Shown one piece after another: positions 1 through 64,000 of a stretch of DNA of 64,000 nt (position 1 is its first letter; the number at the start of each line of letters is the position of its first letter). The stretch spans positions 699,595-763,594 of the forward strand of contig MOEB01000001.1 in the NCBI GenBank assembly GCA_001939945.1. The letters run 5' to 3'. The DNA is from Aerophototrophica crusticola (GTDB lineage: Bacteria > Pseudomonadota > Alphaproteobacteria > Azospirillales > Azospirillaceae). A program made the position numbers and the translations under genes. Below the pieces are notes generated by a model that searched no databases, was not told where the DNA came from, and saw only the letters and a list, made by a program, of their open reading frames with translations.

Positions 1-198
1 TTGGATGCCGTCTGGGACGGCGCGGCCGTGGAGGTCCAGGTCGACGATGAAGGGGCGGGGTTCCAGTCCGGCCCCCAGGCGCTGCCTTCCTCGCCGGCAG
101 CCAAGTCGGGTCGGGGCCTGCACATCATGCGGGAACTCTCTGACGGTGTTTCCTTCGACAGGGGCGGCAGGACGGTCCGCCTCCGGTTCCGGCGATGA
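1..198 (+). CDS. Anti-sigma-type histidine-kinase-like ATPase, C-terminal part
   Basis: The visible 65 residues carry the ATP-lid elements of the HATPase_c fold as used in RsbW/SpoIIAB-type serine kinases: a DDEGAGF G1-box and a GRGLHIMRELSD G2-box, ending in beta-strand residues. The gene enters from the left edge, so its N-box and true start are not visible; the TTG at base 1 is probably internal. Its stop overlaps the ATG of the next gene (a PP2C phosphatase) by four bases (ATGA), implying translational coupling. By family knowledge the pair would form a partner-switching module in which the kinase binds an anti-sigma antagonist or sigma factor. The partner antagonist (STAS) protein is not in the window, so the target is inferred only. 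Confidence 0.75.
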   Translation: MDAVWDGAAVEVQVDDEGAGFQSGPQALPSSPAAKSGRGLHIMRELSDGVSFDRGGRTVRLRFRR

Positions 199-1397
199 GC
201 GGCGGCCCCTATCCCTGGAGCGGCGGCACCGGGCAGCCATCGCCCCAGCGCATCAGCTTCGCCGATTGCCGCGTGCTGGTGGTGGATGACAGCAAGTTCA
301 ACCGGGAAATCCTGCACCGATTCCTGGCCTGGGTCGGCATCGGGCGGGTGGAGTTCGCCGCCGACGGCCAGCAGGGCTTGGCCATGCTGGAAGCCCGGGG
401 TGCCGACCTGGTCCTGGTGGACGTCGACATGCCCGTGATGAACGGGTTGGAAATGTGCCGCCGGATCCGGTCAAACCCGTCCTGGTCGGACCTGCCGGTG
501 CTGATGCAGACCTCGCCCGCCTCCGACCCGGCGGGGGTGAACTGCTTCGACGCGGGCGCCAGCGACATCATCGCCAAGCCCATCAACCCCGGGGAGTGCA
601 TGGCCCGGGTGCGGCTGCACCTGGAAAAGCAGTTCTTCCTGCGCAACCTGGCGGATTTCCACCGCCGGCTGGAAAGCGACCTGCGGCTGGCGCGGAGCAT
701 GCAGCTTTCGCTGATCCCGGACTTTCGCCGGCTAGCTGCGGTGGGTGCCCGCCACGGCCTGTCCATCGAGGGGCACTTTGAACCTTCGGACGAGCTGGGC
801 GGCGATTTCTGGACACTGTTCGAGCTGGGCAAGGGCAAGGTCGGGTTCCTGGTGGCGGACTTTTCCGGCCACGGCATTTCCGCCGCCATCAACACCTTCC
901 GCTTCCATACGCTGATCGAGCGCATCAACCCCATGGATTATGCGCCCGCGGACTGGTTGACCATGCTGAACCGGCCGCTGAAGGACCTGCTGCCGGTGGG
1001 CCAGTTCGCCACCTGCTTCTATGCCGTAATCGATCCGGTCGAGGGCTCACTCAGCTATGCCGCCGCGGGCGCGCCGAGCCCGCTGCTGCTGCGGGACGGC
1101 ACCGCGACCCTGCTGGACGCCAGTGGCCTGATGCTGGGGGTGTCGAACACGCCGCTGCTGACGAGCGACACCTTGCCTTTCCCCCCGGGCAGCTCGATCC
1201 TGATGTACAGTGACGCCATGACCGAGGCCGTGGATCGCGGTGGCCACCTGCTGGGGGAGAACGGGCTGGTGCGCCTTGCCACGGAATCACTGCCGGGGGG
1301 CGAGGGGCGGCTGGCGAGGCTGCTGGCCCGCTTCGACGAGGTGGTCGCCCGCCCCCTGGCCGACGACCTGACGGCCATCTGCGTGACCCGGGTGTGA
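195..1397 (+). CDS. Response regulator with PP2C-type (RsbU/SpoIIE) serine phosphatase output
   Basis: 400 residues. An N-terminal receiver domain (about residues 25-145) has the acidic pair D31/D32, the likely phosphoacceptor D76 in LVLVDVDMPVMNG and the conserved lysine in IAKP. A linker helix follows, then a SpoIIE/RsbU PP2C domain (about 165-400) with metal-ligand motifs GGDFW, ADFSGHG, DAMTEA and DDLTAI. Family knowledge: phosphorylation of REC activates dephosphorylation of an anti-sigma antagonist. The start overlaps the upstream anti-sigma-type ATPase by four bases and a PilZ gene follows three bases after the stop. The three probably form one operon joining partner switching to c-di-GMP sensing. 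The phosphodonor kinase is not visible. Confidence 0.88.
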   Translation: MSGGPYPWSGGTGQPSPQRISFADCRVLVVDDSKFNREILHRFLAWVGIGRVEFAADGQQGLAMLEARGADLVLVDVDMPVMNGLEMCRRIRSNPSWSDLPVLMQTSPASDPAGVNCFDAGASDIIAKPINPGECMARVRLHLEKQFFLRNLADFHRRLESDLRLARSMQLSLIPDFRRLAAVGARHGLSIEGHFEPSDELGGDFWTLFELGKGKVGFLVADFSGHGISAAINTFRFHTLIERINPMDYAPADWLTMLNRPLKDLLPVGQFATCFYAVIDPVEGSLSYAAAGAPSPLLLRDGTATLLDASGLMLGVSNTPLLTSDTLPFPPGSSILMYSDAMTEAVDRGGHLLGENGLVRLATESLPGGEGRLARLLARFDEVVARPLADDLTAICVTRV

Positions 1398-1400
1398 GCC

Positions 1401-1736
1401 ATGGCGAAGGGGATACTGGGGTGGATGGCGGGGTTGCTGGGCACGAACCGGCGGGCGTTCGACCGCCAGCCGGTCCGCGGCACCGTCACCTTTGCCGTCG
1501 GCGGGCAGCGGCATGACTGCCGGCTGCGGGATGTGTCGCCCGCCGGGGCCTTCCTGGAGCCGCCCCTGGCCCTGGCCGTGGGCACCAAGGGGGTGCTGGA
1601 GCTCCCCGATGCCGGGATCATGGCCGAGGCGACCGTCGTCCGCCGGACGCCCCAAGGCGTGGGCATCCGGTTCCAACGGGATGACATCGGCGCCATCATC
1701 GCCGGCTGGACCTTAGGACAGGATACTTCTTCCTGA
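1401..1736 (+). CDS. PilZ-domain c-di-GMP-binding protein
   Basis: 111 residues. The c-di-GMP binding elements of PilZ are visible: an arginine-rich RRAFDRQPV stretch near residue 20 (RxxxR) and DVSPAGAFL near residue 47 (D/NxSxxG), followed by the beta-barrel core ending in GVGIRFQRDD. It is a stand-alone PilZ domain with no output domain, so it probably works by protein-protein contact. It lies three bases after the REC-PP2C gene and presumably shares its transcript. What it controls cannot be told from the sequence; motility or adhesion would be typical. Confidence 0.85.
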   Translation: MAKGILGWMAGLLGTNRRAFDRQPVRGTVTFAVGGQRHDCRLRDVSPAGAFLEPPLALAVGTKGVLELPDAGIMAEATVVRRTPQGVGIRFQRDDIGAIIAGWTLGQDTSS

Positions 1737-1760
1737 CCCTTCCGGCTGGTTTTCCCGTCC

Positions 1761-2234
1761 TCAGCCCACCAGGCGCCAGGTGCCGTCATCCTCGCGGCAG
1801 GCGGTGCCGCGGGCCGTTTCGGCTCGGCCGTTGATATAGACGGTGTGGTTATACTCCCGGCAGGTGTTGCCGTTGGAGTTGGTGTAGGTCCGCGTCGGCT
1901 CGATGGTGCCGCGGTTGCCCGTGTCCGGGTTGTTCCAGGTGATGGATTCGTTCCGGGCGACGGCCGTCTGCTCCGCCCGCACCGCGCGGTCCTGGTCGGT
2001 GGTGGACATGGACTTGGCCAGTTCCCGGCCGGCCAGGGCGCCCAGAACCGCGCCGACGGCCGTGGCCGCTGTGTTGCCAGCGCCTTTGCCGAACTGATTA
2101 CCGATCAGGGCGCCGCCGGCCGCCCCGCCCAGGGTGCCGATGGTTTCGTTCGAGGGGCCCTGGCCCTGCTGGCAGGCCGCCAAGGTGACGACGGTGGCCA
2201 GGGCGGCCGCGGTGTTGCGATAGGCGCGGATCAT
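1761..2234 (-). CDS. Glycine-zipper outer-membrane lipoprotein, 17 kDa surface-antigen type
   Basis: 157 residues beginning with a lipoprotein signal (hydrophobic TAAALATVVTLAAC, lipobox cysteine at about 21). A glycine-zipper 2TM region follows at about residues 33-70 (GTLGGAAGGALIGNQFGKG and GAVLGALAGREL). The C-terminal half resembles the RT0821/Lpp0805-type surface-protein region (WNNPDTGNRGTIEP, then CREY and a second conserved cysteine). Such proteins sit in the outer membrane; the precise role is unknown. The gene is monocistronic, convergent with the PilZ gene and divergent from the MsbA-like exporter, with a 144-base shared upstream region. Confidence 0.85.
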   Translation of the reverse strand: MIRAYRNTAAALATVVTLAACQQGQGPSNETIGTLGGAAGGALIGNQFGKGAGNTAATAVGAVLGALAGRELAKSMSTTDQDRAVRAEQTAVARNESITWNNPDTGNRGTIEPTRTYTNSNGNTCREYNHTVYINGRAETARGTACREDDGTWRLVG

Positions 2235-2378
2235 GATGGCTTTCCTTGCTCAACGGCAGGTCTTTGCTTCGGCAACCCTTTCCCGACCTTGATGGTTCCC
2301 TTCGCCCGGGTCGGGGCGGGGTTTGCCGGTGCCCGCGGGGGCCGGCTGTGCTAGGTATCGGCCGCCCTTACCCGAGCC

Positions 2379-4193
2379 GTGCCCCATATCGTGCCTGATC
2401 CCGCACCCTCATCCTTGTCTGCCGCCGACGCCCGCCAGGGGACCTGGCACCTGCTGCGCCGGTTGGCTGCGAGCTACCTCAAGCCCTACCGCTGGTGGGT
2501 GGTGCTGGCGCTGTTGCTGATGGCGGCGGAGAGCGGGGCCACCGGCGCCATCGCCAAGGCGTTCGAGCCACTGCTGGACAATGTCTTCCAGCCCGACAAT
2601 GGCTGGATACTCTGGCCCTTCGCCGGTGCGGTGTTCCTGGCATTCGTGGTCCGGGGCGGGGCGGCCTATGCCCACTCCGTGATCGTCAACGCCGTGGGGC
2701 AGCGGGTGGTGGCCACCATCCAGCGGCAGGTCTATGGGCACCTGATCCGCTCCGACCTCGCCTACCTCCAGGGGCAAGCGTCGGGGCAGCTCATTTCCCG
2801 GCTGGTCAATGACGTGAACCAGATGCGGATGGCTGTGGCGGAGTGCCTGACCGGCATTGTCCGGCACGGGCTGACCCTCGTCGTCCTGGTCGGGGTGATG
2901 TTCATGCAGGACTGGCTGCTGGCCACCATCGCCTTCACCGTCTTCCCGGTGGCGGGCTGGTTCCTGGGCAGGCTGGGGCGCCGGTTGCGCAAGGTCGCGA
3001 CCCGGACCCAAGAGGAGCTGGGCACCTTCTCCGCCATCCTGGGCCAGACTTTCCAGGGCGCCCGCCACGTCAAGGCCTATGGCATGGAGGCGCATGAGGA
3101 GGAACGGGTCGGCGGCACCATCGACCGGCTGCGCCGCCTGACGGTGAAGAGCTTCCGCATCTCCGCCTCGCTGATGCCCCTGAACGAGACCTTCAGCGGC
3201 ATCGCGGTCGTGGCGGTGATCGTCTATGGCGGCCACCAGATCGCCGCCGGGGAGCGGACGCCGGGTGAGCTGGTCAGCTTCATCGGCGCCTTCATGCTGG
3301 CCTACCAGCCGATGAACGCCCTGTCCAAGCTGAACGCGCAGCTCCAGATCGGGCTCGCCGCGGCCGTGCGCGTGCTGGAGGTGCTGGATACCAAGCCGCA
3401 CATCGTGGACCCGCCGGCACCTGTGGCCTTGCCGGCCGGGCGGCATGGAGTGCGGTTCGAGGGCGTCCGATTCAGCTATGGCGGGGACAAGGGGGCCCTG
3501 GACGGGATCGACCTGGAGGTCCCAGCCGGCCAGACGGTTGCGCTGGTGGGGGCGTCCGGCGCCGGCAAGTCCACCGTCCTGAACCTGATCCCGCGCTTCT
3601 ATGACGTGACGGGCGGCCGCGTGCTGGTGGGCGGGCATGACGTGCGTGACCTGGGTCTGGCATCGCTCCGCGGCAACATCGCCCTGGTCAGCCAGGAGAC
3701 GGCCCTGTTCGACGACACGATCCGGGCCAACATCGCCTATGGCCGCGAAGGGGCGGGCGAGGCGGAGATCATCCGTGCGGCCCGGGATGCCGCCGCCCAT
3801 GACTTCATCACCGCCCTGCCGGACGGCTATGACACACGGGTGGGGGAGAACGGGTTGCGCCTGTCCGGCGGGCAGCGCCAGCGCATCGCCATCGCCCGTG
3901 CCATGCTGCGGGACGCGCCCATCCTGTTGCTGGACGAAGCCACGTCCGCCCTGGACAGCGAGAGCGAGCGGCTGATCCAGGAAGCCCTGCGGCGGCTGCA
4001 GAAGGGGCGGACGACGCTGGTCATCGCCCACCGCCTGTCCACCATCGTGGATGCGGACCGCATCTATGTGCTGGACCAGGGGCGTGTGCTGGAATGGGGC
4101 AGCCACGCCGACCTGATCCGAAAGGGTGGCGCCTATGCCCGCTTCCACGCCTTGCAGTCCGGGGCCGAGGCATTGGCCGGGACATCAGGGTAG
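2379..4193 (+). CDS. ABC transporter, MsbA/lipid-flippase-type half-transporter
   Basis: 604 residues. The membrane domain (about 20-330) has six predicted helices and is followed by a nucleotide-binding domain (about 345-590). Walker A is GASGAGKS, the signature is LSGGQRQRIAIARA, Walker B is ILLLDEATSALD and the H-loop is VIAHRLST. This exporter layout fits MsbA (lipid A core flipping) or a related lipid/drug exporter; without comparison the symbol is withheld. The start is a GTG (GTGCCCCAT) and an in-frame GTG four codons on is an alternative. The alpha/beta hydrolase gene starts four bases after its stop, so the two are probably co-transcribed. Confidence 0.88.
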   Translation: MPHIVPDPAPSSLSAADARQGTWHLLRRLAASYLKPYRWWVVLALLLMAAESGATGAIAKAFEPLLDNVFQPDNGWILWPFAGAVFLAFVVRGGAAYAHSVIVNAVGQRVVATIQRQVYGHLIRSDLAYLQGQASGQLISRLVNDVNQMRMAVAECLTGIVRHGLTLVVLVGVMFMQDWLLATIAFTVFPVAGWFLGRLGRRLRKVATRTQEELGTFSAILGQTFQGARHVKAYGMEAHEEERVGGTIDRLRRLTVKSFRISASLMPLNETFSGIAVVAVIVYGGHQIAAGERTPGELVSFIGAFMLAYQPMNALSKLNAQLQIGLAAAVRVLEVLDTKPHIVDPPAPVALPAGRHGVRFEGVRFSYGGDKGALDGIDLEVPAGQTVALVGASGAGKSTVLNLIPRFYDVTGGRVLVGGHDVRDLGLASLRGNIALVSQETALFDDTIRANIAYGREGAGEAEIIRAARDAAAHDFITALPDGYDTRVGENGLRLSGGQRQRIAIARAMLRDAPILLLDEATSALDSESERLIQEALRRLQKGRTTLVIAHRLSTIVDADRIYVLDQGRVLEWGSHADLIRKGGAYARFHALQSGAEALAGTSG

Positions 4194-4197
4194 GGGG

Positions 4198-5079
4198 ATG
4201 GGGAGGCGGCTCATGGCATGGCTGGTCGGGGTACTTCTGGTCTACGGTGCCGTCTGCGGCCTGCTCCATGCCTACCAGCGCTCCCTGATCTACATGCCCG
4301 ACCGGCGGGTAGCGGTGCCGGAGGATGCGGGCCTGCCGGACTTTCGGGTCGTCACGGTGACAACGGCGGACGGTCTGAGCATCGACGGCTGGTTCGTCCC
4401 GCCGCGAGAGGAAGGCCTGCCGACCATCGTGCTGTTCCACGGGAACGGGGGGCACCTGGGTTATCGCGCCGACAAGGCCAGGGTGTTCCAGAAGGCGGGC
4501 TATGGCGTGTTCCTGGCAGGCTACCGCGGTTATGGCGGGAACCCCGGCTCGCCGACCGAGCAGGGCCTCTATGCCGACGCCCGGGCGGCCCTGGACTGGC
4601 TGGTGGGGCAGGGCATCTCCGGCCAGAAGCTGGTGATCTATGGCGAGTCCCTGGGCACCGGGGTCGCGACGCAGATGGCGACGGAAAGGAAGGCCGCCGC
4701 CCTGGTGCTGGAGGCGCCCTTCACCAGCCTGTCGGATGCGGCGGCAAGCCACTACCCGATTTTCCCAGTGCGACTTCTCCTAAAAGACAGGTTTGACAGC
4801 TTGTCCAGGATCGGAAATGTCGGCTCACCCCTGCTGGTCATCCAGGGGGAGAAGGACCGGGTGGTGCCGACGCGCCTCGGCAAGGCCCTGTTCGCCCGGG
4901 CCAATGAGCCCAAAACGTCGGTCTGGCTTCCGCAGGCGGGGCACAACGACCTGATGGCCCATGGCCTGGCCGAAAAGGTGGTCGGCTTCCTGTCGGGGCT
5001 GAACCGGCCCCAGGGAACTGCCCCGCCGACCCTGGACCACCAGGGACCCCGCCGGGGAACGGCCATCATCCCGCGCTGA
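4198..5079 (+). CDS. Membrane-anchored alpha/beta hydrolase (Bem46/ABHD13-like)
   Basis: 293 residues from the ATG just after the exporter's stop; a longer frame exists upstream but overlaps the exporter and lacks the hydrophobic start. Residues 6-22 (AWLVGVLLVYGAVCGLL) form a signal anchor. The hydrolase core follows with the oxyanion HGNGG, a GYRGYGG motif, nucleophile elbow GESLG, the acid region around LVIQGEKDRVV and the catalytic histidine in AGHNDL. This architecture is typical of Bem46/ABHD13-type serine hydrolases; the substrate is unknown. The last 14 bases overlap the convergent molybdenum-cofactor gene. Confidence 0.85.
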   Translation: MGRRLMAWLVGVLLVYGAVCGLLHAYQRSLIYMPDRRVAVPEDAGLPDFRVVTVTTADGLSIDGWFVPPREEGLPTIVLFHGNGGHLGYRADKARVFQKAGYGVFLAGYRGYGGNPGSPTEQGLYADARAALDWLVGQGISGQKLVIYGESLGTGVATQMATERKAAALVLEAPFTSLSDAAASHYPIFPVRLLLKDRFDSLSRIGNVGSPLLVIQGEKDRVVPTRLGKALFARANEPKTSVWLPQAGHNDLMAHGLAEKVVGFLSGLNRPQGTAPPTLDHQGPRRGTAIIPR

Positions 5080-6688
5080 TGCCACCCCGCAACGCCGCCA
5101 GGGCTTCCGGCGTATCCACATCCAGCAGGATCCCGTCATCGCCGACCTCCACCTCTGCCAGCCGGTCGGCATGGAAGTTGAGCAGCGATCTGGCACCCGT
5201 GTCGCCGGACAACGTTGCCAGCATCTCCGGGATGAACTGCCGGTCCCACAGGATAGGATTGCCGCGCCGGCCCTGGTGGGTGGGTATACAGATGGCCCTG
5301 CCCTCCGCCGGGGCATAGGCGGCGATGAGCTGGTTGACGACGGCCGGGGTGACCCTGGGCATGTCCCCTAGCAGGACCACCACCCCATCCACATCATCGG
5401 GCACCGTGGCCAGCCCGGCTTTCAGGCTGGCGCTCAGGCCCTGGGCGTGGTCGTCCGCCCGGACGAACGCCACGTCACGGCCGGTGAGGGCGGCACGAAC
5501 CGCCTCTTCCTGGTTTCCAGTGACCACCGTGACCGACACGGCCTGGGAGGCCAGGGCAGCATCCACGGCCCAAGTCACCAAGGGCACCCCGTCCACCTCG
5601 GCCAGCAGCTTGTTGCTGCCCATCCGGCGCGAAAGGCCAGCGGCTAGGACGAGGGCGGCGATGCGTGGCGCGCGAGGGACCGATGTGGCTGCGGCGCGGG
5701 GCAGGGGGCGTGAGGGGATCTCGGCCAACAGGCCCCCGACCCCCATGCGCATGATGTCCTCCCGCCCCACCGAAAGGCCGGCAGCCAAGCGCTGCAACAC
5801 CCAGTCGAACCCGTTCAGCTTAGGCGAGCGGGCACAGCCCGGCAGGCCCAGCACCGGCACGCCACCCAACCGGCCCAACAGCAGCAGGTTGCCCGGGTCC
5901 ACCGGCATCCCGAAATGCAGCACGTCCCCGCCCGCTTGCTGGATGCCGGCGGGCAGCGCGTCGCGCCGGTCGGTGATGGCGGAGGCCCCGATCACCAGCA
6001 GCAGGTCGCATCCCTCAACCCGTAAGCCGTCCAGGGCTTCAGCCACGGCAGCCGGGTCATGGTCCACACGCCGTTCCGCCAGCAGGCTGGCGCCTACCGC
6101 CGAAAGCCGCTCCGCCGTCGCGGATCGGGTCTTGTCCAGCATCCCGGGCTTGGTCCCGGGCAGCAGGGTCTGTACCAGCCCGGCCCGCACCCCCTGCCAA
6201 GGTGCCACCCAGAGCGGGGGTGGGCCCGCAGCAAGCCGTTCCGTCTCCGATACAACACCGGCCGGGGTGGCAAATGGGATGATCTTCACGGTGGCTACCA
6301 TCTGCCCGGCCTGCACCGGCGTAAAGGGGGGCAGGGTGGCGACGGTCACCGATTCGTCGAGCAGGTTCAAGGCATGCAGCCGCTCCGTATCCAGGACGAC
6401 CAGCCCCGTTACGGAGGCGAAAAGGTTTACCCGGCCCGTATAAGCGGCGCTGACGGTCAGGCCAGGTCCGGCGAGCGCCCCCGCCACCCTGGCGGCGGCC
6501 TCATCCTCATGCACGTCGCTGTCTTCCAGGCGTGCCGCAACGATGGTGTCGATCCCGGAACGGGTTATGGCATCGATATCGGCCGCCGTGAGCCGCCGGC
6601 CCTTGCGCAGCATGCCGCCGGCGAGTTTCATGGAATGGGCCAGGATGGTGCCTTCTGCCGTCGCGGTCGGGATGAGGCCGAAGCGCAT
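5066..6688 (-). CDS. Fused molybdopterin-binding domain and MobA/MocA-like nucleotidyltransferase
   Basis: 540 residues with two domains. Residues about 1-340 resemble the MoeA/MogA-type molybdopterin-binding fold, with a glycine-rich GASAITDRRDALP and a GLPGCARSPKLNGF region. Residues about 345-535 are a MobA-like NTP transferase with the signature LAAGLSRRMGSNKLL, a VVLLGDMPRV metal motif and GRRGNP. The MocA family adds CMP to molybdopterin to form the cytosine dinucleotide cofactor used by CO-dehydrogenase/xanthine-oxidase family enzymes. It begins directly after the stop of the XdhC-like gene (no spacer), so it belongs to the cox/xdhC transcript. The preferred nucleotide (CTP versus GTP) is inferred from context. 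Confidence 0.85.
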   Translation of the reverse strand: MRFGLIPTATAEGTILAHSMKLAGGMLRKGRRLTAADIDAITRSGIDTIVAARLEDSDVHEDEAAARVAGALAGPGLTVSAAYTGRVNLFASVTGLVVLDTERLHALNLLDESVTVATLPPFTPVQAGQMVATVKIIPFATPAGVVSETERLAAGPPPLWVAPWQGVRAGLVQTLLPGTKPGMLDKTRSATAERLSAVGASLLAERRVDHDPAAVAEALDGLRVEGCDLLLVIGASAITDRRDALPAGIQQAGGDVLHFGMPVDPGNLLLLGRLGGVPVLGLPGCARSPKLNGFDWVLQRLAAGLSVGREDIMRMGVGGLLAEIPSRPLPRAAATSVPRAPRIAALVLAAGLSRRMGSNKLLAEVDGVPLVTWAVDAALASQAVSVTVVTGNQEEAVRAALTGRDVAFVRADDHAQGLSASLKAGLATVPDDVDGVVVLLGDMPRVTPAVVNQLIAAYAPAEGRAICIPTHQGRRGNPILWDRQFIPEMLATLSGDTGARSLLNFHADRLAEVEVGDDGILLDVDTPEALAALRGGISAG

Positions 6689-7402
6689 TCAGCCCTCGCC
6701 CTTGGCTTTCGGGCCACCGCGCAGGGTGAGGGTCATCTCCGCCAGGATGGAAATGGCGATCTCCGCCGGGGTCACCGCGCTGATGTCCAACCCCACGGGC
6801 CCCTTGATCCGGGCGAAGGCGTCCTCACCGGCCCCAGCTTCTGCCAAGCGCTCTCGGCGCTTGGCATGGGTCTTCCGGCTGCCGAGGGCGCCCACATAGA
6901 AGGCCGGGGAGGACAGGGCGGCCAGCAAGGCCGGGTCGTCCAGCTTCGGGTCGTGGGTCAAAGTGACGATGGCGGTGCGGTGGTCAGGGGCCAGGGCGGC
7001 CAGGGCGTCATCCGGCCACTCCCCGTTCAGGGTGATGGCGGGGAAGCGGGCGTCGGTGGCGAAGGCACGACGGGGGTCGACCACGGTCACGTCATAGCCG
7101 GCCAGGGCCGCCATGGGGGCCAGGGCCTGCGCGATGTGCACCGCGCCGATGATGATCAGCCGCAATGGGGGGTTCTGCACCTGGATGAAGAACCGGCCCT
7201 CATAGAACTCCACGATGCCGGAGCGGTCCCGGCGGATGGCGTCGCGCACCTGGGGAAGGAACTCATCCTCCAGGGCCACGTCCCCTTCCTGTGCATCCGC
7301 GTGCACCAGGGTCTGCAGGCCAGTGCCCAGGTCGGTGACCAGGGCGACCGCGCGCTTTTCCGCCTGGGCGCGGCGCAGGGCGTCGAACAGGCGGCGCCTC
7401 AC
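6689..7402 (-). CDS. XdhC-family protein, C-terminal (Rossmann) part
   Basis: 237 residues from a GTG that forms a GTGA overlap with the preceding XdhC_CoxI gene; the longer frame upstream lies wholly inside that gene. A Rossmann-like segment, LIIIGAVHIAQALAPMAALAG at about residues 80-100, is followed by VVDPRRAFATDARFP, THDPKLD, a YVGALGSRKT motif and GLDISAVTPAEIAISILAE. These are XdhC_C hallmarks. Family role: binds molybdenum cofactor and assists sulfuration/insertion into molybdenum hydroxylases. In many bacteria XdhC is one protein; here N- and C-terminal parts are separate coupled genes. Confidence 0.88.
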   Translation of the reverse strand: MRRRLFDALRRAQAEKRAVALVTDLGTGLQTLVHADAQEGDVALEDEFLPQVRDAIRRDRSGIVEFYEGRFFIQVQNPPLRLIIIGAVHIAQALAPMAALAGYDVTVVDPRRAFATDARFPAITLNGEWPDDALAALAPDHRTAIVTLTHDPKLDDPALLAALSSPAFYVGALGSRKTHAKRRERLAEAGAGEDAFARIKGPVGLDISAVTPAEIAISILAEMTLTLRGGPKAKGEG

Positions 7403-7731
7403 CGGATTGCCTCCAGGTAAAGCTCGACCTTGCCCCCGCAGGCGAGGCCGACGGACCAAGCCGTCTCATCCGCCACGCCGAAGGACAGCAGCCGGGGCTC
7501 CCCCGTCGTGAGGACCTGCTGCGCCTCATGCACCACCGCACCCTCGATGCAGCCACCGGAGACGGAACCGGCCATGGCACCGCGGTCGTCCACGGCCATC
7601 TGGCTGCCGACCGGGCGGGGGGACGATCCCCAGGTGGCGATCACCGTCGCCAGGGCCACCTGCCGCCCCTCCGCCAGCCAGGCGGCTGCCTGGTCCAGGA
7701 CGGAGGCGACTTCCGCTGCCGCTTCGGCCAT
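7399..7731 (-). CDS. XdhC/CoxI-family protein, N-terminal domain
   Basis: 110 residues forming only the XdhC_CoxI domain: GRQVALATVIATWGSSPRPVG, then AMAGSVSGGCIEGAV and a C-terminal VGLACGGKVELYLE. The cysteines in GGCIE and ACGG are conserved in this family, which is needed for maturation of molybdenum hydroxylases. The stop overlaps the start of the XdhC_C gene by four bases, so the two halves are made together in order and may assemble into one functional XdhC. The start ATG is 121 bases from the end of the GAF gene upstream on this strand. Confidence 0.88.
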   Translation of the reverse strand: MAEAAAEVASVLDQAAAWLAEGRQVALATVIATWGSSPRPVGSQMAVDDRGAMAGSVSGGCIEGAVVHEAQQVLTTGEPRLLSFGVADETAWSVGLACGGKVELYLEAIR

Positions 7732-7852
7732 GCGGGCTTTCCCCTAAAAAAGCGGTTCCTTGGGGCAACGGTTGGCCGAGGCCACCGTTGCTATCGATGC
7801 CGCAGTCTAGCCCGCCGTGCAGGCGAGGCAATGGGGGAAGGGGTATGGCCCC

Positions 7853-8356
7853 TCAGGCGGCCAGTTCGATCCGGGTCTGGAAGGCGACGCCCAGCAGGGT
7901 CGCCATCTGGAACAGGTACTCCTCGTCCGCCGAGGTCCAGGACCGGGGTTCACCGCACTGTTCGGCGCAGAGGACCGCCATGGGCCGCCCGTCGGCGATC
8001 ACCACATGGTCCAGCAGGGACCGGACCCCATGGGCGCGCAGATGGGAGTCCGCGAGGCAGACGGTATCCGGATGGGCCATCACATCATCCGCCACCACCC
8101 GGTGATCCCGCCGGATGGCGGCGAAGTAGGCCGGGCAGGCTGATTCCTCCAGGGTTTCCCCCTGCATCACCTGTCCGGTTCGCTCATCCACCTCACAGGC
8201 GCAGGTGATGGCGGTGCCGGCGGAGGAGAAGAACCAGATGCTGGCCCTGGTCACCGCAAGGTCGCGGATGATGTCCCGGCACGCCCCTTCGAAGACCCGT
8301 GACAGGGACGGGCGGTCACGCCGGAAACCGGACAGGGCGGTACGGGCGAGCTGCAT
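7853..8356 (-). CDS. GAF-domain protein
   Basis: 167 residues that are essentially one GAF domain: an N-terminal helix (SRVFEGACRDIIRDLAVTRASIW), core strands ending in ITCACEVD, the loop with CPAYFAAIRRDHRVVADDV, LDHVVIADGRPMAVLCAEQ and the final helix ADEEYLFQMATLLGVAFQ. There is no output domain, so it is a possible stand-alone sensor of a small ligand, redox state or gas. It lies between coxM and the XdhC pair on the same strand; whether it belongs to the molybdenum-enzyme operon is inferred from position. The ligand cannot be told from the sequence. Confidence 0.82.
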   Translation of the reverse strand: MQLARTALSGFRRDRPSLSRVFEGACRDIIRDLAVTRASIWFFSSAGTAITCACEVDERTGQVMQGETLEESACPAYFAAIRRDHRVVADDVMAHPDTVCLADSHLRAHGVRSLLDHVVIADGRPMAVLCAEQCGEPRSWTSADEEYLFQMATLLGVAFQTRIELAA

Positions 8357-8442
8357 GGGGAGGGAACGTCGTTGGGATGTGGTCTCTACTTATTAGCACT
8401 GCGCGTGTGGGTATTCCCATGCCCTAACCTCACGGCAGGGTG

Positions 8443-9234
8443 TCAACATTGGTTGACCGCACGCCGTACCAGAACCTTGACGAGGTGCGCCCGGTATTCC
8501 GCGCTGGCATGGATGTCGCCGTTCAGGTCCCCCGGGTCCAGGGTCAGCCCGTCGATCACGTCCGGCCGGAAATCCGCCGCCAGCGCCCGCTCCGCGTCCG
8601 TCCAGCGGAAGACGCAAGCCCCGGCCCCGGTAACGGCGACACGAACGGCCGTCCCGAATGTCGCGACGAACACGCCGGCCGTGGCGTATCGGCTCGCCTG
8701 GCTGCGGAGCTTCAGGTATCTGGCCCGATCCGGGCGGGTGAACTGCACCGCTGTGACCAGCTCGCCCGGGTCGAGGGCCGTCTCGAACAGGCCAGTGAAG
8801 AAGGCATCCGCCCGGATTGCGCGCTTGTTGGTGCGCACGGTGGCGCCGAGGGCCAGCAGGGCGGCAGGGTAGTCGGCCGCCGGATCGTTGTTGGCGATGG
8901 AGCCGCCCAGGGTGCCGCGGTTGCGGACCTGCGGGTCCCCGATGCCGCCGGCAAGCTCTGCCAGGGCGGGGATCACCCGACGGGCCACGGGGCTGGCGCT
9001 GACGGTGTGGTGGGTGGTCATGGCGCCGACCAGCAGCCCGTCATCCACCGCGCGGAGACCGCGCAGCTCATCCACCTGGGCCAGGTCGACCAGGTCCGTC
9101 GGCTGGGCGAGGCGCTGCCGCAGGGTCGGCAGCAGGGTCTGGCCGCCGGCCAGCAGCTTTGCATCCTCCCGGCTGGCCAGGAGGCGGGCAACCTCGGCCA
9201 GGGAGGCGGGCCGGTGATAGTCGAAGGCGTACAT
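8443..9234 (-). CDS. coxM: FAD-binding medium subunit of a molybdenum hydroxylase (CoxM-like)
   Basis: 263 residues with the CO-dehydrogenase flavoprotein layout: N-terminal MYAFDYHRPASLAEV, the FAD-pyrophosphate AGGQTLLP motif near residue 31, the second flavin motif TLGGSIANNDPAADYP near 110, and the CO_deh_flav_C domain at the C-terminus (about 165-263). It would pass electrons from the [2Fe-2S] subunit to an acceptor. It lies 14 bases after coxS on the same strand. The large molybdopterin subunit that should complete the enzyme is not next to it or elsewhere in the window. Confidence 0.85.
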   Translation of the reverse strand: MYAFDYHRPASLAEVARLLASREDAKLLAGGQTLLPTLRQRLAQPTDLVDLAQVDELRGLRAVDDGLLVGAMTTHHTVSASPVARRVIPALAELAGGIGDPQVRNRGTLGGSIANNDPAADYPAALLALGATVRTNKRAIRADAFFTGLFETALDPGELVTAVQFTRPDRARYLKLRSQASRYATAGVFVATFGTAVRVAVTGAGACVFRWTDAERALAADFRPDVIDGLTLDPGDLNGDIHASAEYRAHLVKVLVRRAVNQC

Positions 9235-9248
9235 TTCCGTCCCCCCGT

Positions 9249-9740
9249 TCAGCCCGCCGAGGCCGCCGGTGCCGTCGCTTCGGCACAGGCGAGCACGGCC
9301 TTAATGATGTTCTGGTAGCCGGTGCAGCGGCAGAGATTGCCCTCCAGCCAGTCCCGCACCTCGGTCTCGCTGGGTCGCGGGTTCTGCTTCAGCAGGTCCA
9401 CGGCGCTCATCACCATCCCCGGGGTGCAGAAGCCGCATTGGAGGCCATGGTGCTCCCGGAAGGCGGCCTGCATGGGGTGCAGGGTCCCGTCCGGTGTCGC
9501 CAAGCCTTCGATGGTGAGGACGGAGGCACCCTCCGCCTGCACGGCCAGCACGGCGCAGCTCTTCACCGACCGGCCGTTCAAATGGATCACACAGGCGCCG
9601 CACTGGCTGGTGTCGCACCCCACATGGGTCCCGGTCAGGCCGAGATGGTCGCGCAGCAGCTCCACCAGCAGGGTGCGGGGCTCCACCTCGCGGCTGGCCG
9701 GCTTGCCGTTGACGGTCAGGCTCACGGTGATCGGCATCAT
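9249..9740 (-). CDS. coxS: [2Fe-2S] small subunit of a molybdenum hydroxylase (CoxS-like)
   Basis: 163 residues. The plant-ferredoxin-type domain has the cluster ligands CDTSQCGAC plus a later cysteine (SVKSC). The C-terminal helical domain has the second cluster's CGFCTPGM and CRCTGYQNI. This eight-cysteine layout is characteristic of CoxS/CutS/XdhA-type subunits. The start has two consecutive ATGs; the first is used. It is between coxG (15 bases upstream) and coxM (14 bases downstream), clearly one transcript. Substrate identity depends on the missing large subunit. Confidence 0.9.
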
Positions 9741-9755
9741 CCCTCGCGGTCGGGG

Positions 9756-10589
9756 TCAGCGGAAGATCAGGATCAGGGCGAGCAGGATGGCGGCAAGCCC
9801 GCCGATCCAGACCACCGGGCCAAGCCCCTTGCCGGCGGGAGCGGCGGCAGGCTCCTCAGGGAAGGCGCCGGGGCCGGACCGGATACGTTCGGGCAGGGGC
9901 GGGGGGCTGTCCACCTCGTCATCCTCATCCAGTCGGTGATGGGGCTCGGCGAGGCGGGCCATGTCCCCGGGGGCGTCGGGCCCCTCATTCGCCACCAGTT
10001 CGGGCCGGGCCACCAGGGGGACCGAGGCGAAGCCGGGCATGCCGCTGGACGGGACTTCCGGTCGGGACTCAATCTCCTCCGCCGCCTCCACCAGCAGCTC
10101 CGTCGCGGCCTCGTCGGCGGTCTCGTCATCCGTGGCCGCCACGCTGCCGGGCGCCACGAGGTTGGCGAAGCGGGCGAAGAAGTCGTCGGCCAGCTTCCGG
10201 GCCGTGCCTTGGACGAGGCGGGAGCCGAGCTGGGCCAGCTTGCCCCCCACCTGGGCGTCGGCGACATAGCGCAGGATGGTGGCGTCAGGGCCGTCCTCGG
10301 CCAGGTTGACATTGGCCCCACCCTTGCCGAAGCCGGCGGCCCCGCCCTGGCCCTCGCCGGTGATGGTGTAGCCGGCGGGCGGGTCCAGGTCCGTGATCAG
10401 CACACGCCCGGTGAAGCGGGCCGCCACCGGGCCGACCTTGACCTTGGCGGCGGCGGCATACTCCGTATCGGAGACCTTGGTCAGCTCCTCGCAGCCCGGG
10501 ATGCACTGGCGCAGGACCTCCGGGTCGTTCAGGGCGGCCCAGACCCGGTCCCGCGGGGCGGCGATGCGGTACTCGCCGGTCATGTCCAT
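9756..10589 (-). CDS. coxG: CoxG-like SRPBCC protein with C-terminal membrane anchor
   Basis: 277 residues from the ATG in MDMTGEYRI; the frame extends further upstream but those residues lack family character. The SRPBCC/CoxG domain covers about 1-150 ([22 protein letters not shown], later [15 protein letters not shown]). An acidic, proline-rich linker follows, then a single hydrophobic C-terminal helix ([18 protein letters not shown]). CoxG proteins help recruit CO dehydrogenase to the membrane. It is the first gene of the minus-strand cluster, divergent from the TRAP transporter with 258 bases between the starts. Confidence 0.85.
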
Positions 10590-10847
10590 GGTGGCGCTCT
10601 CCCGGAATGCGTGGCGACGATGGCCTCTGGCGAACGGTAAACGGGGCCGGACGGACTGTGAAGCCCGTTGGGGGACGGGATGTCGCATCGGTATGGTTGC
10701 AAGACGGCTGGAATTCCTGAAAGATCAGGCTCGGAACGGTGTGCCTGCCCACCGCCAGGGTTGGCGGCATCCCGTTGAAGCCGACGGGCATACCCCGCAA
10801 TCAATGATCCAGACCGGCAACGGTCGACCTTGGGAGGGACGACAGAG

Positions 10848-11816
10848 ATGGCGCTCATCACCCGGCGTGCATTCGGCGCGCTGACCCTGGCCGGCACGGC
10901 CACCGCGCTGGCCGGCATCCGGCCCGCCGCCGCGCAGCAGAATTTCGTGACCATCCTGACCGGCGGCACCAGCGGGGTGTACTACCCGCTGGGCGTGGCG
11001 CTGTCGCAGATCTACGGCAAAGGCATCCCCGACGCCAAGTTCACGGTCCAGGCCACCAAGGCGTCGGCCGAGAACCTGAACCTGCTCCAGGCCGGCCGCG
11101 GCGAGCTGGCCTTCACCCAGACCGACACCCTGGCCCAGGCGGTCAAGGGCGACGCGGAGGTGGGCTTCGCCCAGCCCCTGGACAAGCTGCGCACCGTGGC
11201 GGTGATCTACCCGAACTACATCCAGATCGTCGCCAGCAAGGCTTCCGGCATCAAGTCGCTGGCAGACCTGAAGGGCAAGAAGGTCAGCGTCGGCGCGCCC
11301 AAATCCGGCACGGAGTTGAACGCCCGCGCCGTGTTCAAGGCGGCCGGCATGACCTACAAGGACTTCTCGAAGGTGGAGTACCTGCCCTTCGCCGAATCGG
11401 TCGACCTGATGAAGAACCAGCAGATCGACGCGACCCTGCAGTCCGCCGGCCTCGGTGTCGCGTCCTTGCGCGACCTTTCCAGCTCCATGGAGATCACCGT
11501 GGTCCCGGTGCCGCCCGACGTGGTGGCGAAGATCGGCGACCCGGTCTACCTCAACGCCGTCATCCCGGCCAACACCTACTCCGGCCAGACCACGGACGTG
11601 CAGACCGTGGCCACGGGCAACGCGCTGGCCACCCATTCCGGCGTCAGCGAGGATGTGGTCTACAAGATGACCAAGCTCCTGTTCGAGAACCTGGAGGCGA
11701 TGCAGGCCGCCCACGCCGCGGCCAAGCAGATCGCCCTGGGCAAGGACGCAGCCAAGGCCTTCGCCCCGCTGCACCCCGGTGCGGCGAAGTTCTTCAAGGA
11801 GAAGGGGCTGGTGTGA
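10848..11816 (+). CDS. TAXI-family TRAP transporter solute-binding protein
   Basis: 322 residues. The ATG at 10848 is preceded by GGGAGGG nine bases upstream, so the TTG frame start at 10830 is rejected. A twin-arginine-like or Sec signal (TRRAFGALTLAGTATALAG, cleavage after AAAQ) leads into FVTILTGGTSGVYYPLG, the hallmark of TAXI binding proteins. TAXI receptors deliver small organic acids to a sodium- or proton-driven TRAP permease; the ligand cannot be read. The cognate fused permease follows 124 bases downstream, after a strong stem-loop that should raise binding-protein levels relative to permease. Confidence 0.92.
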   Translation: MALITRRAFGALTLAGTATALAGIRPAAAQQNFVTILTGGTSGVYYPLGVALSQIYGKGIPDAKFTVQATKASAENLNLLQAGRGELAFTQTDTLAQAVKGDAEVGFAQPLDKLRTVAVIYPNYIQIVASKASGIKSLADLKGKKVSVGAPKSGTELNARAVFKAAGMTYKDFSKVEYLPFAESVDLMKNQQIDATLQSAGLGVASLRDLSSSMEITVVPVPPDVVAKIGDPVYLNAVIPANTYSGQTTDVQTVATGNALATHSGVSEDVVYKMTKLLFENLEAMQAAHAAAKQIALGKDAAKAFAPLHPGAAKFFKEKGLV

Positions 11817-11845
11817 GGCTGACCGCCTGATGCCGGCCTGACGCT

Positions 11846-11888
11846 GCGGCCCGCCCCCGACCAGACGGGGCGGGCCGCTTTGCCTTTT
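11846..11888 (+). terminator. Strong stem-loop with T-rich tail between binding protein and permease
   Basis: A perfect 12-bp stem (11846-11857 with 11867-11878, GCGGCCCGCCCC and its complement) closes a nine-base loop and is followed by TTTGCCTTTT. It looks like a partial intrinsic terminator or mRNA-stabilising structure inside the TRAP operon, which would give more binding protein than permease. Confidence 0.75.
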
Positions 11889-11890
11889 CG

Positions 11891-11905
11891 GGCCCCTTGG
11901 GGGCC
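11891..11905 (+). terminator. Second small hairpin after the binding-protein gene
   Basis: Six-bp stem GGCCCC/GGGGCC with a three-base loop, three bases after the T-rich tail of the larger hairpin. It is too short to terminate alone; it may add to protection or pausing. Confidence 0.4.
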
Positions 11906-11940
11906 TTCATGTTCCTGCCCGTAGCAGGGGGACACCGCCC

Positions 11941-14061
11941 ATGGCGTCGGACGCCGCGAAGCTGCCGGAACCGGACCTCAAGATCGATGAGGAGGCCATC
12001 CGCAAGGCCATCGAGAAGGACAACCCGACCACCGCCTGGTTGGGCCTGTCACCCTTCGACAAGCGGATGATCTATGCCATCGGCGTGGCCTTCGCCGTGT
12101 TCCAGGTCTGGACCGCCACCTTCAACCCGCTGTCCAGCCTGGTGGTACGGTCGGTCCATGTGGGCTTCCTGCTGCTGATGACCTTCGCCCTGATCGGGGC
12201 GACGGAGAAGGGGCGGAGCCGTGTTCCCTGGTACGATTGGGCCCTGGGCGTGCTGGCCTTCGTCATCGGCCTGTACCACCTGGTGTTCGAGAACGACCTG
12301 ATCCTGCGCTCCGGCACGCCCACCGACCTGGACATCGCGGTGGGGGTCGTCAACGTGGTCCTGGTGGTGGAGGCGGCGCGGCGGTTCCTGGGGCTGGGGC
12401 TGCCAATCTTCTGCGTGCTGTTCATCCCCTTCGCCATGTACGGCCCCTACATGCCCGGCATGTTCGCCCACCGGGGCTATGAGTTCGACCAGATCATCGA
12501 CAACCTGCAATACTCCACAGAGGGCATCTACGGCACGCCCATCTACGTCTCCTCCACCTTCATCTTCCTGTTCATCCTGTTCGGCTCATTCCTGGAGCGG
12601 GCGGGGGTGATCCAGCTCTTCAACGACCTGTCGCTGGGGTTGGTGGGGCACCGGAAGGGCGGGGCGGCCAAGGTGTCGGTCATCTCCTCCGGCTTCATGG
12701 GCACGGTCAACGGCTCCGGCGTCGCCAACGTGCTGACCACCGGCCAGTTCACCATCCCGTTGATGAAGCGCTTCGGCTATCGCCCGGCATTCGCTGGGGC
12801 CATGGAGGCGACGGCCAGCATGGGCGGCCAGATCATGCCGCCGGTCATGGGGGCGGCCGCCTTCATCATGGCGGAGACCATCGGCATCTCCTACCTGGAG
12901 GTCTGCAAGGCCGCGGTCATCCCCGCGATCCTGTACTTCGCCAGTGCCTATTGGATGGCTCATCTGGAAGCCGGGCGGTGCAAGCTGCTGGGCCTGCCCA
13001 AGGCGGAATGCCCCAGCGCGCTGCAGGCCATGAAGAATGGGTGGTACCTTCTGCTGCCGCTGGTCGCGCTGGTCTACCTGCTGTTCAGCGGTTTCACACC
13101 GTTGTTTGCCGGCGTCATCGGTATCGCGGGCACCGTCATCCTGCTGCTGGGCACGACGCTGCTCAACACCCATGGCCGAACCCTGGCGATCCGGCTCGCA
13201 TTCTGGGTCATCCTGGGCCTGGTGGCCTATGGCATCTCCAAGGCCGGCTTCCGTACGGAGCATATGGCCTTCACGTTGGTCGGCCTGCTGATCATACCCT
13301 CCTTCTTCTTCATGGAAGGCCGGCAGCTCCTGAGGGCCTTGGTGGACGCCATGGCGGACGGGGCCCGGGCCGCGGTGGCGGTGGGTATCGCCTGTGCCCT
13401 GGTGGGTATCCTGATCGGCATGCTGACATTGACCGGGCTCGCCTCCAGCCTGGCCGGCATCATCGTGGACCTGTCGGGAGGGTACCTGCTGGCAGCGTTG
13501 CTGCTGACCATGGTGGCGTGCATCGTGCTCGGCACGGGCCTGCCCACGACGGCCAACTACATCATCACCGCGGCCATCGCGGCGCCGGCCCTGTTGCAGA
13601 TGGGCGTGCCGCTGATCGTCAGCCACATGTTCTGCTTCTATTTCGGCATCATGGCCGACCTGACCCCGCCCGTCGCCCTGGCCGCGCTTGCCGCCTCACC
13701 CATCGCGCGGGCAGGCCACCTGGAGATCGGCTGGCTGGCCACCAAGATCGCCATGGCCGGCTATCTCGTGCCCTTCATGGCGGTGTACGACCCGGCCCTG
13801 ATGCTCCAGGGCGGGGACTACTGGCACTCCGCCTACATGGTGTTCAAGGCGGGGCTGGGCATCATCCTCTGGGGTGCCGCCATGATCGGCTACTTCTGGA
13901 CTCCGCTGAACCTGTTGGAGCGGCTCGGGGCCGGCATCGCCGCGGCCATGCTGGTGATCGCGCTGCCGATCACCGACGAGCTGGGCTTTGCCGGGGCGGC
14001 CCTGTTCTTCCTGTGGCAATGGTACCGGGAGCGGTCGTCACGCCCCCTGTCACCGGCCTGA
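11941..14061 (+). CDS. TRAP transporter fused small/large permease (4TM/12TM type)
   Basis: 706 residues, almost all hydrophobic. The N-terminal part (about 45-150) corresponds to the DctQ-like four-helix domain. The remainder is the DctM-like large domain with GTVNGSGVANVLTTGQFTIPLMKRFG, ATASMGGQIMPPVMGAAAF and GTGLPTTANYI. Fused permeases of this length are typical partners of TAXI binding proteins. Inner-membrane secondary transporter; the substrate is unknown. The DUF1850 gene starts four bases after its stop. Confidence 0.92.
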   Translation: MASDAAKLPEPDLKIDEEAIRKAIEKDNPTTAWLGLSPFDKRMIYAIGVAFAVFQVWTATFNPLSSLVVRSVHVGFLLLMTFALIGATEKGRSRVPWYDWALGVLAFVIGLYHLVFENDLILRSGTPTDLDIAVGVVNVVLVVEAARRFLGLGLPIFCVLFIPFAMYGPYMPGMFAHRGYEFDQIIDNLQYSTEGIYGTPIYVSSTFIFLFILFGSFLERAGVIQLFNDLSLGLVGHRKGGAAKVSVISSGFMGTVNGSGVANVLTTGQFTIPLMKRFGYRPAFAGAMEATASMGGQIMPPVMGAAAFIMAETIGISYLEVCKAAVIPAILYFASAYWMAHLEAGRCKLLGLPKAECPSALQAMKNGWYLLLPLVALVYLLFSGFTPLFAGVIGIAGTVILLLGTTLLNTHGRTLAIRLAFWVILGLVAYGISKAGFRTEHMAFTLVGLLIIPSFFFMEGRQLLRALVDAMADGARAAVAVGIACALVGILIGMLTLTGLASSLAGIIVDLSGGYLLAALLLTMVACIVLGTGLPTTANYIITAAIAAPALLQMGVPLIVSHMFCFYFGIMADLTPPVALAALAASPIARAGHLEIGWLATKIAMAGYLVPFMAVYDPALMLQGGDYWHSAYMVFKAGLGIILWGAAMIGYFWTPLNLLERLGAGIAAAMLVIALPITDELGFAGAALFFLWQWYRERSSRPLSPA

Positions 14062-14065
14062 GCCC

Positions 14066-14461
14066 ATGCCGGTGGCTGCCGCGGCCCTTTGCCTGGCCCT
14101 GCTCGGCAACCCGCCCGTGCGGGTCGAGGTGGACCGTTTCACCCTGTCCTGGACCCACTCCATCGAAAAGGTGGAGTGGCAGGAGGACTGGGCCGTCGGG
14201 CCGGAGGGCCTGCGGGTGCTGGAGGCACGGGTCAAGGGCAGCGGCGTCGGCATGGAGCCGGCGGAGGGCGCGGTGCTGCGGGACGGCTGGTGGGCCTATG
14301 TGCCCCAGCTCCCGCCCCAGCGGCAGGTGATGCTGGCGACCAGCGGTTTCACGGCCGACCACACCCTCTGTGCCGCCGGCAAATGCGAGCCCTTGGCCAA
14401 ATGGGTGCGCCGCCCTGCCGGGGATGAGAGCCCGGTGGAGATGGCGGCCTGCGCGCCATAG
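14066..14461 (+). CDS. DUF1850 protein associated with TAXI-TRAP transporters
   Basis: 131 residues from ATG at 14066. A short hydrophobic start (AAAALCLALLG) suggests a signal peptide or anchor. DUF1850 features follow: FTLSWTHSIEKVEWQEDW near residue 30 and a C-terminal DHTLCAAGKCEPL with two cysteines. DUF1850 genes repeatedly sit next to TAXI-TRAP operons, so a periplasmic accessory role is likely but unproven. Four bases separate it from the permease stop. Downstream bases 14462-14524 hold only weak inverted repeats. Confidence 0.8.
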   Translation: MPVAAAALCLALLGNPPVRVEVDRFTLSWTHSIEKVEWQEDWAVGPEGLRVLEARVKGSGVGMEPAEGAVLRDGWWAYVPQLPPQRQVMLATSGFTADHTLCAAGKCEPLAKWVRRPAGDESPVEMAACAP

Positions 14462-14524
14462 CCCGGGTGGGCGGCAGGGCTGCCGTTCGGGCCGTTGACC
14501 CGGGTGGGTCCTGCTTCTACCTGG

Positions 14525-15679
14525 ATGGGCATGGACACGCACAGCCTAGCCGCCCGCGGCACGACCACCTCTGCCGCCCGCCGCCCCCTGTACCTGGGCG
14601 CGGAGGTCTACCGGAACTCCAGCTATGGCCGGAAGCACCCGCTGTCCATCCAGCGGGTCAGCCTGGCCACGGACCTGACCCGGGCCATGGGCTGGCTGCC
14701 GGACGAGGCCTACCTGGACTCGCCCCTGGCGTCGGTGGACCAGCTCGCCCGGTTCCATACGCGGGACTACATCGCCGCGCTGGCGAAGGCGGAGGCGGAC
14801 CAGCGGGTCGATGCCGAAACCGGCCAGCGCTACAATCTGGGCAAGCTGGAAAACCCGGTCTTCCCCGAGATGTACCGCCGCCCCGCCACCGGGGCGGGCG
14901 CGGCGATCCTGGCTGCCCGGCTTGTCAAGGACGGGGGGCTGGTCTACAGCCCCGCCAGCGGGACGCACCACGCGGCACCCGGCCGGGCCAGCGGCTTCTG
15001 CTTCTTCAACGCGCCGGTGTTGGGCATCCTGGAGCTGTTGGACCAGGGGCTTGAGCGGGTCCTGTATGTGGATCTGGACGCCCACCATGGCGACGGGGTG
15101 CAGGACGCCTTCCACGACGACCCGCGGGTGCTGACCATCTCCGTCCATGAGGGCGCCCGCTGGCCTTATACGGGCAAGGCTGGGGACCGGGCCGGCGGCT
15201 TCGCCCGGAACCTGCCCGTGCCTGCCGGGCTGAACGACAGCGAGCTGCGGTTCCTGGTGCAGCAGGCGATCCTGCCGTTGGCGGCCTGGTACAAGCCCCA
15301 GGCGGTCATGCTCCAGACCGGGTCGGACGCCCTGGCCGACGATCCCTTGAGCCGTTTGACCCTGTCCAACAACGCCCTGTGGGAAGCGGTGCTGGAGTTG
15401 CTGGACCTGGCGCCCCGGACCATCGTGGTGGGTGGCGGGGGATACAATCCCTGGTCGGTGGCCCGCTGCTGGGGCGGGATCTGGGCGGTCATGAACGGCA
15501 TCGACCCTGCGACGGACCCCACGCCGGAGGCCGAGAGGCTGTTGCGTTCCATCACCTGGGAGCGGCGGGAAGGACGAAACCCGCCGGCGCACTGGTTCAC
15601 CACCATAGCCGACGCGCCCAACGAGGGCCCGGTTCGGGAGGAGGTGAGGGCGCTGGTCCCCGTCGTCCTCGCGACCTGA
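14525..15679 (+). CDS. Histone-deacetylase-superfamily hydrolase (AcuC-like)
   Basis: 384 residues. Zinc-deacetylase motifs are all present: the HH pair in SGTHHAAPGRASGFCFFN, metal ligands in YVDLDAHHGDGVQDAF, the TISVHE strand and the final YNPWSVARCW glycine-rich segment. It matches acetoin-utilisation AcuC and class I deacetylase-like enzymes, which remove acetyl or acyl groups from lysines or polyamines. Two ATGs six bases apart (14525, 14531) are both possible starts; a TTG at 14495 is less likely. Neighbours do not include acetoin genes, so its substrate is open. Confidence 0.88.
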   Translation: MGMDTHSLAARGTTTSAARRPLYLGAEVYRNSSYGRKHPLSIQRVSLATDLTRAMGWLPDEAYLDSPLASVDQLARFHTRDYIAALAKAEADQRVDAETGQRYNLGKLENPVFPEMYRRPATGAGAAILAARLVKDGGLVYSPASGTHHAAPGRASGFCFFNAPVLGILELLDQGLERVLYVDLDAHHGDGVQDAFHDDPRVLTISVHEGARWPYTGKAGDRAGGFARNLPVPAGLNDSELRFLVQQAILPLAAWYKPQAVMLQTGSDALADDPLSRLTLSNNALWEAVLELLDLAPRTIVVGGGGYNPWSVARCWGGIWAVMNGIDPATDPTPEAERLLRSITWERREGRNPPAHWFTTIADAPNEGPVREEVRALVPVVLAT

Positions 15680-15685
15680 CCCGCA

Positions 15686-15714
15686 TTTACAGGCGCCCGC
15701 CGTTGGGTTAGGCA
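15686..15714 (+). promoter_or_regulatory. Predicted promoter of the DUF192 gene, apparently leaderless
   Basis: TTTACA at 15686-15691, 17-bp spacer, TAGGCA at 15709-15714. The ATG of the gene starts seven bases after the -10, so transcription would begin at or next to the start codon. Hexamers are judged by eye. Confidence 0.45.
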
Positions 15715-15720
15715 GGACAG

Positions 15721-16191
15721 ATGCGCCTGATCCTCCGGCTGATCGCCCCCGCCCTGATCCTGTTCGGCCTGTTGGCCCACCCGGCCCTGTCCGAGACGCT
15801 GGCCACCGACTCCCTGGTCATCGAGACCGCGGGCGGGGCCAAGCACAGATTCACGGTCGAGTTGGCCATCACCCCCGCCCAGCAGGCCCGCGGCCTGATG
15901 TACCGGGAGCGCATGGACGACGACAAGGGGATGCTGTTCCCCTATGACAGGCCGCAGCCGCTCAGCTTCTGGATGAAGAACACGCTGATCCCGCTGGACA
16001 TCATCTATATCGCGGAGGGTGGCCGCATCCTGAACATCGCCAATGCCAAGCCCCTGGACCTGACCCCACTTTATTCAGAAGGGCCGGCCATTGCCGCGCT
16101 GGAGGTCAACGGGGGTTTGGCTGCCAGGCTGGGCATCCGCCTGGGCGACATGGTCCGCCACCCCGCCGTCGGCACCAAGCGCGCACCCTGA
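15721..16191 (+). CDS. DUF192 secreted protein
   Basis: 156 residues. The N-terminus (LILRLIAPALILFGLLAHPALS) is a signal peptide with likely cleavage after ALS. The DUF192 domain covers about 35-150, with RGLMYRERMDDDKGMLF and SFWMKNTLIPLDIIYI as signatures. The family is widespread and periplasmic, with no settled function. It probably has its own promoter just upstream and may be read from a leaderless message. Confidence 0.88.
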   Translation: MRLILRLIAPALILFGLLAHPALSETLATDSLVIETAGGAKHRFTVELAITPAQQARGLMYRERMDDDKGMLFPYDRPQPLSFWMKNTLIPLDIIYIAEGGRILNIANAKPLDLTPLYSEGPAIAALEVNGGLAARLGIRLGDMVRHPAVGTKRAP

Positions 16192-16225
16192 GGACGACAC
16201 GGTCGGGGTGTGCTAGGCTTCTCCC

Positions 16226-16717
16226 ATGGCCTTCTTCACGCCACCCATCCAACGCCCGATCCTGGAGCCGGTACGGCCGCCCGAGCGCCGGGACGGCGTG
16301 ACCCCGGCGAAGCCCGTCGGGGATCGGGACAAGGAAGACAAGGGGCCTGGCTACAAGCGGCGCCGACGGCGTGACCTGCTGGATTTCCTGAAGGTCGAGG
16401 TGGACTCCCTGCCGGACCTGACGCCGGATTACAGGGAACGGGTACACCGCAACCTGGAGCTTTTCGCCCGCCATCACCCCGGCCCCGGCCCGGATGGCCA
16501 GCCGACCCAGCCCACCATCGGCGTCGTGGAGGCGGCGGCCCCCGTGGACGGGCACCCTGACCTGCCGCCGGAGGAGCAGGCCGAGAACCTGCGGCTGGCC
16601 CAGGAACTGGACCGGCTCCTGTCCATGCACACGGAGCCGGCGAGCCGCATCGCCTCCTATGTCCATGCCCTCCAGGCCACCGCGCCGGACGCCCACCAAG
16701 TGGAGATCGACGTCTGA
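16226..16717 (+). CDS. Conserved-looking hypothetical, charged
   Basis: 163 residues with no domain I recognise. It begins with a proline-rich segment (TPPIQRPILEPVRPPERR), then a basic KRRRRRDLLDFLK stretch, an acidic/leucine-rich helical region and a C-terminal helix with ENLRLAQELDRLLSMHTEPA. No signal peptide or membrane segment, so probably cytoplasmic. A TAGGCT hexamer ends six bases before the ATG, the same spacing as at the DUF192 gene, hinting at another leaderless start, though no good -35 is seen. Confidence 0.65.
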   Translation: MAFFTPPIQRPILEPVRPPERRDGVTPAKPVGDRDKEDKGPGYKRRRRRDLLDFLKVEVDSLPDLTPDYRERVHRNLELFARHHPGPGPDGQPTQPTIGVVEAAAPVDGHPDLPPEEQAENLRLAQELDRLLSMHTEPASRIASYVHALQATAPDAHQVEIDV

Positions 16718-16858
16718 AAGGCACCGCCGGGAAGCACTGGCGCATCCCCGGCAAATCATGTCACCCCAACAACAATCGGGTTTCTACAAGGCCGGGCAGG
16801 GGATTACCGTGCGCCTCCGAGCGGTCCTTCCCGGGCCGCGCCCCCTGGGTGCCTTCCC

Positions 16859-17776
16859 ATGTCGAGCAACAACCTGCTCTATGCCGCCACCATCCTGATC
16901 TGGGGTTCGACCTGGTTCGTCATCAAGTTCCAGCTCGGCGTCGTGGACCCGTCGGTCTCCGTGGCCTACCGCTTCGCGCTGGCCGGGGGGCTGTTGCTGG
17001 CTTGGCTGGCCATCCGGCGGCAGCCATTGGTCCCGCCGCGGCACGGCTGGCACTGGGTCGCCATCACCGGCATCCTCACCTTCTCCGGCAACTACCTGTT
17101 CGTTTACAAGGCCACCAGCCTACTGCCCTCCGGCCTGGTGGCCGTGGCAGGGTCCGTGTTGACCCTGATGAACGTGGTGAACGCGCGCATCTTCCTGGGC
17201 CAGCCCCTGCGGCCTGTCGTGTTGCTGGGCGGCACGATCGGCGTGCTGGGCGTGCTGATGCTGTTCGGGCCGGAGATCACGGCCCACGGTTTGGGCGGCG
17301 GCGCCCTGTTGGGCTTCGGGCTGATGATGGGCGCGAACCTCTGCGCCTCCCTGGGCAACATGGCCGTGGCGAAGGCCCGCAAGGCGGAGGTGCCGCTGTT
17401 CGCCGCCACGGCCTGGGGCATGCTGCTGGGCTCCGCCACCATGGCCGTCATCGCCGCGGTGCGGGGGGTGCCCTTCACCTTCGACCCGAGCCTGCCCTAT
17501 GTGGGCTCGTTGCTTTACCTGGCCCTGGCCGGTTCGGTCGCGGCGTTCCTCTGCTACTTCACCCTGCTGGGCCGCATCGGGGCGGACCGGGCGGGCTATG
17601 TGGCTGTCATGGTCCCCATCGTGGCCCTGGTCATCTCCACCCTGTTCGAGAGTTATGAATGGACGCCGGTGGGTGCGGCGGGATTGGCCCTGGCCGTGGG
17701 CGGAAACCTGCTGGTCATGACCCCGCCCAGCCGCCTGCCGCGCTGGCGCTTCCTGGGCGCAGAAGCCAAGCCGTGA
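16859..17776 (+). CDS. EamA/DMT-family transporter
   Basis: 305 residues with ten predicted membrane helices in two EamA repeats: ILIWGSTWFVIKFQLG near residue 12 in the first repeat and LYLALAGSVAAFLCYFTLL at about 220 in the second. It is an inner-membrane drug/metabolite-type exporter; substrates of this family cannot be told from sequence. Transcribed alone, with the tRNA-Pro gene 79 bases downstream on the same strand. Confidence 0.88.
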   Translation: MSSNNLLYAATILIWGSTWFVIKFQLGVVDPSVSVAYRFALAGGLLLAWLAIRRQPLVPPRHGWHWVAITGILTFSGNYLFVYKATSLLPSGLVAVAGSVLTLMNVVNARIFLGQPLRPVVLLGGTIGVLGVLMLFGPEITAHGLGGGALLGFGLMMGANLCASLGNMAVAKARKAEVPLFAATAWGMLLGSATMAVIAAVRGVPFTFDPSLPYVGSLLYLALAGSVAAFLCYFTLLGRIGADRAGYVAVMVPIVALVISTLFESYEWTPVGAAGLALAVGGNLLVMTPPSRLPRWRFLGAEAKP

Positions 17777-17816
17777 ACAACCGGGGGGCAGGGGGGCGAC
17801 AAAGCAGTCCCCACCC

Positions 17817-17845
17817 TTGCCCAGGGGCGAAGGCTGGTGTATCTC
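17817..17845 (+). promoter_or_regulatory. Predicted tRNA-Pro promoter
   Basis: TTGCCC (17817-17822), 17-bp spacer, TATCTC (17840-17845). The mature tRNA begins at 17856, about ten bases after the -10, consistent with a short 5' leader removed by RNase P. Confidence 0.5.
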
Positions 17846-17855
17846 CAGGGCGTGT

Positions 17856-17932
17856 CGGGGCGTAGCGCAGTCTGGTAGCGCGACGGTTTTGGGAACCGTA
17901 GGCCGGAGGTTCGAATCCTCTCGCCCCGACCA
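17856..17932 (+). tRNA. tRNA-Pro(TGG)
   Basis: 77 bases with CCA encoded. Acceptor stem CGGGGCG pairs with CGCCCCG (17922-17928). The anticodon stem ACGGT/ACCGT encloses loop TTTGGGA, giving anticodon TGG at 17890-17892. The T-loop is GTTCGAATC. The next gene, an NDUFS4-like subunit, starts 35 bases after the CCA. Confidence 0.97.
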
Positions 17933-17967
17933 TCCCTGACGAACGACATTGCGGAACGGGTTCCCTG

Positions 17968-18273
17968 ATGAAGGTGCGGATCTACTCCCCGGCCAAGACC
18001 ACCATGCAGTCCGGTCGGGCCACCACCGGCACCTGGGTGCTGGAGTACGAGATCGAGACGCCGCGCCGCCCCGAGCCGCTGATGGGCTGGATCAGCTCCG
18101 GCGACACGCTGAACCAGGTCAAGCTGCGCTTCGACAGCAAGGAGGAGGCCCTGGCCTTCGCCGAGAAGAAGGGCTGGCAGGTGGACCTGATCGAGCCGCA
18201 TGACCGCCGGGTCACGCCCAAGAACTACGGTGACAACTTCCGTACCGACCGCCCCCGCATCGGCCGCTTCTGA
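17968..18273 (+). CDS. Complex I accessory subunit, NDUFS4-like
   Basis: 101 residues matching the ETC complex I subunit family: KVRIYSPAKTTMQSG start, central EPLMGWISSGDTLNQV and AFAEKKGWQVDLIEP, ending in NYGDNFRTDRPRIGRF. The mitochondrial counterpart is the 18-kDa NDUFS4 subunit, retained in alphaproteobacteria as a nuoless, stand-alone gene. It stabilises the NADH-dehydrogenase module. The gene is sandwiched between tRNA-Pro and tRNA-Arg, all on the plus strand, so it may share their transcript. Confidence 0.92.
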   Translation: MKVRIYSPAKTTMQSGRATTGTWVLEYEIETPRRPEPLMGWISSGDTLNQVKLRFDSKEEALAFAEKKGWQVDLIEPHDRRVTPKNYGDNFRTDRPRIGRF

Positions 18274-18281
18274 CCGGTCAC

Positions 18282-18358
18282 GGCCCCTTAGCTCAGTTGG
18301 ATAGAGCAACCGCCTTCTAAGCGGTAGGTCGCTGGTTCGAATCCAGCAGGGGTCGCCA
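18282..18358 (+). tRNA. tRNA-Arg(TCT)
   Basis: 77 bases with CCA encoded. Acceptor GGCCCCT pairs with AGGGGTC (one G-U). The anticodon stem ACCGC/GCGGT encloses CTTCTAA, anticodon TCT at 18316-18318. It lies eight bases after the complex I subunit stop and has no obvious promoter of its own, so it is probably processed from the upstream transcript. Confidence 0.97.
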
Positions 18359-18435
18359 TCCCATCCCGGAGGCCGACAGGAACCCAGCCGTCCGAGGGGC
18401 GTTCCGCAGCCGTGTCCGTGCCAGGGGAACCATCC

Positions 18436-18726
18436 ATGGGTGTCAGGGAATCACTGCGGTTGCTGCTCCAGGTCCTGGTGGCGTCTTTCGTGGTGGGCGT
18501 CCTCCTGTCCTGGTTGGACATCGACCCGGTGCGCCTGTTGAGCGGGGCCTGGAACGCGGTGATCAACGCGCCGGAGGCCGTGTTCGGTGCGCTTGCGGGC
18601 CTGATCCCCTATATCCTCACCGGTGCCGTCGTGGTGGTGCCCATCGTGGCCATCTCCACGGTGCTGAAGCTGATGCAGAGGAAGAACCGGCGGCAGATCC
18701 CGCCGCCCCCGCCGCAGCAGCCCTGA
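18436..18726 (+). CDS. Small two-helix membrane protein (DUF6460-like)
   Basis: 96 residues from the ATG preceded by AGGGGAA; a GTG 24 bases upstream is less likely. Two hydrophobic segments are visible (LLLQVLVASFVVGVLLSWL and LIPYILTGAVVVVPIVAIS), separated by a short loop, with a basic and proline-rich cytoplasmic tail (RKNRRQIPPPPP). It resembles a family of alphaproteobacterial inner-membrane proteins of unknown role; the DUF6460 assignment is from memory and uncertain. Confidence 0.65.
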   Translation: MGVRESLRLLLQVLVASFVVGVLLSWLDIDPVRLLSGAWNAVINAPEAVFGALAGLIPYILTGAVVVVPIVAISTVLKLMQRKNRRQIPPPPPQQP

Positions 18727-18742
18727 TCCGGCCCGTTTCCGC

Positions 18743-19102
18743 TCAACGTCCCGCGGATGCCGCAGCGCCGCCCACGAGGCGGGGCTGCTTGTTGAAGTTC
18801 ATGGTGATCATCAGGGTGACCTTGCCCCGGATCAGGTAGACCATCTTGTCCGCCTCCACCGGCAAGGGCACGTTCTTGGCCATGCAATAGGCCAGCAGGG
18901 CGCCCTGCACCTCATGCTCCGCCAGCGCCAGGGTACGCTTGCCGCCGTCCAGCTCCAGGTTGACCTTCAGCCCGTCACCCATCTCGGTGTTCAGGCCGGT
19001 GATCTCCCCCTCCGGCATCGGCTCCTTCAACTTGCGGCGACGGTCCAGGATGGCTGCCAACAGCTCGTTGTCCGAGAAGACGATGCAGCGCAGTTCCTTC
19101 AT
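18743..19102 (-). CDS. Conserved hypothetical protein downstream of the FNR-box region
   Basis: 119 residues from ATG at 19102, which has GGGAG eight bases upstream; an in-frame ATG ten codons earlier is possible. Sequence starts MKELRCIVFSDNELLAAILD and includes KLKEPMPEGEITGL, an EHEVQGALLAYCMAKNVPLP helix and a C-terminal GKVTLMITMNF strand. I do not recognise the fold; it has no signal or membrane segment. Its upstream region is unusual: an intrinsic terminator at 19186-19219, an FNR-like box at 19281-19294 and a 49-codon open frame whose TGA overlaps this ATG. Expression may be set by attenuation. Confidence 0.7.
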   Translation of the reverse strand: MKELRCIVFSDNELLAAILDRRRKLKEPMPEGEITGLNTEMGDGLKVNLELDGGKRTLALAEHEVQGALLAYCMAKNVPLPVEADKMVYLIRGKVTLMITMNFNKQPRLVGGAAASAGR

Positions 19103-19185
19103 CCCATAGGCTCCCACCAACGATAGGAGCATGCTAGCCCTTCGCCGTCTGCCACGCCAGGAACCCTGACCTTAGGGATAGGGAC

Positions 19186-19219
19186 AAAAAAATTCCGGGG
19201 CTCATTTCTGGGCCCCGGA
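19186..19219 (-). terminator. Intrinsic terminator with seven-T tail
   Basis: Minus-strand stem TCCGGGGC/GCCCCGGA (8 bp) with a ten-base loop, followed by AA and seven T. It is 90 bases after the hisI stop, so it can end the hisI transcript, but it could equally end a short RNA started at about 19248. Confidence 0.85.
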
Positions 19220-19248
19220 GCAGTGGTATAGGGAGGGTTTAGAGACAT
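19186..19248 (-). ncRNA. Candidate small RNA or attenuated leader, about 63 nt
   Basis: Between a predicted start near 19248 and the intrinsic terminator lies a 63-base segment with a single-stranded CCCUCCCU element, resembling an anti-Shine-Dalgarno seed, and a U-rich 3' end of the kind bound by Hfq. An FNR-like box is centred about 40 bases upstream of the predicted start and a TCTACA -10 lies at 19255-19260. No expression evidence; the same signals could be a leader for the gene at 18743-19102. Confidence 0.35.
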
Positions 19249-19254
19249 CCTCCT

Positions 19255-19294
19255 TGTAGATGCCTTTCCCTCAAGCCGCTTTGACTTGGATCAA
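19255..19294 (-). promoter_or_regulatory. FNR/FixK-like box and -10 element
   Basis: Minus strand TTGATCCAAGTCAA (19294-19281) matches the TTGAT-N4-ATCAA consensus at nine of ten positions. TCTACA at 19260-19255 sits where a -10 would be if the box were at about -40, the usual class II position for FNR-type activators. The box is 15 bases past the hisI stop codon. Confidence 0.5.
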
Positions 19295-19308
19295 ACGTCG
19301 CGAACATC

Positions 19309-19713
19309 TCAAAAACCGCTGCCGTAAAGCTCGGTCGGCGGGATCGCGACCTCGGCGATGGTGACCAGTTCCCCGTCGCGGGCGGCCCGGTAGAAGCAGT
19401 TCCGCCGCCCGGTGTGGCAAGCGACGCCCTTTTGGTCCACCAGCAGCAGCAAGGTGTCGCCGTCGCAGTCCAGCCGAAGCTCCACCAGCGTCTGCACCTG
19501 GCCGGAGGACTCGCCCTTGCGCCAGGGACCGCCGCGGGAGCGGGACCAGTAGCAGACCCGGCCTGTCTCCAGCGTCTCGACCACGGCGTCCCGGTTCATC
19601 CAGGCCATCATCAGCACCTCACCCGTGCCGTGCTGCTGGGCGATGGCGGGGACCAGCCCGTCGGCGTTGAAACGGATGGCCTCCAGCAGGCCGGGGTGCA
19701 CTCGGGTGCTCAT
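19309..19713 (-). CDS. hisI: Phosphoribosyl-AMP cyclohydrolase
   Basis: 134 residues, a full-length stand-alone HisI catalysing the third step of histidine synthesis. Zinc and magnesium ligand motifs are present: RSRGGPWRKGESSGQ, DCDGDTLLLLVDQ and ACHTGRRNCFYR. No HisE domain is fused. The ATG overlaps the stop of the metC-like gene by four bases (ATGA), placing hisI last in a sulfur-metabolism-like run rather than with other his genes. Confidence 0.95.
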   Translation of the reverse strand: MSTRVHPGLLEAIRFNADGLVPAIAQQHGTGEVLMMAWMNRDAVVETLETGRVCYWSRSRGGPWRKGESSGQVQTLVELRLDCDGDTLLLLVDQKGVACHTGRRNCFYRAARDGELVTIAEVAIPPTELYGSGF

Positions 19714-20900
19714 GTCTTCAGGGCCTCACGCAGCCGGGCGAAGCCGGCTTCCAGGTCACGGGTCAGGTCCGCCGGTTCCTCCAGCCCCGCATGGAAACGG
19801 ACCAAGGTACCGTCACCGGCCCAGGGGCGGGCCGTGCGGATACGGCGGGGGTTGGTGGGCAGGACGAGGCTTTCGAACCCGCCCCAACTATAGCCCATGC
19901 CGAAGAACCGCAGCCCTTCCACCAGCGCCTTGAGCGCCGGGCGGGGCAGCGGTGCCAACTCCACCGTGAACAGGCCGCTGGCCCCGGTGAAGTCGCGCTT
20001 CCAGATCTGGTGCCCCGGGCAGTCCGGCCGCGCCGGGTGCAGCACGCGCCGAACTTCCGACTGTCCGGCCAGCCAGTCCGCCAGCAGCAGGCCGGCTTCC
20101 TGGTGGCGGGCAAGGCGCAGGGACAGGGTACGCAAGCCCCGCAGGCCCAGGAACAGGTCGTCGGCCGATGCCGTGGCGCCAAGGTCCACGGCGGCCTGCT
20201 TCACGGCCCGCCAGGCATCCCTGGTGCAGATGGCGGTTCCCAGGTTCGCGTCCGCATGGCCGGCGACATACTTGGTGCAGGCCTGGAGGGAGATGTCCAC
20301 CCCATGGGCCAGCGGCTTGAAATACACGCCCGCCGCCCAGGTGTTGTCCATCAGCACGGTGCAGCCGCGGGTCTTGGCGGCAGCGGCCAGGGCGGGCACG
20401 TCCTGCACCTCGAAGGTCAGGGACCCCGGCGACTCCAGGAACAGGGCACGGGTATTCGGCCTGAACAGCGCTTCCAGGTCGGCCGCGCCAAGCAGCGGGT
20501 CATAGAAGGAGGTCTCCACCCCCATCCGGGCCAGGATGCCCTGACAGAACGCGCGGGTGGGGCCATAGGTGGTGTCCGCCATCAGCAGATGGTCCCCGGA
20601 CCGCAGCACCGCCAGCAAGGCCGTGGTGATGGCCTGCAGGCCGGAGCCGAAGCTGACCGCGCGGTAACCGCCTTCCAGCTCCGCCATGGCCTCCTCGAAG
20701 GCGTGGCTGGTCGGCGTGCCCGTCCGGCCATAGCGGACGGCCTCATAGTCCGGATCCCGTGCTTCCAGCGAGTCCAGGTCGGGGAACAGGATGGTGGAGG
20801 CGCGGTAGGGCGGGATGCTCACCGCGCCGGAATGGCCGGCGGGGTCCCGGCCCGCATGGACCTGCGTCGTTCCCTCCGCCCGGTCACCCGCTTTGCTCAC
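19710..20900 (-). CDS. metC: PLP-dependent cystathionine beta-lyase
   Basis: 396 residues from a GTG that forms a GTGA overlap with the stop of the GNAT gene; the longer frame upstream lies inside that gene. Cys/Met-metabolism PLP fold: VRYGRTGTPTSHAFEEAMAE at about 50-70, the aspartate in VLMDNTWAAG, the PLP-lysine segment SLQACTKYVAGHADANLGT and a C-terminal GMGYSWGGFESLVLP typical of MetC-type beta-lyases. It would convert cystathionine to homocysteine, pyruvate and ammonia. Gamma-lyase activity cannot be excluded. Confidence 0.88.
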   Translation of the reverse strand: MSKAGDRAEGTTQVHAGRDPAGHSGAVSIPPYRASTILFPDLDSLEARDPDYEAVRYGRTGTPTSHAFEEAMAELEGGYRAVSFGSGLQAITTALLAVLRSGDHLLMADTTYGPTRAFCQGILARMGVETSFYDPLLGAADLEALFRPNTRALFLESPGSLTFEVQDVPALAAAAKTRGCTVLMDNTWAAGVYFKPLAHGVDISLQACTKYVAGHADANLGTAICTRDAWRAVKQAAVDLGATASADDLFLGLRGLRTLSLRLARHQEAGLLLADWLAGQSEVRRVLHPARPDCPGHQIWKRDFTGASGLFTVELAPLPRPALKALVEGLRFFGMGYSWGGFESLVLPTNPRRIRTARPWAGDGTLVRFHAGLEEPADLTRDLEAGFARLREALKT

Positions 20901-21532
20901 GGTTCCACCAGGGGTACGTGGGGGGCGATGCCCCGGGGAAGATGGCCGGCCAGACGGGGGTCGGGCTCTTCCTTCTCCTCCTGGCGAACGGGTTGGAAGC
21001 CGGCCCGCTGGTACATCATCAGAGCCTTGGGGTGGTCCAGGGTGCAGGTGTTCACCGTCACCCGCGTCACGCCGGCCCCAGCCCAGGCCGCGTCCACGGC
21101 CCAATCCAGCAGCCAGGGGCCGAGGCCATGGCCAATGAAATCCGGTACCAGCCCGAAATAGGCCAGGTTGGCCGTGCCCTCGACGCGGCGGTCGATCTCC
21201 GCATAGCCGGCGGGCACCCCGCCAACGTACAGCACGAAGATCTCCACCCGCTCATCCCCGATGATCGCGGCCAGCTCCTGCTCCGGCATGGCCCGCCGGA
21301 ACCACCAGAGCCAGGGCCCGCCCACCGTGTCGTAGAGGTAGCGGTAGTAGGAGACGGTGCAGCGCTCCGCCCGCAGCAGGGCGGACTTTTCCGGCGGCGG
21401 GGGCCGGAAGGTGCGGGACGGCTTCTCCGTCATCTCCAGGTAGGTGATGGTGGTCCGGATCATGCCGGGTGCCGCGGCGGGCAGGGACGGCACCGCCTCG
21501 CGGGGCCGCGGGAAGGGGATCGGCTCAGCCAT
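20897..21532 (-). CDS. GNAT-family N-acetyltransferase
   Basis: 211 residues from ATG at 21532 (MAEPIPFPRP), overlapping the sulfurtransferase stop by eight bases; the longer frame would overlap it far more. The GNAT core has VPAGYAEIDRR, LAYFGLVPDFIGHGLGPWLLD (acetyl-CoA pyrophosphate loop) and the C-terminal DHPKALMMYQRAGFQPV. The N-terminal 50 residues are an extra proline-rich segment. The acceptor substrate is unknown. Coupled by overlaps to genes on both sides. Confidence 0.85.
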   Translation of the reverse strand: MAEPIPFPRPREAVPSLPAAAPGMIRTTITYLEMTEKPSRTFRPPPPEKSALLRAERCTVSYYRYLYDTVGGPWLWWFRRAMPEQELAAIIGDERVEIFVLYVGGVPAGYAEIDRRVEGTANLAYFGLVPDFIGHGLGPWLLDWAVDAAWAGAGVTRVTVNTCTLDHPKALMMYQRAGFQPVRQEEKEEPDPRLAGHLPRGIAPHVPLVEP

Positions 21533-22391
21533 GGGCGGGCCCCGTCGCCAGGGGAAGATCCTCCCGGGCACCCCACTCGGCCCAGGACCCGTCATAGACC
21601 GGGACATCGCTCCGCCCGATCCGGTACAGGGCCAGGGCCAGGACACAGGCCGTGATGCCGCTGCCGCAGGAGGTGGTGACCGGCCGGGACAGGTCCACGC
21701 CAGCCGCCTTGAAGCGGTCCCGCAGGGTGTCCGCCGGCAGCAGGGTCTTGGTCGCGGGGTCCAGGAGGTCGGTGAAGGGGAGGTTCAGGCTGCCGGGGAT
21801 GTGGCCCATCCGCAAGCCCGGCCGCGGCTCCGGCGCCGTGCCCTCAAACCGTCCGGCGGCGCGGGCATCCACCACCTGCTCCGACCCCGTCTCCAGGTTG
21901 GCACGGATGTCTGCCACATCCCGTACCAGGGCCGGGTCGAGCCTGGCGCGGAAGCTTCGCGGCTCGGCGGGAGAGGGCTCGCCGGTCTCCACCGGGTGGC
22001 CCGCGGCGGTCCAGGCCGGCAGCCCGCCATCCAGCACGAACACGTCCAGGTGCCCGAAGGCGCGGAACATCCACCAGGCGCGTGGCGCGCTGGAGATGCC
22101 GACACTGTCATAGACCACCACCGTGTCGCCGCTGCCGATGCCCAACGCCCCCAGGGCCTCCCCGAAGGCCGCCGGGCTGGGCAGCATGTGGGGCAGGTCG
22201 GTGCCAGGGGCGCTCAGGGCATCGATGTCGAAGAACCGCGCCCCGGGAATGTGTCCGGCCAGGAACTCCGCCCGGGGGTCGCGCTTCAAGGTGGGCAGGT
22301 GCCAGGAGGCGTCCAGCACCCGCACCGACGGGTCCCCCAGACGGGACGCCAGCCATTCGACGGTCACCAGCGGGTCGCGCGCCGTTGCCAT
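21525..22391 (-). CDS. sseA: 3-mercaptopyruvate sulfurtransferase
   Basis: 288 residues with two rhodanese domains. The active-site loop CGSGITAC near residue 235 matches the mercaptopyruvate type rather than thiosulfate type. Other motifs include DASWHLPTLKRD, GHIPGARFFDIDALS and VYDGSWAEWG. It transfers sulfur from 3-mercaptopyruvate to thiols or cyanide. The ATG at 22391 has GAGGGAGGAA upstream, which decides against a TTG 15 bases earlier that overlaps the alaX stop. Confidence 0.9.
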   Translation of the reverse strand: MATARDPLVTVEWLASRLGDPSVRVLDASWHLPTLKRDPRAEFLAGHIPGARFFDIDALSAPGTDLPHMLPSPAAFGEALGALGIGSGDTVVVYDSVGISSAPRAWWMFRAFGHLDVFVLDGGLPAWTAAGHPVETGEPSPAEPRSFRARLDPALVRDVADIRANLETGSEQVVDARAAGRFEGTAPEPRPGLRMGHIPGSLNLPFTDLLDPATKTLLPADTLRDRFKAAGVDLSRPVTTSCGSGITACVLALALYRIGRSDVPVYDGSWAEWGAREDLPLATGPAHG

Positions 22392-22402
22392 CCGTTCCTC
22401 CC

Positions 22403-23131
22403 TCAATCCCGCAGCGCCAGCACGATCCGGCGGTTCTGCCGGCCCTTGTTCTCGATCTTCACGATCTGCACCCCGCCGATCTCCCCGGTGCGGGCCACAT
22501 GGGTGCCGCCGCAGGGCTGCAGGTCGATGGGCATGTCGCTGGGGCCGATGTTCAGCAGGCGCACCATGCCGCTGCCGGTGGGCGGCTTCACGGACATGGT
22601 GCGGACCAGGTCCGGCGTCGCCGCCAATTCCTCATCGGTGATGACACGCTCCACCACGGGATGGTCGCCCTCGATCAGGGAATTCACCTTCTCTTCGATC
22701 TCTTCCTTGTCCAGGCTGCCGGTGGGCACATCGAAGTCCAGCCGGCTCTTGTCCGCGCCCACCTGGCCGCCGGTCACCGCCCCGGGCACCACGGCGCAGA
22801 GCAGGTGCAGGGTCGTGTGCATGCGCATGTGCCGGTGCCGCCGCTCCCAATCCAGCTCCAACGTCACCTTGGTCCCCGGCGGGGGCAGGGCCGCCCCCTC
22901 CGCCGGCACATGGATCACGTCGGGCCCGACCTGGACCAGGTCGGCGCCCTTCCGGGTGTCCATGATGCGGATCTCACCCCCGTCCCAGCGCAGGGCGCCG
23001 GTATCCCCCGGCTGGCCGCCGCCGCTGGGATAGAAGATGGTGCGGTCCAGCCGGATGCCGCCGGGGTCGCTCTCCACCACCACGGCCTCTGCGGTGCGGT
23101 CATAGGGTTCGTCGCGGTAGAGGAGGGTCAT
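22403..23131 (-). CDS. Alanyl-tRNA editing protein (AlaX type)
   Basis: 242 residues resembling the AlaRS editing domain: N-terminal TIFYPSGGGQPGDTG, zinc-binding HMRMHTTLH and CGGTHVARTGEIG. Such free-standing proteins hydrolyse Ser-tRNA(Ala) or Gly-tRNA(Ala). A shortened N-terminal strand region before the editing core suggests the AlaX-M class. It sits 22 bases after cysK and 11 bases before sseA, inside a run of cysteine/sulfur genes. Confidence 0.9.
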   Translation of the reverse strand: MTLLYRDEPYDRTAEAVVVESDPGGIRLDRTIFYPSGGGQPGDTGALRWDGGEIRIMDTRKGADLVQVGPDVIHVPAEGAALPPPGTKVTLELDWERRHRHMRMHTTLHLLCAVVPGAVTGGQVGADKSRLDFDVPTGSLDKEEIEEKVNSLIEGDHPVVERVITDEELAATPDLVRTMSVKPPTGSGMVRLLNIGPSDMPIDLQPCGGTHVARTGEIGGVQIVKIENKGRQNRRIVLALRD

Positions 23132-23153
23132 GGGGCAGGGGCTCCGCTTCGTG

Positions 23154-24155
23154 TCAGGCCAGCCAGTCCGGGACGGGGAGGTTCTTCTCCCGCAGGAACG
23201 CGGGATTGAACAGCTTGGATTGGTAGCGGGTACCGTAATCGCAGAGGATCGTCACGATGGTGTGGCCGGGGCCCAGCGCCTTCGCCACCTTGATCGCGGC
23301 GCCGACATTGATGCCGCTGGAGCCGCCAAGGACCAGCCCCTCATCCTTCAGCAGGTCGAAGATGATGGGCAGCGCCTCCTCATCCGTCACCTGCACGGCG
23401 TCGTCGACCGGCGCGTCCGCCAGGTTGGCGGTCACGCGGCCCTGGCCGATGCCTTCGGTGATGGAGTTGCCCTCGGCCTTCAGCTCCCCCGTCTTTTTCC
23501 AGGCATAGAGGGCGGAGCCCATGGGGTCTGCCAGGACGATGCGGACATCCGGGTTCCGCTCCTTCAGCGCCATGCCCACGCCAGCCAGCGTGCCGCCCGT
23601 GCCCGTGGCGCAGGTGAAGGCATCCACCTTGCCGCCGGTCTGCTCCCAGATTTCCGGCCCCGTGGTGCGGCGGTGGCCTTCCCGGTTGGCCAGATTGTCG
23701 AACTGGTTCGCCCAGATGGCGCCGTTCGGCTCGGTCTGGGCCAACTCCTCCGCGATCCGGCGGGAGACATGGACATAGTTGCCCGGGTCCTTGAAAGGCA
23801 CCGCCGGGACCAGCCGCAGGTCCGCCCCGCAGAGGCGGAGCATGTCCTTCTTCTCCTGGCTCTGGGTCTCCGGCATGACGATCACGGTGCGGAAGCCCAG
23901 GGCGTTGCCCACCAGGGCCAAGCCAATGCCGGTGTTGCCCGCCGTGCCTTCGACGATCACGCCGCCCGGCTTCAGCCGGCCGCTGGCCACCGCGTCCTCC
24001 ACGATGGCCAGGGCGGCACGGTCCTTGACCGAGCCGCCGGGGTTCAGGAACTCGGCCTTGCCCAGGATCTCACAGCCAGTGGCCTCCGACGGGCCTATCA
24101 GGCGGATCAGGGGGGTGCGGCCGATGGTGTCGATGAATCCGTTACGCGCGTCCAC
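23154..24155 (-). CDS. cysK: Cysteine synthase
   Basis: 333 residues from GTG at 24155. The PLP lysine is in LNPGGSVKDRAAL, the substrate loop is EGTAGNTGIGLAL, and the glycine-rich phosphate loop is GTGGTLAG. It makes cysteine from O-acetylserine and sulfide. The substrate loop has TAGNTG where classic CysK has TSGNTG, as in the longer alphaproteobacterial type. First gene of the minus-strand run; 68 bases separate it from the Nudix stop. Confidence 0.9.
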   Translation of the reverse strand: MDARNGFIDTIGRTPLIRLIGPSEATGCEILGKAEFLNPGGSVKDRAALAIVEDAVASGRLKPGGVIVEGTAGNTGIGLALVGNALGFRTVIVMPETQSQEKKDMLRLCGADLRLVPAVPFKDPGNYVHVSRRIAEELAQTEPNGAIWANQFDNLANREGHRRTTGPEIWEQTGGKVDAFTCATGTGGTLAGVGMALKERNPDVRIVLADPMGSALYAWKKTGELKAEGNSITEGIGQGRVTANLADAPVDDAVQVTDEEALPIIFDLLKDEGLVLGGSSGINVGAAIKVAKALGPGHTIVTILCDYGTRYQSKLFNPAFLREKNLPVPDWLA

Positions 24156-24223
24156 GTGCGCAGCCTCTTTACGCGGGTCAAAGCAGGGAGCGTAGACACC
24201 GCCCCGATGCGGTGCAACCCCGC

Positions 24224-24856
24224 CTAGGTGGTCACAGGCCAGCGTCGCCGCAACGAGTCGCGGTGCCGCGCAAACCAGCCAAGCGCGATGAGCGCGATAC
24301 TGTTGGTGAATCGCCCCTCATCCATCCAGGCGATGGCCTGGTCCGCGGGTACAACATGGACCCGGATGTCCTCGTTCTCCGACTCCAGCCCATGGACGCC
24401 GCCGACGCCTTGGCTGTCCACCCGGCCGCAGAACAGGCTGATGACCTCGCTGCAGCCGCCGGGGCTGGGCATGAAGCGGCTGATGGGGAAGACGTCCGTC
24501 GCCGTGCAGCCAGCCTCCTCCATGGCTTCCCGCACCACCACCTCCGCCGCCGTCTCACCCGGGTCGACGATCCCGGCGACGATCTCCAGCATCCAGGGCG
24601 CCTCCCCGGCCGCCAGGGCGCCGACGCGGAACTGCTCCACCAGCACCAGCGAGTCCCGGTCGGGATCATAGAGCAGGATTCCAGCCGCCTCCCCGCGGAC
24701 GAACACCTCGCGGCTGAACGACTTGCTCCAGCCGCCGCGGAACAGGGTGTGGCGCAGGGTCAGCTCGTGCATCTGGAAGAAGCCCTTGTAGGCCACGGTG
24801 CGTTCCAGCACCTCCGCCTTATGGCCGGGCCCTGTGGTGGGGATGTCGTCTGTCAT
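24224..24856 (-). CDS. ADP-ribose pyrophosphatase-type Nudix hydrolase
   Basis: 210 residues from ATG at 24856, which has GAGGA upstream. The Nudix box is GIVDPGETAAEVVVREAMEEAGC at about residues 99-121, preceded by VLVEQFRVGAL and APWMLEIVAG and followed by PSPGGCSEVISLFCGRV. This layout fits NudF/TrgB-like ADP-ribose pyrophosphatases, which recycle ADP-ribose to AMP and ribose phosphate. Divergent from a 57-residue gene, with 183 bases between starts. Confidence 0.88.
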   Translation of the reverse strand: MTDDIPTTGPGHKAEVLERTVAYKGFFQMHELTLRHTLFRGGWSKSFSREVFVRGEAAGILLYDPDRDSLVLVEQFRVGALAAGEAPWMLEIVAGIVDPGETAAEVVVREAMEEAGCTATDVFPISRFMPSPGGCSEVISLFCGRVDSQGVGGVHGLESENEDIRVHVVPADQAIAWMDEGRFTNSIALIALGWFARHRDSLRRRWPVTT

Positions 24857-25039
24857 GGTCGATCCTCGGGGTTCCGGCGGCGAAGGGGCCCGTGAGCGGG
24901 AACGCATAGTGCAGGCTGACCCGGCACGGTAACAGCCCGTCCTTGCCGGGGGCCGGATGGCTGGGGTGTGCCGCCCGTCCAGGAACTTGCAGCCGTCATG
25001 CCGGGTTCCCCTTGTCGACCAACAGAAGGGAAGACTGAC

Positions 25040-25213
25040 ATGGGCATCGAGACAGAGGAGCAACTCGCCGACGCGGTGCGGGAGTTCAATGAACTGCGCG
25101 ACGCGCCGGATGACTCGCCCCAAGGCAAGCGGCGGATGGAATTGGACGCCCAGATCAAGATGTTCTACCAGATCCATGCCGAGGATGTCCGCGTCGCAAA
25201 GCCGCCCCGCTGA
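25040..25213 (+). CDS. Small conserved-looking hypothetical protein
   Basis: 57 residues (MGIETEEQLADAVREFNELR...), preceded by AGGGAAG. It is a charged, mostly helical protein ending with QIKMFYQIHAEDVRVAKPPR. No signal peptide. It is followed 25 bases on by a SET-domain gene and probably belongs with it. Function unknown. Confidence 0.6.
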   Translation: MGIETEEQLADAVREFNELRDAPDDSPQGKRRMELDAQIKMFYQIHAEDVRVAKPPR

Positions 25214-25238
25214 TCCTGGGCCGGCAATGGAGACCGCG

Positions 25239-25628
25239 ATGCCCCTGGACACGCTGAACCGCGTCGCGGTGCGGGACTTAGGCCCGAAGGGCAGGGGGAT
25301 GGTGGCCCTGCTTCCAATCCCCCGCGGGCTGCTGATCGATTCGGCCCCGGTCCTGATCCTGCCGCCGGAGGACAGGCGGCGGATGGAGGACAGCCGGGTC
25401 GCCCATTACTGGTTCTATTGGGACGAGGGCGCGACGGACGAGGATTGGTCCGCCGCCATCGCGCTGGGCCCGGTCAGTCTGTGCAACCACTCCGAGGCGC
25501 CGAACTCCCGGTTCGAGGCCGACCTGGAGTCTTGCCGGATCGACCTCTACGCCCTGCGTGATATACAGGCGGGCGAGGAGATCACCTTCGACTATGGCTG
25601 TGAGCTTTGGTTCGAGGTGAAGGACTGA
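25239..25628 (+). CDS. SET-domain protein (putative lysine methyltransferase)
   Basis: 129 residues consisting of a minimal SET fold: N-terminal RVAVRDLGPKGRGMVAL, the LCNHSEAPNSRFE pseudoknot strand and the C-terminal GEEITFDYGCELWFE. These contain the conserved NHS and the tyrosine of the DYG motif, so catalysis is plausible. The substrate is unknown. The ATG at 25239 has GGAG just upstream; ATG 25227 is an alternative. SET proteins are uncommon in bacteria, and this one is short. Confidence 0.85.
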   Translation: MPLDTLNRVAVRDLGPKGRGMVALLPIPRGLLIDSAPVLILPPEDRRRMEDSRVAHYWFYWDEGATDEDWSAAIALGPVSLCNHSEAPNSRFEADLESCRIDLYALRDIQAGEEITFDYGCELWFEVKD

Positions 25629-25643
25629 GGGACAGGACAGGCC

Positions 25644-25883
25644 ATGCGCCGGGGCGACAGCTGCTACACTTGCCGGTTCTGGCTGGGCCACGGTGTCCGG
25701 GAGCGGGGACCGAAGGGAACCTGCCGCCGCTATCCGCCTGTCGTCACGGACCGCGCGCCCGGCGGTACCTTCCCCATCACCCTGTCCACCGACTGGTGCG
25801 GGGAATGGCACCGCCACCAGGGGCTCAGGGCCGACAGCCCTGGGGAGCAGGACCCGGCCCCCACGCTTTATGACGAGTTGTGA
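25644..25883 (+). CDS. Small cysteine-rich protein
   Basis: 79 residues. Four cysteines are arranged as SCYTCRFW (CxxC), GTCRRYPP and STDWCGEWH, consistent with a single metal-binding site. Proline and glycine are common and there is no signal sequence. It follows the SET gene by 15 bases. The CxxC...CRRYPP...WCGEW pattern recurs in short proteobacterial proteins that I cannot name. Confidence 0.7.
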   Translation: MRRGDSCYTCRFWLGHGVRERGPKGTCRRYPPVVTDRAPGGTFPITLSTDWCGEWHRHQGLRADSPGEQDPAPTLYDEL

Positions 25884-25886
25884 CCG

Positions 25887-26363
25887 TCAGCCACGGAGAC
25901 GGGGTCGGCCATACAGGTCGGAATGCAGCAGGCTCAACGGCTCATCCGTGACGGCATAGATGCCGGCCATGATCAGGTCCACGCGGCAGCCATCGTCGGA
26001 GAATGGCAGGAGCAACCTTTCCAAAGTTGCCGAAGCGCTGGGCCCGAGTCGGGACACGTAACTCGAATGGACGGGCTGCCGCGTCTCCAGCACCTGCCGG
26101 TAGGGCCGAAGGATTTCCTGATAGGCCGCGGGCGGCACGGCTTCGTCCAGGTAACGGCCGGTGAAGTCTTCCCCGTCATATTCCACGATGGTCGTACCGG
26201 AGAGGCGCACCCGGAAGCGGCCGCCGTGCTCCACGGCCACCAGGCCCAAATGCCCCATCCAGGGGCCCAAGTCCTCCGGGCGGAAGTCTTGGCGCGACGG
26301 GAGTTCCCGCCCCTTGCGGAGGCTTTCCCAGAAACTGAGCAGGGATTGAAGTTGCGGGAGCAT
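25887..26363 (-). CDS. PAS-domain protein (PAS_5-like)
   Basis: 158 residues from ATG at 26363; the longer frame has no domain character. It fits the PAS_5-type family common in Azospirillum relatives: an N-terminal FWESLRKGRELPSRQDFRPED, core LGLVAVEHGGRFRVRLSGT, GRYLDEAVPP, and a C-terminal LLLPFSDDGCRVDLIMAGI. A single sensory domain without output, so signalling partners are unknown. Convergent with the cysteine-rich gene (three bases apart). Confidence 0.75.
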   Translation of the reverse strand: MLPQLQSLLSFWESLRKGRELPSRQDFRPEDLGPWMGHLGLVAVEHGGRFRVRLSGTTIVEYDGEDFTGRYLDEAVPPAAYQEILRPYRQVLETRQPVHSSYVSRLGPSASATLERLLLPFSDDGCRVDLIMAGIYAVTDEPLSLLHSDLYGRPRLRG

Positions 26364-26454
26364 GCCGGTCCCGTGTGGCTGTCGTCCCGCGGTGTAGCAT
26401 GGCCTGGGTTGTCGCCGCAAACAAGCGGCACCACCAGCACGGGTTCTGCGCGCA

Positions 26455-26460
26455 TATAAT
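26455..26460 (+). promoter_or_regulatory. Perfect TATAAT element upstream of the Nudix gene
   Basis: A consensus -10 in a GC-rich divergent region, 152 bases before the Nudix ATG. No convincing -35 lies 16-18 bases upstream, so it may be an activated promoter or a chance match. Confidence 0.3.
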
Positions 26461-26611
26461 GATGCGGGGCGCCCAGGGTGGCATGGGGGTGGGGAGCTGA
26501 TGGCGACGCATCCCGAGCAAACCCCCTGTGCCCTGTCGGCACGTTCCACACCCTGGCCGGGGCGGGCTGATCCCAGTTACCATGGCCAAGGACCGACAAC
26601 CCCGGTGCGGC

Positions 26612-27208
26612 ATGGACGAGACTCGCAATCCCTGGAAGTCCCTTTCCCAGGAGGTTCGGTATGAGAACCCCTGGATTCGCGTCGTGCACCATGAGGTGCT
26701 GAACCCCAGCGGCAAGCCGGGGATCTATGGCGTGGTCCAGTACCGGAACCTGGCCGTGGGGGTGATCCCGGTGGATCAGGACGGACATACGTGGTTGGTC
26801 GGCCAATACCGCTTCCCCCTGGACCGGTACAGCTGGGAAATTCCCGAAGGCGGCGCGCCGGAGGGCAGCACGGGGCAGGAGTCCGCCTTGCGCGAACTCC
26901 AGGAGGAGACCGGGCTTGCGGCCTCCAGCATCGCCGAGGTGGTCCGCCTGGACCTCTCCAACAGCGTCAGCAACGAGTCAGGGGTGGTCTACTTGGCCTG
27001 GGACCTGACCCAAGGGCAACCGGCGCCGGAGGAGACGGAGCAGTTGAAGCTCCGCCGGGTCCCCTTGAAGGAGGCGGTGGCACTGGTGTTGGACGGGACC
27101 ATCACCGATTCCCTCAGCGTGGCCGGCCTGCTGCGTCTCAGGTTGCTGCATGACGACGGACGCATCCCAGCCGGCGCCGCCGAGGCGGTCGCGCGCGGGC
27201 TGGCGTGA
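26612..27208 (+). CDS. Nudix hydrolase
   Basis: 198 residues. The Nudix box is GGAPEGSTGQESALRELQEETGL at about residues 87-109, after VGQYRFPLDRYSWEIPE. The ADP-ribose pyrophosphatase-like context (YRFPLDRYSWEIPEG) suggests a nucleotide-sugar or ADP-ribose type substrate. Translation could also begin at ATG 26582 (MAKDRQPRCG); the later one is chosen since homologous features start there. The convergent tRNA-Cys gene lies 74 bases downstream. Confidence 0.85.
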   Translation: MDETRNPWKSLSQEVRYENPWIRVVHHEVLNPSGKPGIYGVVQYRNLAVGVIPVDQDGHTWLVGQYRFPLDRYSWEIPEGGAPEGSTGQESALRELQEETGLAASSIAEVVRLDLSNSVSNESGVVYLAWDLTQGQPAPEETEQLKLRRVPLKEAVALVLDGTITDSLSVAGLLRLRLLHDDGRIPAGAAEAVARGLA

Positions 27209-27282
27209 GGCGCTCTGAGCCCCGCGGTGCAGTACACCGGGCCCACTGGATCAGCGCTTTATGATGTCTGGAAAGAGGTCCT

Positions 27283-27356
27283 TGGAGGCACGGCCGGGAA
27301 TCGAACCCGGGTTCACGGATTTGCAGTCCGTTGCATCACCACTCTGCCACCGCGCC
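27283..27356 (-). tRNA. tRNA-Cys(GCA)
   Basis: 74 bases with CCA encoded. Acceptor GGCGCGG pairs with CCGTGCC (one G-U), anticodon GCA (complement of 27322-27324) is in loop CTGCAAA, and the T-arm is CGGGTTCGATTCCCG. Confidence 0.97.
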
Positions 27357-27391
27357 AGAGGACCGGAGCCGGTGTCCGGCTCGGGAGTGGC

Positions 27392-27421
27392 CTTATAGGA
27401 TGGCCCCATGGGCGCGGTCAA
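27392..27421 (-). promoter_or_regulatory. Predicted tRNA-Cys promoter
   Basis: Minus-strand TTGACC (27421-27416), 18-bp spacer, TATAAG (27397-27392), about 35 bases upstream of the mature tRNA. Close to consensus in both boxes. Confidence 0.55.
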
Positions 27422-27482
27422 GGGCCGTGCGAACCCGATGGAAAGCGGTGTCGCGGGGGCGGGGTGATCTCGCGGCGCAACA

Positions 27483-27511
27483 TTGTGTTCAGGCGGGCAG
27501 GGGGATATATA
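27483..27511 (+). promoter_or_regulatory. Predicted promoter upstream of the isoaspartyl-methyltransferase gene
   Basis: TTGTGT (27483-27488), 17-bp spacer, TATATA (27506-27511). It leaves a leader of about 95 bases before the ATG, containing a GGGCGC/GCGCCC hairpin of unknown meaning. Confidence 0.5.
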
Positions 27512-27613
27512 GCCTCTGGGCGCGGCCTTGGCCGGCCCGTGCGCCCCACCTCGCGTCCCCGTCATTCCCCCCTCAGGCACCCTGCCTCGAGCCCCAGCCA
27601 GAAGAAGCGCCCG

Positions 27614-28279
27614 ATGATGGCCACCACGGATTTCGCCACTGCCCGCGTCAACATGGTCGAGGGCCAGATCCGCCCCAACAAGGTGACGGATTTCCGCGTC
27701 GTCGATGCCTTCCTGTCCATTCCGCGGGAAGAGTTCGTGCCCAAGGCCCTGAGGGGCATCGCCTATGTGGATGAGGACATCCAGGTTTCCCCCGGCCGCT
27801 TCCTGATGGAGCCCATGGTCCTCGCCCGCCTGCTGCAGGAAGCGCGGGTGGGGGAGAAGGACATGGTCCTGGACGTGGGTGGGGCCACCGGCTACTCCGC
27901 CGCCGTCATCGGGAGGCTGGCCGCCACCGTGGTGGCCCTGGAGAGCGACCCAACCCTGGTGGCCCAGGCCAACGAGACATTCCAGCGCATGGGCATCGAC
28001 AATGCCCTGGCCGTGCAGGGCCCGCTGGAGGCCGGCTGGCCCAACCAGGGCCCCTATGACCTGATCATCCTGCAGGGCAGCGTGGTCCAGGTGCCGCAGG
28101 TGTTGCTGGACCAACTGGCCGAAGGCGGCCGGCTGGTCGGCGTCGTCAATGAGGATGCCCGCATCGGCTATGCCCGCCTGTACCAAAAGCTGGGCGGCAA
28201 GGTCTCCCACCGGCCATTGTTTGATGCGGCCGTCCGCAAGCTGCCGGGCTTCGAGCCGAAGCCGACCTTCCAGTTCTGA
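27614..28279 (+). CDS. Protein-L-isoaspartate O-methyltransferase family protein
   Basis: 221 residues with the PCMT fold: N-terminal RVNMVEGQIRPNKVTDFRV, PREEFVPKALRGIAYVDEDI, the SAM-binding DVGGATGYSAAVIGRLA and the acidic VALESDP strand. Family function is repair of isoaspartyl residues, though this subgroup, found upstream of tolC in alphaproteobacteria, has a shorter SAM motif and may have another substrate. It is followed by rhodanese, tolC and popZ on the same strand. Confidence 0.85.
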   Translation: MMATTDFATARVNMVEGQIRPNKVTDFRVVDAFLSIPREEFVPKALRGIAYVDEDIQVSPGRFLMEPMVLARLLQEARVGEKDMVLDVGGATGYSAAVIGRLAATVVALESDPTLVAQANETFQRMGIDNALAVQGPLEAGWPNQGPYDLIILQGSVVQVPQVLLDQLAEGGRLVGVVNEDARIGYARLYQKLGGKVSHRPLFDAAVRKLPGFEPKPTFQF

Positions 28280-28310
28280 GCCGTCCCGCCCGCCTGGACA
28301 CGGACCTGCT

Positions 28311-28643
28311 GTGCGCCCCGTCACAGACTACGAGATGGAAGTGGAGACTCTGGCGGCCATGCGCGCGGCCGGTGACACTCCCATCGTTTTGGACGTGCGC
28401 GAACCCTGGGAAGTGGAACTGTGCGCTATTCCGGGCTGCACGCACATTCCGTTGGGCCAGTTGGCGTCCCGCGCGGGCGCCCTTCCGGCGGAAGAGGTCA
28501 TCGTGGTCGTCTGCCACCACGGCATGCGCAGCGCGCACGCCACGGCTTGGCTGCGGCAACAGGGTTTTGACCGGGCCATCAACCTCGCGGGTGGGATCGA
28601 CGCTTGGGCCCGGCGGATTGATCCCAGCATGAAGGTGTACTGA
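28311..28643 (+). CDS. Single-domain rhodanese
   Basis: 110 residues. One rhodanese domain with VLDVREPWEVELCAIPGCTHIPLG and the active-site loop CHHGMRS, so the catalytic cysteine is present. It could move sulfane sulfur in the cytoplasm. The start is taken as GTG 28311; ATG 28335 is an alternative and neither has a clear Shine-Dalgarno. It lies between the PCMT gene and tolC with three bases to the tolC ATG. Confidence 0.88.
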   Translation: MRPVTDYEMEVETLAAMRAAGDTPIVLDVREPWEVELCAIPGCTHIPLGQLASRAGALPAEEVIVVVCHHGMRSAHATAWLRQQGFDRAINLAGGIDAWARRIDPSMKVY

Positions 28644-28646
28644 GAC

Positions 28647-30047
28647 ATGGATGCCATGAGCCTGAAGCCGACCCTCCGCCGCATGGTGCGCGCGACCCTT
28701 CCGCTGGCGGCACTCGCCGTCGGCCTCGGCCTGTCGCCGGCCAGGGCGCAGTCCCTTCAGGATGCGTTGGCCCAGGCTTACACTGGCAATCCCACGCTGG
28801 AGGCCGCCCGCGCCCAGCTCCGCGCGACGGACGAGTTGGTGCCGCAGGCGCGGTCCGGTTACCTGCCGACCCTGAACGCCGAGGCGGACATCTCCCGGAG
28901 CTGGGTGGACCAGAAGGGCGGCGACACCGCGGTGGTCGCCCGTACCAGCAAGAGCGTCGGCCTGACGGCCAGCCAGCCCATCTACCGCGGCGGGCGCACC
29001 GGCGCCGGCGTCAACCGGGCGGAGAACGTGGTGCAGGCACAGCGCGCCTCGCTGCTGTCCACCGAGCAGTCGGTGCTGCTGGACGCCGCCACGGCTTATT
29101 TCGATGTGGTCCAGAACCAGGCGGTCCTGGATCTCAACGTGAACAACGAGCAGGTCCTGCGCCGCCAGCTCGAGGCATCCAACGACCGCTTCCGGGTGGG
29201 TGAGATCACCCGCACGGACGTGAGCCAGTCAGAGGCCCGCCTCGCCGGGGCCACCTCCAGCCGCATCCAGGCGGAAGGCCTGCTGAACGCCAGCCGCGCC
29301 ACCTTCGCCCGGCTGGTGGGTATCGTCCCGCAGAAGCTGTCCCAGCCGGCGCCGACGTTCACCCTGCCATCCACCATGGACGAGACCATCGCCCTGGCGG
29401 AGGCCAACAACCCGGCCGTGGTGGCGGCCAAGTACTCTGAGAAGGCGTCCGATGCCGCGGTGGACGTGGTGACGGGCGAGTTGCTGCCGACGGTCAGCCT
29501 GAACGCCCAGGCCGGGCGCGACTGGGGCTCCAGCAGCGCCGGCGCGGGCCGCCGCGACGTGCCCGTGGACAGCGCCGCCATCACCGCACGGGTGACGATC
29601 CCCCTGTATGAGGCGGGCAACACCACTTCCCGGGTCCGTGAGGCCAAGCAGACTGCCCGCCAGCGGCGAATCGAGGTGGATGAGGCGGCCCGCCAGTCCC
29701 GGGAGAACGCGATCCGCGCCTGGGAAGGCCTGGTGACCGCCCGTGCGACCATCAAGTCGCGCCAGGCGCAGGTGCGTTCGTCCGAGATCGCGCTGGAAGG
29801 TGTCCGCCAGGAAGCCACGGTCGGGTCCCGTACCGTGCTGGACGTGCTGGACCAGGAGCAGGAGCTGCTGGACGCCCGCGTGAACCTGGTGCGGGCGCAG
29901 CGGGATGAGCTGGTGGCCGCTTTCCAGGTCCTCGCCGCCACGGGGCAACTCACCGCCAGCCGCCTTGGCCTGCCGGTGCAGGCCTACGACTACGAGGCGT
30001 ATTACAAGGAGTCCCGCAACAAGCTGTGGGGCGTGTCGATCGACTGA
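28647..30047 (+). CDS. tolC: TolC-family outer-membrane efflux channel
   Basis: 466 residues. Signal peptide with LPLAALAVGLGLSPARA, cleavage before QSLQDAL. Two repeats of the TolC coiled-coil/beta-barrel: the first with SGYLPTLNAEADIS and VGLTASQPIYRGGRTGAGV, the second with VTGELLPTVSLNAQAG and ARVTIPLYEAGNTTSRV. It forms the trimeric exit duct for type I secretion or RND pumps. No pump components are beside it, so it is probably shared. It sits in the conserved pcm-rhodanese-tolC-popZ-valS string. Confidence 0.92.
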   Translation: MDAMSLKPTLRRMVRATLPLAALAVGLGLSPARAQSLQDALAQAYTGNPTLEAARAQLRATDELVPQARSGYLPTLNAEADISRSWVDQKGGDTAVVARTSKSVGLTASQPIYRGGRTGAGVNRAENVVQAQRASLLSTEQSVLLDAATAYFDVVQNQAVLDLNVNNEQVLRRQLEASNDRFRVGEITRTDVSQSEARLAGATSSRIQAEGLLNASRATFARLVGIVPQKLSQPAPTFTLPSTMDETIALAEANNPAVVAAKYSEKASDAAVDVVTGELLPTVSLNAQAGRDWGSSSAGAGRRDVPVDSAAITARVTIPLYEAGNTTSRVREAKQTARQRRIEVDEAARQSRENAIRAWEGLVTARATIKSRQAQVRSSEIALEGVRQEATVGSRTVLDVLDQEQELLDARVNLVRAQRDELVAAFQVLAATGQLTASRLGLPVQAYDYEAYYKESRNKLWGVSID

Positions 30048-30085
30048 CCGCACAATCCCACCCCTTTCGGGGCGATACCTGTGCT

Positions 30086-30110
30086 TTCGGGGGGCCATTG
30101 GCCCCCCGAA
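30086..30110 (+). terminator. Hairpin after tolC
   Basis: Perfect 11-bp stem TTCGGGGGGCC/GGCCCCCCGAA with a three-base loop, 39 bases past the tolC stop. There is no T-run, so termination may be inefficient or the structure may only protect the mRNA end. Confidence 0.55.
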
Positions 30111-30123
30111 CCGTATCATCCCC

Positions 30124-30167
30124 TTGGCATTTACCTCACTTGTGCCTAGGCTGCCTCCCCTAGGCAC
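30124..30167 (+). promoter_or_regulatory. popZ promoter candidate overlapped by a 9-bp inverted repeat
   Basis: TTGGCA (30124-30129), 17-bp spacer, TAGGCT (30147-30152). The repeat GTGCCTAGG (30142-30150) and its complement (30159-30167), eight bases apart, covers the -10 and likely start. That position fits a repressor operator; it could instead be a 5' mRNA hairpin. Confidence 0.4.
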
Positions 30168-30187
30168 GTCATCAGGTCACGGGCGAG

Positions 30188-30802
30188 ATGGTCGACAACC
30201 GGTCCCAACAAGAACCGTCGATGGAGGAAATCCTCGCCTCCATCCGCAGGATCATTTCCGAGGACAGCGACGTCCCGCCCGCCGCCGAGGCCGAGCCGCC
30301 ACCCCCACCCCCGCCGCCGCCTCCACCACCCCCTCCACCGCCGCCGCCCCCACCCCCGCCGCCTCCGCCGCCCATGATGATGGACCCGGTGTTCGAGCCG
30401 GAGCCCATGGACATGCCCATGGTCGAGGACGACGTGCTGGAACTGACGCAGGTGGCGCCGGACGAGCCGGTGCTGCCGGACCCGTTCGATTACGACCCGC
30501 CGCCGCCCCCTCCACCCCCGCCGCCGCGGCGGCCCATGCCCCCCATGGACGAGGACGGCCTGCTGTCCGCCGCCAGCGCCGAGGCGGCGAGCCGTGCCTT
30601 CAGCAGCCTGTCCGGCTTCAAGCGCGGCCCCAGCCTGATCGGGGAAGGCCCCATCGGGAACGGGGGGACCACGCTGGAGGAAATCGTCCATGCCTTGGTC
30701 CGTCCGATGATCAAGGAATGGTTGGACGACAATCTGCCGCCCATGGTGGAGCGGCTGGTCAAGCGCGAGATCGAGAAGGTGGTACGGCGCGGCCTGGACT
30801 GA
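30188..30802 (+). CDS. popZ: Polar organising protein PopZ (DUF2497)
   Basis: 204 residues. The N-terminal helix MEEILASIRRIISED and the C-terminal LEEIVHALVRPMIKEWLDDNLPPMVERLVKREIEKVVRRGL are diagnostic of PopZ, which forms the pole-tethering scaffold that anchors ParB and centromeres. Between them lies the intrinsically disordered linker. Here it holds 26 consecutive prolines (codons 37-62) and a further run of ten (about codon 103), separated by an acidic stretch. The 26-proline run is encoded by all four proline codons, so it is not a simple DNA microsatellite. Upstream signals suggest its own promoter, and two hairpins and a terminator separate it from valS. Confidence 0.92.
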   Translation: MVDNRSQQEPSMEEILASIRRIISEDSDVPPAAEAEPPPPPPPPPPPPPPPPPPPPPPPPPPMMMDPVFEPEPMDMPMVEDDVLELTQVAPDEPVLPDPFDYDPPPPPPPPPPRRPMPPMDEDGLLSAASAEAASRAFSSLSGFKRGPSLIGEGPIGNGGTTLEEIVHALVRPMIKEWLDDNLPPMVERLVKREIEKVVRRGLD

Positions 30803-30821
30803 CGCGCCTGCCCGATCCCCC

Positions 30822-30912
30822 GCGGCCTGGATCTTAAACTCCCAGGCCGCCGACCGGCGGCCCGCGACCCCATGGTCGCGTGAGCCAAGCCCGCGGAGCG
30901 GGCGCCCGGCGA
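30822..30912. other. Cluster of small inverted repeats between popZ and valS
   Basis: Four hairpins in sequence: GCGGCCTGG/CCAGGCCGC (30822-30850), GCCGCC/GGCGGC (from about 30846), CGCGACC/GGTCGCG (about 30863-30880) and GCCCGC/GCGGGC (about 30889-30903). They precede the intrinsic terminator. The set could be a folded 3' end of the popZ message; nothing coding is seen. Confidence 0.45.
30883..30903 (+). repeat. Short intergenic repeat, copy A
   Basis: AGCCAAGCCCGCGGAGCGGGC closely resembles the complement of 33852-33871 after valS. The shared core is AGCCAAGC-CGCGGA-GCGG, itself a small hairpin. It may belong to a dispersed palindromic repeat family. Confidence 0.3.
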
Positions 30913-30929
30913 TTGAGGGAACAGCAAAC

Positions 30930-30967
30930 ACGGGGCGGCGCCTTGATGGTGCCGCCCCGTTCCTTTA
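30930..30967 (+). terminator. Intrinsic terminator upstream of valS
   Basis: Ten-bp stem ACGGGGCGGC (30930-30939) with GCCGCCCCGT (30951-30960), followed by a T-rich TCCTTTA. It should isolate popZ from valS. Confidence 0.7.
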
Positions 30968-31009
30968 TGACAACCGCTCCCCCGGAGCAGCCAATCCAAG
31001 GTTCCCGCC

Positions 31010-33706
<2,697 letters not shown>

Positions 33707-33714
33707 TGTGGATG

Positions 33715-33765
33715 CCCGGCGGACTGCGCGGCCGTTCTAGCCCCGCAGTCCGCCGGGCCGCTTTC
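33715..33765 (+). terminator. Strong stem-loop after valS
   Basis: Perfect 14-bp stem CCCGGCGGACTGCG (33715-33728) with its complement (33744-33757), 15-base loop, then CCGCTTTCCC. Eight bases past the valS stop. The T-run is short but the stem is very stable. Confidence 0.65.
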
Positions 33766-33851
33766 CCTGGACTCGTCTCCCGCAGACTGGAAACGGGTCT
33801 GGCCCTTCGTGTTCCTCACGCGCCCCCGGACCGGGGTCCGGGGCGGGCTCT

Positions 33852-33871
33852 GCCGCATCCGCGGCTTGGCT
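33852..33871 (-). repeat. Short intergenic repeat, copy B
   Basis: Minus-strand AGCCAAGCCGCGGATGCGGC, similar to copy A at 30883-30903 and in opposite orientation. Lies within the 190-base gap between valS and the GGDEF-EAL gene, which also holds a CCCCGGACC/GGTCCGGGG hairpin (33824-33843). Confidence 0.3.
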
Positions 33872-33896
33872 TCCGCGGACCTGACGCCAGCTCGGG

Positions 33897-35231
33897 TCAG
33901 CTATGGGCCCGCACGAAGCTGGCAAACTCCTCCGACGGGATAGGCTTGGAGAACAGGTAGCCCTGGCCCTCCTCGACGCCCATGCGCCGCAGAAGCTCCA
34001 ACTGCGTCGTCGTCTCGATCCCCTCCGCCACCACCTTCAGGTCCATGGCTTGGGCCATGGCCACCGTAGCCTCCACGATGTGGCGGGTGCGGGGGTCGGT
34101 CTCCATGTCCATGACGAACTTGCGGTCCACCTTCAGGCAGTCCAGCGGCAGCTCCCGCAGGTAGGACATGGATGAGTAGCCGGTCCCGAAATCATCCAGG
34201 GACAGGGCCACGCCCCGGTCGGCGATCCAGCGCATCTGCTTCAGGGCGCCCTCAAGGTCGTCCGGGAGGATCGTCTCGGTGATCTCAAGCTGCAGCAGGT
34301 GGGGCGGGATGCCCGTCTCCGTCAGCAGCACGTCGATCAGGGCGGGCAGGTGGCCCCAGCGGAACTGGCGCTCGGAGACGTTCACCGCGATCTGCGTGGG
34401 CGGCAAGCCGGCATCCAGCCAGCGCCGGATCTGGCCCGTGGCCTGGCGCAGCACCCATTCCCCGATGGGGACGATCAGGCCCGTCTCTTCCGCCGTCTGC
34501 ACGAAGGCGCCCGGGGCGAGCAACCCACGGGACGGGTGCCCCCAGCGCAGCAGCGCCTCGCCACCGACGACGGTCTGGCGGTCGCCCAGGCTGACCTTGG
34601 GCTGGTAGTGCAGCACGAACTGGTCGTCCCGGATGGCGGCGCGCAGCTCGTCTTCCAGGTCAAGCCGCTGCCGCACCTCATCCCGCATGCTGGCGGCGTA
34701 GTGGGTGTAAGATTCCTTCCCGGACCGCTTGGCATGGTCCAGGGCCAGGGCGGCGTTGCGGATCAGGCAGGGGCCGTCGGCGGCGTCCTTGGGCGCGATG
34801 GCGACGCCGATCTTGGCGGTGACGAAGAGCTGCCGCCCCTCCACCATGATCGGCTCCGACATCCGGTTCACGATGGCGGAAGCGGCGAACAGCGCCTTTC
34901 CCGGATGTTCCAGCCCTGGCAGGAAGATGGCGAACTGGCTCTGCCCGAAGCGGCAGACCAGGTCGTTGGCGCCGATCCCGTCCATGACGCGGCGGGCCAG
35001 CAGGGCCATGGCGTTGTCCAGGGCGGCCTGCCCGTGCACCCGGAAAAGCTGGGGCATGCGGTCGATCTCGACCAGCAGCACCGCCGCGACCAGCTTGCCG
35101 CCATGCTCCGCCAGGACCTCCGCCACCCGGGCGGAGAAGGGCCGCATCTCCAGCAGCCCGGTGACGCTGTCACGCCGGCCGCCGGGATCGCGGTTGCTTG
35201 CTGGGCCAGGGGCCGGCGGGGAGGGGGGCAC
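33897..35231 (-). CDS. GGDEF-EAL protein with degenerate GGDEF
   Basis: 444 residues. The GGDEF domain (about 20-180) has RFGQSQF where GGDEF-active proteins have R-x-GGDEF, so cyclase activity is unlikely. The EAL domain (about 190-440) has all expected motifs: GEALLRW, EITET, DDFGTGYSS, KVDRKFV and VVAEGIET. It should be a c-di-GMP phosphodiesterase with a regulatory GTP-binding remnant. No sensory or membrane segment is present. The upstream 296 bases toward ilvD are unannotated. Confidence 0.88.
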   Translation of the reverse strand: MPPSPPAPGPASNRDPGGRRDSVTGLLEMRPFSARVAEVLAEHGGKLVAAVLLVEIDRMPQLFRVHGQAALDNAMALLARRVMDGIGANDLVCRFGQSQFAIFLPGLEHPGKALFAASAIVNRMSEPIMVEGRQLFVTAKIGVAIAPKDAADGPCLIRNAALALDHAKRSGKESYTHYAASMRDEVRQRLDLEDELRAAIRDDQFVLHYQPKVSLGDRQTVVGGEALLRWGHPSRGLLAPGAFVQTAEETGLIVPIGEWVLRQATGQIRRWLDAGLPPTQIAVNVSERQFRWGHLPALIDVLLTETGIPPHLLQLEITETILPDDLEGALKQMRWIADRGVALSLDDFGTGYSSMSYLRELPLDCLKVDRKFVMDMETDPRTRHIVEATVAMAQAMDLKVVAEGIETTTQLELLRRMGVEEGQGYLFSKPIPSEEFASFVRAHS

Positions 35232-35527
35232 GGTCTATGGGATCCGGTATGGACTATTGGCGTGACAGGGGCCGAGTATTCGGCGACTCCCAGCCTTACA
35301 GCTTTGAACCCTGGAATTCCAGACCCTTCGTATGACCAATGAGGGGGATTGATTTGTGATCCGGATCGTGATCACCCCCGGGACCTTTGCTGTTCATCAC
35401 GATTGAATGTCGGAACAAGGCCTTACTCATGCCGGGGGCAAGCTGTGCTTGCGCAGGCGGTGGTGAAGCCTATCCTTGAAGCTGCGGAGCGCGTCGGCAA
35501 GACGGGCGTGGGTGGAGGAGGCGGGAA
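35232..35527. other. Divergent intergenic region between the EAL gene and ilvD
   Basis: 296 bases, AT-richer than its neighbours in the first half. Contains small palindromes (GATCCGGATC; GTGATC...GATCAC around 35356-35375; GGAATTCC near 35313). A 19-codon frame at 35407 has no branched-chain residue bias, so no ilv-type leader peptide is supported. Both genes' promoters must lie here, but I cannot assign them. Confidence 0.4.
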
Positions 35528-37267
35528 ATGGCGAACGGCGGTGGGGCTGGGAAGGTCTGGGACAAGTCGCGGATGCCAAGCCGCCATGTCTCGGTGGGGC
35601 CGGAGCGGGCACCGCACCGCTCCTACTACTACGCCATGGGCATGACGGCGGAGGAGATCGCCCAGCCCTTCGTCGGCGTGGCCACCTGCTGGAACGAGGC
35701 TGCGCCCTGCAACATCGCCCTGAGCCGCCAGGCGCAGGCCGTGAAGCAGGGGGTGCGGGCGGGCGGCGGCACCCCGCGGGAGTTCACGACCATTACCGTG
35801 ACCGACGGCATCGCCATGGGCCACCAGGGCATGAAGTCGTCCCTGGTCAGCCGGGAGGTCATCGCCGACTCGGTGGAGCTGACCATGCGGGGGCATTGCT
35901 ATGACGCCATGGTCTGCCTTGCCGGCTGTGACAAGACCCTGCCCGGCATGATGATGGCCATGTTGCGGCTGAACGTGCCCGCGGTGTTCATGTATGGCGG
36001 CTCCATCCTGCCGGGCCGCTTCCAGGGACGGGACGTCACCATCCAGGACGTGTTCGAGGCCGTGGGCGCCCACAGCGCCGGGAAGATGAGCAGCGAGGAC
36101 CTGCACGAGTTGGAATGCGTGGCTTGCCCCTCCGCCGGGGCCTGCGGCGGCCAGTTCACCGCGAACACCATGGCCTGCGTGTCAGAGGCGATCGGGCTGG
36201 CCCTGCCGGGGTCGGCAGGCGCCCCCGCCCCCTATGAGGACCGGGACCGTTGGGCCGTGCGGTCGGGCGAGGCGGTGATGAGGCTCCTGGAGCTGAACCT
36301 CCGCCCGCGGGACATCGTGACCCGCAAGGCGCTGGAGAACGCGGCAACCGTGGTGGCCGCGTCCGGCGGCTCCACCAACGCCGCCCTGCACCTGCCCGCC
36401 ATCGCCAACGAGGTGGGCATCGACTTCGACATCCATGATGTGGGCCGCATCTTCCAGCGCACGCCTTACATCGCCGACCTGAAGCCCGGCGGACGCTATG
36501 TGGCCAAGGACCTGTATGAGGTGGGCGGCGTGCCCATCCTGCTGAAGGCCCTGCTGGACGGCGGCTACCTGCACGGGGACTGCCTGACCGTCACCGGCAA
36601 CACCATAGCGGAGAACCTGGCCGACGTGGCCTTCCCCACGGGCCAGGACATCGTCCGCCCCACCTCCGCCCCCCTGTCCCCCACCGGCGGCGTGGTGGTC
36701 CTGCGCGGCAACCTCGCCACCGAGGGAGCGGTGGTGAAGGTGGCCGGCATGAAGCAGCTCACCTTCCGCGGCCCCGCCCGGGTGTTCGACTGCGAGGAGG
36801 ACGCCTTCGCCGCGGTAGAGCGGCGGGACTACCGGGAAGGGGACGTGCTGGTCATCCGCTATGAGGGGCCACGCGGCGGCCCCGGCATGCGGGAGATGCT
36901 GGCGACCACCGCGGCCCTTTATGGCCAGGGCATGGGCGACAAGGTGGCCCTGATCACGGATGGCCGCTTTTCCGGCGCGACCCGCGGGTTCTGCGTCGGG
37001 CATGTGGGCCCCGAGGCCGCGGTGGGTGGGCCCATCGGGCTGCTGCGGGATGGTGACGTGATCGTGCTTGATGCCGTGGCTGGGACATTGGACGTGGAGT
37101 TGGACGATGCCGAGCTGGCTTCCCGTCGGGCCGCTTGGGTGCCGCGCCGACACGACTTCCAATCGGGTACCCTTTGGAAGTACGCTCAACTGGTCGGGCC
37201 TGCGGAAAAAGGGGCGGTGACGCACCCGGGCGCCAAGGCCGAGACGCACGTCTACGCCGACCAGTAA
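35528..37267 (+). CDS. ilvD: Dihydroxy-acid dehydratase
   Basis: 579 residues. The iron-sulfur ligands and catalytic motifs are clear: [11 protein letters not shown] near residue 52, GCDKTLPGM near 133 and [18 protein letters not shown] near 200. The C-terminal domain has [22 protein letters not shown]. It dehydrates dihydroxyisovalerate/methylvalerate in valine and isoleucine synthesis. No other ilv genes are nearby. A YdcF-like gene follows nine bases after its stop. Confidence 0.95.
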
Positions 37268-37276
37268 GGGTTACGG

Positions 37277-38080
37277 ATGTCCTTCGTCCTGTCCAAGGTG
37301 CTGTGGCTCCTGGCCGAGCCCGGCAATGCCTTGGTCATTGGCCTCGTCACGGGAGCGATCCTGCTTTGGACCCGGTGGCGGCGCGCCGGGATGGCGATCG
37401 TCGGTACCGTCACTGCCGTTGCCGTCGCAGTCACCGTGCTGCCCATCGGAACCTACCTGGTCCATGGGTTGGAGAGCCGATTCCCCGTGCCCACCGACCT
37501 GCCGGAGAGGGTGGATGGTATCATTGTCCTGGGCGGGGCGGTCTTGCCCCGCCTGACCGCATCCCACGGCGTGCCGCAAGTGAACCGTCACGCAGAGCGG
37601 ATGCTGGATCCGCTCTGGCTCGCCCGGCGCTTCCCGGAGGCAAGGCTGGTCTTCACCGGCGGTTCCGGCAATCTCTGGGACCAAATGAACCGGGAAGCTG
37701 TCGATGCCCGACTGCTCTGGGATCGGCTCGGCGTGGACACGGCGCGGGTGACTTTCGAATCAGAGTCCCGCAACACCTGGGAGAACGCTGTCCTGACCAA
37801 GGAACTCGTCCGGCCCGCCGAGGGAGAGATCTGGCTGCTGGTGACCAGCGGGTTCCACATGCCCCGGTCCGTTGGCATCTTCCGTCGGATCGGATGGCCG
37901 GTGCTGCCCTATCCGGTGGACTTCCAGACCAGGAGGGAGGTCCGGTTCCAACTGGGTTTCGACCTGGAGCAGGGCATCAGCCTGCTTAACCTCGCCACGC
38001 GGGAACATATAGGGCTGGTCGCCTATCACCTGATGGGACGAACCGACGCTTGGTTCCCGGCCCCGGAACCGGCGCAGTGA
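37277..38080 (+). CDS. YdcF/ElyC-family (DUF218) inner-membrane protein
   Basis: 267 residues. Two N-terminal hydrophobic segments (ALVIGLVTGAILLW and IVGTVTAVAVAVTVLPI). The DUF218 domain follows with GIIVLGGAVLPRLT, LVFTGGSGNLWDQ, TFESESRNTWENA and LLVTSGFHMPRSVGIFR, the core of YdcF/SanA/ElyC-type proteins. Linked in other bacteria with envelope integrity; function here unproven. Probably co-transcribed with ilvD. Confidence 0.85.
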   Translation: MSFVLSKVLWLLAEPGNALVIGLVTGAILLWTRWRRAGMAIVGTVTAVAVAVTVLPIGTYLVHGLESRFPVPTDLPERVDGIIVLGGAVLPRLTASHGVPQVNRHAERMLDPLWLARRFPEARLVFTGGSGNLWDQMNREAVDARLLWDRLGVDTARVTFESESRNTWENAVLTKELVRPAEGEIWLLVTSGFHMPRSVGIFRRIGWPVLPYPVDFQTRREVRFQLGFDLEQGISLLNLATREHIGLVAYHLMGRTDAWFPAPEPAQ

Positions 38081-38202
38081 CAAGCTTGCGCCCGGGCGGC
38101 CGCCCCGTTGCGGCAGCCCGGGGCCTGTGGCAGAAGCGGTCCGTCCGGGGGTACCCCGTTCGTCAGATCCCGTCTCAGCACGCCTGGCCATGCGGCACCG
38201 GC

Positions 38203-38232
38203 TTGGCGGCAGGGCACCGGATGATGTAGGGT
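38203..38232 (+). promoter_or_regulatory. Predicted rlpA promoter
   Basis: TTGGCG (38203-38208), 18-bp spacer, TAGGGT (38227-38232). Leaves a leader of about 25 bases carrying GGAAGG before the ATG. Same TAGG-type -10 as other candidates here. Confidence 0.35.
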
Positions 38233-38263
38233 GCGGCCCACAATCGGTAGGGGTGGAAGGCGC

Positions 38264-39229
38264 ATGGTCCGGGCACATCTGGTAAGGATTTTGGTATTGG
38301 CCGCGGTCGCCGCGGGCCTGTCCGCCTGTGCCACCAAGCCGCCGGAAAAGCCCGCCGCGCAGGCACCTGCCGGGCCCAAGCTGCCCGCCGGCGGCATCTA
38401 CAAGGTGGGGGAGCCCTACCAGATCAACGGGGTCTGGTACTATCCGCAGGTGGACTACAACTACGACCAGACCGGCATCGCCTCCTGGTACGGCCCGGGC
38501 TTCCACACCAAGTCCACCGCGAACGGTGAGACCTACAATGAAAACGAGCTGACCGCCGCCCACCAGACCCTGCCCATGCCCAGCCTGGTGCGGGTGACGA
38601 ACCTGGAGAACGGCCGCTCCATCGTCGTGCGGATCAACGACCGCGGCCCCTTCGTGGCCGGGCGCATCCTCGACATGTCCCGCCGGGGCGCGCAGCTCCT
38701 GGGGTTCGACCAGCAGGGTACGGCCAAGGTCAGGGTGCAGGTCCTGGCGGAGGAAAGCCGCGCCATCGCCGCGGCGGCCCAGAATGGCGGCAACACCCAG
38801 ATGGCCGGTTCCCCCGACGGCGGCCCGGTTCCCAAGGCGGCCCCGCGGCCGAAGGTGGAGGTGGAGGGCGTGCCGGCCCCGGCCACCCCGCCAGCCCCTG
38901 TCCGGACCGTATCGGCCCCGACCACCGTCGCCGGCCAGACCGATTCCGATGGCCGCTTCCTGCCCGCCCCCGTGGTGGAGCAGAAGCCCGTGGCCGGGCC
39001 CCAGCGCATCTGGGTGCAGGCGGGCGCCTTCAGCGTCTATGACAATGCCAACAAGCTCCGCGCCCGGCTGAATTCCATCAGCCCCGCCACCATCTCTTCC
39101 GCCATGGTGTCCGGCACCCAGTTCTTCCGGGTCCGGCTGGGCCCGCTGGAGACAGTGGACCGGGCGGACCAGGTGCTCGCCCAGGTCCTGGCCACCGGCC
39201 AGAACCAAGCCCGCATCATCGTGGATTGA
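38264..39229 (+). CDS. rlpA: RlpA-like septal lytic transglycosylase lipoprotein
   Basis: 321 residues. Lipoprotein signal VLAAVAAGLSAC, lipobox cysteine at about 20. The double-psi beta-barrel has GIASWYGPGFHTKSTANGE and VRINDRGPF at about 60-150. A long alanine/proline-rich linker follows, then a C-terminal SPOR domain (IWVQAGAFSVYDNANKLRARL) binding denuded glycan. ATG 38264 with GGAAGG upstream is preferred to a start 33 bases earlier. First of a plus-strand run including dacF, tmk, holB and metG. Confidence 0.92.
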   Translation: MVRAHLVRILVLAAVAAGLSACATKPPEKPAAQAPAGPKLPAGGIYKVGEPYQINGVWYYPQVDYNYDQTGIASWYGPGFHTKSTANGETYNENELTAAHQTLPMPSLVRVTNLENGRSIVVRINDRGPFVAGRILDMSRRGAQLLGFDQQGTAKVRVQVLAEESRAIAAAAQNGGNTQMAGSPDGGPVPKAAPRPKVEVEGVPAPATPPAPVRTVSAPTTVAGQTDSDGRFLPAPVVEQKPVAGPQRIWVQAGAFSVYDNANKLRARLNSISPATISSAMVSGTQFFRVRLGPLETVDRADQVLAQVLATGQNQARIIVD

Positions 39230-39330
39230 CCCTTGGCGTGGGCCCCGGCCCCGCCTTAGAACACGGCAAGACAGCCTCGGGCCGGCAGGAGTCGCCGGCC
39301 CGGCCTCGCAGCAAAGGTAGCGACAACGCC

Positions 39331-40578
39331 ATGGTTCGCGGCTTCGACGTGACGAGACTTCCCGCCCTCCTCGGTGCCGCCGCCCGGCGCACGGGCTTCG
39401 CCCTCCTGCTGGCAGGGGCCGCCGTGCTTCCGGCCCAGGCCGCCCCGCTGGAGACCATCGCCCGGGAGGCCATCCTGATCGACCTCAGCACCAACACGGT
39501 GCTGCTGGAGAAGAACGCCGACGAGCGGATGCCCACATCGTCCATGTCCAAGGTCATGACGATGTACTTGGTGCTGGAGCGCATAAAGTCCGGCCGCCTG
39601 ACCCTGACCGACACCCTGCCGGTCAGCGAGCAGGCCTGGAAGGTCCAGGGCTCCAAGATGTTCGTGGAGTTGGGCAACCAGATCAAGGTTGAGGACCTGA
39701 TCCGCGGCGTCGTCATCCAGTCCGGCAACGACGCCTGCGTCGTGCTCGCGGAGGGGTTGGCAGGTTCCGAGGGGGCCTTCGCCACCGCCATGACCAAGCG
39801 GGCCAAGGAGTTGGGGATGCACAACTCCAACTTCGTCAACGCCTCCGGCTGGCCGGACCCGAACCACTATTCCACGGCACGTGACCTGGCCACCCTGGCC
39901 ACCCGGCTGATGCAGGACTTCCCCGAGCATTTCCATTACTACTCGGAGAAGGAGTTTACCTACCACGGCATCAAGCAGGGCAACCGCAACCCGCTGCTGT
40001 ACCGGAACATGAACGTGGACGGGCTGAAGACCGGCCATACGGAGATCGCCGGCTACGGCCTGATCGCCACGGGGGAGCGCAACGGCCGCCGCCTGGTGAT
40101 GGTAGTCAACGGCCTGCCGAGCATGCAGGCCCGCGCCGACGAGTCCGCCCGCATCCTGGAATGGGGCTGGCGGGAGTTCGAGACCTATGCGCTGTTCAAG
40201 GGCGGGGAGACGGTGGACAGCCTGCCGGTCTGGTTGGGGCAGCAGGAGCAGGTGCCCCTGGTCTCCGAACAGCCGGTGAAGATCACCCTGACCCATGACC
40301 AGCGTCGGGCCATGAAGGTCAGCGTCCTTGCCGATGCCCCCGTGGCGGCCCCCATCACCAAGGGTACCAAGCTGGCCACCCTGCGCATCGAGGCGCCGGA
40401 CATGCCCGCCAAGGAGGTGCCGCTGGTTGCCGCTGCGGACGTGGCGGAGCTGGGCTTCTTTGGCCGCGTTGCCGCCGCCGCCCGCCACCTGATCTTCGGC
40501 GCGCCGGAGCAGCCTGCGCCGGCTGCCGCACCCGCCACCCCGGCGCAGCAGCCGGCCGCCACCGCCAAGGCCTCCTGA
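39331..40578 (+). CDS. dacF: D-alanyl-D-alanine carboxypeptidase (PBP5/6 type)
   Basis: 415 residues from ATG 39331; an upstream frame overlaps rlpA and is not used. Signal peptide ends in VLPAQAAPLE. Penicillin-binding motifs: SSMSK (serine nucleophile) near 73, SGN near 130, KTG in DGLKTGHTE near 235. The C-terminal PBP5-type beta domain is seen, then an alanine/proline-rich tail; a hydrophobic RHLIFG segment may be the membrane-anchoring helix. Trims pentapeptides in the periplasm. tmk starts two bases after its stop. Confidence 0.9.
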   Translation: MVRGFDVTRLPALLGAAARRTGFALLLAGAAVLPAQAAPLETIAREAILIDLSTNTVLLEKNADERMPTSSMSKVMTMYLVLERIKSGRLTLTDTLPVSEQAWKVQGSKMFVELGNQIKVEDLIRGVVIQSGNDACVVLAEGLAGSEGAFATAMTKRAKELGMHNSNFVNASGWPDPNHYSTARDLATLATRLMQDFPEHFHYYSEKEFTYHGIKQGNRNPLLYRNMNVDGLKTGHTEIAGYGLIATGERNGRRLVMVVNGLPSMQARADESARILEWGWREFETYALFKGGETVDSLPVWLGQQEQVPLVSEQPVKITLTHDQRRAMKVSVLADAPVAAPITKGTKLATLRIEAPDMPAKEVPLVAAADVAELGFFGRVAAAARHLIFGAPEQPAPAAAPATPAQQPAATAKAS

Positions 40579-40580
40579 GC

Positions 40581-41216
40581 ATGGCCCGTGGGCGCTTCAT
40601 CACGCTTGAAGGCGGGGAGGGGGCCGGCAAGTCCACCCAGCTCCGCCTGCTGGCGGAGGCGCTGCGCGGGGCCGGGGTCCCCGTCGTCACGACGCGGGAG
40701 CCGGGTGGCTCCCCGGGGGCAGAGGAGATCCGCGCGCTTCTGGTCACCGGCAAGCCGGGCCGTTGGCAGCCCCTGACGGAGGCGCTGCTGCTGAACGCGG
40801 CCCGCCACCAGCACATCGCCGAGACGGTGGAGCCAGCCCTTGCCGCCGGCACCTGGGTGCTGTGTGACCGCTACGCCGACAGCACCTTCGCCTACCAGGG
40901 CGCCGGCCATGGGCTGGACCCTGGCGTGCTGAGGACCCTGCATGCCATCGCCACCGGCGGCCTGACCCCCGACCTGACCTTCGTCTTCGACATCGACCCG
41001 GCGGTGGGCCTTACCCGCGCGGCCTCCCGCCGCGGGACCGAGGACCGGTACGAGCAGATGGACCTGGCCTTCCATGGCCGCCTGCGGGACGCCTACCTGG
41101 CCTTGGCCCGGTCGGAGCCCGCGCGATGTCTGTTGGTCGACTCGTCCCGCTCGGTCGAGGCGATCCAGTCCGACCTGCGCGCCGCCCTGCGTGACCGGCT
41201 GGGGCTGCCCCTATGA
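40581..41216 (+). CDS. tmk: Thymidylate kinase
   Basis: 211 residues. P-loop EGGEGAGKSTQ near residue 8, TREPGGSPGAEEIR dTMP-binding segment, DRYADSTFAYQGAGHG and a lid with RAASRRGTEDRYEQ. Phosphorylates dTMP. Stop overlaps holB ATG by four bases. Confidence 0.96.
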   Translation: MARGRFITLEGGEGAGKSTQLRLLAEALRGAGVPVVTTREPGGSPGAEEIRALLVTGKPGRWQPLTEALLLNAARHQHIAETVEPALAAGTWVLCDRYADSTFAYQGAGHGLDPGVLRTLHAIATGGLTPDLTFVFDIDPAVGLTRAASRRGTEDRYEQMDLAFHGRLRDAYLALARSEPARCLLVDSSRSVEAIQSDLRAALRDRLGLPL

Positions 41217-42331
41217 GCACCGCCCCCCTGGACCAGGACCCCTTTTCCCCCCGCCGCAACTCCCACCTCGAAGGGCACAGCGCTGCGGAGAAGCTGCTGC
41301 TGGAGGGCTGGAACAGCGGCCGCATGCACCATGCCTGGCTGATCGGCGGCCTGCCGGGGATCGGCAAGGCGACGCTCGCCTACCGCATGGCCCGCTTCGT
41401 CCTTGCCAAGGGCGGGGAGGCGGCGGAGGGGGACGGGCTGTTCGGCCCGCCGCCCAAGCCCACCCGTCTGGACATCGACCCGGAAAGCACCGTCTTCAAA
41501 CGGGTATCGGCCGGGGGTGAGCCCGGCCTGCTGTCCATCGAGCGGACCTGGGACGAGAAGCGGAAGCGGTTCAAGCGCGACCTTCCGGTGGAGGAGGTAC
41601 GCCGCATCGCCCCCTTCCTGCGCCTGACCTCGGCGGAGGGCGGCTGGCGGGTGGTGGTGGTGGACGGGGCGGACCAGCTCAACACCGCCGGCCAGAACGC
41701 CATCCTGAAGATCCTGGAAGAGCCGCCGCCCAAGACCCTGATCCTGCTGGTGGCGGACAATGTGGGCGCCCTGCTGCCCACCATCCGCAGCCGCACCCGT
41801 CGCCTGATGCTGGACCCGCTGCCGGAGCAGACGGTGCGCAACCTGCTGTTCCGCTACCGGCCCGACATGCCGGACGGGGAGCGCACGGCCCTGGCCCGCC
41901 TGTCGGAGGGGTCCATCGGCCGGGCGCTGGAGCTGCACGGTGCCGGCGGCCTGAACCTGTACAAGGCAATGCTGGGCCTGATGGAGCCGCTGCCGCGGCT
42001 GGACATCCTGAACGCCTACGCCTTCATCGACGCCACGGTGAAGCCCAACGACGACGCCTCCTGGGCGGCGGTGACCGAGCTGCTGTCCTGGTGGCTGGGC
42101 CGGATCGCCCGTGCGGCCGCAAGGCGGGAGCTGCCGCCGGAGGTCGTCCCGGGGGAAGGGGTGCTGCTCCAGCGGCTGGCGCAGGGGAGCGTTGGGGGAA
42201 GCGGCCTTGATCGTTGGGTTGAGCTGTGGGAGAACACCAACCGCCTGTTCGCCAAGGCGGATTCCGCCAACCTCGACCGCAAGCAGACCCTGCTGAACGC
42301 GCTGCTGCAGATCGAGGCGGCCGCGGCCTGA
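41213..42331 (+). CDS. holB: DNA polymerase III delta' subunit
   Basis: 372 residues. AAA+ clamp-loader fold with P-loop-like [15 protein letters not shown] near 46, [26 protein letters not shown] and the sensor [11 protein letters not shown]. Part of the clamp loader. Overlaps tmk (ATGA), as commonly seen in this lineage. Followed after 64 bases by metG. Confidence 0.94.
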
Positions 42332-42395
42332 CCGGCCGCCAGCCGGGGCGCGGCTCCGCGGCGGACGGGGCAGACCGTCGCAGCGGAGAAGTCAG

Positions 42396-43949
42396 ATGGC
42401 CGGGCGCACGCCCTTCTACGTCACCACCCCGATCTATTACGTGAACGACGCGCCCCATGTCGGGCACGCCTACACGACGATCGCCTGCGACGTGATGGCC
42501 CGCTTCAAGCGGCTGGACGGTTTCGACGTCAAGTTCCTGACCGGCACGGATGAGCACGGGCAGAAGGTGCAGAAGTCGGCGGAGGCCGCGGGCGTCTCCC
42601 CCATCGCCCTGGCGGACAAGAACTCCCAGAACTTCCGCGACCTGGCCAAGCTGCTGAACATCTCCAACGACGATTTCATCCGCACCACGGAGGCGCGGCA
42701 CATCACGTCGGTCCAGGCGCTCTGGCAGCGGCTGCTGGACAGCGGCGACGTCTACCTGGACAGCTATGGCGGCTGGTACTCGGTCCGGGACGAAGCCTAT
42801 TACGGCGAGGATGAGCTGACCACCCGCGACGGCCAGCGCTTCGCCCCTACCGGAGCGCCGGTGGAATGGGTGGAGGAGCCCAGCTATTTCTTCAAGCTCT
42901 CCGCCTGGGGGGACAGGCTGCTGAAGTTCTACGAGGAGCGGCCGGACTTCATCGCCCCCGCCGGCAAGCGCAGCGAGGTGGTGAGCTTCGTGCGCGGTGG
43001 CCTCAAGGACCTGTCCATCAGCCGGACTACATTTGACTGGGGCATCAAGGTCCCGGGCGATGACCAGCACGTGATGTATGTCTGGCTGGACGCCCTGACC
43101 AACTACATCACCGCCGTCGGCTACCCCGACACCGCGGGGGAGTACGCGAAGTACTGGCCCGCCGACCTGCACATGGTCGGCAAGGACATCCTGCGCTTCC
43201 ACACGGTCTATTGGCCGGCCTTCCTTATGGCCGCGGGTCTGGAGCCGCCTCGCCGTGTCTTCGCCCACGGCTGGTGGACCGTGGAGGGGGAGAAGATGTC
43301 CAAGTCCCTGGGCAACGTGGTGAAGCCCGGCGACCTGGTGGAGACCTATGGCCTGGACCAGACCCGCTATTTCCTGCTGCGGGAGATCCCGTTCGGCAAT
43401 GACGGCGACTTCTCCAAGCGAGCCATGGTGCAGCGGATCAACGGGGAGCTGGCGAACGACTATGGCAACCTCTGCCAGCGCGTCCTCTCCATGATCCAGA
43501 AGTACCATGGCGGCACCTTGCCGGAGCCGGGCCCACACAACGAGGCCGATCAAAAGCTGCTGGCTGCCGCCGGCGCGCTGCTGGGGACGGTGCGGGCAGA
43601 GATCGACGTGCAGGCCTTCCACAAGGCCCTCGACGCCATCTGGGCGGTCATCGGCGCCGCCAACCGCTATGTGGACGAGATGGCGCCCTGGAGCCTGCGC
43701 AAGACAGACATGGCGCGCCTGGGCACCGTGCTGCACACCCTGGCGGAGGTGATCCGGCAGGTGGCCATCCTGACCCAGCCCTTCATGCCCGATACCAGCA
43801 ACCGCATCTTGGATCAGCTCGCCGTGCCGGGGAACGCCCGCGGCTTCGACGCGTTGGCGACGGGGACCCTGGCCGGTGGCACGGCCCTGCCGGCCCCGCA
43901 GGGCGTGTTCCCCCGCTTCGTCGAGGCCGACCCGGCGGCGGGTGCCTGA
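42396..43949 (+). CDS. metG: Methionyl-tRNA synthetase
   Basis: 517 residues. HIGH-type [14 protein letters not shown] near 15 and [14 protein letters not shown] near 300. The zinc-binding insertion has no cysteine knuckle visible, consistent with the zinc-free alphaproteobacterial (MetG2-like) form; the C-terminal tRNA-binding domain of E. coli type is absent. Charges tRNA-Met and initiator tRNA. tatD-like gene starts five bases after the stop. Confidence 0.95.
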
Positions 43950-43954
43950 GGTAG

Positions 43955-44758
43955 ATGACCATGATCGTCGACAGCCATTGCCACCTGGACTTCCCGGATT
44001 TCCAGGCGGAGCGGGATGCGGTGGTGCAGCGGGCCCGGGATGCGGGCGTGAAGCTGATGCTGACCATCTGCACCCATGTCAGCAAGTTCGAGCAGGTCCA
44101 CGGGGTGGCCATGGCCTACCCGGACGTCTATTGCACCCTGGGCGTCCACCCGCACCACGCCCTGGATGAGACGCCGCACAGCAGCCTCGAAACCCTCCTG
44201 GACCTCGCCACGCGGCCCAAGGTGGTGGGGATCGGGGAGACGGGCCTGGACTACTACTACGACCAGAGCCCCCGCGACGTGCAGCAGGACAGCTTCCGCC
44301 GCCACCTGCGCGCCTGCCGGGAAACCGGCCTGCCCGTCATCGTCCACACCCGCGACGCGGAGGAAGACACGATCCGCATCCTGCGGGAGGAAGGGGCATG
44401 CAAAGAGGTGAGGGGGCTCCTGCACTGCTTCAGCGGTAGCCGCCAACTGGCTGAACAGGCCTTGGAATTGGGTTTCCACATCAGCTTCAGCGGCATCCTG
44501 ACCTTCAAGAAGTCCGACGACCTGCGCGCGACCGCCGCCATCGTGCCGCTGGACCGGCTGCTGGTGGAAACGGACGCGCCTTACCTTGCGCCCGTGCCCA
44601 TGCGTGGCAAGCGCAACGAGCCGGCTTTCACCGTGCACACGGCCGACGTGCTGGCCGATGTGAAGGGTGTCAGTCCCGCGGAACTGGCACGGGTCACGAC
44701 GGCCAACTTCCTACGGCTGTTCGACCGGGTGCCGGCCGACGTGGCGAAGGCGGCCTGA
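43955..44758 (+). CDS. TatD-family metal-dependent hydrolase
   Basis: 267 residues. Amidohydrolase-type ligands: DSHCHLDF near 5, GETGLDYYYD near 92, HTRDAEEDT and HCFSG in the middle, and ETDAPYLAP near 208. Family members are DNases or deacylases; the exact substrate is not readable. It lies between metG and the MBL gene in a widely conserved alphaproteobacterial order. Confidence 0.92.
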   Translation: MTMIVDSHCHLDFPDFQAERDAVVQRARDAGVKLMLTICTHVSKFEQVHGVAMAYPDVYCTLGVHPHHALDETPHSSLETLLDLATRPKVVGIGETGLDYYYDQSPRDVQQDSFRRHLRACRETGLPVIVHTRDAEEDTIRILREEGACKEVRGLLHCFSGSRQLAEQALELGFHISFSGILTFKKSDDLRATAAIVPLDRLLVETDAPYLAPVPMRGKRNEPAFTVHTADVLADVKGVSPAELARVTTANFLRLFDRVPADVAKAA

Positions 44759-44762
44759 CGGG

Positions 44763-45530
44763 ATGCGGGTCACCATCCTCGGCTGCGGCGGTTCCAGTGG
44801 TGTGCCCCTGATCGGCGGCGTGTGGGGCGATTGCGACCCGAACCAGCCCCGCAACTGCCGCCGCCGGCCATCCATCCTGGTGCAGACGGAAACGACGACG
44901 GTGCTGGTGGACACCACCCCGGACATGCGGGACCAACTCACCGACGCCGGAATCCGGCACCTGGACGGCGTGCTCTATACCCATGCCCATGCCGACCACA
45001 CCCACGGGATCGATGACCTGCGCGGCTTGAACTGGCAGATGCGCACACCGGTGGACGTCTATGGGGATGCGGCCACCCTGGCCAGCCTGCGGCACCGCTT
45101 CGACTATTGCTTCAAGGGCCCGTCGGAGAGTGGCTATTACGCCCGGCCGGCGCTGGAGGCGCATGAGATCACCGGGCCGTTGCGCATCGGCGACCTGGAT
45201 ATCGTCCCCTTCGTCCAGGACCATGGATATAGCCAGAGCCTTGGTTTCCGTTTCGGCAAGCTGGGCTACTCCACCGACTGCGTCGCCCTGGACGACGGCG
45301 CCTTCGCCGCGCTGGACGGCGTGGACACCTGGATCGTGGACTGCGTGCGCATGGAGCCGTCGCACCCGGTCCACGCCCACTGGCCCATCACGCGGGGCTG
45401 GATCGACCGGTTGAACCCCCGCCGGGCGATCCTGACTCACATGAATCACACCATGGACTACGATACCCTCTGCCGCACCCTGCCTGACGGGGTGGAGCCG
45501 GGTTATGACGGCATGGCAATCGAGCTTTGA
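44763..45530 (+). CDS. PhnP-like metallo-beta-lactamase-fold hydrolase
   Basis: 255 residues. Metal motif THAHADHTHGIDD near 75, distal ligands in VQDHGYSQSLGF, STDCVALD, and a final LTHMNHTMDY. The N-terminal LGCGGSSGVPLIGG is typical of PhnP and RNase Z-like proteins. It probably cleaves a cyclic phosphodiester, but no phn gene is here. Last gene of the rlpA-to-MBL run. Confidence 0.9.
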   Translation: MRVTILGCGGSSGVPLIGGVWGDCDPNQPRNCRRRPSILVQTETTTVLVDTTPDMRDQLTDAGIRHLDGVLYTHAHADHTHGIDDLRGLNWQMRTPVDVYGDAATLASLRHRFDYCFKGPSESGYYARPALEAHEITGPLRIGDLDIVPFVQDHGYSQSLGFRFGKLGYSTDCVALDDGAFAALDGVDTWIVDCVRMEPSHPVHAHWPITRGWIDRLNPRRAILTHMNHTMDYDTLCRTLPDGVEPGYDGMAIEL

Positions 45531-45584
45531 GGCTCATCGGCCAAGCCGCTGGAAGCGCATGGAAATCAGGGGCAGGGGGTCAGT

Positions 45585-45806
45585 TCAGCTCGTGCCCGTG
45601 TCATTGCTCTGGCCGGGCGTCTCGGCCCGCTTGCGCAGTTCCTCCGCGCTGAGTCCAGCCGGCGTGGACCCGGTGAGCGATCCCTCACCGGGCGTCTTGT
45701 CCAAGTCCAGCTTTTCATCGCCCGGCAGCGGCGTGCCGGCCGGGGAAGAGCCCTTGGGCTTGTCCGTGGTGTTCACGTCACCGGGCTGGGATGCCTTGTC
45801 GTTCAT
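45585..45806 (-). CDS. Small disordered hydrophilic protein
   Basis: 73 residues from ATG 45806, which has GGGAG eight bases upstream; an ATG 15 bases earlier contains that site and is less likely. Composition is rich in Pro, Gly, Thr, Ser, Asp and Lys (KASQPGDVNTTDKPKGSSPA), with one helical patch (LSAEELRKRAE). No signal peptide. Unknown function; similar in style to the 56-residue protein at 50578. Confidence 0.6.
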   Translation of the reverse strand: MNDKASQPGDVNTTDKPKGSSPAGTPLPGDEKLDLDKTPGEGSLTGSTPAGLSAEELRKRAETPGQSNDTGTS

Positions 45807-45824
45807 GGGGTTGTCTCCCATCCT

Positions 45825-46148
45825 TCAGGTTCCGGTTGCGGGTGCCTTGGCCAGACCGGTCGTGGCGCCGCCTGCCTTGGCCCGCCGGTCATGGCGCAGC
45901 TTCATCAGCAGGATGCTGCCGCTAAGCAACAGGCTCAGGCTGTTGAACAACATCACCGGCAGGCTGTCGATCAGCACCCCATAGGTGATCCACAGGGAAA
46001 AAGCGGTGACTGTCACCAGGTACATGCGTTTGGAGATCGCCTCACAATCGCCCTGTCGCCAGACCTTCAGCAGTTGCGGCACGAAGCTGTAGGTGGAGAA
46101 GAGCCCCGCCACGATCCCCACCGCCGTGGGCATGAAGCTCGCATCCAT
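45825..46148 (-). CDS. SemiSWEET-type sugar transporter (PQ-loop)
   Basis: 107 residues, three predicted helices: VGIVAGLFSTYSFVPQLLKVW (containing the PQ motif), MYLVTVTAFSLWITYGVLI and SLPVMLFNSLSLLLSGSILLM. Bacterial SemiSWEETs dimerise to move sugars by facilitated diffusion. The cytoplasmic tail is alanine/glycine/threonine rich. It is 18 bases upstream of the small disordered gene on the same strand, and after a HAD phosphatase gene, so all three may share a transcript. Confidence 0.85.
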   Translation of the reverse strand: MDASFMPTAVGIVAGLFSTYSFVPQLLKVWRQGDCEAISKRMYLVTVTAFSLWITYGVLIDSLPVMLFNSLSLLLSGSILLMKLRHDRRAKAGGATTGLAKAPATGT

Positions 46149-46193
46149 GGTCGTCCGATCCTCGTCGTTTCGCAGGTTTGGGCGCCGGTCTTT

Positions 46194-46859
46194 TCAGCCC
46201 TTGGCGATCAGGCTGTCCTGGTAACGGGCCAGCAGGTCCGCCGGGTCCCGGTAAATCTCTCGTGCGCCGGCTTCCCGCAGGTCAGCCTCCGGAAACCCGC
46301 CGCACAGAACCCCGAGCACCGGGATGCCCGCCTTGCCGGCAGCCTCGGCGTCATAGGGCGTGTCCCCGATGACCACCGCCTCATCGGGCCGAACCCCGGC
46401 CTGCTTCAGCGCCGCCTGGAAGATATCCGGATAGGGCTTTGATTTCTCTGCATCATCGGATGACGTGGCCTTGTCGATCAGATCCTCAATCCCGGCAGCC
46501 TTCTTGTAGGCCTCAAGCTCATCGGCTTTGGCAGAGGATGCCAGGACGACCTTCTTGCCATCATCCAGCACGGCCTGGATCAGGTCCCGTGTCTTCTGGA
46601 ACGGCTTTACCTGATCCAGGTACTGGTCCTTGAACAGGGTGTGCCGCGCGTCCCGAATCTCATCGCCATTCCGCTTGTCCGCGTCTTCACCGATCAGGGC
46701 CGGCACCAGCAGGTCGCTGCCTTTGCCGATCTGGCTGCGGACCTGCTCATAGGGCAGGTCGTGGCCGAACTTCTTCAGCGTCTCATGCCAGGACCGCGCG
46801 TGCAGATCGACGGAATCCACCAGCGTGCCGTCCACATCGAACAATACCGCCTTGATCAT
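46194..46859 (-). CDS. HAD-family phosphatase (beta-phosphoglucomutase-like)
   Basis: 221 residues. Motif I FDVDGTLVDSVDLHARSW, motif II VLASSAK, motif III lysine KSKPYPDIF and motif IV VIGDTPYDAEAAGKAG. The cap starts DVDGTLVDS and has ARSWHETLKKFG as in beta-phosphoglucomutase/phosphatase types. Start ATG 46859 follows AAGGCC. Substrate unknown; neighbour SemiSWEET hints at sugar phosphates. Confidence 0.85.
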   Translation of the reverse strand: MIKAVLFDVDGTLVDSVDLHARSWHETLKKFGHDLPYEQVRSQIGKGSDLLVPALIGEDADKRNGDEIRDARHTLFKDQYLDQVKPFQKTRDLIQAVLDDGKKVVLASSAKADELEAYKKAAGIEDLIDKATSSDDAEKSKPYPDIFQAALKQAGVRPDEAVVIGDTPYDAEAAGKAGIPVLGVLCGGFPEADLREAGAREIYRDPADLLARYQDSLIAKG

Positions 46860-47083
46860 CGGAAGGCCTTTCTGGATGCTCCGCGGGAGCGTCACGGGCT
46901 GCTTTGAACAGCGGCGGGGCGGTCAAGTCGCACGGGATTCCGGATAGTTCTATAGGGTCGTTTCCATAATCATGCTTATCGCGTTCAAGTTGCCCTCAAA
47001 AAGGGGGTATGTGGGGAGCCTTCCCCCGCGCCAGCCCCTCGGCTAAGGTCAGGCCCGTTGCCCCGCTGCCAGGACCTGCCAGC

Positions 47084-47905
47084 ATGTCCCAGAACCTCGC
47101 CCGCCTGCTCGACATCATGGCCAAGCTGCGGGATCCGCAAGGCGGTTGCCCCTGGGACGTGGAGCAGACCTTCGCCACCATCGCCCCGCACACCATCGAG
47201 GAAGCGTATGAAGTGGCGGACGCCATCCAGTCCGGCGACATGCACGCGCTGAAGGATGAGCTGGGCGATCTGTTGTTCCAGGTGGTCTTCTACGCCCAGA
47301 TGGCCAAGGAGCAAGGCGCCTTCGATTTCGACGCCATCGCCGGCCAGATCGCCGACAAGATGATCCGCCGCCACCCCCACGTTTTCGGTGATGCCGTGGT
47401 GCCCACGGCCGACGACCAGACGAACCGCTGGGAGGAACAGAAGGCGCGGGAGCGGGCTGAGAAGGCTGCCGCGGAGGGCAAGGCACCGTCCGCCCTGGAC
47501 GGGGTGATTACCGGCCTCCCTGCCCTGACCCGGGCCCTGAAGCTGCAAAAGCGCGCTGCCCGGGTCGGTTTCGACTGGACCGAGGCGGAGCAGATCCTGG
47601 ACAAGATGGAAGAGGAGATCGGCGAACTCCGCGCTGAACTCCAGGCCGGCACCCGTGACCCGGCCCGGGTCGAGGATGAGATGGGTGACCTGCTGTTCGT
47701 CTTGGTGAACCTCGCCCGCCGGCTGGAGGTGGAGCCCGAGACGGCCCTGCGCGGCGCCAACGCCAAGTTCGAGCGCCGCTTCCGCCAGGTGGAGGCCTAC
47801 CTGGCCGCGGAGGGGCGCACCCCGTCCCAGGCCACCCTGGATGAGATGGAAAGCCTCTGGCAGCGCGCCAAATCCCTGGAGCGGCCTGCGGAGGCCGCCG
47901 AGTAA
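47084..47905 (+). CDS. mazG: Nucleoside triphosphate pyrophosphohydrolase MazG
   Basis: 273 residues with two MazG domains. The first has CPWDVEQTFATIAPHTIEEAYEVADAI and DELGDLLFQVV; the second has EEIGELRAEL and EDEMGDLLFVLVNLARRL, each with the EExxE...ExxD metal motif. Removes aberrant NTPs and in some bacteria lowers ppGpp. Divergent from the HAD gene. A TAAGGT at 47044-47049 with TTCCCC 17 bp before it may be its promoter. Confidence 0.93.
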   Translation: MSQNLARLLDIMAKLRDPQGGCPWDVEQTFATIAPHTIEEAYEVADAIQSGDMHALKDELGDLLFQVVFYAQMAKEQGAFDFDAIAGQIADKMIRRHPHVFGDAVVPTADDQTNRWEEQKARERAEKAAAEGKAPSALDGVITGLPALTRALKLQKRAARVGFDWTEAEQILDKMEEEIGELRAELQAGTRDPARVEDEMGDLLFVLVNLARRLEVEPETALRGANAKFERRFRQVEAYLAAEGRTPSQATLDEMESLWQRAKSLERPAEAAE

Positions 47906-47942
47906 ACCCCGGATTCCAATAAACAATAAGGGAGAGACAGAG

Positions 47943-48731
47943 ATGGCCCAGCCGGCCTACCACCCGCCCCATGTGCCCGCCATCGTTCTGATCACCGGCG
48001 CGACCGGCGGCTTCGGCAGCGCCTTCGCCAAGCGCTTCGCCGCCCTCGGCTCCAAGCTGGTCCTGGCCGGCCGAGACATGAACAAGCTCAAGGGCTTGGC
48101 GGAAGAGGTTGGTGGCACCTCTTACCTCGTGCAGTTCGACGTGCGCGACCGCGCGGCGGTGGAGGCGGGTTTGGCCTCCCTGCCCCCGGACTTTGCGGAA
48201 ATCGACCTGCTGGTCAACAATGCCGGCCTCGCTCTGGGCGCCGACCCGGCCTTCAAGTCCGACATCACCGACTGGGAGGTGATGGTGGATACCAACGACA
48301 AGGGGCTGGCCATCGTCACCGGCTTGGTGCTTCCGGGCATGGTGGCGCGGGGCCGCGGCCACGTCATCAACATCAGCTCCACCGCCGCGAGCTACCCCTA
48401 CCCAGGCGGCCATGTCTATTGCGCGTCAAAGGCTTTTGTGACGCAGTTCAGCTTGGCCCTCAGGGCCGACCTGATCGGCACCGGCGTGCGGGTCACATCC
48501 GTGGAGCCCGGCATGGTTCAGACCGACTTCAGCCTGGTACGCTTCAAGGGCGACGCGGAGCGGGCCGCGAAGGTCTATGCCGACACCGTGCCCCTGACGG
48601 CGGACGACGTGGCGGAGGCGGTGACCTGGGCCGCCACCCTGCCCCCGCACTTCAACGTGAACCGGGTGGAGATCATGCCCACCACCCAGGGCCCGGGTGC
48701 CCTGGGCGTCCACCGCACGCCGAAGGCCTGA
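47943..48731 (+). CDS. Short-chain dehydrogenase/reductase (YdfG-like)
   Basis: 262 residues. TGATGGFGSAFAKRF cofactor loop (TGxxxGxG), NNAG in LLVNNAGLALGAD, catalytic Ser in NISSTAASYPYPGG and YCASKAF (YxxxK). The length and YPYPGGHVYCASKAF context fit the YdfG/serine-dehydrogenase subgroup, NADP-dependent. Good Shine-Dalgarno (AGGGAGAGACAG) before the ATG. Convergent with the inositol-phosphatase gene. Confidence 0.9.
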   Translation: MAQPAYHPPHVPAIVLITGATGGFGSAFAKRFAALGSKLVLAGRDMNKLKGLAEEVGGTSYLVQFDVRDRAAVEAGLASLPPDFAEIDLLVNNAGLALGADPAFKSDITDWEVMVDTNDKGLAIVTGLVLPGMVARGRGHVINISSTAASYPYPGGHVYCASKAFVTQFSLALRADLIGTGVRVTSVEPGMVQTDFSLVRFKGDAERAAKVYADTVPLTADDVAEAVTWAATLPPHFNVNRVEIMPTTQGPGALGVHRTPKA

Positions 48732-48735
48732 TCGC

Positions 48736-49545
48736 CTACGGGCCTTCCTCGGCCAGCAACACGTCCCGCAGGGCCAGCCAGCTGGCCCTGTCGGGGGCCA
48801 TCAGGATCCCGCCGCCCCTGTCTGTTGGCGCATAGGGGCTGCCGTCCAGCTTGGCCGAGTAGCCCCCGGCCTCCCCATGCACCAGCACGCCTGCGGCATG
48901 GTCCCAAGGCATGGTGCGGTGATACATGGAGAAGTGGCCCTCACCCAGGGCCAGCTTCAGGTATTCGTGGGCCGCGCAGAACAGATTGTAGGTGGGGCCG
49001 AGGCGCGGCCGGCGGCTCTCCAGCAGCTCCCGCCGTTCCGGATCGCAGAATTTCGTGGGCATCGCGCCGGTCATCTCCGACGGCGGTGCCGGCGGCAGCA
49101 CCGTCAGGCGCCGCCCCGCCATCCACGCCCCCTCACCCCGTACGGCCGTCGCCATGCGCCCGCTGTTGGGGTCATGGATCCAGCCTGCCACCGTCTGCCC
49201 CTTCACGGCCAGGGCGAGCAGCGTGCCGAAGATGGGCTTGCCCCCGGCGAAGTTGTGGGTCCCGTCCACGGGGTCGATGATCCAGACCGGCTGGTCGCCG
49301 GACAGCCGGTCCAGCACGCCCTGGTCCCCGGCATAGGCCTCCTCCCCCACCACCAGGGACCCCGGCAGCAAGTCGGACAGGCGGCGGGTCAGCGCCTTCT
49401 CGGCCGCCTCGTCCGCCACGGTCACCAAATCGCCCGGACCCTTCTCCTTGATCTCGCCCTCGGCCAAGTTCCGGAAACGGGGCATGATCTCCGCGTCGGA
49501 GACCTCCCGGACGATCCGGGACACGGCGTCGATATCAGGGATCAT
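48736..49545 (-). CDS. Inositol-monophosphatase family phosphatase
   Basis: 269 residues. Metal-binding motifs GEEAYAGD, WIIDPVDGTHNFAGGKP and PWDHAAGVLVHGEAGG. The family also includes CysQ (3'-phosphoadenosine-5'-phosphate phosphatase) and fructose bisphosphatases; specificity cannot be decided. Divergent from purU with 126 bases between starts. Confidence 0.88.
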   Translation of the reverse strand: MIPDIDAVSRIVREVSDAEIMPRFRNLAEGEIKEKGPGDLVTVADEAAEKALTRRLSDLLPGSLVVGEEAYAGDQGVLDRLSGDQPVWIIDPVDGTHNFAGGKPIFGTLLALAVKGQTVAGWIHDPNSGRMATAVRGEGAWMAGRRLTVLPPAPPSEMTGAMPTKFCDPERRELLESRRPRLGPTYNLFCAAHEYLKLALGEGHFSMYHRTMPWDHAAGVLVHGEAGGYSAKLDGSPYAPTDRGGGILMAPDRASWLALRDVLLAEEGP

Positions 49546-49671
49546 TCACTTTGGTCCTTGGTCTCGGGCAGGCTGGGCGCCATGCTCAGGGGCCTTTCAT
49601 GGCAGCGGCGCAGACAAGCCGCAAGGGATCGGCGTGCATGCCGGTCCCACGGAACAACAGGGGGAACAACG

Positions 49672-50517
49672 GTGGCGACCCATGTGCTGACCCTTTCCTG
49701 CCCCGACACGGTGGGCATCGTCGCCGCGGTGTCCGGCACCCTGGCAGGCCATGGCGCCAACATCGTGGACAGTGCCCAGTTCGGCGACCCGGACAGCAAC
49801 CACTTCTTCCTGCGCCAGACCATAGATGTGCCGCGGGATGCCCGCGTGGCCCTGACGGAAGCGTTGCTGGAGGTGGGCCGCCGCTTTGCCATGGACCTGA
49901 AGCTGCACGACCTTACCCGGAAGCCGCGGGTGATGATCCTGGTTTCAAGGTTCGGCCATTGCCTGAACGACCTGCTCTACCGTTACCGCACCGGTGCCTT
50001 GGGCATGGAGATCCCGGCTATCGTCTCCAACCATGAGGATTTCCGGTCCTTGGTGGAATGGCACGGCCTGCCCTTCATACACCTGCCCGTCACGTCGGCG
50101 ACCAAGGAGGCGCAGGAGGCGCGGCTTCTGGAGCTGGTGTCGCGGGAACGGGCGGATCTGGTGGTGCTCGCCCGCTATATGCAGGTGCTGTCCCCTGCCC
50201 TGTGTGCGGCGCTGGCCGGGCGCTGCATCAACATCCACCATTCCTTCCTGCCCAGCTTCAAGGGAGCCAAGCCCTACCACCAGGCCTTTGCCCGTGGCGT
50301 GAAGCTGATCGGCGCCACGGCCCACTATGTGACCACCGACCTGGATGAGGGCCCAATCATCGAGCAGGAGGTGCAGCGGGTGGACCACACCCAGACGGCG
50401 GAGGATCTGGTCGCCGTCGGCCGGGACATCGAGAATATCGTCCTCGCCCGCGCCGTCCGCTACCATCTGGAGCACCGGGTCCTGCTGAACGGGCACAAAA
50501 CTGTTGTCTTCCGCTGA
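49672..50517 (+). CDS. purU: Formyltetrahydrofolate deformylase
   Basis: 281 residues from a GTG preceded by GGGGAAC; a longer frame upstream lies antisense to the phosphatase gene. An N-terminal ACT domain (HVLTLSCPDTVGIVAAVSG) precedes the formyltransferase-like domain with SRFGHCLNDLLYR, catalytic NIHHSFLPSFKGAKPY and the GATAHYVTTDLDEGPII aspartate motif. Releases formate from 10-formyl-THF for purine synthesis and one-carbon balance. Confidence 0.94.
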   Translation: MATHVLTLSCPDTVGIVAAVSGTLAGHGANIVDSAQFGDPDSNHFFLRQTIDVPRDARVALTEALLEVGRRFAMDLKLHDLTRKPRVMILVSRFGHCLNDLLYRYRTGALGMEIPAIVSNHEDFRSLVEWHGLPFIHLPVTSATKEAQEARLLELVSRERADLVVLARYMQVLSPALCAALAGRCINIHHSFLPSFKGAKPYHQAFARGVKLIGATAHYVTTDLDEGPIIEQEVQRVDHTQTAEDLVAVGRDIENIVLARAVRYHLEHRVLLNGHKTVVFR

Positions 50518-50577
50518 CGCGCGTGAGGATCGCCCCCGTCCCGGGTTGCCACGGCACCGCAACGACGGAGCATCCCC

Positions 50578-50748
50578 ATGGCGGACAAGACCGACAAGAC
50601 CTTGGGCCAGAACCAGGGCGACCAGAAGCGCAACCTGCCGGGCAATGACGCGGGGACCGGCGGCATCGGCCAACCTGAGAGCCCCAACCCCGACCAGCCG
50701 GCTACCCAGGGCGTGGACCACGTCCGGCCGGACCAGCAGAGGGACTGA
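50578..50748 (+). CDS. Small disordered hydrophilic protein
   Basis: 56 residues (MADKTDKTLGQNQGDQKRNL...) rich in Asp, Gln, Gly, Pro and Asn, with no hydrophobic core. It ends 21 bases before the convergent hflX gene. Preceded by ACGGAGCATCCCC, a fair Shine-Dalgarno. Comparable in length and composition to 45585-45806; possibly stress-related hydrophilins, but no function can be assigned. Confidence 0.55.
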   Translation: MADKTDKTLGQNQGDQKRNLPGNDAGTGGIGQPESPNPDQPATQGVDHVRPDQQRD

Positions 50749-50769
50749 CTTTTGGGTGGGGCGGCGGGG

Positions 50770-52065
50770 TCAGGCCCGCCGCACCGCCTTCACGGGCGGG
50801 ACCTGCCGCGGCTCAAAGCCGAAGCGCGTCTGGAACCGGGCCACGTCGGCGGGCTCCAGCGCCACCTGGAAGCGCATGGCATCCTCCAGGTCCTGCCGCT
50901 CAAGCACCTCGCCCCGCTCATACAGCCAGGCTATGGCGGCGCCGTCGGTGACGGGCACCTCCAACTCCACCACATCCCGCCCCGCCACCATGCGGCGGTC
51001 CAGGAAGTCGAACAGCGTGTCCAGCCCTTCCCCGGTGAGGGCGGAGATGGTGACGGCACCACCGGTGCGCCGTGCGGCGGCCAGCAGGGTGGCGCGTTCC
51101 TCCGCTGCCAGCAAATCCACCTTGTTCAGCACCTCCACCACCCGGTCGTCCGTCTCCACCTCGATACCGATATCCCTGAGAACCGCCTCCACGTCGGCCT
51201 TCTGGGCCTCCGTGTCGGGGTGGGAGACGTCGCGCACGTGCAGGATGATGTCCGCGGCCTCCACCTCCTCCAGCGTCGCACGAAAGGCCTCGACCAGGCC
51301 GTGCGGCAGGTCGGAGATGAAGCCCACCGTGTCCGACAGGATGATCTTGCGGTTGGACGGCAGGGTGATGGACCGCATGGTGGGGTCCAGCGTGGCGAAC
51401 AGCAAGTCCTTGGCGAACACGTCCGCCCCGGCCATGCGGTTGAACAGGGTGGACTTGCCGGCGTTGGTGTAGCCCACCAGGGCCACCACCGGGTACGGCA
51501 CCTTCTCCCGCGCCTTGCGGTGCAGGCCGCGGGTGCGGCGCACCTCCTCCAGTTCCTTCTTCAGCTTGTCGATGCGGTCGCTGATCAGCCGCCGATCCAG
51601 CTCGATCTGGCTCTCACCAGGTCCCCCCAGGAAGCCGAAGCCGCCGCGCTGCCGCTCCAGGTGGGTCCAGGACCGGACGAGGCGGGACCGCTGGTAGGTC
51701 AGCGCCGCCAGTTCCACCTGCAACTGGCCTTCCCGCGTGCGGGCACGGGCACCGAAAATCTCCAGGATCAGGCCGGTACGGTCGATGACCTTGGTCTTCC
51801 AGGCCCGCTCCAGGTTGCGCTGCTGGATGGGGGACAGGCCGTGGTCCATGACCACCAGCCCGATCTCATCCTGTTCCACGCGCTGGCCGACCTGCTCAAC
51901 CACGCCAGACCCCAACAGGGTGGCGGGCGTGGGACGGTTCACGCGGTAGCTCTCTGCCCCCGCGACCTCCAGCTCGATGGCGGCGGCGAGGCCCACGGCT
52001 TCGGCCAGCTTCGCGGCGGGATCACGGGCATCATTCCGGTCCTCAGGAAGGACCGGGTGGATCAC
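50770..52065 (-). CDS. hflX: Ribosome-associated GTPase HflX
   Basis: 431 residues from GTG 52065. N-terminal HflX domain, GGPGESQIELDRRLI (conserved HflX loop), then the G domain: G1 GYTNAGKST, G3 DTVGF, G4 NKVD. Splits stalled ribosomes in stress. The frame is open upstream of the GTG to the hfq stop (reading [17 protein letters not shown]) but with no ATG, GTG or TTG, so the GTG is used even though no Shine-Dalgarno precedes it. Follows hfq by 43 bases. Confidence 0.93.
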   Translation of the reverse strand: MIHPVLPEDRNDARDPAAKLAEAVGLAAAIELEVAGAESYRVNRPTPATLLGSGVVEQVGQRVEQDEIGLVVMDHGLSPIQQRNLERAWKTKVIDRTGLILEIFGARARTREGQLQVELAALTYQRSRLVRSWTHLERQRGGFGFLGGPGESQIELDRRLISDRIDKLKKELEEVRRTRGLHRKAREKVPYPVVALVGYTNAGKSTLFNRMAGADVFAKDLLFATLDPTMRSITLPSNRKIILSDTVGFISDLPHGLVEAFRATLEEVEAADIILHVRDVSHPDTEAQKADVEAVLRDIGIEVETDDRVVEVLNKVDLLAAEERATLLAAARRTGGAVTISALTGEGLDTLFDFLDRRMVAGRDVVELEVPVTDGAAIAWLYERGEVLERQDLEDAMRFQVALEPADVARFQTRFGFEPRQVPPVKAVRRA

Positions 52066-52108
52066 GAAGGCGCGGGTGGGTTGCCCGCGCTGATCGTCGT
52101 TACGGACC

Positions 52109-52360
52109 TCAGTCGTGGTCGGTCTCCTTGGCGGCCGGCTCGAACAGTTGGATCGGATGGGCCGGCATCACGGTCGAGATGGCGTGCTTATAGACGAGCT
52201 GCGAATGGGCATCCCGGCGCAGCAGGACGGAAAAATTGTCGAACCAGGTGATGATCCCCTGGAGCTTCACCCCGTTGACCAGGAAAACGGTCACAGGCGT
52301 CTTATTCTTCCGCACATGGTTCAGGAAGACGTCCTGCACGTTCTGCGATTTTTCCGACAT
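52109..52360 (-). CDS. hfq: RNA chaperone Hfq
   Basis: 83 residues. Starts [18 protein letters not shown] with Sm1 ([27 protein letters not shown]) and Sm2 [10 protein letters not shown]; the C-terminal tail is short ([10 protein letters not shown]), as in alphaproteobacteria. Binds small RNAs and polyU/A-rich mRNAs. The upstream 104 bases carry a CGGGGC/GCCCCG hairpin (52434-52451) just after the HAD stop. Confidence 0.97.
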
Positions 52361-52464
52361 TGGAATTGCCTCGCTTCGCTCATTCTTGGGGCGCCCCTTG
52401 GCAGAACACCCGGATTAACAGTTCGGCGCCCGACGGGGCATGATAGCCCCGCCGTCCCGTCCTG

Positions 52465-53136
52465 TCAGGATATGGTATGCGGAGCCTTCCGGACCAAGGC
52501 TGAAATCGCAGCACAGCCCTCAAGGCGCAGGGCCGGCGGAAAACGGTCTAGCCCCTCCCCCACGGCCGGCGTATCCCCCACCAGCAGGGGTACGCAGCCC
52601 GCGCGGTGGGCGCATTCCATATCGATGTCGGCATCGCCGACGAACCAGACGTCGGGCCCGGGCTTCAGGCCTCCCGGGGCCAGCGCCAGCTCCACCGGCG
52701 CCACGGCCGGCTTGTCCGCTGGCGCGTCCATGGCACCCACCAGCACGCCGAAGTAACGGTCCCAGCCCAGCAGCTTCGCCTCCGCCCGCAGGAATCGGCC
52801 GGTCTTGTTGCTGACCACGCCGAGATAGATGCCCTGCCCGGCCAGCTCCTCCAGCATCTCGGCGGCCCCGGCAAGGGGTTCCAGATATTCCAGGTGGTGG
52901 GCCTCGAAATGGCCGTAGAAGATGTCGCGCGCCTTGGTCCAGTCGTCCCCGAAGATGATGGGGAAACTGTCACGCAGGCTGTGGCGGATGCGCTGGTAAC
53001 TCTCCTCCAGGCTCCAGGGCTCCTTGCCGAAGGCCAACAGGGCGGCGTTGATGGAAGCGTGGACGCACCGCCAGTTGGTGACCAGCGTGTTGTCCCAGTC
53101 GAACAGGATGGCCCGGGGCCGCGCCAGCATGGTCAT
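52465..53136 (-). CDS. HAD-family phosphatase (phosphoglycolate-phosphatase-like)
   Basis: 223 residues. FDWDNTLVTNWRC (motif I, DWDNTL with two Asp), VVSNKTG (motif II), motif III lysine in ADKPAVAP, motif IV VGDADIDMEC. It is probably cytoplasmic and has a small cap. Overlaps the transaminase by four bases (ATGA) and is followed by hfq. Substrate unknown. Confidence 0.85.
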   Translation of the reverse strand: MTMLARPRAILFDWDNTLVTNWRCVHASINAALLAFGKEPWSLEESYQRIRHSLRDSFPIIFGDDWTKARDIFYGHFEAHHLEYLEPLAGAAEMLEELAGQGIYLGVVSNKTGRFLRAEAKLLGWDRYFGVLVGAMDAPADKPAVAPVELALAPGGLKPGPDVWFVGDADIDMECAHRAGCVPLLVGDTPAVGEGLDRFPPALRLEGCAAISALVRKAPHTIS

Positions 53137-54002
53137 GCCGCCCCCACCGGGTCGGGGCTGCCCACATATTCCATGTAGGCCTGGCGGAGCTTGCGGCAGA
53201 GCGGGCCCGGCGTGCCGTCACCGATGCTGCGGCCGTCCAGCCGGGTCACCGGCAAGGCAAAGGTGCTGGCGCTGGAGATGAAGGCCTCCCGCGCCGCATA
53301 GGCCTCCTCCACCGTGAAAGGCCGCTCCTCGAAGGGGATGCCCAACTCGCCCGCCAACCTCAGAATAGATTGCCGGGTGATGCCGTTCAGGATCAGGTTG
53401 CTGGCAGGCCGCGTCACCAACACGCCGTCCGCGGTGACGATCCAGGCGTTGGAAGACGAGCCTTCGGTCACCGTCCCGTCCGGGTCCACCTGCCAGGCCT
53501 CGAACGCCCCCGCCTCAACCGCCTTCTGCTTGGCCAGCACCTGGGCCAGCAAGGCGACGGACTTGATGTCCCGCCGCAGCCAGCGGATGTCGGGAACCGT
53601 CACGCAGGGCACGCCCTCGGCCAACTGCCTGGCGGTCTGGAACTTCGTCCGGCGGCAGGTCAGCACCAGACTGGGCCTGGGATTCGCCGGGAAGCGGAAG
53701 TCGCGGGGCGCCACGCCCCGGTTCACCTGGATGTACAGCAGCGCGTTCTGCGCCCCGTTCCGCCGCACCACCTCCCGCATGATGACCTTCAGCACCGCGG
53801 GCTTCACCGGCCAGGGGATTTGGAGTTCGCCGAGGGAGCGCCCCAGCCGGGCCAAGTGCCCTTCCTCATCCGCCAGCTTGCCGCCGACTACGGTGACCAC
53901 CTCATAGACCCCGTCGGCGAACTGGAAGCCGCGGTCCTCCACATGGACGCTGGCCTCCCCGTGCGGGACATAGCGGCCGTTGACATAGGCGATGCGGGGC
54001 AT
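53133..54002 (-). CDS. D-amino-acid transaminase (class IV aminotransferase)
   Basis: 289 residues. Class IV fold: YVNGRYVPHGEASVHVEDRGFQFADGVYE at the start, PLP lysine in RRDIKSVALLAQVLAK and the glycine-rich EGSSSNAWIV. The N-terminal and 'RRDIKS' features fit D-alanine/D-amino-acid aminotransferase rather than branched-chain type. Produces D-glutamate or D-alanine for peptidoglycan. It lies between trkA and a HAD gene in the ntr region, an arrangement seen elsewhere in Azospirillum relatives. Confidence 0.9.
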   Translation of the reverse strand: MPRIAYVNGRYVPHGEASVHVEDRGFQFADGVYEVVTVVGGKLADEEGHLARLGRSLGELQIPWPVKPAVLKVIMREVVRRNGAQNALLYIQVNRGVAPRDFRFPANPRPSLVLTCRRTKFQTARQLAEGVPCVTVPDIRWLRRDIKSVALLAQVLAKQKAVEAGAFEAWQVDPDGTVTEGSSSNAWIVTADGVLVTRPASNLILNGITRQSILRLAGELGIPFEERPFTVEEAYAAREAFISSASTFALPVTRLDGRSIGDGTPGPLCRKLRQAYMEYVGSPDPVGAA

Positions 54003-54053
54003 GGCGCCTCTTCCGATCTCACGTGATGTCTGAAGGGGAACGGCGGCGAATTC

Positions 54054-55430
54054 TCAAAAGAATTCAAGCCGCACGGCGAACATCTTCTCAACCTTCTTCA
54101 CCTGGCCGACGGCGGCCAGGATGATGACCCGGTCATTCGGCTTGATGACGGTGGAGGGCCGCGGGATGATCACCTGGCCGGCGCGCACGATGGCGCCGAC
54201 GATCACCCCCTCCGGCAGGCGGACCTCCTTCAGCGGGGTGTTGATCAGGCTGGACGTCTCCAGCGCCTCCGCCTCGATGATCTCGGCGAACCCCTCGCGC
54301 AGGCTGTGCACCGCCTTGATGCGGCCGCGGCGGACATGCTGGAGGATGGAGGAGACGGTGATGGAGCGCGGGCTCACCACCGCGTCGATTCCCAACGGCT
54401 GCACAAGGGGTTGGAAGGTGGTCTTGTTGATCAGGGTGATGGCCCGCTGGCAGCCGTAGCGCTTGGCCAGGAGCGAGGCCAGGATGTTGCCCTCATCGCT
54501 GTTGGAAACGGCGACCACCGTCTCGCTGGCGCGGACGTTCGCCTCTTCCAGGATCTCCGGGTCCAGCCCGTCCCCGTGCAGTACCATGGTGCGGGTCAGG
54601 CGTTGTGCCACGATCTGGGCCCGCTTGCGGTCCATCTCGATGATGCGGGCGGAGACCTGGGGATGCTTTTCCTCGATGTCCTCCGCCAGACACAGGCCGA
54701 TGTTGCCGCCACCGACGATGATGACGCGGCGGGCCTCCGGCTCCTCATGGCCGAAGGCGGACATGGCGCGGGCCACATGGTTCGTGTCGGCCACGAAATA
54801 GACCTCGTCCCCCGCCAACATCTGGTCGTCGCCGCTGGGGATGATGGGCTTGTCGTTGCGGACGATGGCCACGACCTCGATATTCAGGTCGGGGAACAGG
54901 CCGGTGAGCTGGCGCAGCGGCGTGTTGATCACCGGGCAGTTCTGGCCGCAGACGACGCCGATGACCCGCACCTTTCCGTCGGCCAGGGGGATCATGTCGA
55001 AGGCGCCGGGCACCTGCAGCCGCCGGCCGATGGCCCGCGCCACCTCGATCTCGGGGGAGATGATGACATCGATGGGCAGGTGCCCGCGGGAATAGAGGTC
55101 GCGCCAGATGGGTTGCAGGTAGCTCTGGTGCCGGACGCGGGCGATCTTGGTGGGCACGTTGAACAGGCTGTCCGCCACTTGGCAGGCCACCATGTTCACC
55201 TCGTCCGCCAAGGTGACGGCGATGATCATGTCCGCCTCGGTCGCGCCGGCGGCCTCCAGCACGTTGGGATGGCTGGCGAAGCCCACCATGGCCTGGACGT
55301 CCAGCGTGTCGCTGATCTTCTGGATCAGCTCCGGCGACTGGTCGATGACGGTAACATGGTTCCCTTCGCTCGCCAGATAGCGCGCGATGTTCGACCCGAC
55401 CTGCCCGGCCCCGCAGACGATGACTTTCAT
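54054..55430 (-). CDS. trkA: Trk potassium uptake regulatory protein TrkA
   Basis: 458 residues with two RCK units: Rossmann motif GAGQVGSNIARYLASEG near 7 and GGGNIGLCLAEDIEEK near 238, each followed by a TrkA_C domain. Binds NAD(H) and gates the Trk channel from the cytoplasm. No trkH/trkG is in the window. Sits 47 bases after ntrX stop on the same strand. Confidence 0.95.
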   Translation of the reverse strand: MKVIVCGAGQVGSNIARYLASEGNHVTVIDQSPELIQKISDTLDVQAMVGFASHPNVLEAAGATEADMIIAVTLADEVNMVACQVADSLFNVPTKIARVRHQSYLQPIWRDLYSRGHLPIDVIISPEIEVARAIGRRLQVPGAFDMIPLADGKVRVIGVVCGQNCPVINTPLRQLTGLFPDLNIEVVAIVRNDKPIIPSGDDQMLAGDEVYFVADTNHVARAMSAFGHEEPEARRVIIVGGGNIGLCLAEDIEEKHPQVSARIIEMDRKRAQIVAQRLTRTMVLHGDGLDPEILEEANVRASETVVAVSNSDEGNILASLLAKRYGCQRAITLINKTTFQPLVQPLGIDAVVSPRSITVSSILQHVRRGRIKAVHSLREGFAEIIEAEALETSSLINTPLKEVRLPEGVIVGAIVRAGQVIIPRPSTVIKPNDRVIILAAVGQVKKVEKMFAVRLEFF

Positions 55431-55477
55431 GGCAACCAGACCCTAATTCGACCAGCGCGACCAAGCGTTGAGGTGGA

Positions 55478-56884
55478 TCACTCCACCCCCACCCGGGCTC
55501 CCGCCTTCTCCGTCCCGTGCACGCCCAGCGACTTCAGCTTGCGGTGCAGGGCGGAGCGTTCCATGCCCACGAAGGCGGCGGTACGGCTGATATTGCCGCC
55601 GAAGCGGGTGACCTGGGCCAGCAGGTACTCCCGCTCGAACACCTCGCGGGCGTCGCGCAGGGGCAGGCCCATGATCTCCCCGCCCTTCTCCCACTTCAGC
55701 ACCGTCGGCGTGATGGCGCCGATCTCCGGCGGCAGCATGTCGGCGCGGATGGGCTCGTGCGGGTCGCCGGAAACCATGATCAGCAGCCACTCCACGGTGT
55801 TGCGGAGCTGGCGGACATTGCCCGGCCAATCATAGGCCTGGAGGGCCGCCATGGCATCCTCGCCGAAGATGCGGATGGGCAGGCCGGACGTCTCCGCCGT
55901 GCGCTGCATGAAGTGGCGGGCCAGCAGGGGGATGTCCTCCCGCCGTTCCCGCAGGGGCGGGACCTTCAGCGGCACCACGGACAGGCGGTAGAACAGGTCC
56001 TGGCGGAAGCGGCCCTGCTCGATCTCCGCGGTCAGGTCGCGGTTGGTGCTGGCGATGACGCGGACATCCACCTCCACCCGGGCGGTGCCGCCCACCCGCT
56101 CGAAGGTCTGCTCCTGCAACACCCGGACGATCTTGCCCTGGGTCTCCAGGGGCATGTCGGAGACCTCGTCCAGGAACAGGGTCCCGCCATGGGCCTGCTC
56201 GAAGGTGCCCACCTTGCGGCCGCCGCCATCGAAGCTCCCCTCCGTCCCGAACAACTCCACCTCAAGCCGGTCGGGCCGCATGGTGGCGCAGTTCAGGGCG
56301 ACGAAGGGCCCGTCGGCCCGGCGGGAGCGGGCATGGATCATCCGTGCCACCACCTCCTTGCCGCTGCCCGGCGGGCCGGAGACCATGACGCGCGACCCCG
56401 TCGGGGCCACCTTCTCCACCGCGTGGCGGAGCTGGTTTATGGCCAGGCTGCGGCCCGTCAGCTCCGCCTCCGCCCCGGCGCGGACCCGCAGCTCCCGGTT
56501 CTCCCGCCGCAGCCGCGCCGCCTCGATGGCGCGTTCCACCAGCAGCAGCAGCCGGTCGGCCTTGAACGGCTTCTCGATGAAGTCGTAGGCGCCGGACTTG
56601 ATGGCGGCCACGGCCGTCTCGATGTTGCCATGGCCGCTGATCATGACCACGGGCACGTCGGGATGGTCGCGTTTCAACTCGGCCAGGATCTGCAGCCCGT
56701 CCAGCCGGCTGCCCTGCAGCCAGATGTCCAGGATCACCAGGCTGGGCCGGCGCGTGGCCACGGCCGCCAGGGCCTGGTCCGCGTCCGCCGCCTCGCGGGT
56801 CTTCAACCCCTCGTCTTCCAGGATGCCCGCGATGAGCATCCGGATATCTGCCTCGTCGTCCACGATCAGGATATCGTGCGCCAT
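55478..56884 (-). CDS. ntrX: Response regulator NtrX
   Basis: 468 residues from ATG 56884; an upstream extension overlaps ntrY and is rejected. REC domain with VDDEADIRML and phosphoacceptor in LVILDIWLQGSRLDG. AAA+ domain: Walker A GPPGSGKE, Walker [10 protein letters not shown], but the loop that is GAFTGA in sigma54 activators reads GTEGSFDGGGRK. C-terminal Fis-type HTH (NISRTAAFVGMERSALHRKLKSLG). Such a change argues against sigma54 activation; it may act as a conventional DNA-binding regulator. Four bases after ntrY stop. Confidence 0.92.
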   Translation of the reverse strand: MAHDILIVDDEADIRMLIAGILEDEGLKTREAADADQALAAVATRRPSLVILDIWLQGSRLDGLQILAELKRDHPDVPVVMISGHGNIETAVAAIKSGAYDFIEKPFKADRLLLLVERAIEAARLRRENRELRVRAGAEAELTGRSLAINQLRHAVEKVAPTGSRVMVSGPPGSGKEVVARMIHARSRRADGPFVALNCATMRPDRLEVELFGTEGSFDGGGRKVGTFEQAHGGTLFLDEVSDMPLETQGKIVRVLQEQTFERVGGTARVEVDVRVIASTNRDLTAEIEQGRFRQDLFYRLSVVPLKVPPLRERREDIPLLARHFMQRTAETSGLPIRIFGEDAMAALQAYDWPGNVRQLRNTVEWLLIMVSGDPHEPIRADMLPPEIGAITPTVLKWEKGGEIMGLPLRDAREVFEREYLLAQVTRFGGNISRTAAFVGMERSALHRKLKSLGVHGTEKAGARVGVE

Positions 56885-56888
56885 CTTC

Positions 56889-59183
56889 TCAGCCCTTCCG
56901 CCCGGCGACGGCCACCGCTGGCTCGAGGGTCGCCGGGGCCGCCTCGGGTGAGGCGGGGGCGAGCGTCCGCGGCAGCACGAGGCTGACGCGGGCACCGCCG
57001 CCCGGCCGATCCTCCAGCAGCAACGCGCCGCCGTGGTCTTCCATGATCTTCTTCACGATGGCGAGCCCAAGGCCCGTGCCCTTGGCCCGCGTGGTCACAT
57101 AAGGTTCGGTAAGCCTGTCCCGCTCTTCGGTGGGCAGGCCCTTGCCGTTGTCCTCCACCGCCAGGATCACCCGGTCGTCTTCCTGGGCGACCCGCAACGT
57201 CACCTGGCCCGGCGGCAGCGTCGCGTCGTCGCCGACCTCCTCCGCCTTGCCCTCGATGGCCTCGACGGCATTCTTCAGCAGGTTGGTCAGGGCCTGGCCG
57301 ATCTGTCGGCTGTCGCAGACGATCTGTAGCGGCTCCTCCGGCAGGATGGTCTCGAACTTGATGCCGGTCTGCGCGGTGGCCTGGAGGAAGACCGCCTGAC
57401 GGCACAGCTCCTGGATGGAGACTGGCTTCATGACGGGCGACGGCATGCGGGCGAAGGCGGAGAACTCGTCCACCATCTTGCCGATGTCGTCTACATGCCG
57501 GACGATGGTGTCCGTCATGGCCCGGAACGTGTCCGGGTCGCTGCTGATCTCCTTCAAGTATTTCCGCCGCAGCCGCTCGGCGGAAAGCTGGATGGGAGTC
57601 AGCGGGTTCTTGATCTCATGGGCGATGCGGCGGGCCACGTCGGCCCAGGCGGCCTTGCGTTGGGCGGACAGCAGTTCCGACACGTCGTCGAAGGTTACGA
57701 CGAAGCCCTTGACCTCGCCGCCAACCACCTCCGCCGCCAGACGCACCAGTAGGGTGCGGAGCTGCCCGCCGCGGCGGAGCTGCACCTGCCCCTCCACCAG
57801 CCTCCCGGGGCGGCGGCGGATGGTGCCCATCAGGTCCGCCATCTCCGGCGCCACTTCCAGCAGGTTGCGCCCGACCAGGGACTGCGGGTCGCCCACTCCC
57901 AGCAGCTCCGCCGCCGACAGGTTCGGCAGGTTGACCACACCTTCCTGGTCCAGGCCCAGCACGCCGGCGGAAACGCCGGACAGCACCGCCTCCGTGAAGC
58001 GGCGGCGCAGGTCCAGCAGCTTGTTGGCCTCCACCAGCTCGTGCCGCTGGCTCTCCAACTGGCTGGTCATGCGGTTGAAGGCGCGGGACAGGGATGACAG
58101 CTCATCCTCCGGCCCATCGGTGTCCGGCACGCGGGCCGTCAGGTCGCCGGACCGCACCCGCTCTGCCGCGGCGATCAGCGCGCCGATGGGCTGGACCAGG
58201 TAGGTCGCAAACAGCAGCCCCATCCAGATTGCCGCCAGCAGGAGCAACACCGCGATTCCCAGGAAGATCAGGCTGAACCGGGTCTGCAGGTCGAACCGCT
58301 GGCCCTCCAGCTGCCGGTACTCCCGCACGGCGCTCTGGGTGGCGTCCATGTGCTCCAGCACCCTGGATTCCACCGGACGGCCGACGAACAGGAACGTGTC
58401 GAAACGCGGGTCGGCCTGCAATAGCGCGCTCACCCGGTTACCCGCCTCGCTGACCAGCAGCACCACCTCACCCCGGCGCGCCCGCTCCAACTCCTCCGCC
58501 CTGACGCTGTTCTTGAAGTCGAAGGCGAACCCAAGGCCGTAGACGCTGTAGATGCGTCCCGTCCCGTCGAAGATCACAGACTCGGTCAGCGAGCGCTGGA
58601 AGGATTGCTCATTGAACACCTGCTGGAATCGCAGGGGGTTGTAGACCACGTCCAGGGGCAGGCGGATCAGGTCGTTGCGCATCAGCTCCGCATCGCGGGT
58701 GATGGCGAGTTGGTGTTCCTGGAGGTAAGCCTCGGCCACCGCCAGGGACTCGTTCACCGCCGTGCGGACCCGCTCGCTGAACCAGGACTGGACGCCGACG
58801 TAAAAGAACAGGGCGCTGAAGATGGCCATGGTGATGGCCGGCAGCACCGCCAACAGGGAGAAGACGGCCACGAGCCGCATGTGCAGCCGCGACCCCGCCA
58901 GCCCCCGCCGCCGCTCCACCCACAGGCCGACGATGCGCCGGGCCACCACCACGACCAGCAGCAGCAGCAGCACCGCGTCGGCGGTCAGCAGCAAGGTGAC
59001 CGTGTTCGGGTCGTTGCCGAAGGGCGGTGTCTCGGTCAGCGCGCCATAGGTGGCGGCGCCGGAGATCAGCGCCGCCAAGGTCAGCAGAACGGCCAACACA
59101 CCGCCCAGATGGCGACGGGATGACCATGCGGCCAACCGGCGCCACAGCGTGGCGCCCGGGACCTTGTCCGTCGCCACGCTCAT
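56889..59183 (-). CDS. ntrY: Membrane sensor kinase NtrY
   Basis: 764 residues. Three N-terminal helices (about 28-50, 65-85, 105-130), a periplasmic loop, a fourth helix near 295, HAMP to about 360, PAS (about 370-480), then the kinase core: H-box [18 protein letters not shown]-box [19 protein letters not shown] and [11 protein letters not shown]. Senses nitrogen or redox-related signals and phosphorylates NtrX. Upstream 253 bases to ntrC suggest a separate promoter. Confidence 0.95.
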
Positions 59184-59436
59184 GATGCCGGCGCCGCCAA
59201 GTCTGGCGCCACCGCGTCAAAGGCCCTGGCGTTGCCGCCGGTCCTGGCTGTGCTGGCGTGTCCGGCCAATCCGGTACCCTGGTGACGGAACAAGGGACGC
59301 CGGGCCTTGCCCATGGGGGCGGCCCGGTCTCGTGAACTGTTACCAGAAAGCTACACCCGACGCCAGCCTTCGGACAGTGGGGTTTTTCGGCAAAGGCGTG
59401 ACAAGGTTGCCAGGGCGCCCGGACCCGCGCCCTGCC
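59184..59436. other. Intergenic region between ntrC and ntrY
   Basis: 253 bases. Holds a CCGGGCC/GGCCCGG inverted repeat at 59300-59327 with no T-run, and a TTTTT patch near 59383-59387. Likely contains the ntrYX promoter on the minus strand, but I could not find a convincing sigma70 or -24/-12 element. Confidence 0.4.
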
Positions 59437-60882
<1,446 letters not shown>

Positions 60883-60885
60883 TTT

Positions 60886-62016
60886 TTAGGCACCCTCCCC
60901 TGCGGCCCCGTCCGCCGCCACGGGCAGAGAGACCTTGAAAACCGTACGGCGCGGCTGGCTCTCGAAGTCGATGACCCCGCCATGATCGCCGATGATCTTC
61001 GCCACCAGTGCAAGTCCCAGGCCAGTGCCGTTGCGCTTGGTGGTCACGAAGGGGTCGAACAGGTTGGCCCGGATGTCGTCGGGGATGCCGGGGCCGTTGT
61101 CCTGCACGCTGACCAGCAGCGGCAGGTGCAGCCGGCTGTCCGAACCTGCCACCGCCAGCCGGACGCCGTGCTGGTAGGCGGTGCTGAGGACGATCTCCCC
61201 GTTCTGCTCGGGGCAGGCCTCCGCCGCGTTCTTCACCAGGTTCAGGAACACCTGCACCAGCTGGTCCCGGTTGCCATAGACCGGCGGCAGGGATGGGTCG
61301 TAGCGCTCCACGAAACGGATGTGCCGGGCGAAGCCGCTCTGCGCCACCCGGCGCACATGCTCCAGCACCGCATGGATGTTCACGCCCGTGCGCTCCAGCG
61401 GGCGACCGTCGGTGAAAACCTCCATCCGGTCCACCAGGGCGACGATGCGGTCCGCCTCGTCGCAGATCAGGCGGGTCAGCATGCGGTCTTCCTCGCCGAC
61501 GCTGTCCTCCAGCAACTGCGCGGCCCCCCGGATCCCGGAAAGCGGGTTCTTCACCTCATGGGCCAGCATGGCTGCCATGGCCACCACCGACCGGGCGGCC
61601 CCGCGGTGGGTGAGCTGCTTGTCGATGCGGCGGGCGATGGTGCGCTCATGGATGCTGACCACAACCTGGTCCGGCGGGTCGGCCAGGGGGGCGGCCTGGA
61701 GCGTCACGAAATGGGTGCCGATCCGCGGGTTCTCCACGGTCACGCCATACTCGCAGACGCTGGAATGGGTCTGTCGCGCCTGCTCCAGCAGGGTGAAGAC
61801 GGGGCTGTCCGGGGGGATCAGCTCCGACAGGTGTGTGCCCACCACGCGGGCGGCGGAGATGTCGAAGAACTCCTGCGCCTCCAGGTTCACGAAGCGCACG
61901 ATGCCGTCGCTGTCGATGACCAGCACCGGGTCCGGCAGGGCAGCCAGGATGCCTGCCGGGTCCAGCTCGTCCCGGGTGTTCCGCCGCACCAGGGTCACCG
62001 CCGCGCGCCGCGTCAT
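60886..62016 (-). CDS. ntrB: Nitrogen sensor kinase NtrB
   Basis: 376 residues from ATG 62016. PAS domain ([14 protein letters not shown]), H-box [18 protein letters not shown]-box [20 protein letters not shown] and [11 protein letters not shown]. Cytoplasmic; its kinase/phosphatase balance is set by PII proteins. Start overlaps the dusB stop by four bases (ATGA), and an upstream extension in the same frame lies inside dusB. Confidence 0.96.
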
Positions 62017-63029
62017 GCCGCCGCCCTGCTGGTGATGCCACGGTCCATGGCGGCGGTGTAGAAGCCGATGACGGCCTGCTTCACCCGCTCCGGGTCCTCG
62101 GTGGTCATGATGGCGTTGCGGTAGTCGGCGGAGCCGGGCAGGCCCTTGGAGTACCAGGCCACGTGCTTGCGGGCGATCTTCAGCCCGGCCTCCGTCCCGT
62201 AATGGGCCAGGATGGCGTCGTAATGCTCCAGCACGATCTGCAACTGGTCGGCAAGCGCCGGTTCCGGCTTCACCTCGCCCGTGCGCAGGTAGTGCATCAC
62301 CTGGGCGATGAACCAGGGCCGGCCATAGGTGCCGCGGCCCACCATGACCCCATCGGCCCCGCTCTCCTCCAGGCAGCGCACCGCGTCCTCCAGGGTCGTG
62401 ATGTCGCCGTTGGCGATGACGGGGATGCTGACCGCCTCCTTCACTTGGCGGATGAAGCGCCAGTCGGCGGTGCCGTTGTACATCTGGCAGCGGGTGCGGC
62501 CGTGCACGGTCAGCATCTTGATGCCGCATTCCTCGGCGATCCGGGCCAGGCGCGGGGCGTTCAGATTCTGCTCGTCCCAGCCCTTGCGCATCTTCATGGT
62601 GACCGGCACGGACACGGCCTTGACGGTCGCCTCCATGATCTTGCCGGCCAGCGGCTCGTCCTTCATCAGGGCGGAGCCGGCATAGCCGTTGACCACCTTC
62701 TTCACCGGGCAGCCGAAGTTGATGTCGATGATGTGGGCGCCGCGGTCCTCGTTCAGCTTGGCCGCCTCCGCCATCACGTCAGGCTCGCAGCCGGCGAGCT
62801 GCATGGAGATGGGCGCCTCGTCCAGGGACCACTCGGTCTTCAGCATGCTTTCCCGGCTGGCGCGGATCATCGCCTGGCTGGCGATCATCTCCGACACCAC
62901 CAGGCCCGCGCCGGTGCGCTTCACCAGCCGGCGGAAGGGCATGTCGCTCACCCCCGACATGGGGGCGAGGATCACGGGATCGTCGATCTTCACCGGGCCG
63001 ACCTGGATCGGCTTCAAACGCTTGCCCAT
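62013..63029 (-). CDS. dusB: tRNA-dihydrouridine synthase B
   Basis: 338 residues from ATG 63029 ([11 protein letters not shown]); an extra 31 residues upstream in frame are not family-like. FMN-barrel motifs: [14 protein letters not shown], catalytic cysteine in [34 protein letters not shown] and GRPWF. Formerly nifR3; reduces uridine in tRNA and is co-transcribed with ntrBC in this group. Confidence 0.95.
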
Positions 63030-63070
63030 TCTTAAGGCACTTTCTACAGATGCACAAAAATCAGGCGCGG

Positions 63071-63106
63071 AAAATACCATGCATCCGATGGTTTGCAAAC
63101 CATCGG
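63071..63106 (-). promoter_or_regulatory. Predicted dusB-ntrBC promoter with a 22-bp perfect palindrome
   Basis: The palindrome at 63085-63106 is CCGATGGTTTG plus its complement. On the minus strand its centre TTGCAA (63098-63093) is 16 bases from TATTTT (63076-63071), fitting a -35/-10 pair; start expected about 35 bases before the dusB ATG. A protein dimer on the palindrome would block the -35. The same palindrome also offers a weak divergent plus-strand pair (TTGCAA, 15 bp, TATCGC). Confidence 0.5.
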
Positions 63107-63243
63107 CCCGAGGTATCGCCATGCCTGCGCGGAAGGTCAGAGATGATGTGGTTTTCGTGCCATATCAACCGCCCCGCAACCCTTTGCCGCCGACGCCTGT
63201 TGGGGACCGCGCCGGGGGAGACGGCAACCGAGGGGCAAGGGCC

Positions 63244-63765
63244 ATGGCGCCGCGCGCGAAACGCGACAATCCCGAGCTATGGGAGAAGGTGAAGCACGAG
63301 GTCACGGAGGGCGACAAGGGCGGCAACCCCGGCCAATGGTCGGCCCGCAAGGCCCAGATGGCGGTGCAGGAATACAAGCGCCGCGGCGGCGGCTATCAGG
63401 GCCGCAAGTCCGCCGACAACAGCCTCGTCCAGTGGGAGAAGGAGGACTGGGGCACCAAGTCCGGGCGGAAGAGCACGGACACTGGCGAACGCTACCTGCC
63501 GAAGGAGGCGCGGGAGACGCTATCGGACAGCGAGTACAAGCGCACCACTGCCAAGAAGCGGAAGGACAGCGCCAAGGGGCAGCAGTTCAGCAGACAACCG
63601 GCCGACGTGGCCCGCAAGACCTCCGCCAGCCGCCGCACCGGCCACGGCCATGGCGGCGGGCAGGACAACGGCAGCCGCGCCGCCCTCTATGAAGAGGCGA
63701 AGAAGCGCGACATCCCCGGCCGCTCGAAGATGAGCAAGGAGGAGCTGCGGAGGGCCTTGTCATGA
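63244..63765 (+). CDS. DUF5872-type basic protein with Rho-N-like tail
   Basis: 173 residues. The first half (NPELWEKVKHEVTEGDKGGNPGQWSARKAQ, then EYKRRGGGY and W-rich WEKEDWGTKSG) fits a short family often called DUF5872. A lysine/arginine-rich middle follows. The end, AALYEEAKKRDIPGRSKMSKEELRRAL, resembles a Rho N-terminal/SAP-like helix pair, suggesting nucleic-acid binding. Overlaps the next gene by four bases. Function unknown. Confidence 0.7.
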   Translation: MAPRAKRDNPELWEKVKHEVTEGDKGGNPGQWSARKAQMAVQEYKRRGGGYQGRKSADNSLVQWEKEDWGTKSGRKSTDTGERYLPKEARETLSDSEYKRTTAKKRKDSAKGQQFSRQPADVARKTSASRRTGHGHGGGQDNGSRAALYEEAKKRDIPGRSKMSKEELRRALS

Positions 63766-64000
63766 CAGCTTCCATCCAGGATTCCGACAAGCCGGGCATC
63801 GTGTGGGAATTCTCCCAGGCTGTGAACATGACGCCGAAGGAGCTGGAACGCTGGCTGGAGACCGAGCACAGCAAGGAGGTCGGCTGGCACCAGGATGGGG
63901 AGGCGGAGGCCGTTGGCCACCAGTCCGGCCGCGCGATCGTAGCGCTTCGCCACAAGAAGAAGGCCGACCTGACGGACGAGGACTACCGCCAGATGCGCCG
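63762..64000 (+). CDS. DUF3140-like protein, cut by the window end
   Basis: At least 79 residues are visible. The segment FSQAVNMTPKELERWLETEHSKEVGW and AVGHQSGRAIVALRHKKKADLTDEDY matches the DUF3140 pattern. ATG overlaps the DUF5872 stop (ATGA). The 3' end lies beyond base 64000. The family is small and of unknown function; the pairing with a nucleic-acid-binding-like gene suggests a shared role. Confidence 0.7.
   Translation, partial: MTASIQDSDKPGIVWEFSQAVNMTPKELERWLETEHSKEVGWHQDGEAEAVGHQSGRAIVALRHKKKADLTDEDYRQMR

Follow-up and report, generated by a model that had tools for sequence, protein, structure and literature searches.

A putative FNR-controlled small RNA family with an exposed anti-Shine–Dalgarno-like element, found mostly behind hisI in Azospirillaceae

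The short interval that follows hisI on the minus strand of a 64,000-nucleotide stretch of the Aerophototrophica crusticola genome (the window) raises the question of what is transcribed from it: a free-standing small RNA, the attenuated leader of the gene downstream, or simply the tail of the hisI operon. Reading away from hisI, an FNR/FixK-type box (TTGATCCAAGTCAA) starts 14 nt past the gene and is followed by the hexamer TCTACA, the segment GTCTCTAAACCCTCCCTATACCACT and a GC hairpin with a run of seven T residues ending at 19186 (Table 1). The initial annotation had described the nine-of-ten box, the -10 element and the eight-pair stem with its T run, and all of these are present in the DNA. 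A generic promoter and terminator scan called neither the promoter nor the terminator of this unit, the former because it has no sigma70 -35 element, the latter because its loop exceeds the length that the scan allows. We consider it likely that the interval encodes an FNR-activated, stand-alone and trans-acting sRNA of about 61 nt that ends at its own terminator and, when oxygen is limiting, would repress mRNAs by acting on their ribosome-binding sites. hisI is a landmark for the sRNA gene and lies outside the mechanism.

Table 1. Features of the sRNA locus (positions in the window).
Feature	Position	Strand	Remarks
FNR/FixK-type box TTGATCCAAGTCAA	19281..19294	-	9/10 match to TTGAT-N4-ATCAA; centre at -41.5 of the predicted start
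-10 element TCTACA	19255..19260	-	T-A-rich -10 at the equivalent place in 111 copies
sRNA gene	19186..19246	-	predicted transcript of ~61 nt, GUCUCUAAACCCUCCCUAUACCACUGCUCCGGGGCCCAGAAAUGAGCCCCGGAAUUUUUUU
Exposed anti-Shine–Dalgarno-like element ACCCUCCCUA	19229..19238	-	unpaired in the fold; invariant in the four closest copies
Intrinsic terminator hairpin and U run	19186..19219	-	8-pair GC stem 19219-19194, then T7 to 19186
hisI (PRA-CH)	19309..19713	-	conserved upstream neighbour of the sRNA gene

FNR boxes with at most one mismatch occur 64 times in the 6.06-Mb host genome (about one per 95 kb) compared with eight for the reversed pattern; a single box on its own is therefore not rare. A gapped pattern, in which the box is followed after 25–50 nt by CCCTCCCT, is far more selective: it matches the host genome once, at the window copy, and its reversed form is found nowhere in the 82 Azospirillaceae genomes scanned. 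Among the 111 distinct copies that were collected, the distance from the box centre to the G of GTCTC is 40.5 nt in one, 41.5 nt in 45, 42.5 nt in 44 and 43.5 nt in 21, so that 110 copies fall between 41.5 and 43.5 nt, with an A/T-rich -10 element where it is expected. Box and GTCTC were both required by the search pattern, but the spacing was free over a 15-nt range, which makes its narrow distribution informative. A box centred near -41.5 occupies the class II activator position of FNR- and CRP-dependent promoters, and the TTGAT-N4-ATCAA-type box of the window copy stands at just this distance from the putative start. The predicted +1 at about G19246 follows from this class II geometry, together with the point at which conservation begins, and the 3′ end is placed by the T run. 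A start at about 19248 and an RNA of 63 nt had been proposed initially; the short RNA stands, and the start is more likely to lie 1–2 nt further downstream, giving a length of about 61–62 nt.

The transcript predicted in this way and its promoter are conserved as a unit, in which the FNR box, an unpaired 5′ segment (GUCUCUAACCCUCCCUGU), a covarying terminator and a U-run recur throughout the family. The RNA of the window folds with a z-score of -3.7 into a single predicted terminator hairpin, and in a comparison of four copies each forms one terminator hairpin with its 5′ half open (z from -3.7 to -6.2); the 5′ segment is unpaired in most folds. The alignment of the four sequences shows no change in most of the box, in TGTCTCT or in ACCCTCCCTAT-CCACT, and variation in the promoter spacer and the stem. 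Across 16 diverse copies, 90.9% of the cells in the terminator helix are paired and ten of its eleven pairs are changed on both sides; none of 500 shuffles was as good, and slid controls reached at most 57%. GC hairpin, U-run and covariation, the marks of an intrinsically terminated sRNA, are thus found together. A covariance model of the family (R1) also detects copies outside its training set, at 53 bits in genome G012 and 45 bits in G019; the window copy belongs to the training set, and its own 59.6 bits are not independent. Both G012 and G019 have an FNR box, the same 5′ segment 33–34 nt later and then an unrelated GC hairpin. Box and stem are retained in relatives, where the initial annotation had suggested looking for them, and the anti-Shine–Dalgarno-like element CCCUCCCU, which it had taken to be exposed in a short terminated RNA, is indeed unpaired in the fold and conserved in relatives.

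A 49-aa frame (19248-19099, minus strand) runs through the hairpin, and its TGA overlaps, as had been noted, the ATG at 19102 of the next gene (an ATGA overlap). Homologues of that gene (18743-19102, minus strand) mostly begin Met-Lys-Glu-Leu, which makes 19102 its likely start. Its product belongs to a family of about 119 aa that starts MKELRC, has about five paralogues in the host genome and occurs in 61 of the 99 genomes searched; no Pfam or NCBIfam model matches it. The arrangement could be that of an attenuated leader, in which the promoter serves the downstream gene, the hairpin is a conditional terminator and the frame couples translation. The overlap of the frame with the ATG speaks for this, as does the presence of the gene behind the sRNA in three genomes, but the gene follows just 3 of the 111 copies and is absent from G007, where box and RNA persist after hisI. 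Congeners with both hisI and the downstream gene have no box between them, and most homologues of the gene in relatives have no similar sequence upstream. The frame itself is not conserved: the triplet in the register of the ATG is ATG in one copy and something else in the other 110 (mostly TTG, CTG or no start), the length ranges from 7 to more than 100 codons, and most copies have one nucleotide fewer ahead of CCCTCCC, so that their reading frame is shifted. With a predicted +1 at about G19246, moreover, the frame's ATG (19248-19246) lies at or outside the 5′ end of the transcript, and the folds contain one hairpin and no alternative antiterminator. An unconserved frame and a rarely linked gene leave attenuation and translational coupling, both raised by the initial annotation, unsupported, and we regard the leader as very improbable.

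Nor does the stem appear to be only the terminator of hisI, with the box present by chance and devoid of promoter function. The stem does lie about 90–115 nt past the hisI stop codon in the same orientation, and hisI is found directly upstream (within 700 bp) of 77 of the 111 copies; the sRNA stem may indeed serve additionally as a hisI terminator. It is the box, the spacing and the 5′ RNA segment that are conserved, though, whereas the sequence of the stem changes; each tandem copy has a box of its own; about 30 of the 111 copies are away from hisI or have too little flank; and the reversed-pattern control is empty. Termination of hisI as the sole function, which had been offered as the fallback reading, is therefore rejected as extremely improbable in favour of an independent sRNA gene.

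The gapped pattern is found in 57 of the 82 Azospirillaceae genomes, or 58 if CCTTCC seeds are allowed, with one to four copies per genome. Most Azospirillum (genus g12) have two to four, many of them in tandem about 130–250 bp apart. Named carriers include many Azospirillum species, Skermanella (S. stibiiresistens and S. aerolata) and Roseomonas genomospecies 6 ATCC 49961, and several Azospirillaceae or Rhodospirillales metagenome bins can be added to them. Convincing boxed copies are also present outside the Azospirillaceae, in L071, L072 and L185 (family f16), L081 (f96) and L182 and L183 (f87); since the copies in L081, L182 and L183 directly follow hisI as well, the hisI locus looks like the ancestral position of the sRNA. 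Within the genus of the window the distribution is patchy, as two of eleven genomes carry the sRNA (the host genome and G007); the pattern is unmatched in nine of the ten other members of this genus and in all of genus g2, though FnrL is present there.

Four proteins encoded in the host genome match the Crp family. One (L276) is FnrL/FNR-like, with a CxxC-x7-C motif and a central Cys, and a second FNR/FixK-like regulator (L277) is similar to it and has the Cys motifs. Their scores against the NCBIfam FnrL model, 204 and 131 bits, are below its cut-off of 300, and for this reason both are called FNR/FixK-type rather than FnrL proper; a regulator of this type is in any case encoded by the genome. 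If any protein that scores 300 bits or more against the L276 protein is counted as an FnrL orthologue, such an orthologue is present in 57 of 58 genomes with the sRNA versus 18 of 24 without it (Fisher p 0.002, kinship ignored). In genus g6, G036 alone has both the sRNA and the orthologue and the four other genomes have neither, and the single Azospirillum of 45 that has no sRNA (G118) has no FnrL orthologue either; in G019 the sRNA is present and no orthologue was found at this threshold. From promoter position and co-occurrence we infer that FNR very probably activates transcription of the sRNA at low oxygen. An FNR box also lies upstream of the host genome's own FnrL-like gene (L276 581-594), making autoregulation of that gene possible.

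In the mechanism that we propose, oxygen limitation would lead an FnrL/FNR-type protein to bind the box at -41.5 and to activate transcription from about G19246, and transcription would stop at the GC hairpin and U-run to yield the RNA of about 61 nt. Target mRNAs would then be bound at their G-rich ribosome-binding sites through base pairing with the unpaired 5′ half of this RNA (GUCUCU..ACCCUCCCU), probably while Hfq occupies its 3′ U-run, and would be translated less. An anti-Shine–Dalgarno action is proposed because SisA, an alphaR8 RNA of Caulobacter that acts together with Hfq, represses mRNAs by pairing its CCUCCCU motif ahead of their start codons (PMC12559287). The comparative evidence bears directly on the conserved unit, its promoter geometry, its structure and its co-occurrence with a regulator; the start site, oxygen dependence, activation by FNR, the role of Hfq, anti-Shine–Dalgarno pairing and the action on target mRNAs are what we infer.

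Candidate targets were sought as genes with AGGGAGGGTT shortly before the start codon (AGGGAGGGTT-N-ATG). In Azospirillum the pattern recurs at genes for a YccF-like membrane protein (N-terminus MPLLSLLLNLLWLVTG), a DppC-like ABC permease (MASVPAGHG), an AMP-binding enzyme (MHGDDW) and a DmsC-like anchor (MHPAFSIIFF), all named by eye from their sequences, and predicted duplexes between the sRNA and the first three of these reach about -21 to -28 kcal/mol. Within the window's genus, genomes devoid of the sRNA carry the same AGGGAGGGTT motif before another conserved gene (MSDKLTTQDVQRLLTD), and the composition of Shine–Dalgarno sequences therefore explains much of the pattern, so that no target is claimed. 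Many alphaproteobacterial sRNAs contain CCUCCC motifs, and the motif alone thus does not specify which mRNAs are hit. The RNA might also act on a protein or on other sRNAs, as a sponge, instead of on ribosome-binding sites; CrfA of Caulobacter is a sponge of anti-Shine–Dalgarno sRNAs (PMC12559287), but the present RNA carries the anti-Shine–Dalgarno sequence itself and not its complement, and we judge such an action improbable. A stretch conserved in about ten Azospirillum genomes (AGGGAGGGTTTGAATGTCACGG; around position 1500 of L249, L252, L253, L259 and L274) has complementarity to the seed of the sRNA (about -22 kcal/mol) and only a 7-codon frame after its ATG; it could be a 5′ UTR, a sponge or a chance occurrence.

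Azospirillum and its relatives are microaerophilic, nitrogen-fixing associates of plants in which the control of oxygen is central. No FNR-controlled sRNA is described for them in the searchable papers, and no relevant paper in the searchable literature contains the core sequence or the combination of hisI, sRNA and FNR; the family is apparently undescribed there and in Rfam 15. The main text of an sRNA survey of A. brasilense Sp245 mentions neither FNR nor oxygen, and an unnamed sRNA of that survey, which has its sequence list in the supplement, may be the present RNA (PMC7685610). We would give an even chance to a broader proposal, namely that in Azospirillaceae and some neighbouring families this multi-copy family is dedicated to carrying the FNR response to the post-transcriptional level. 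It would be equivalent in function to FnrS and would either descend from the alphaR8 design or have converged with it; its tandem siblings, all under FNR and sharing one anti-Shine–Dalgarno seed, would shut down aerobic or uptake functions as oxygen falls. A conserved family that is easy to recognise and has a fixed promoter offers a model for post-transcriptional oxygen control in Alphaproteobacteria and could be considered for inclusion in Rfam, and its one to four siblings per genome are a natural set for asking why anti-Shine–Dalgarno sRNAs multiply.

When compared with known RNAs, none of the tested sRNA copies reaches the cut-off of any family in Rfam 15. The best meaningful match is that of the G007 copy to suhB/MmgR (RF00519), at 21.5 bits with a gathering cut-off of 41; the window copy is absent from the RF00519 matches at an E-value of 5, and five other sRNA loci give no suhB match. 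The alphaR8/suhB RNAs of this family (MmgR of Sinorhizobium meliloti, SisA-D of Caulobacter) are likewise short (about 75 nt), alphaproteobacterial and multi-copy and expose CCUCCCU before the terminator. They have a 5′ GCCC..GGGC hairpin and UUUCCUCCCUAGACUU, whereas in the new RNA the hairpin before CCUCCCU is missing and the unpaired 5′ half starts GUCUC; the promoters of SisA-D share no motif, unlike those of the new family, which all carry an FNR box. A divergent alphaR8 RNA, deprived of its 5′ hairpin and brought under the control of FNR, would account for the unpaired CCUCCCU, the ACU(U) just before the terminator and the U-run common to both, for the alignment of the G007 copy to RF00519 and for the one RF00519 member (L198) that R1 matches. 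Such an origin is nonetheless unlikely, in view of a score far below the cut-off, the five loci devoid of suhB similarity, 15 RF00519-derived loci that R1 does not match even at an E-value of 1, and the coexistence of both kinds of RNA in the same genomes. alphaR8/suhB RNAs are themselves greatly multiplied in Azospirillaceae, with about 10–19 RF00519 matches per genome at E<=1 in many and several above the cut-off; the window's own genome has at least four among the matches listed.

CcsR1-4 (RF02791) and SorX (RF02784) are also alphaproteobacterial and have C-rich CCUCC motifs, but their promoters and structures differ from those of the new RNA, which matches neither in the Rfam scans. The window copy matches ncS16 of Burkholderia (RF02866) weakly, mostly through the terminator, at 20.9 bits (below the cut-off of 48), and ncS16 is beta-proteobacterial. 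A second conserved alphaproteobacterial RNA end was also seen, consisting of ACGTCTCCCAGACGTGAAGCCTCCCTGTTCAACT and a GC terminator (L193 1501-1558, minus strand; also L197, L208-L210, L212, L213, L189, L194, L199 and L202). It carries the motif CCUCCCUGU, has a TGCTGC/GCAGCA palindrome upstream in several cases, matches SorX weakly (25–27 bits, cut-off 46.6) and is present also in genomes that have no FNR sRNA.

With respect to control by oxygen, the new RNA is about half as long as FnrS of Escherichia coli (about 120 nt), has a different pairing region, often occurs in tandem copies and gives no FnrS match in the Rfam scans. The control logic proposed for the new RNA is the same, as FnrS is an sRNA under FNR control at low oxygen that represses many mRNAs dispensable without oxygen (PMC8139620). 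PcrZ of Rhodobacter sphaeroides, to which the new RNA has no Rfam match, is likewise an alphaproteobacterial sRNA linked to low oxygen and FnrL, being induced at low oxygen in dependence on PrrA and FnrL (PMC8139620); it differs in that a PrrA site is present at its promoter and FnrL may act there indirectly.
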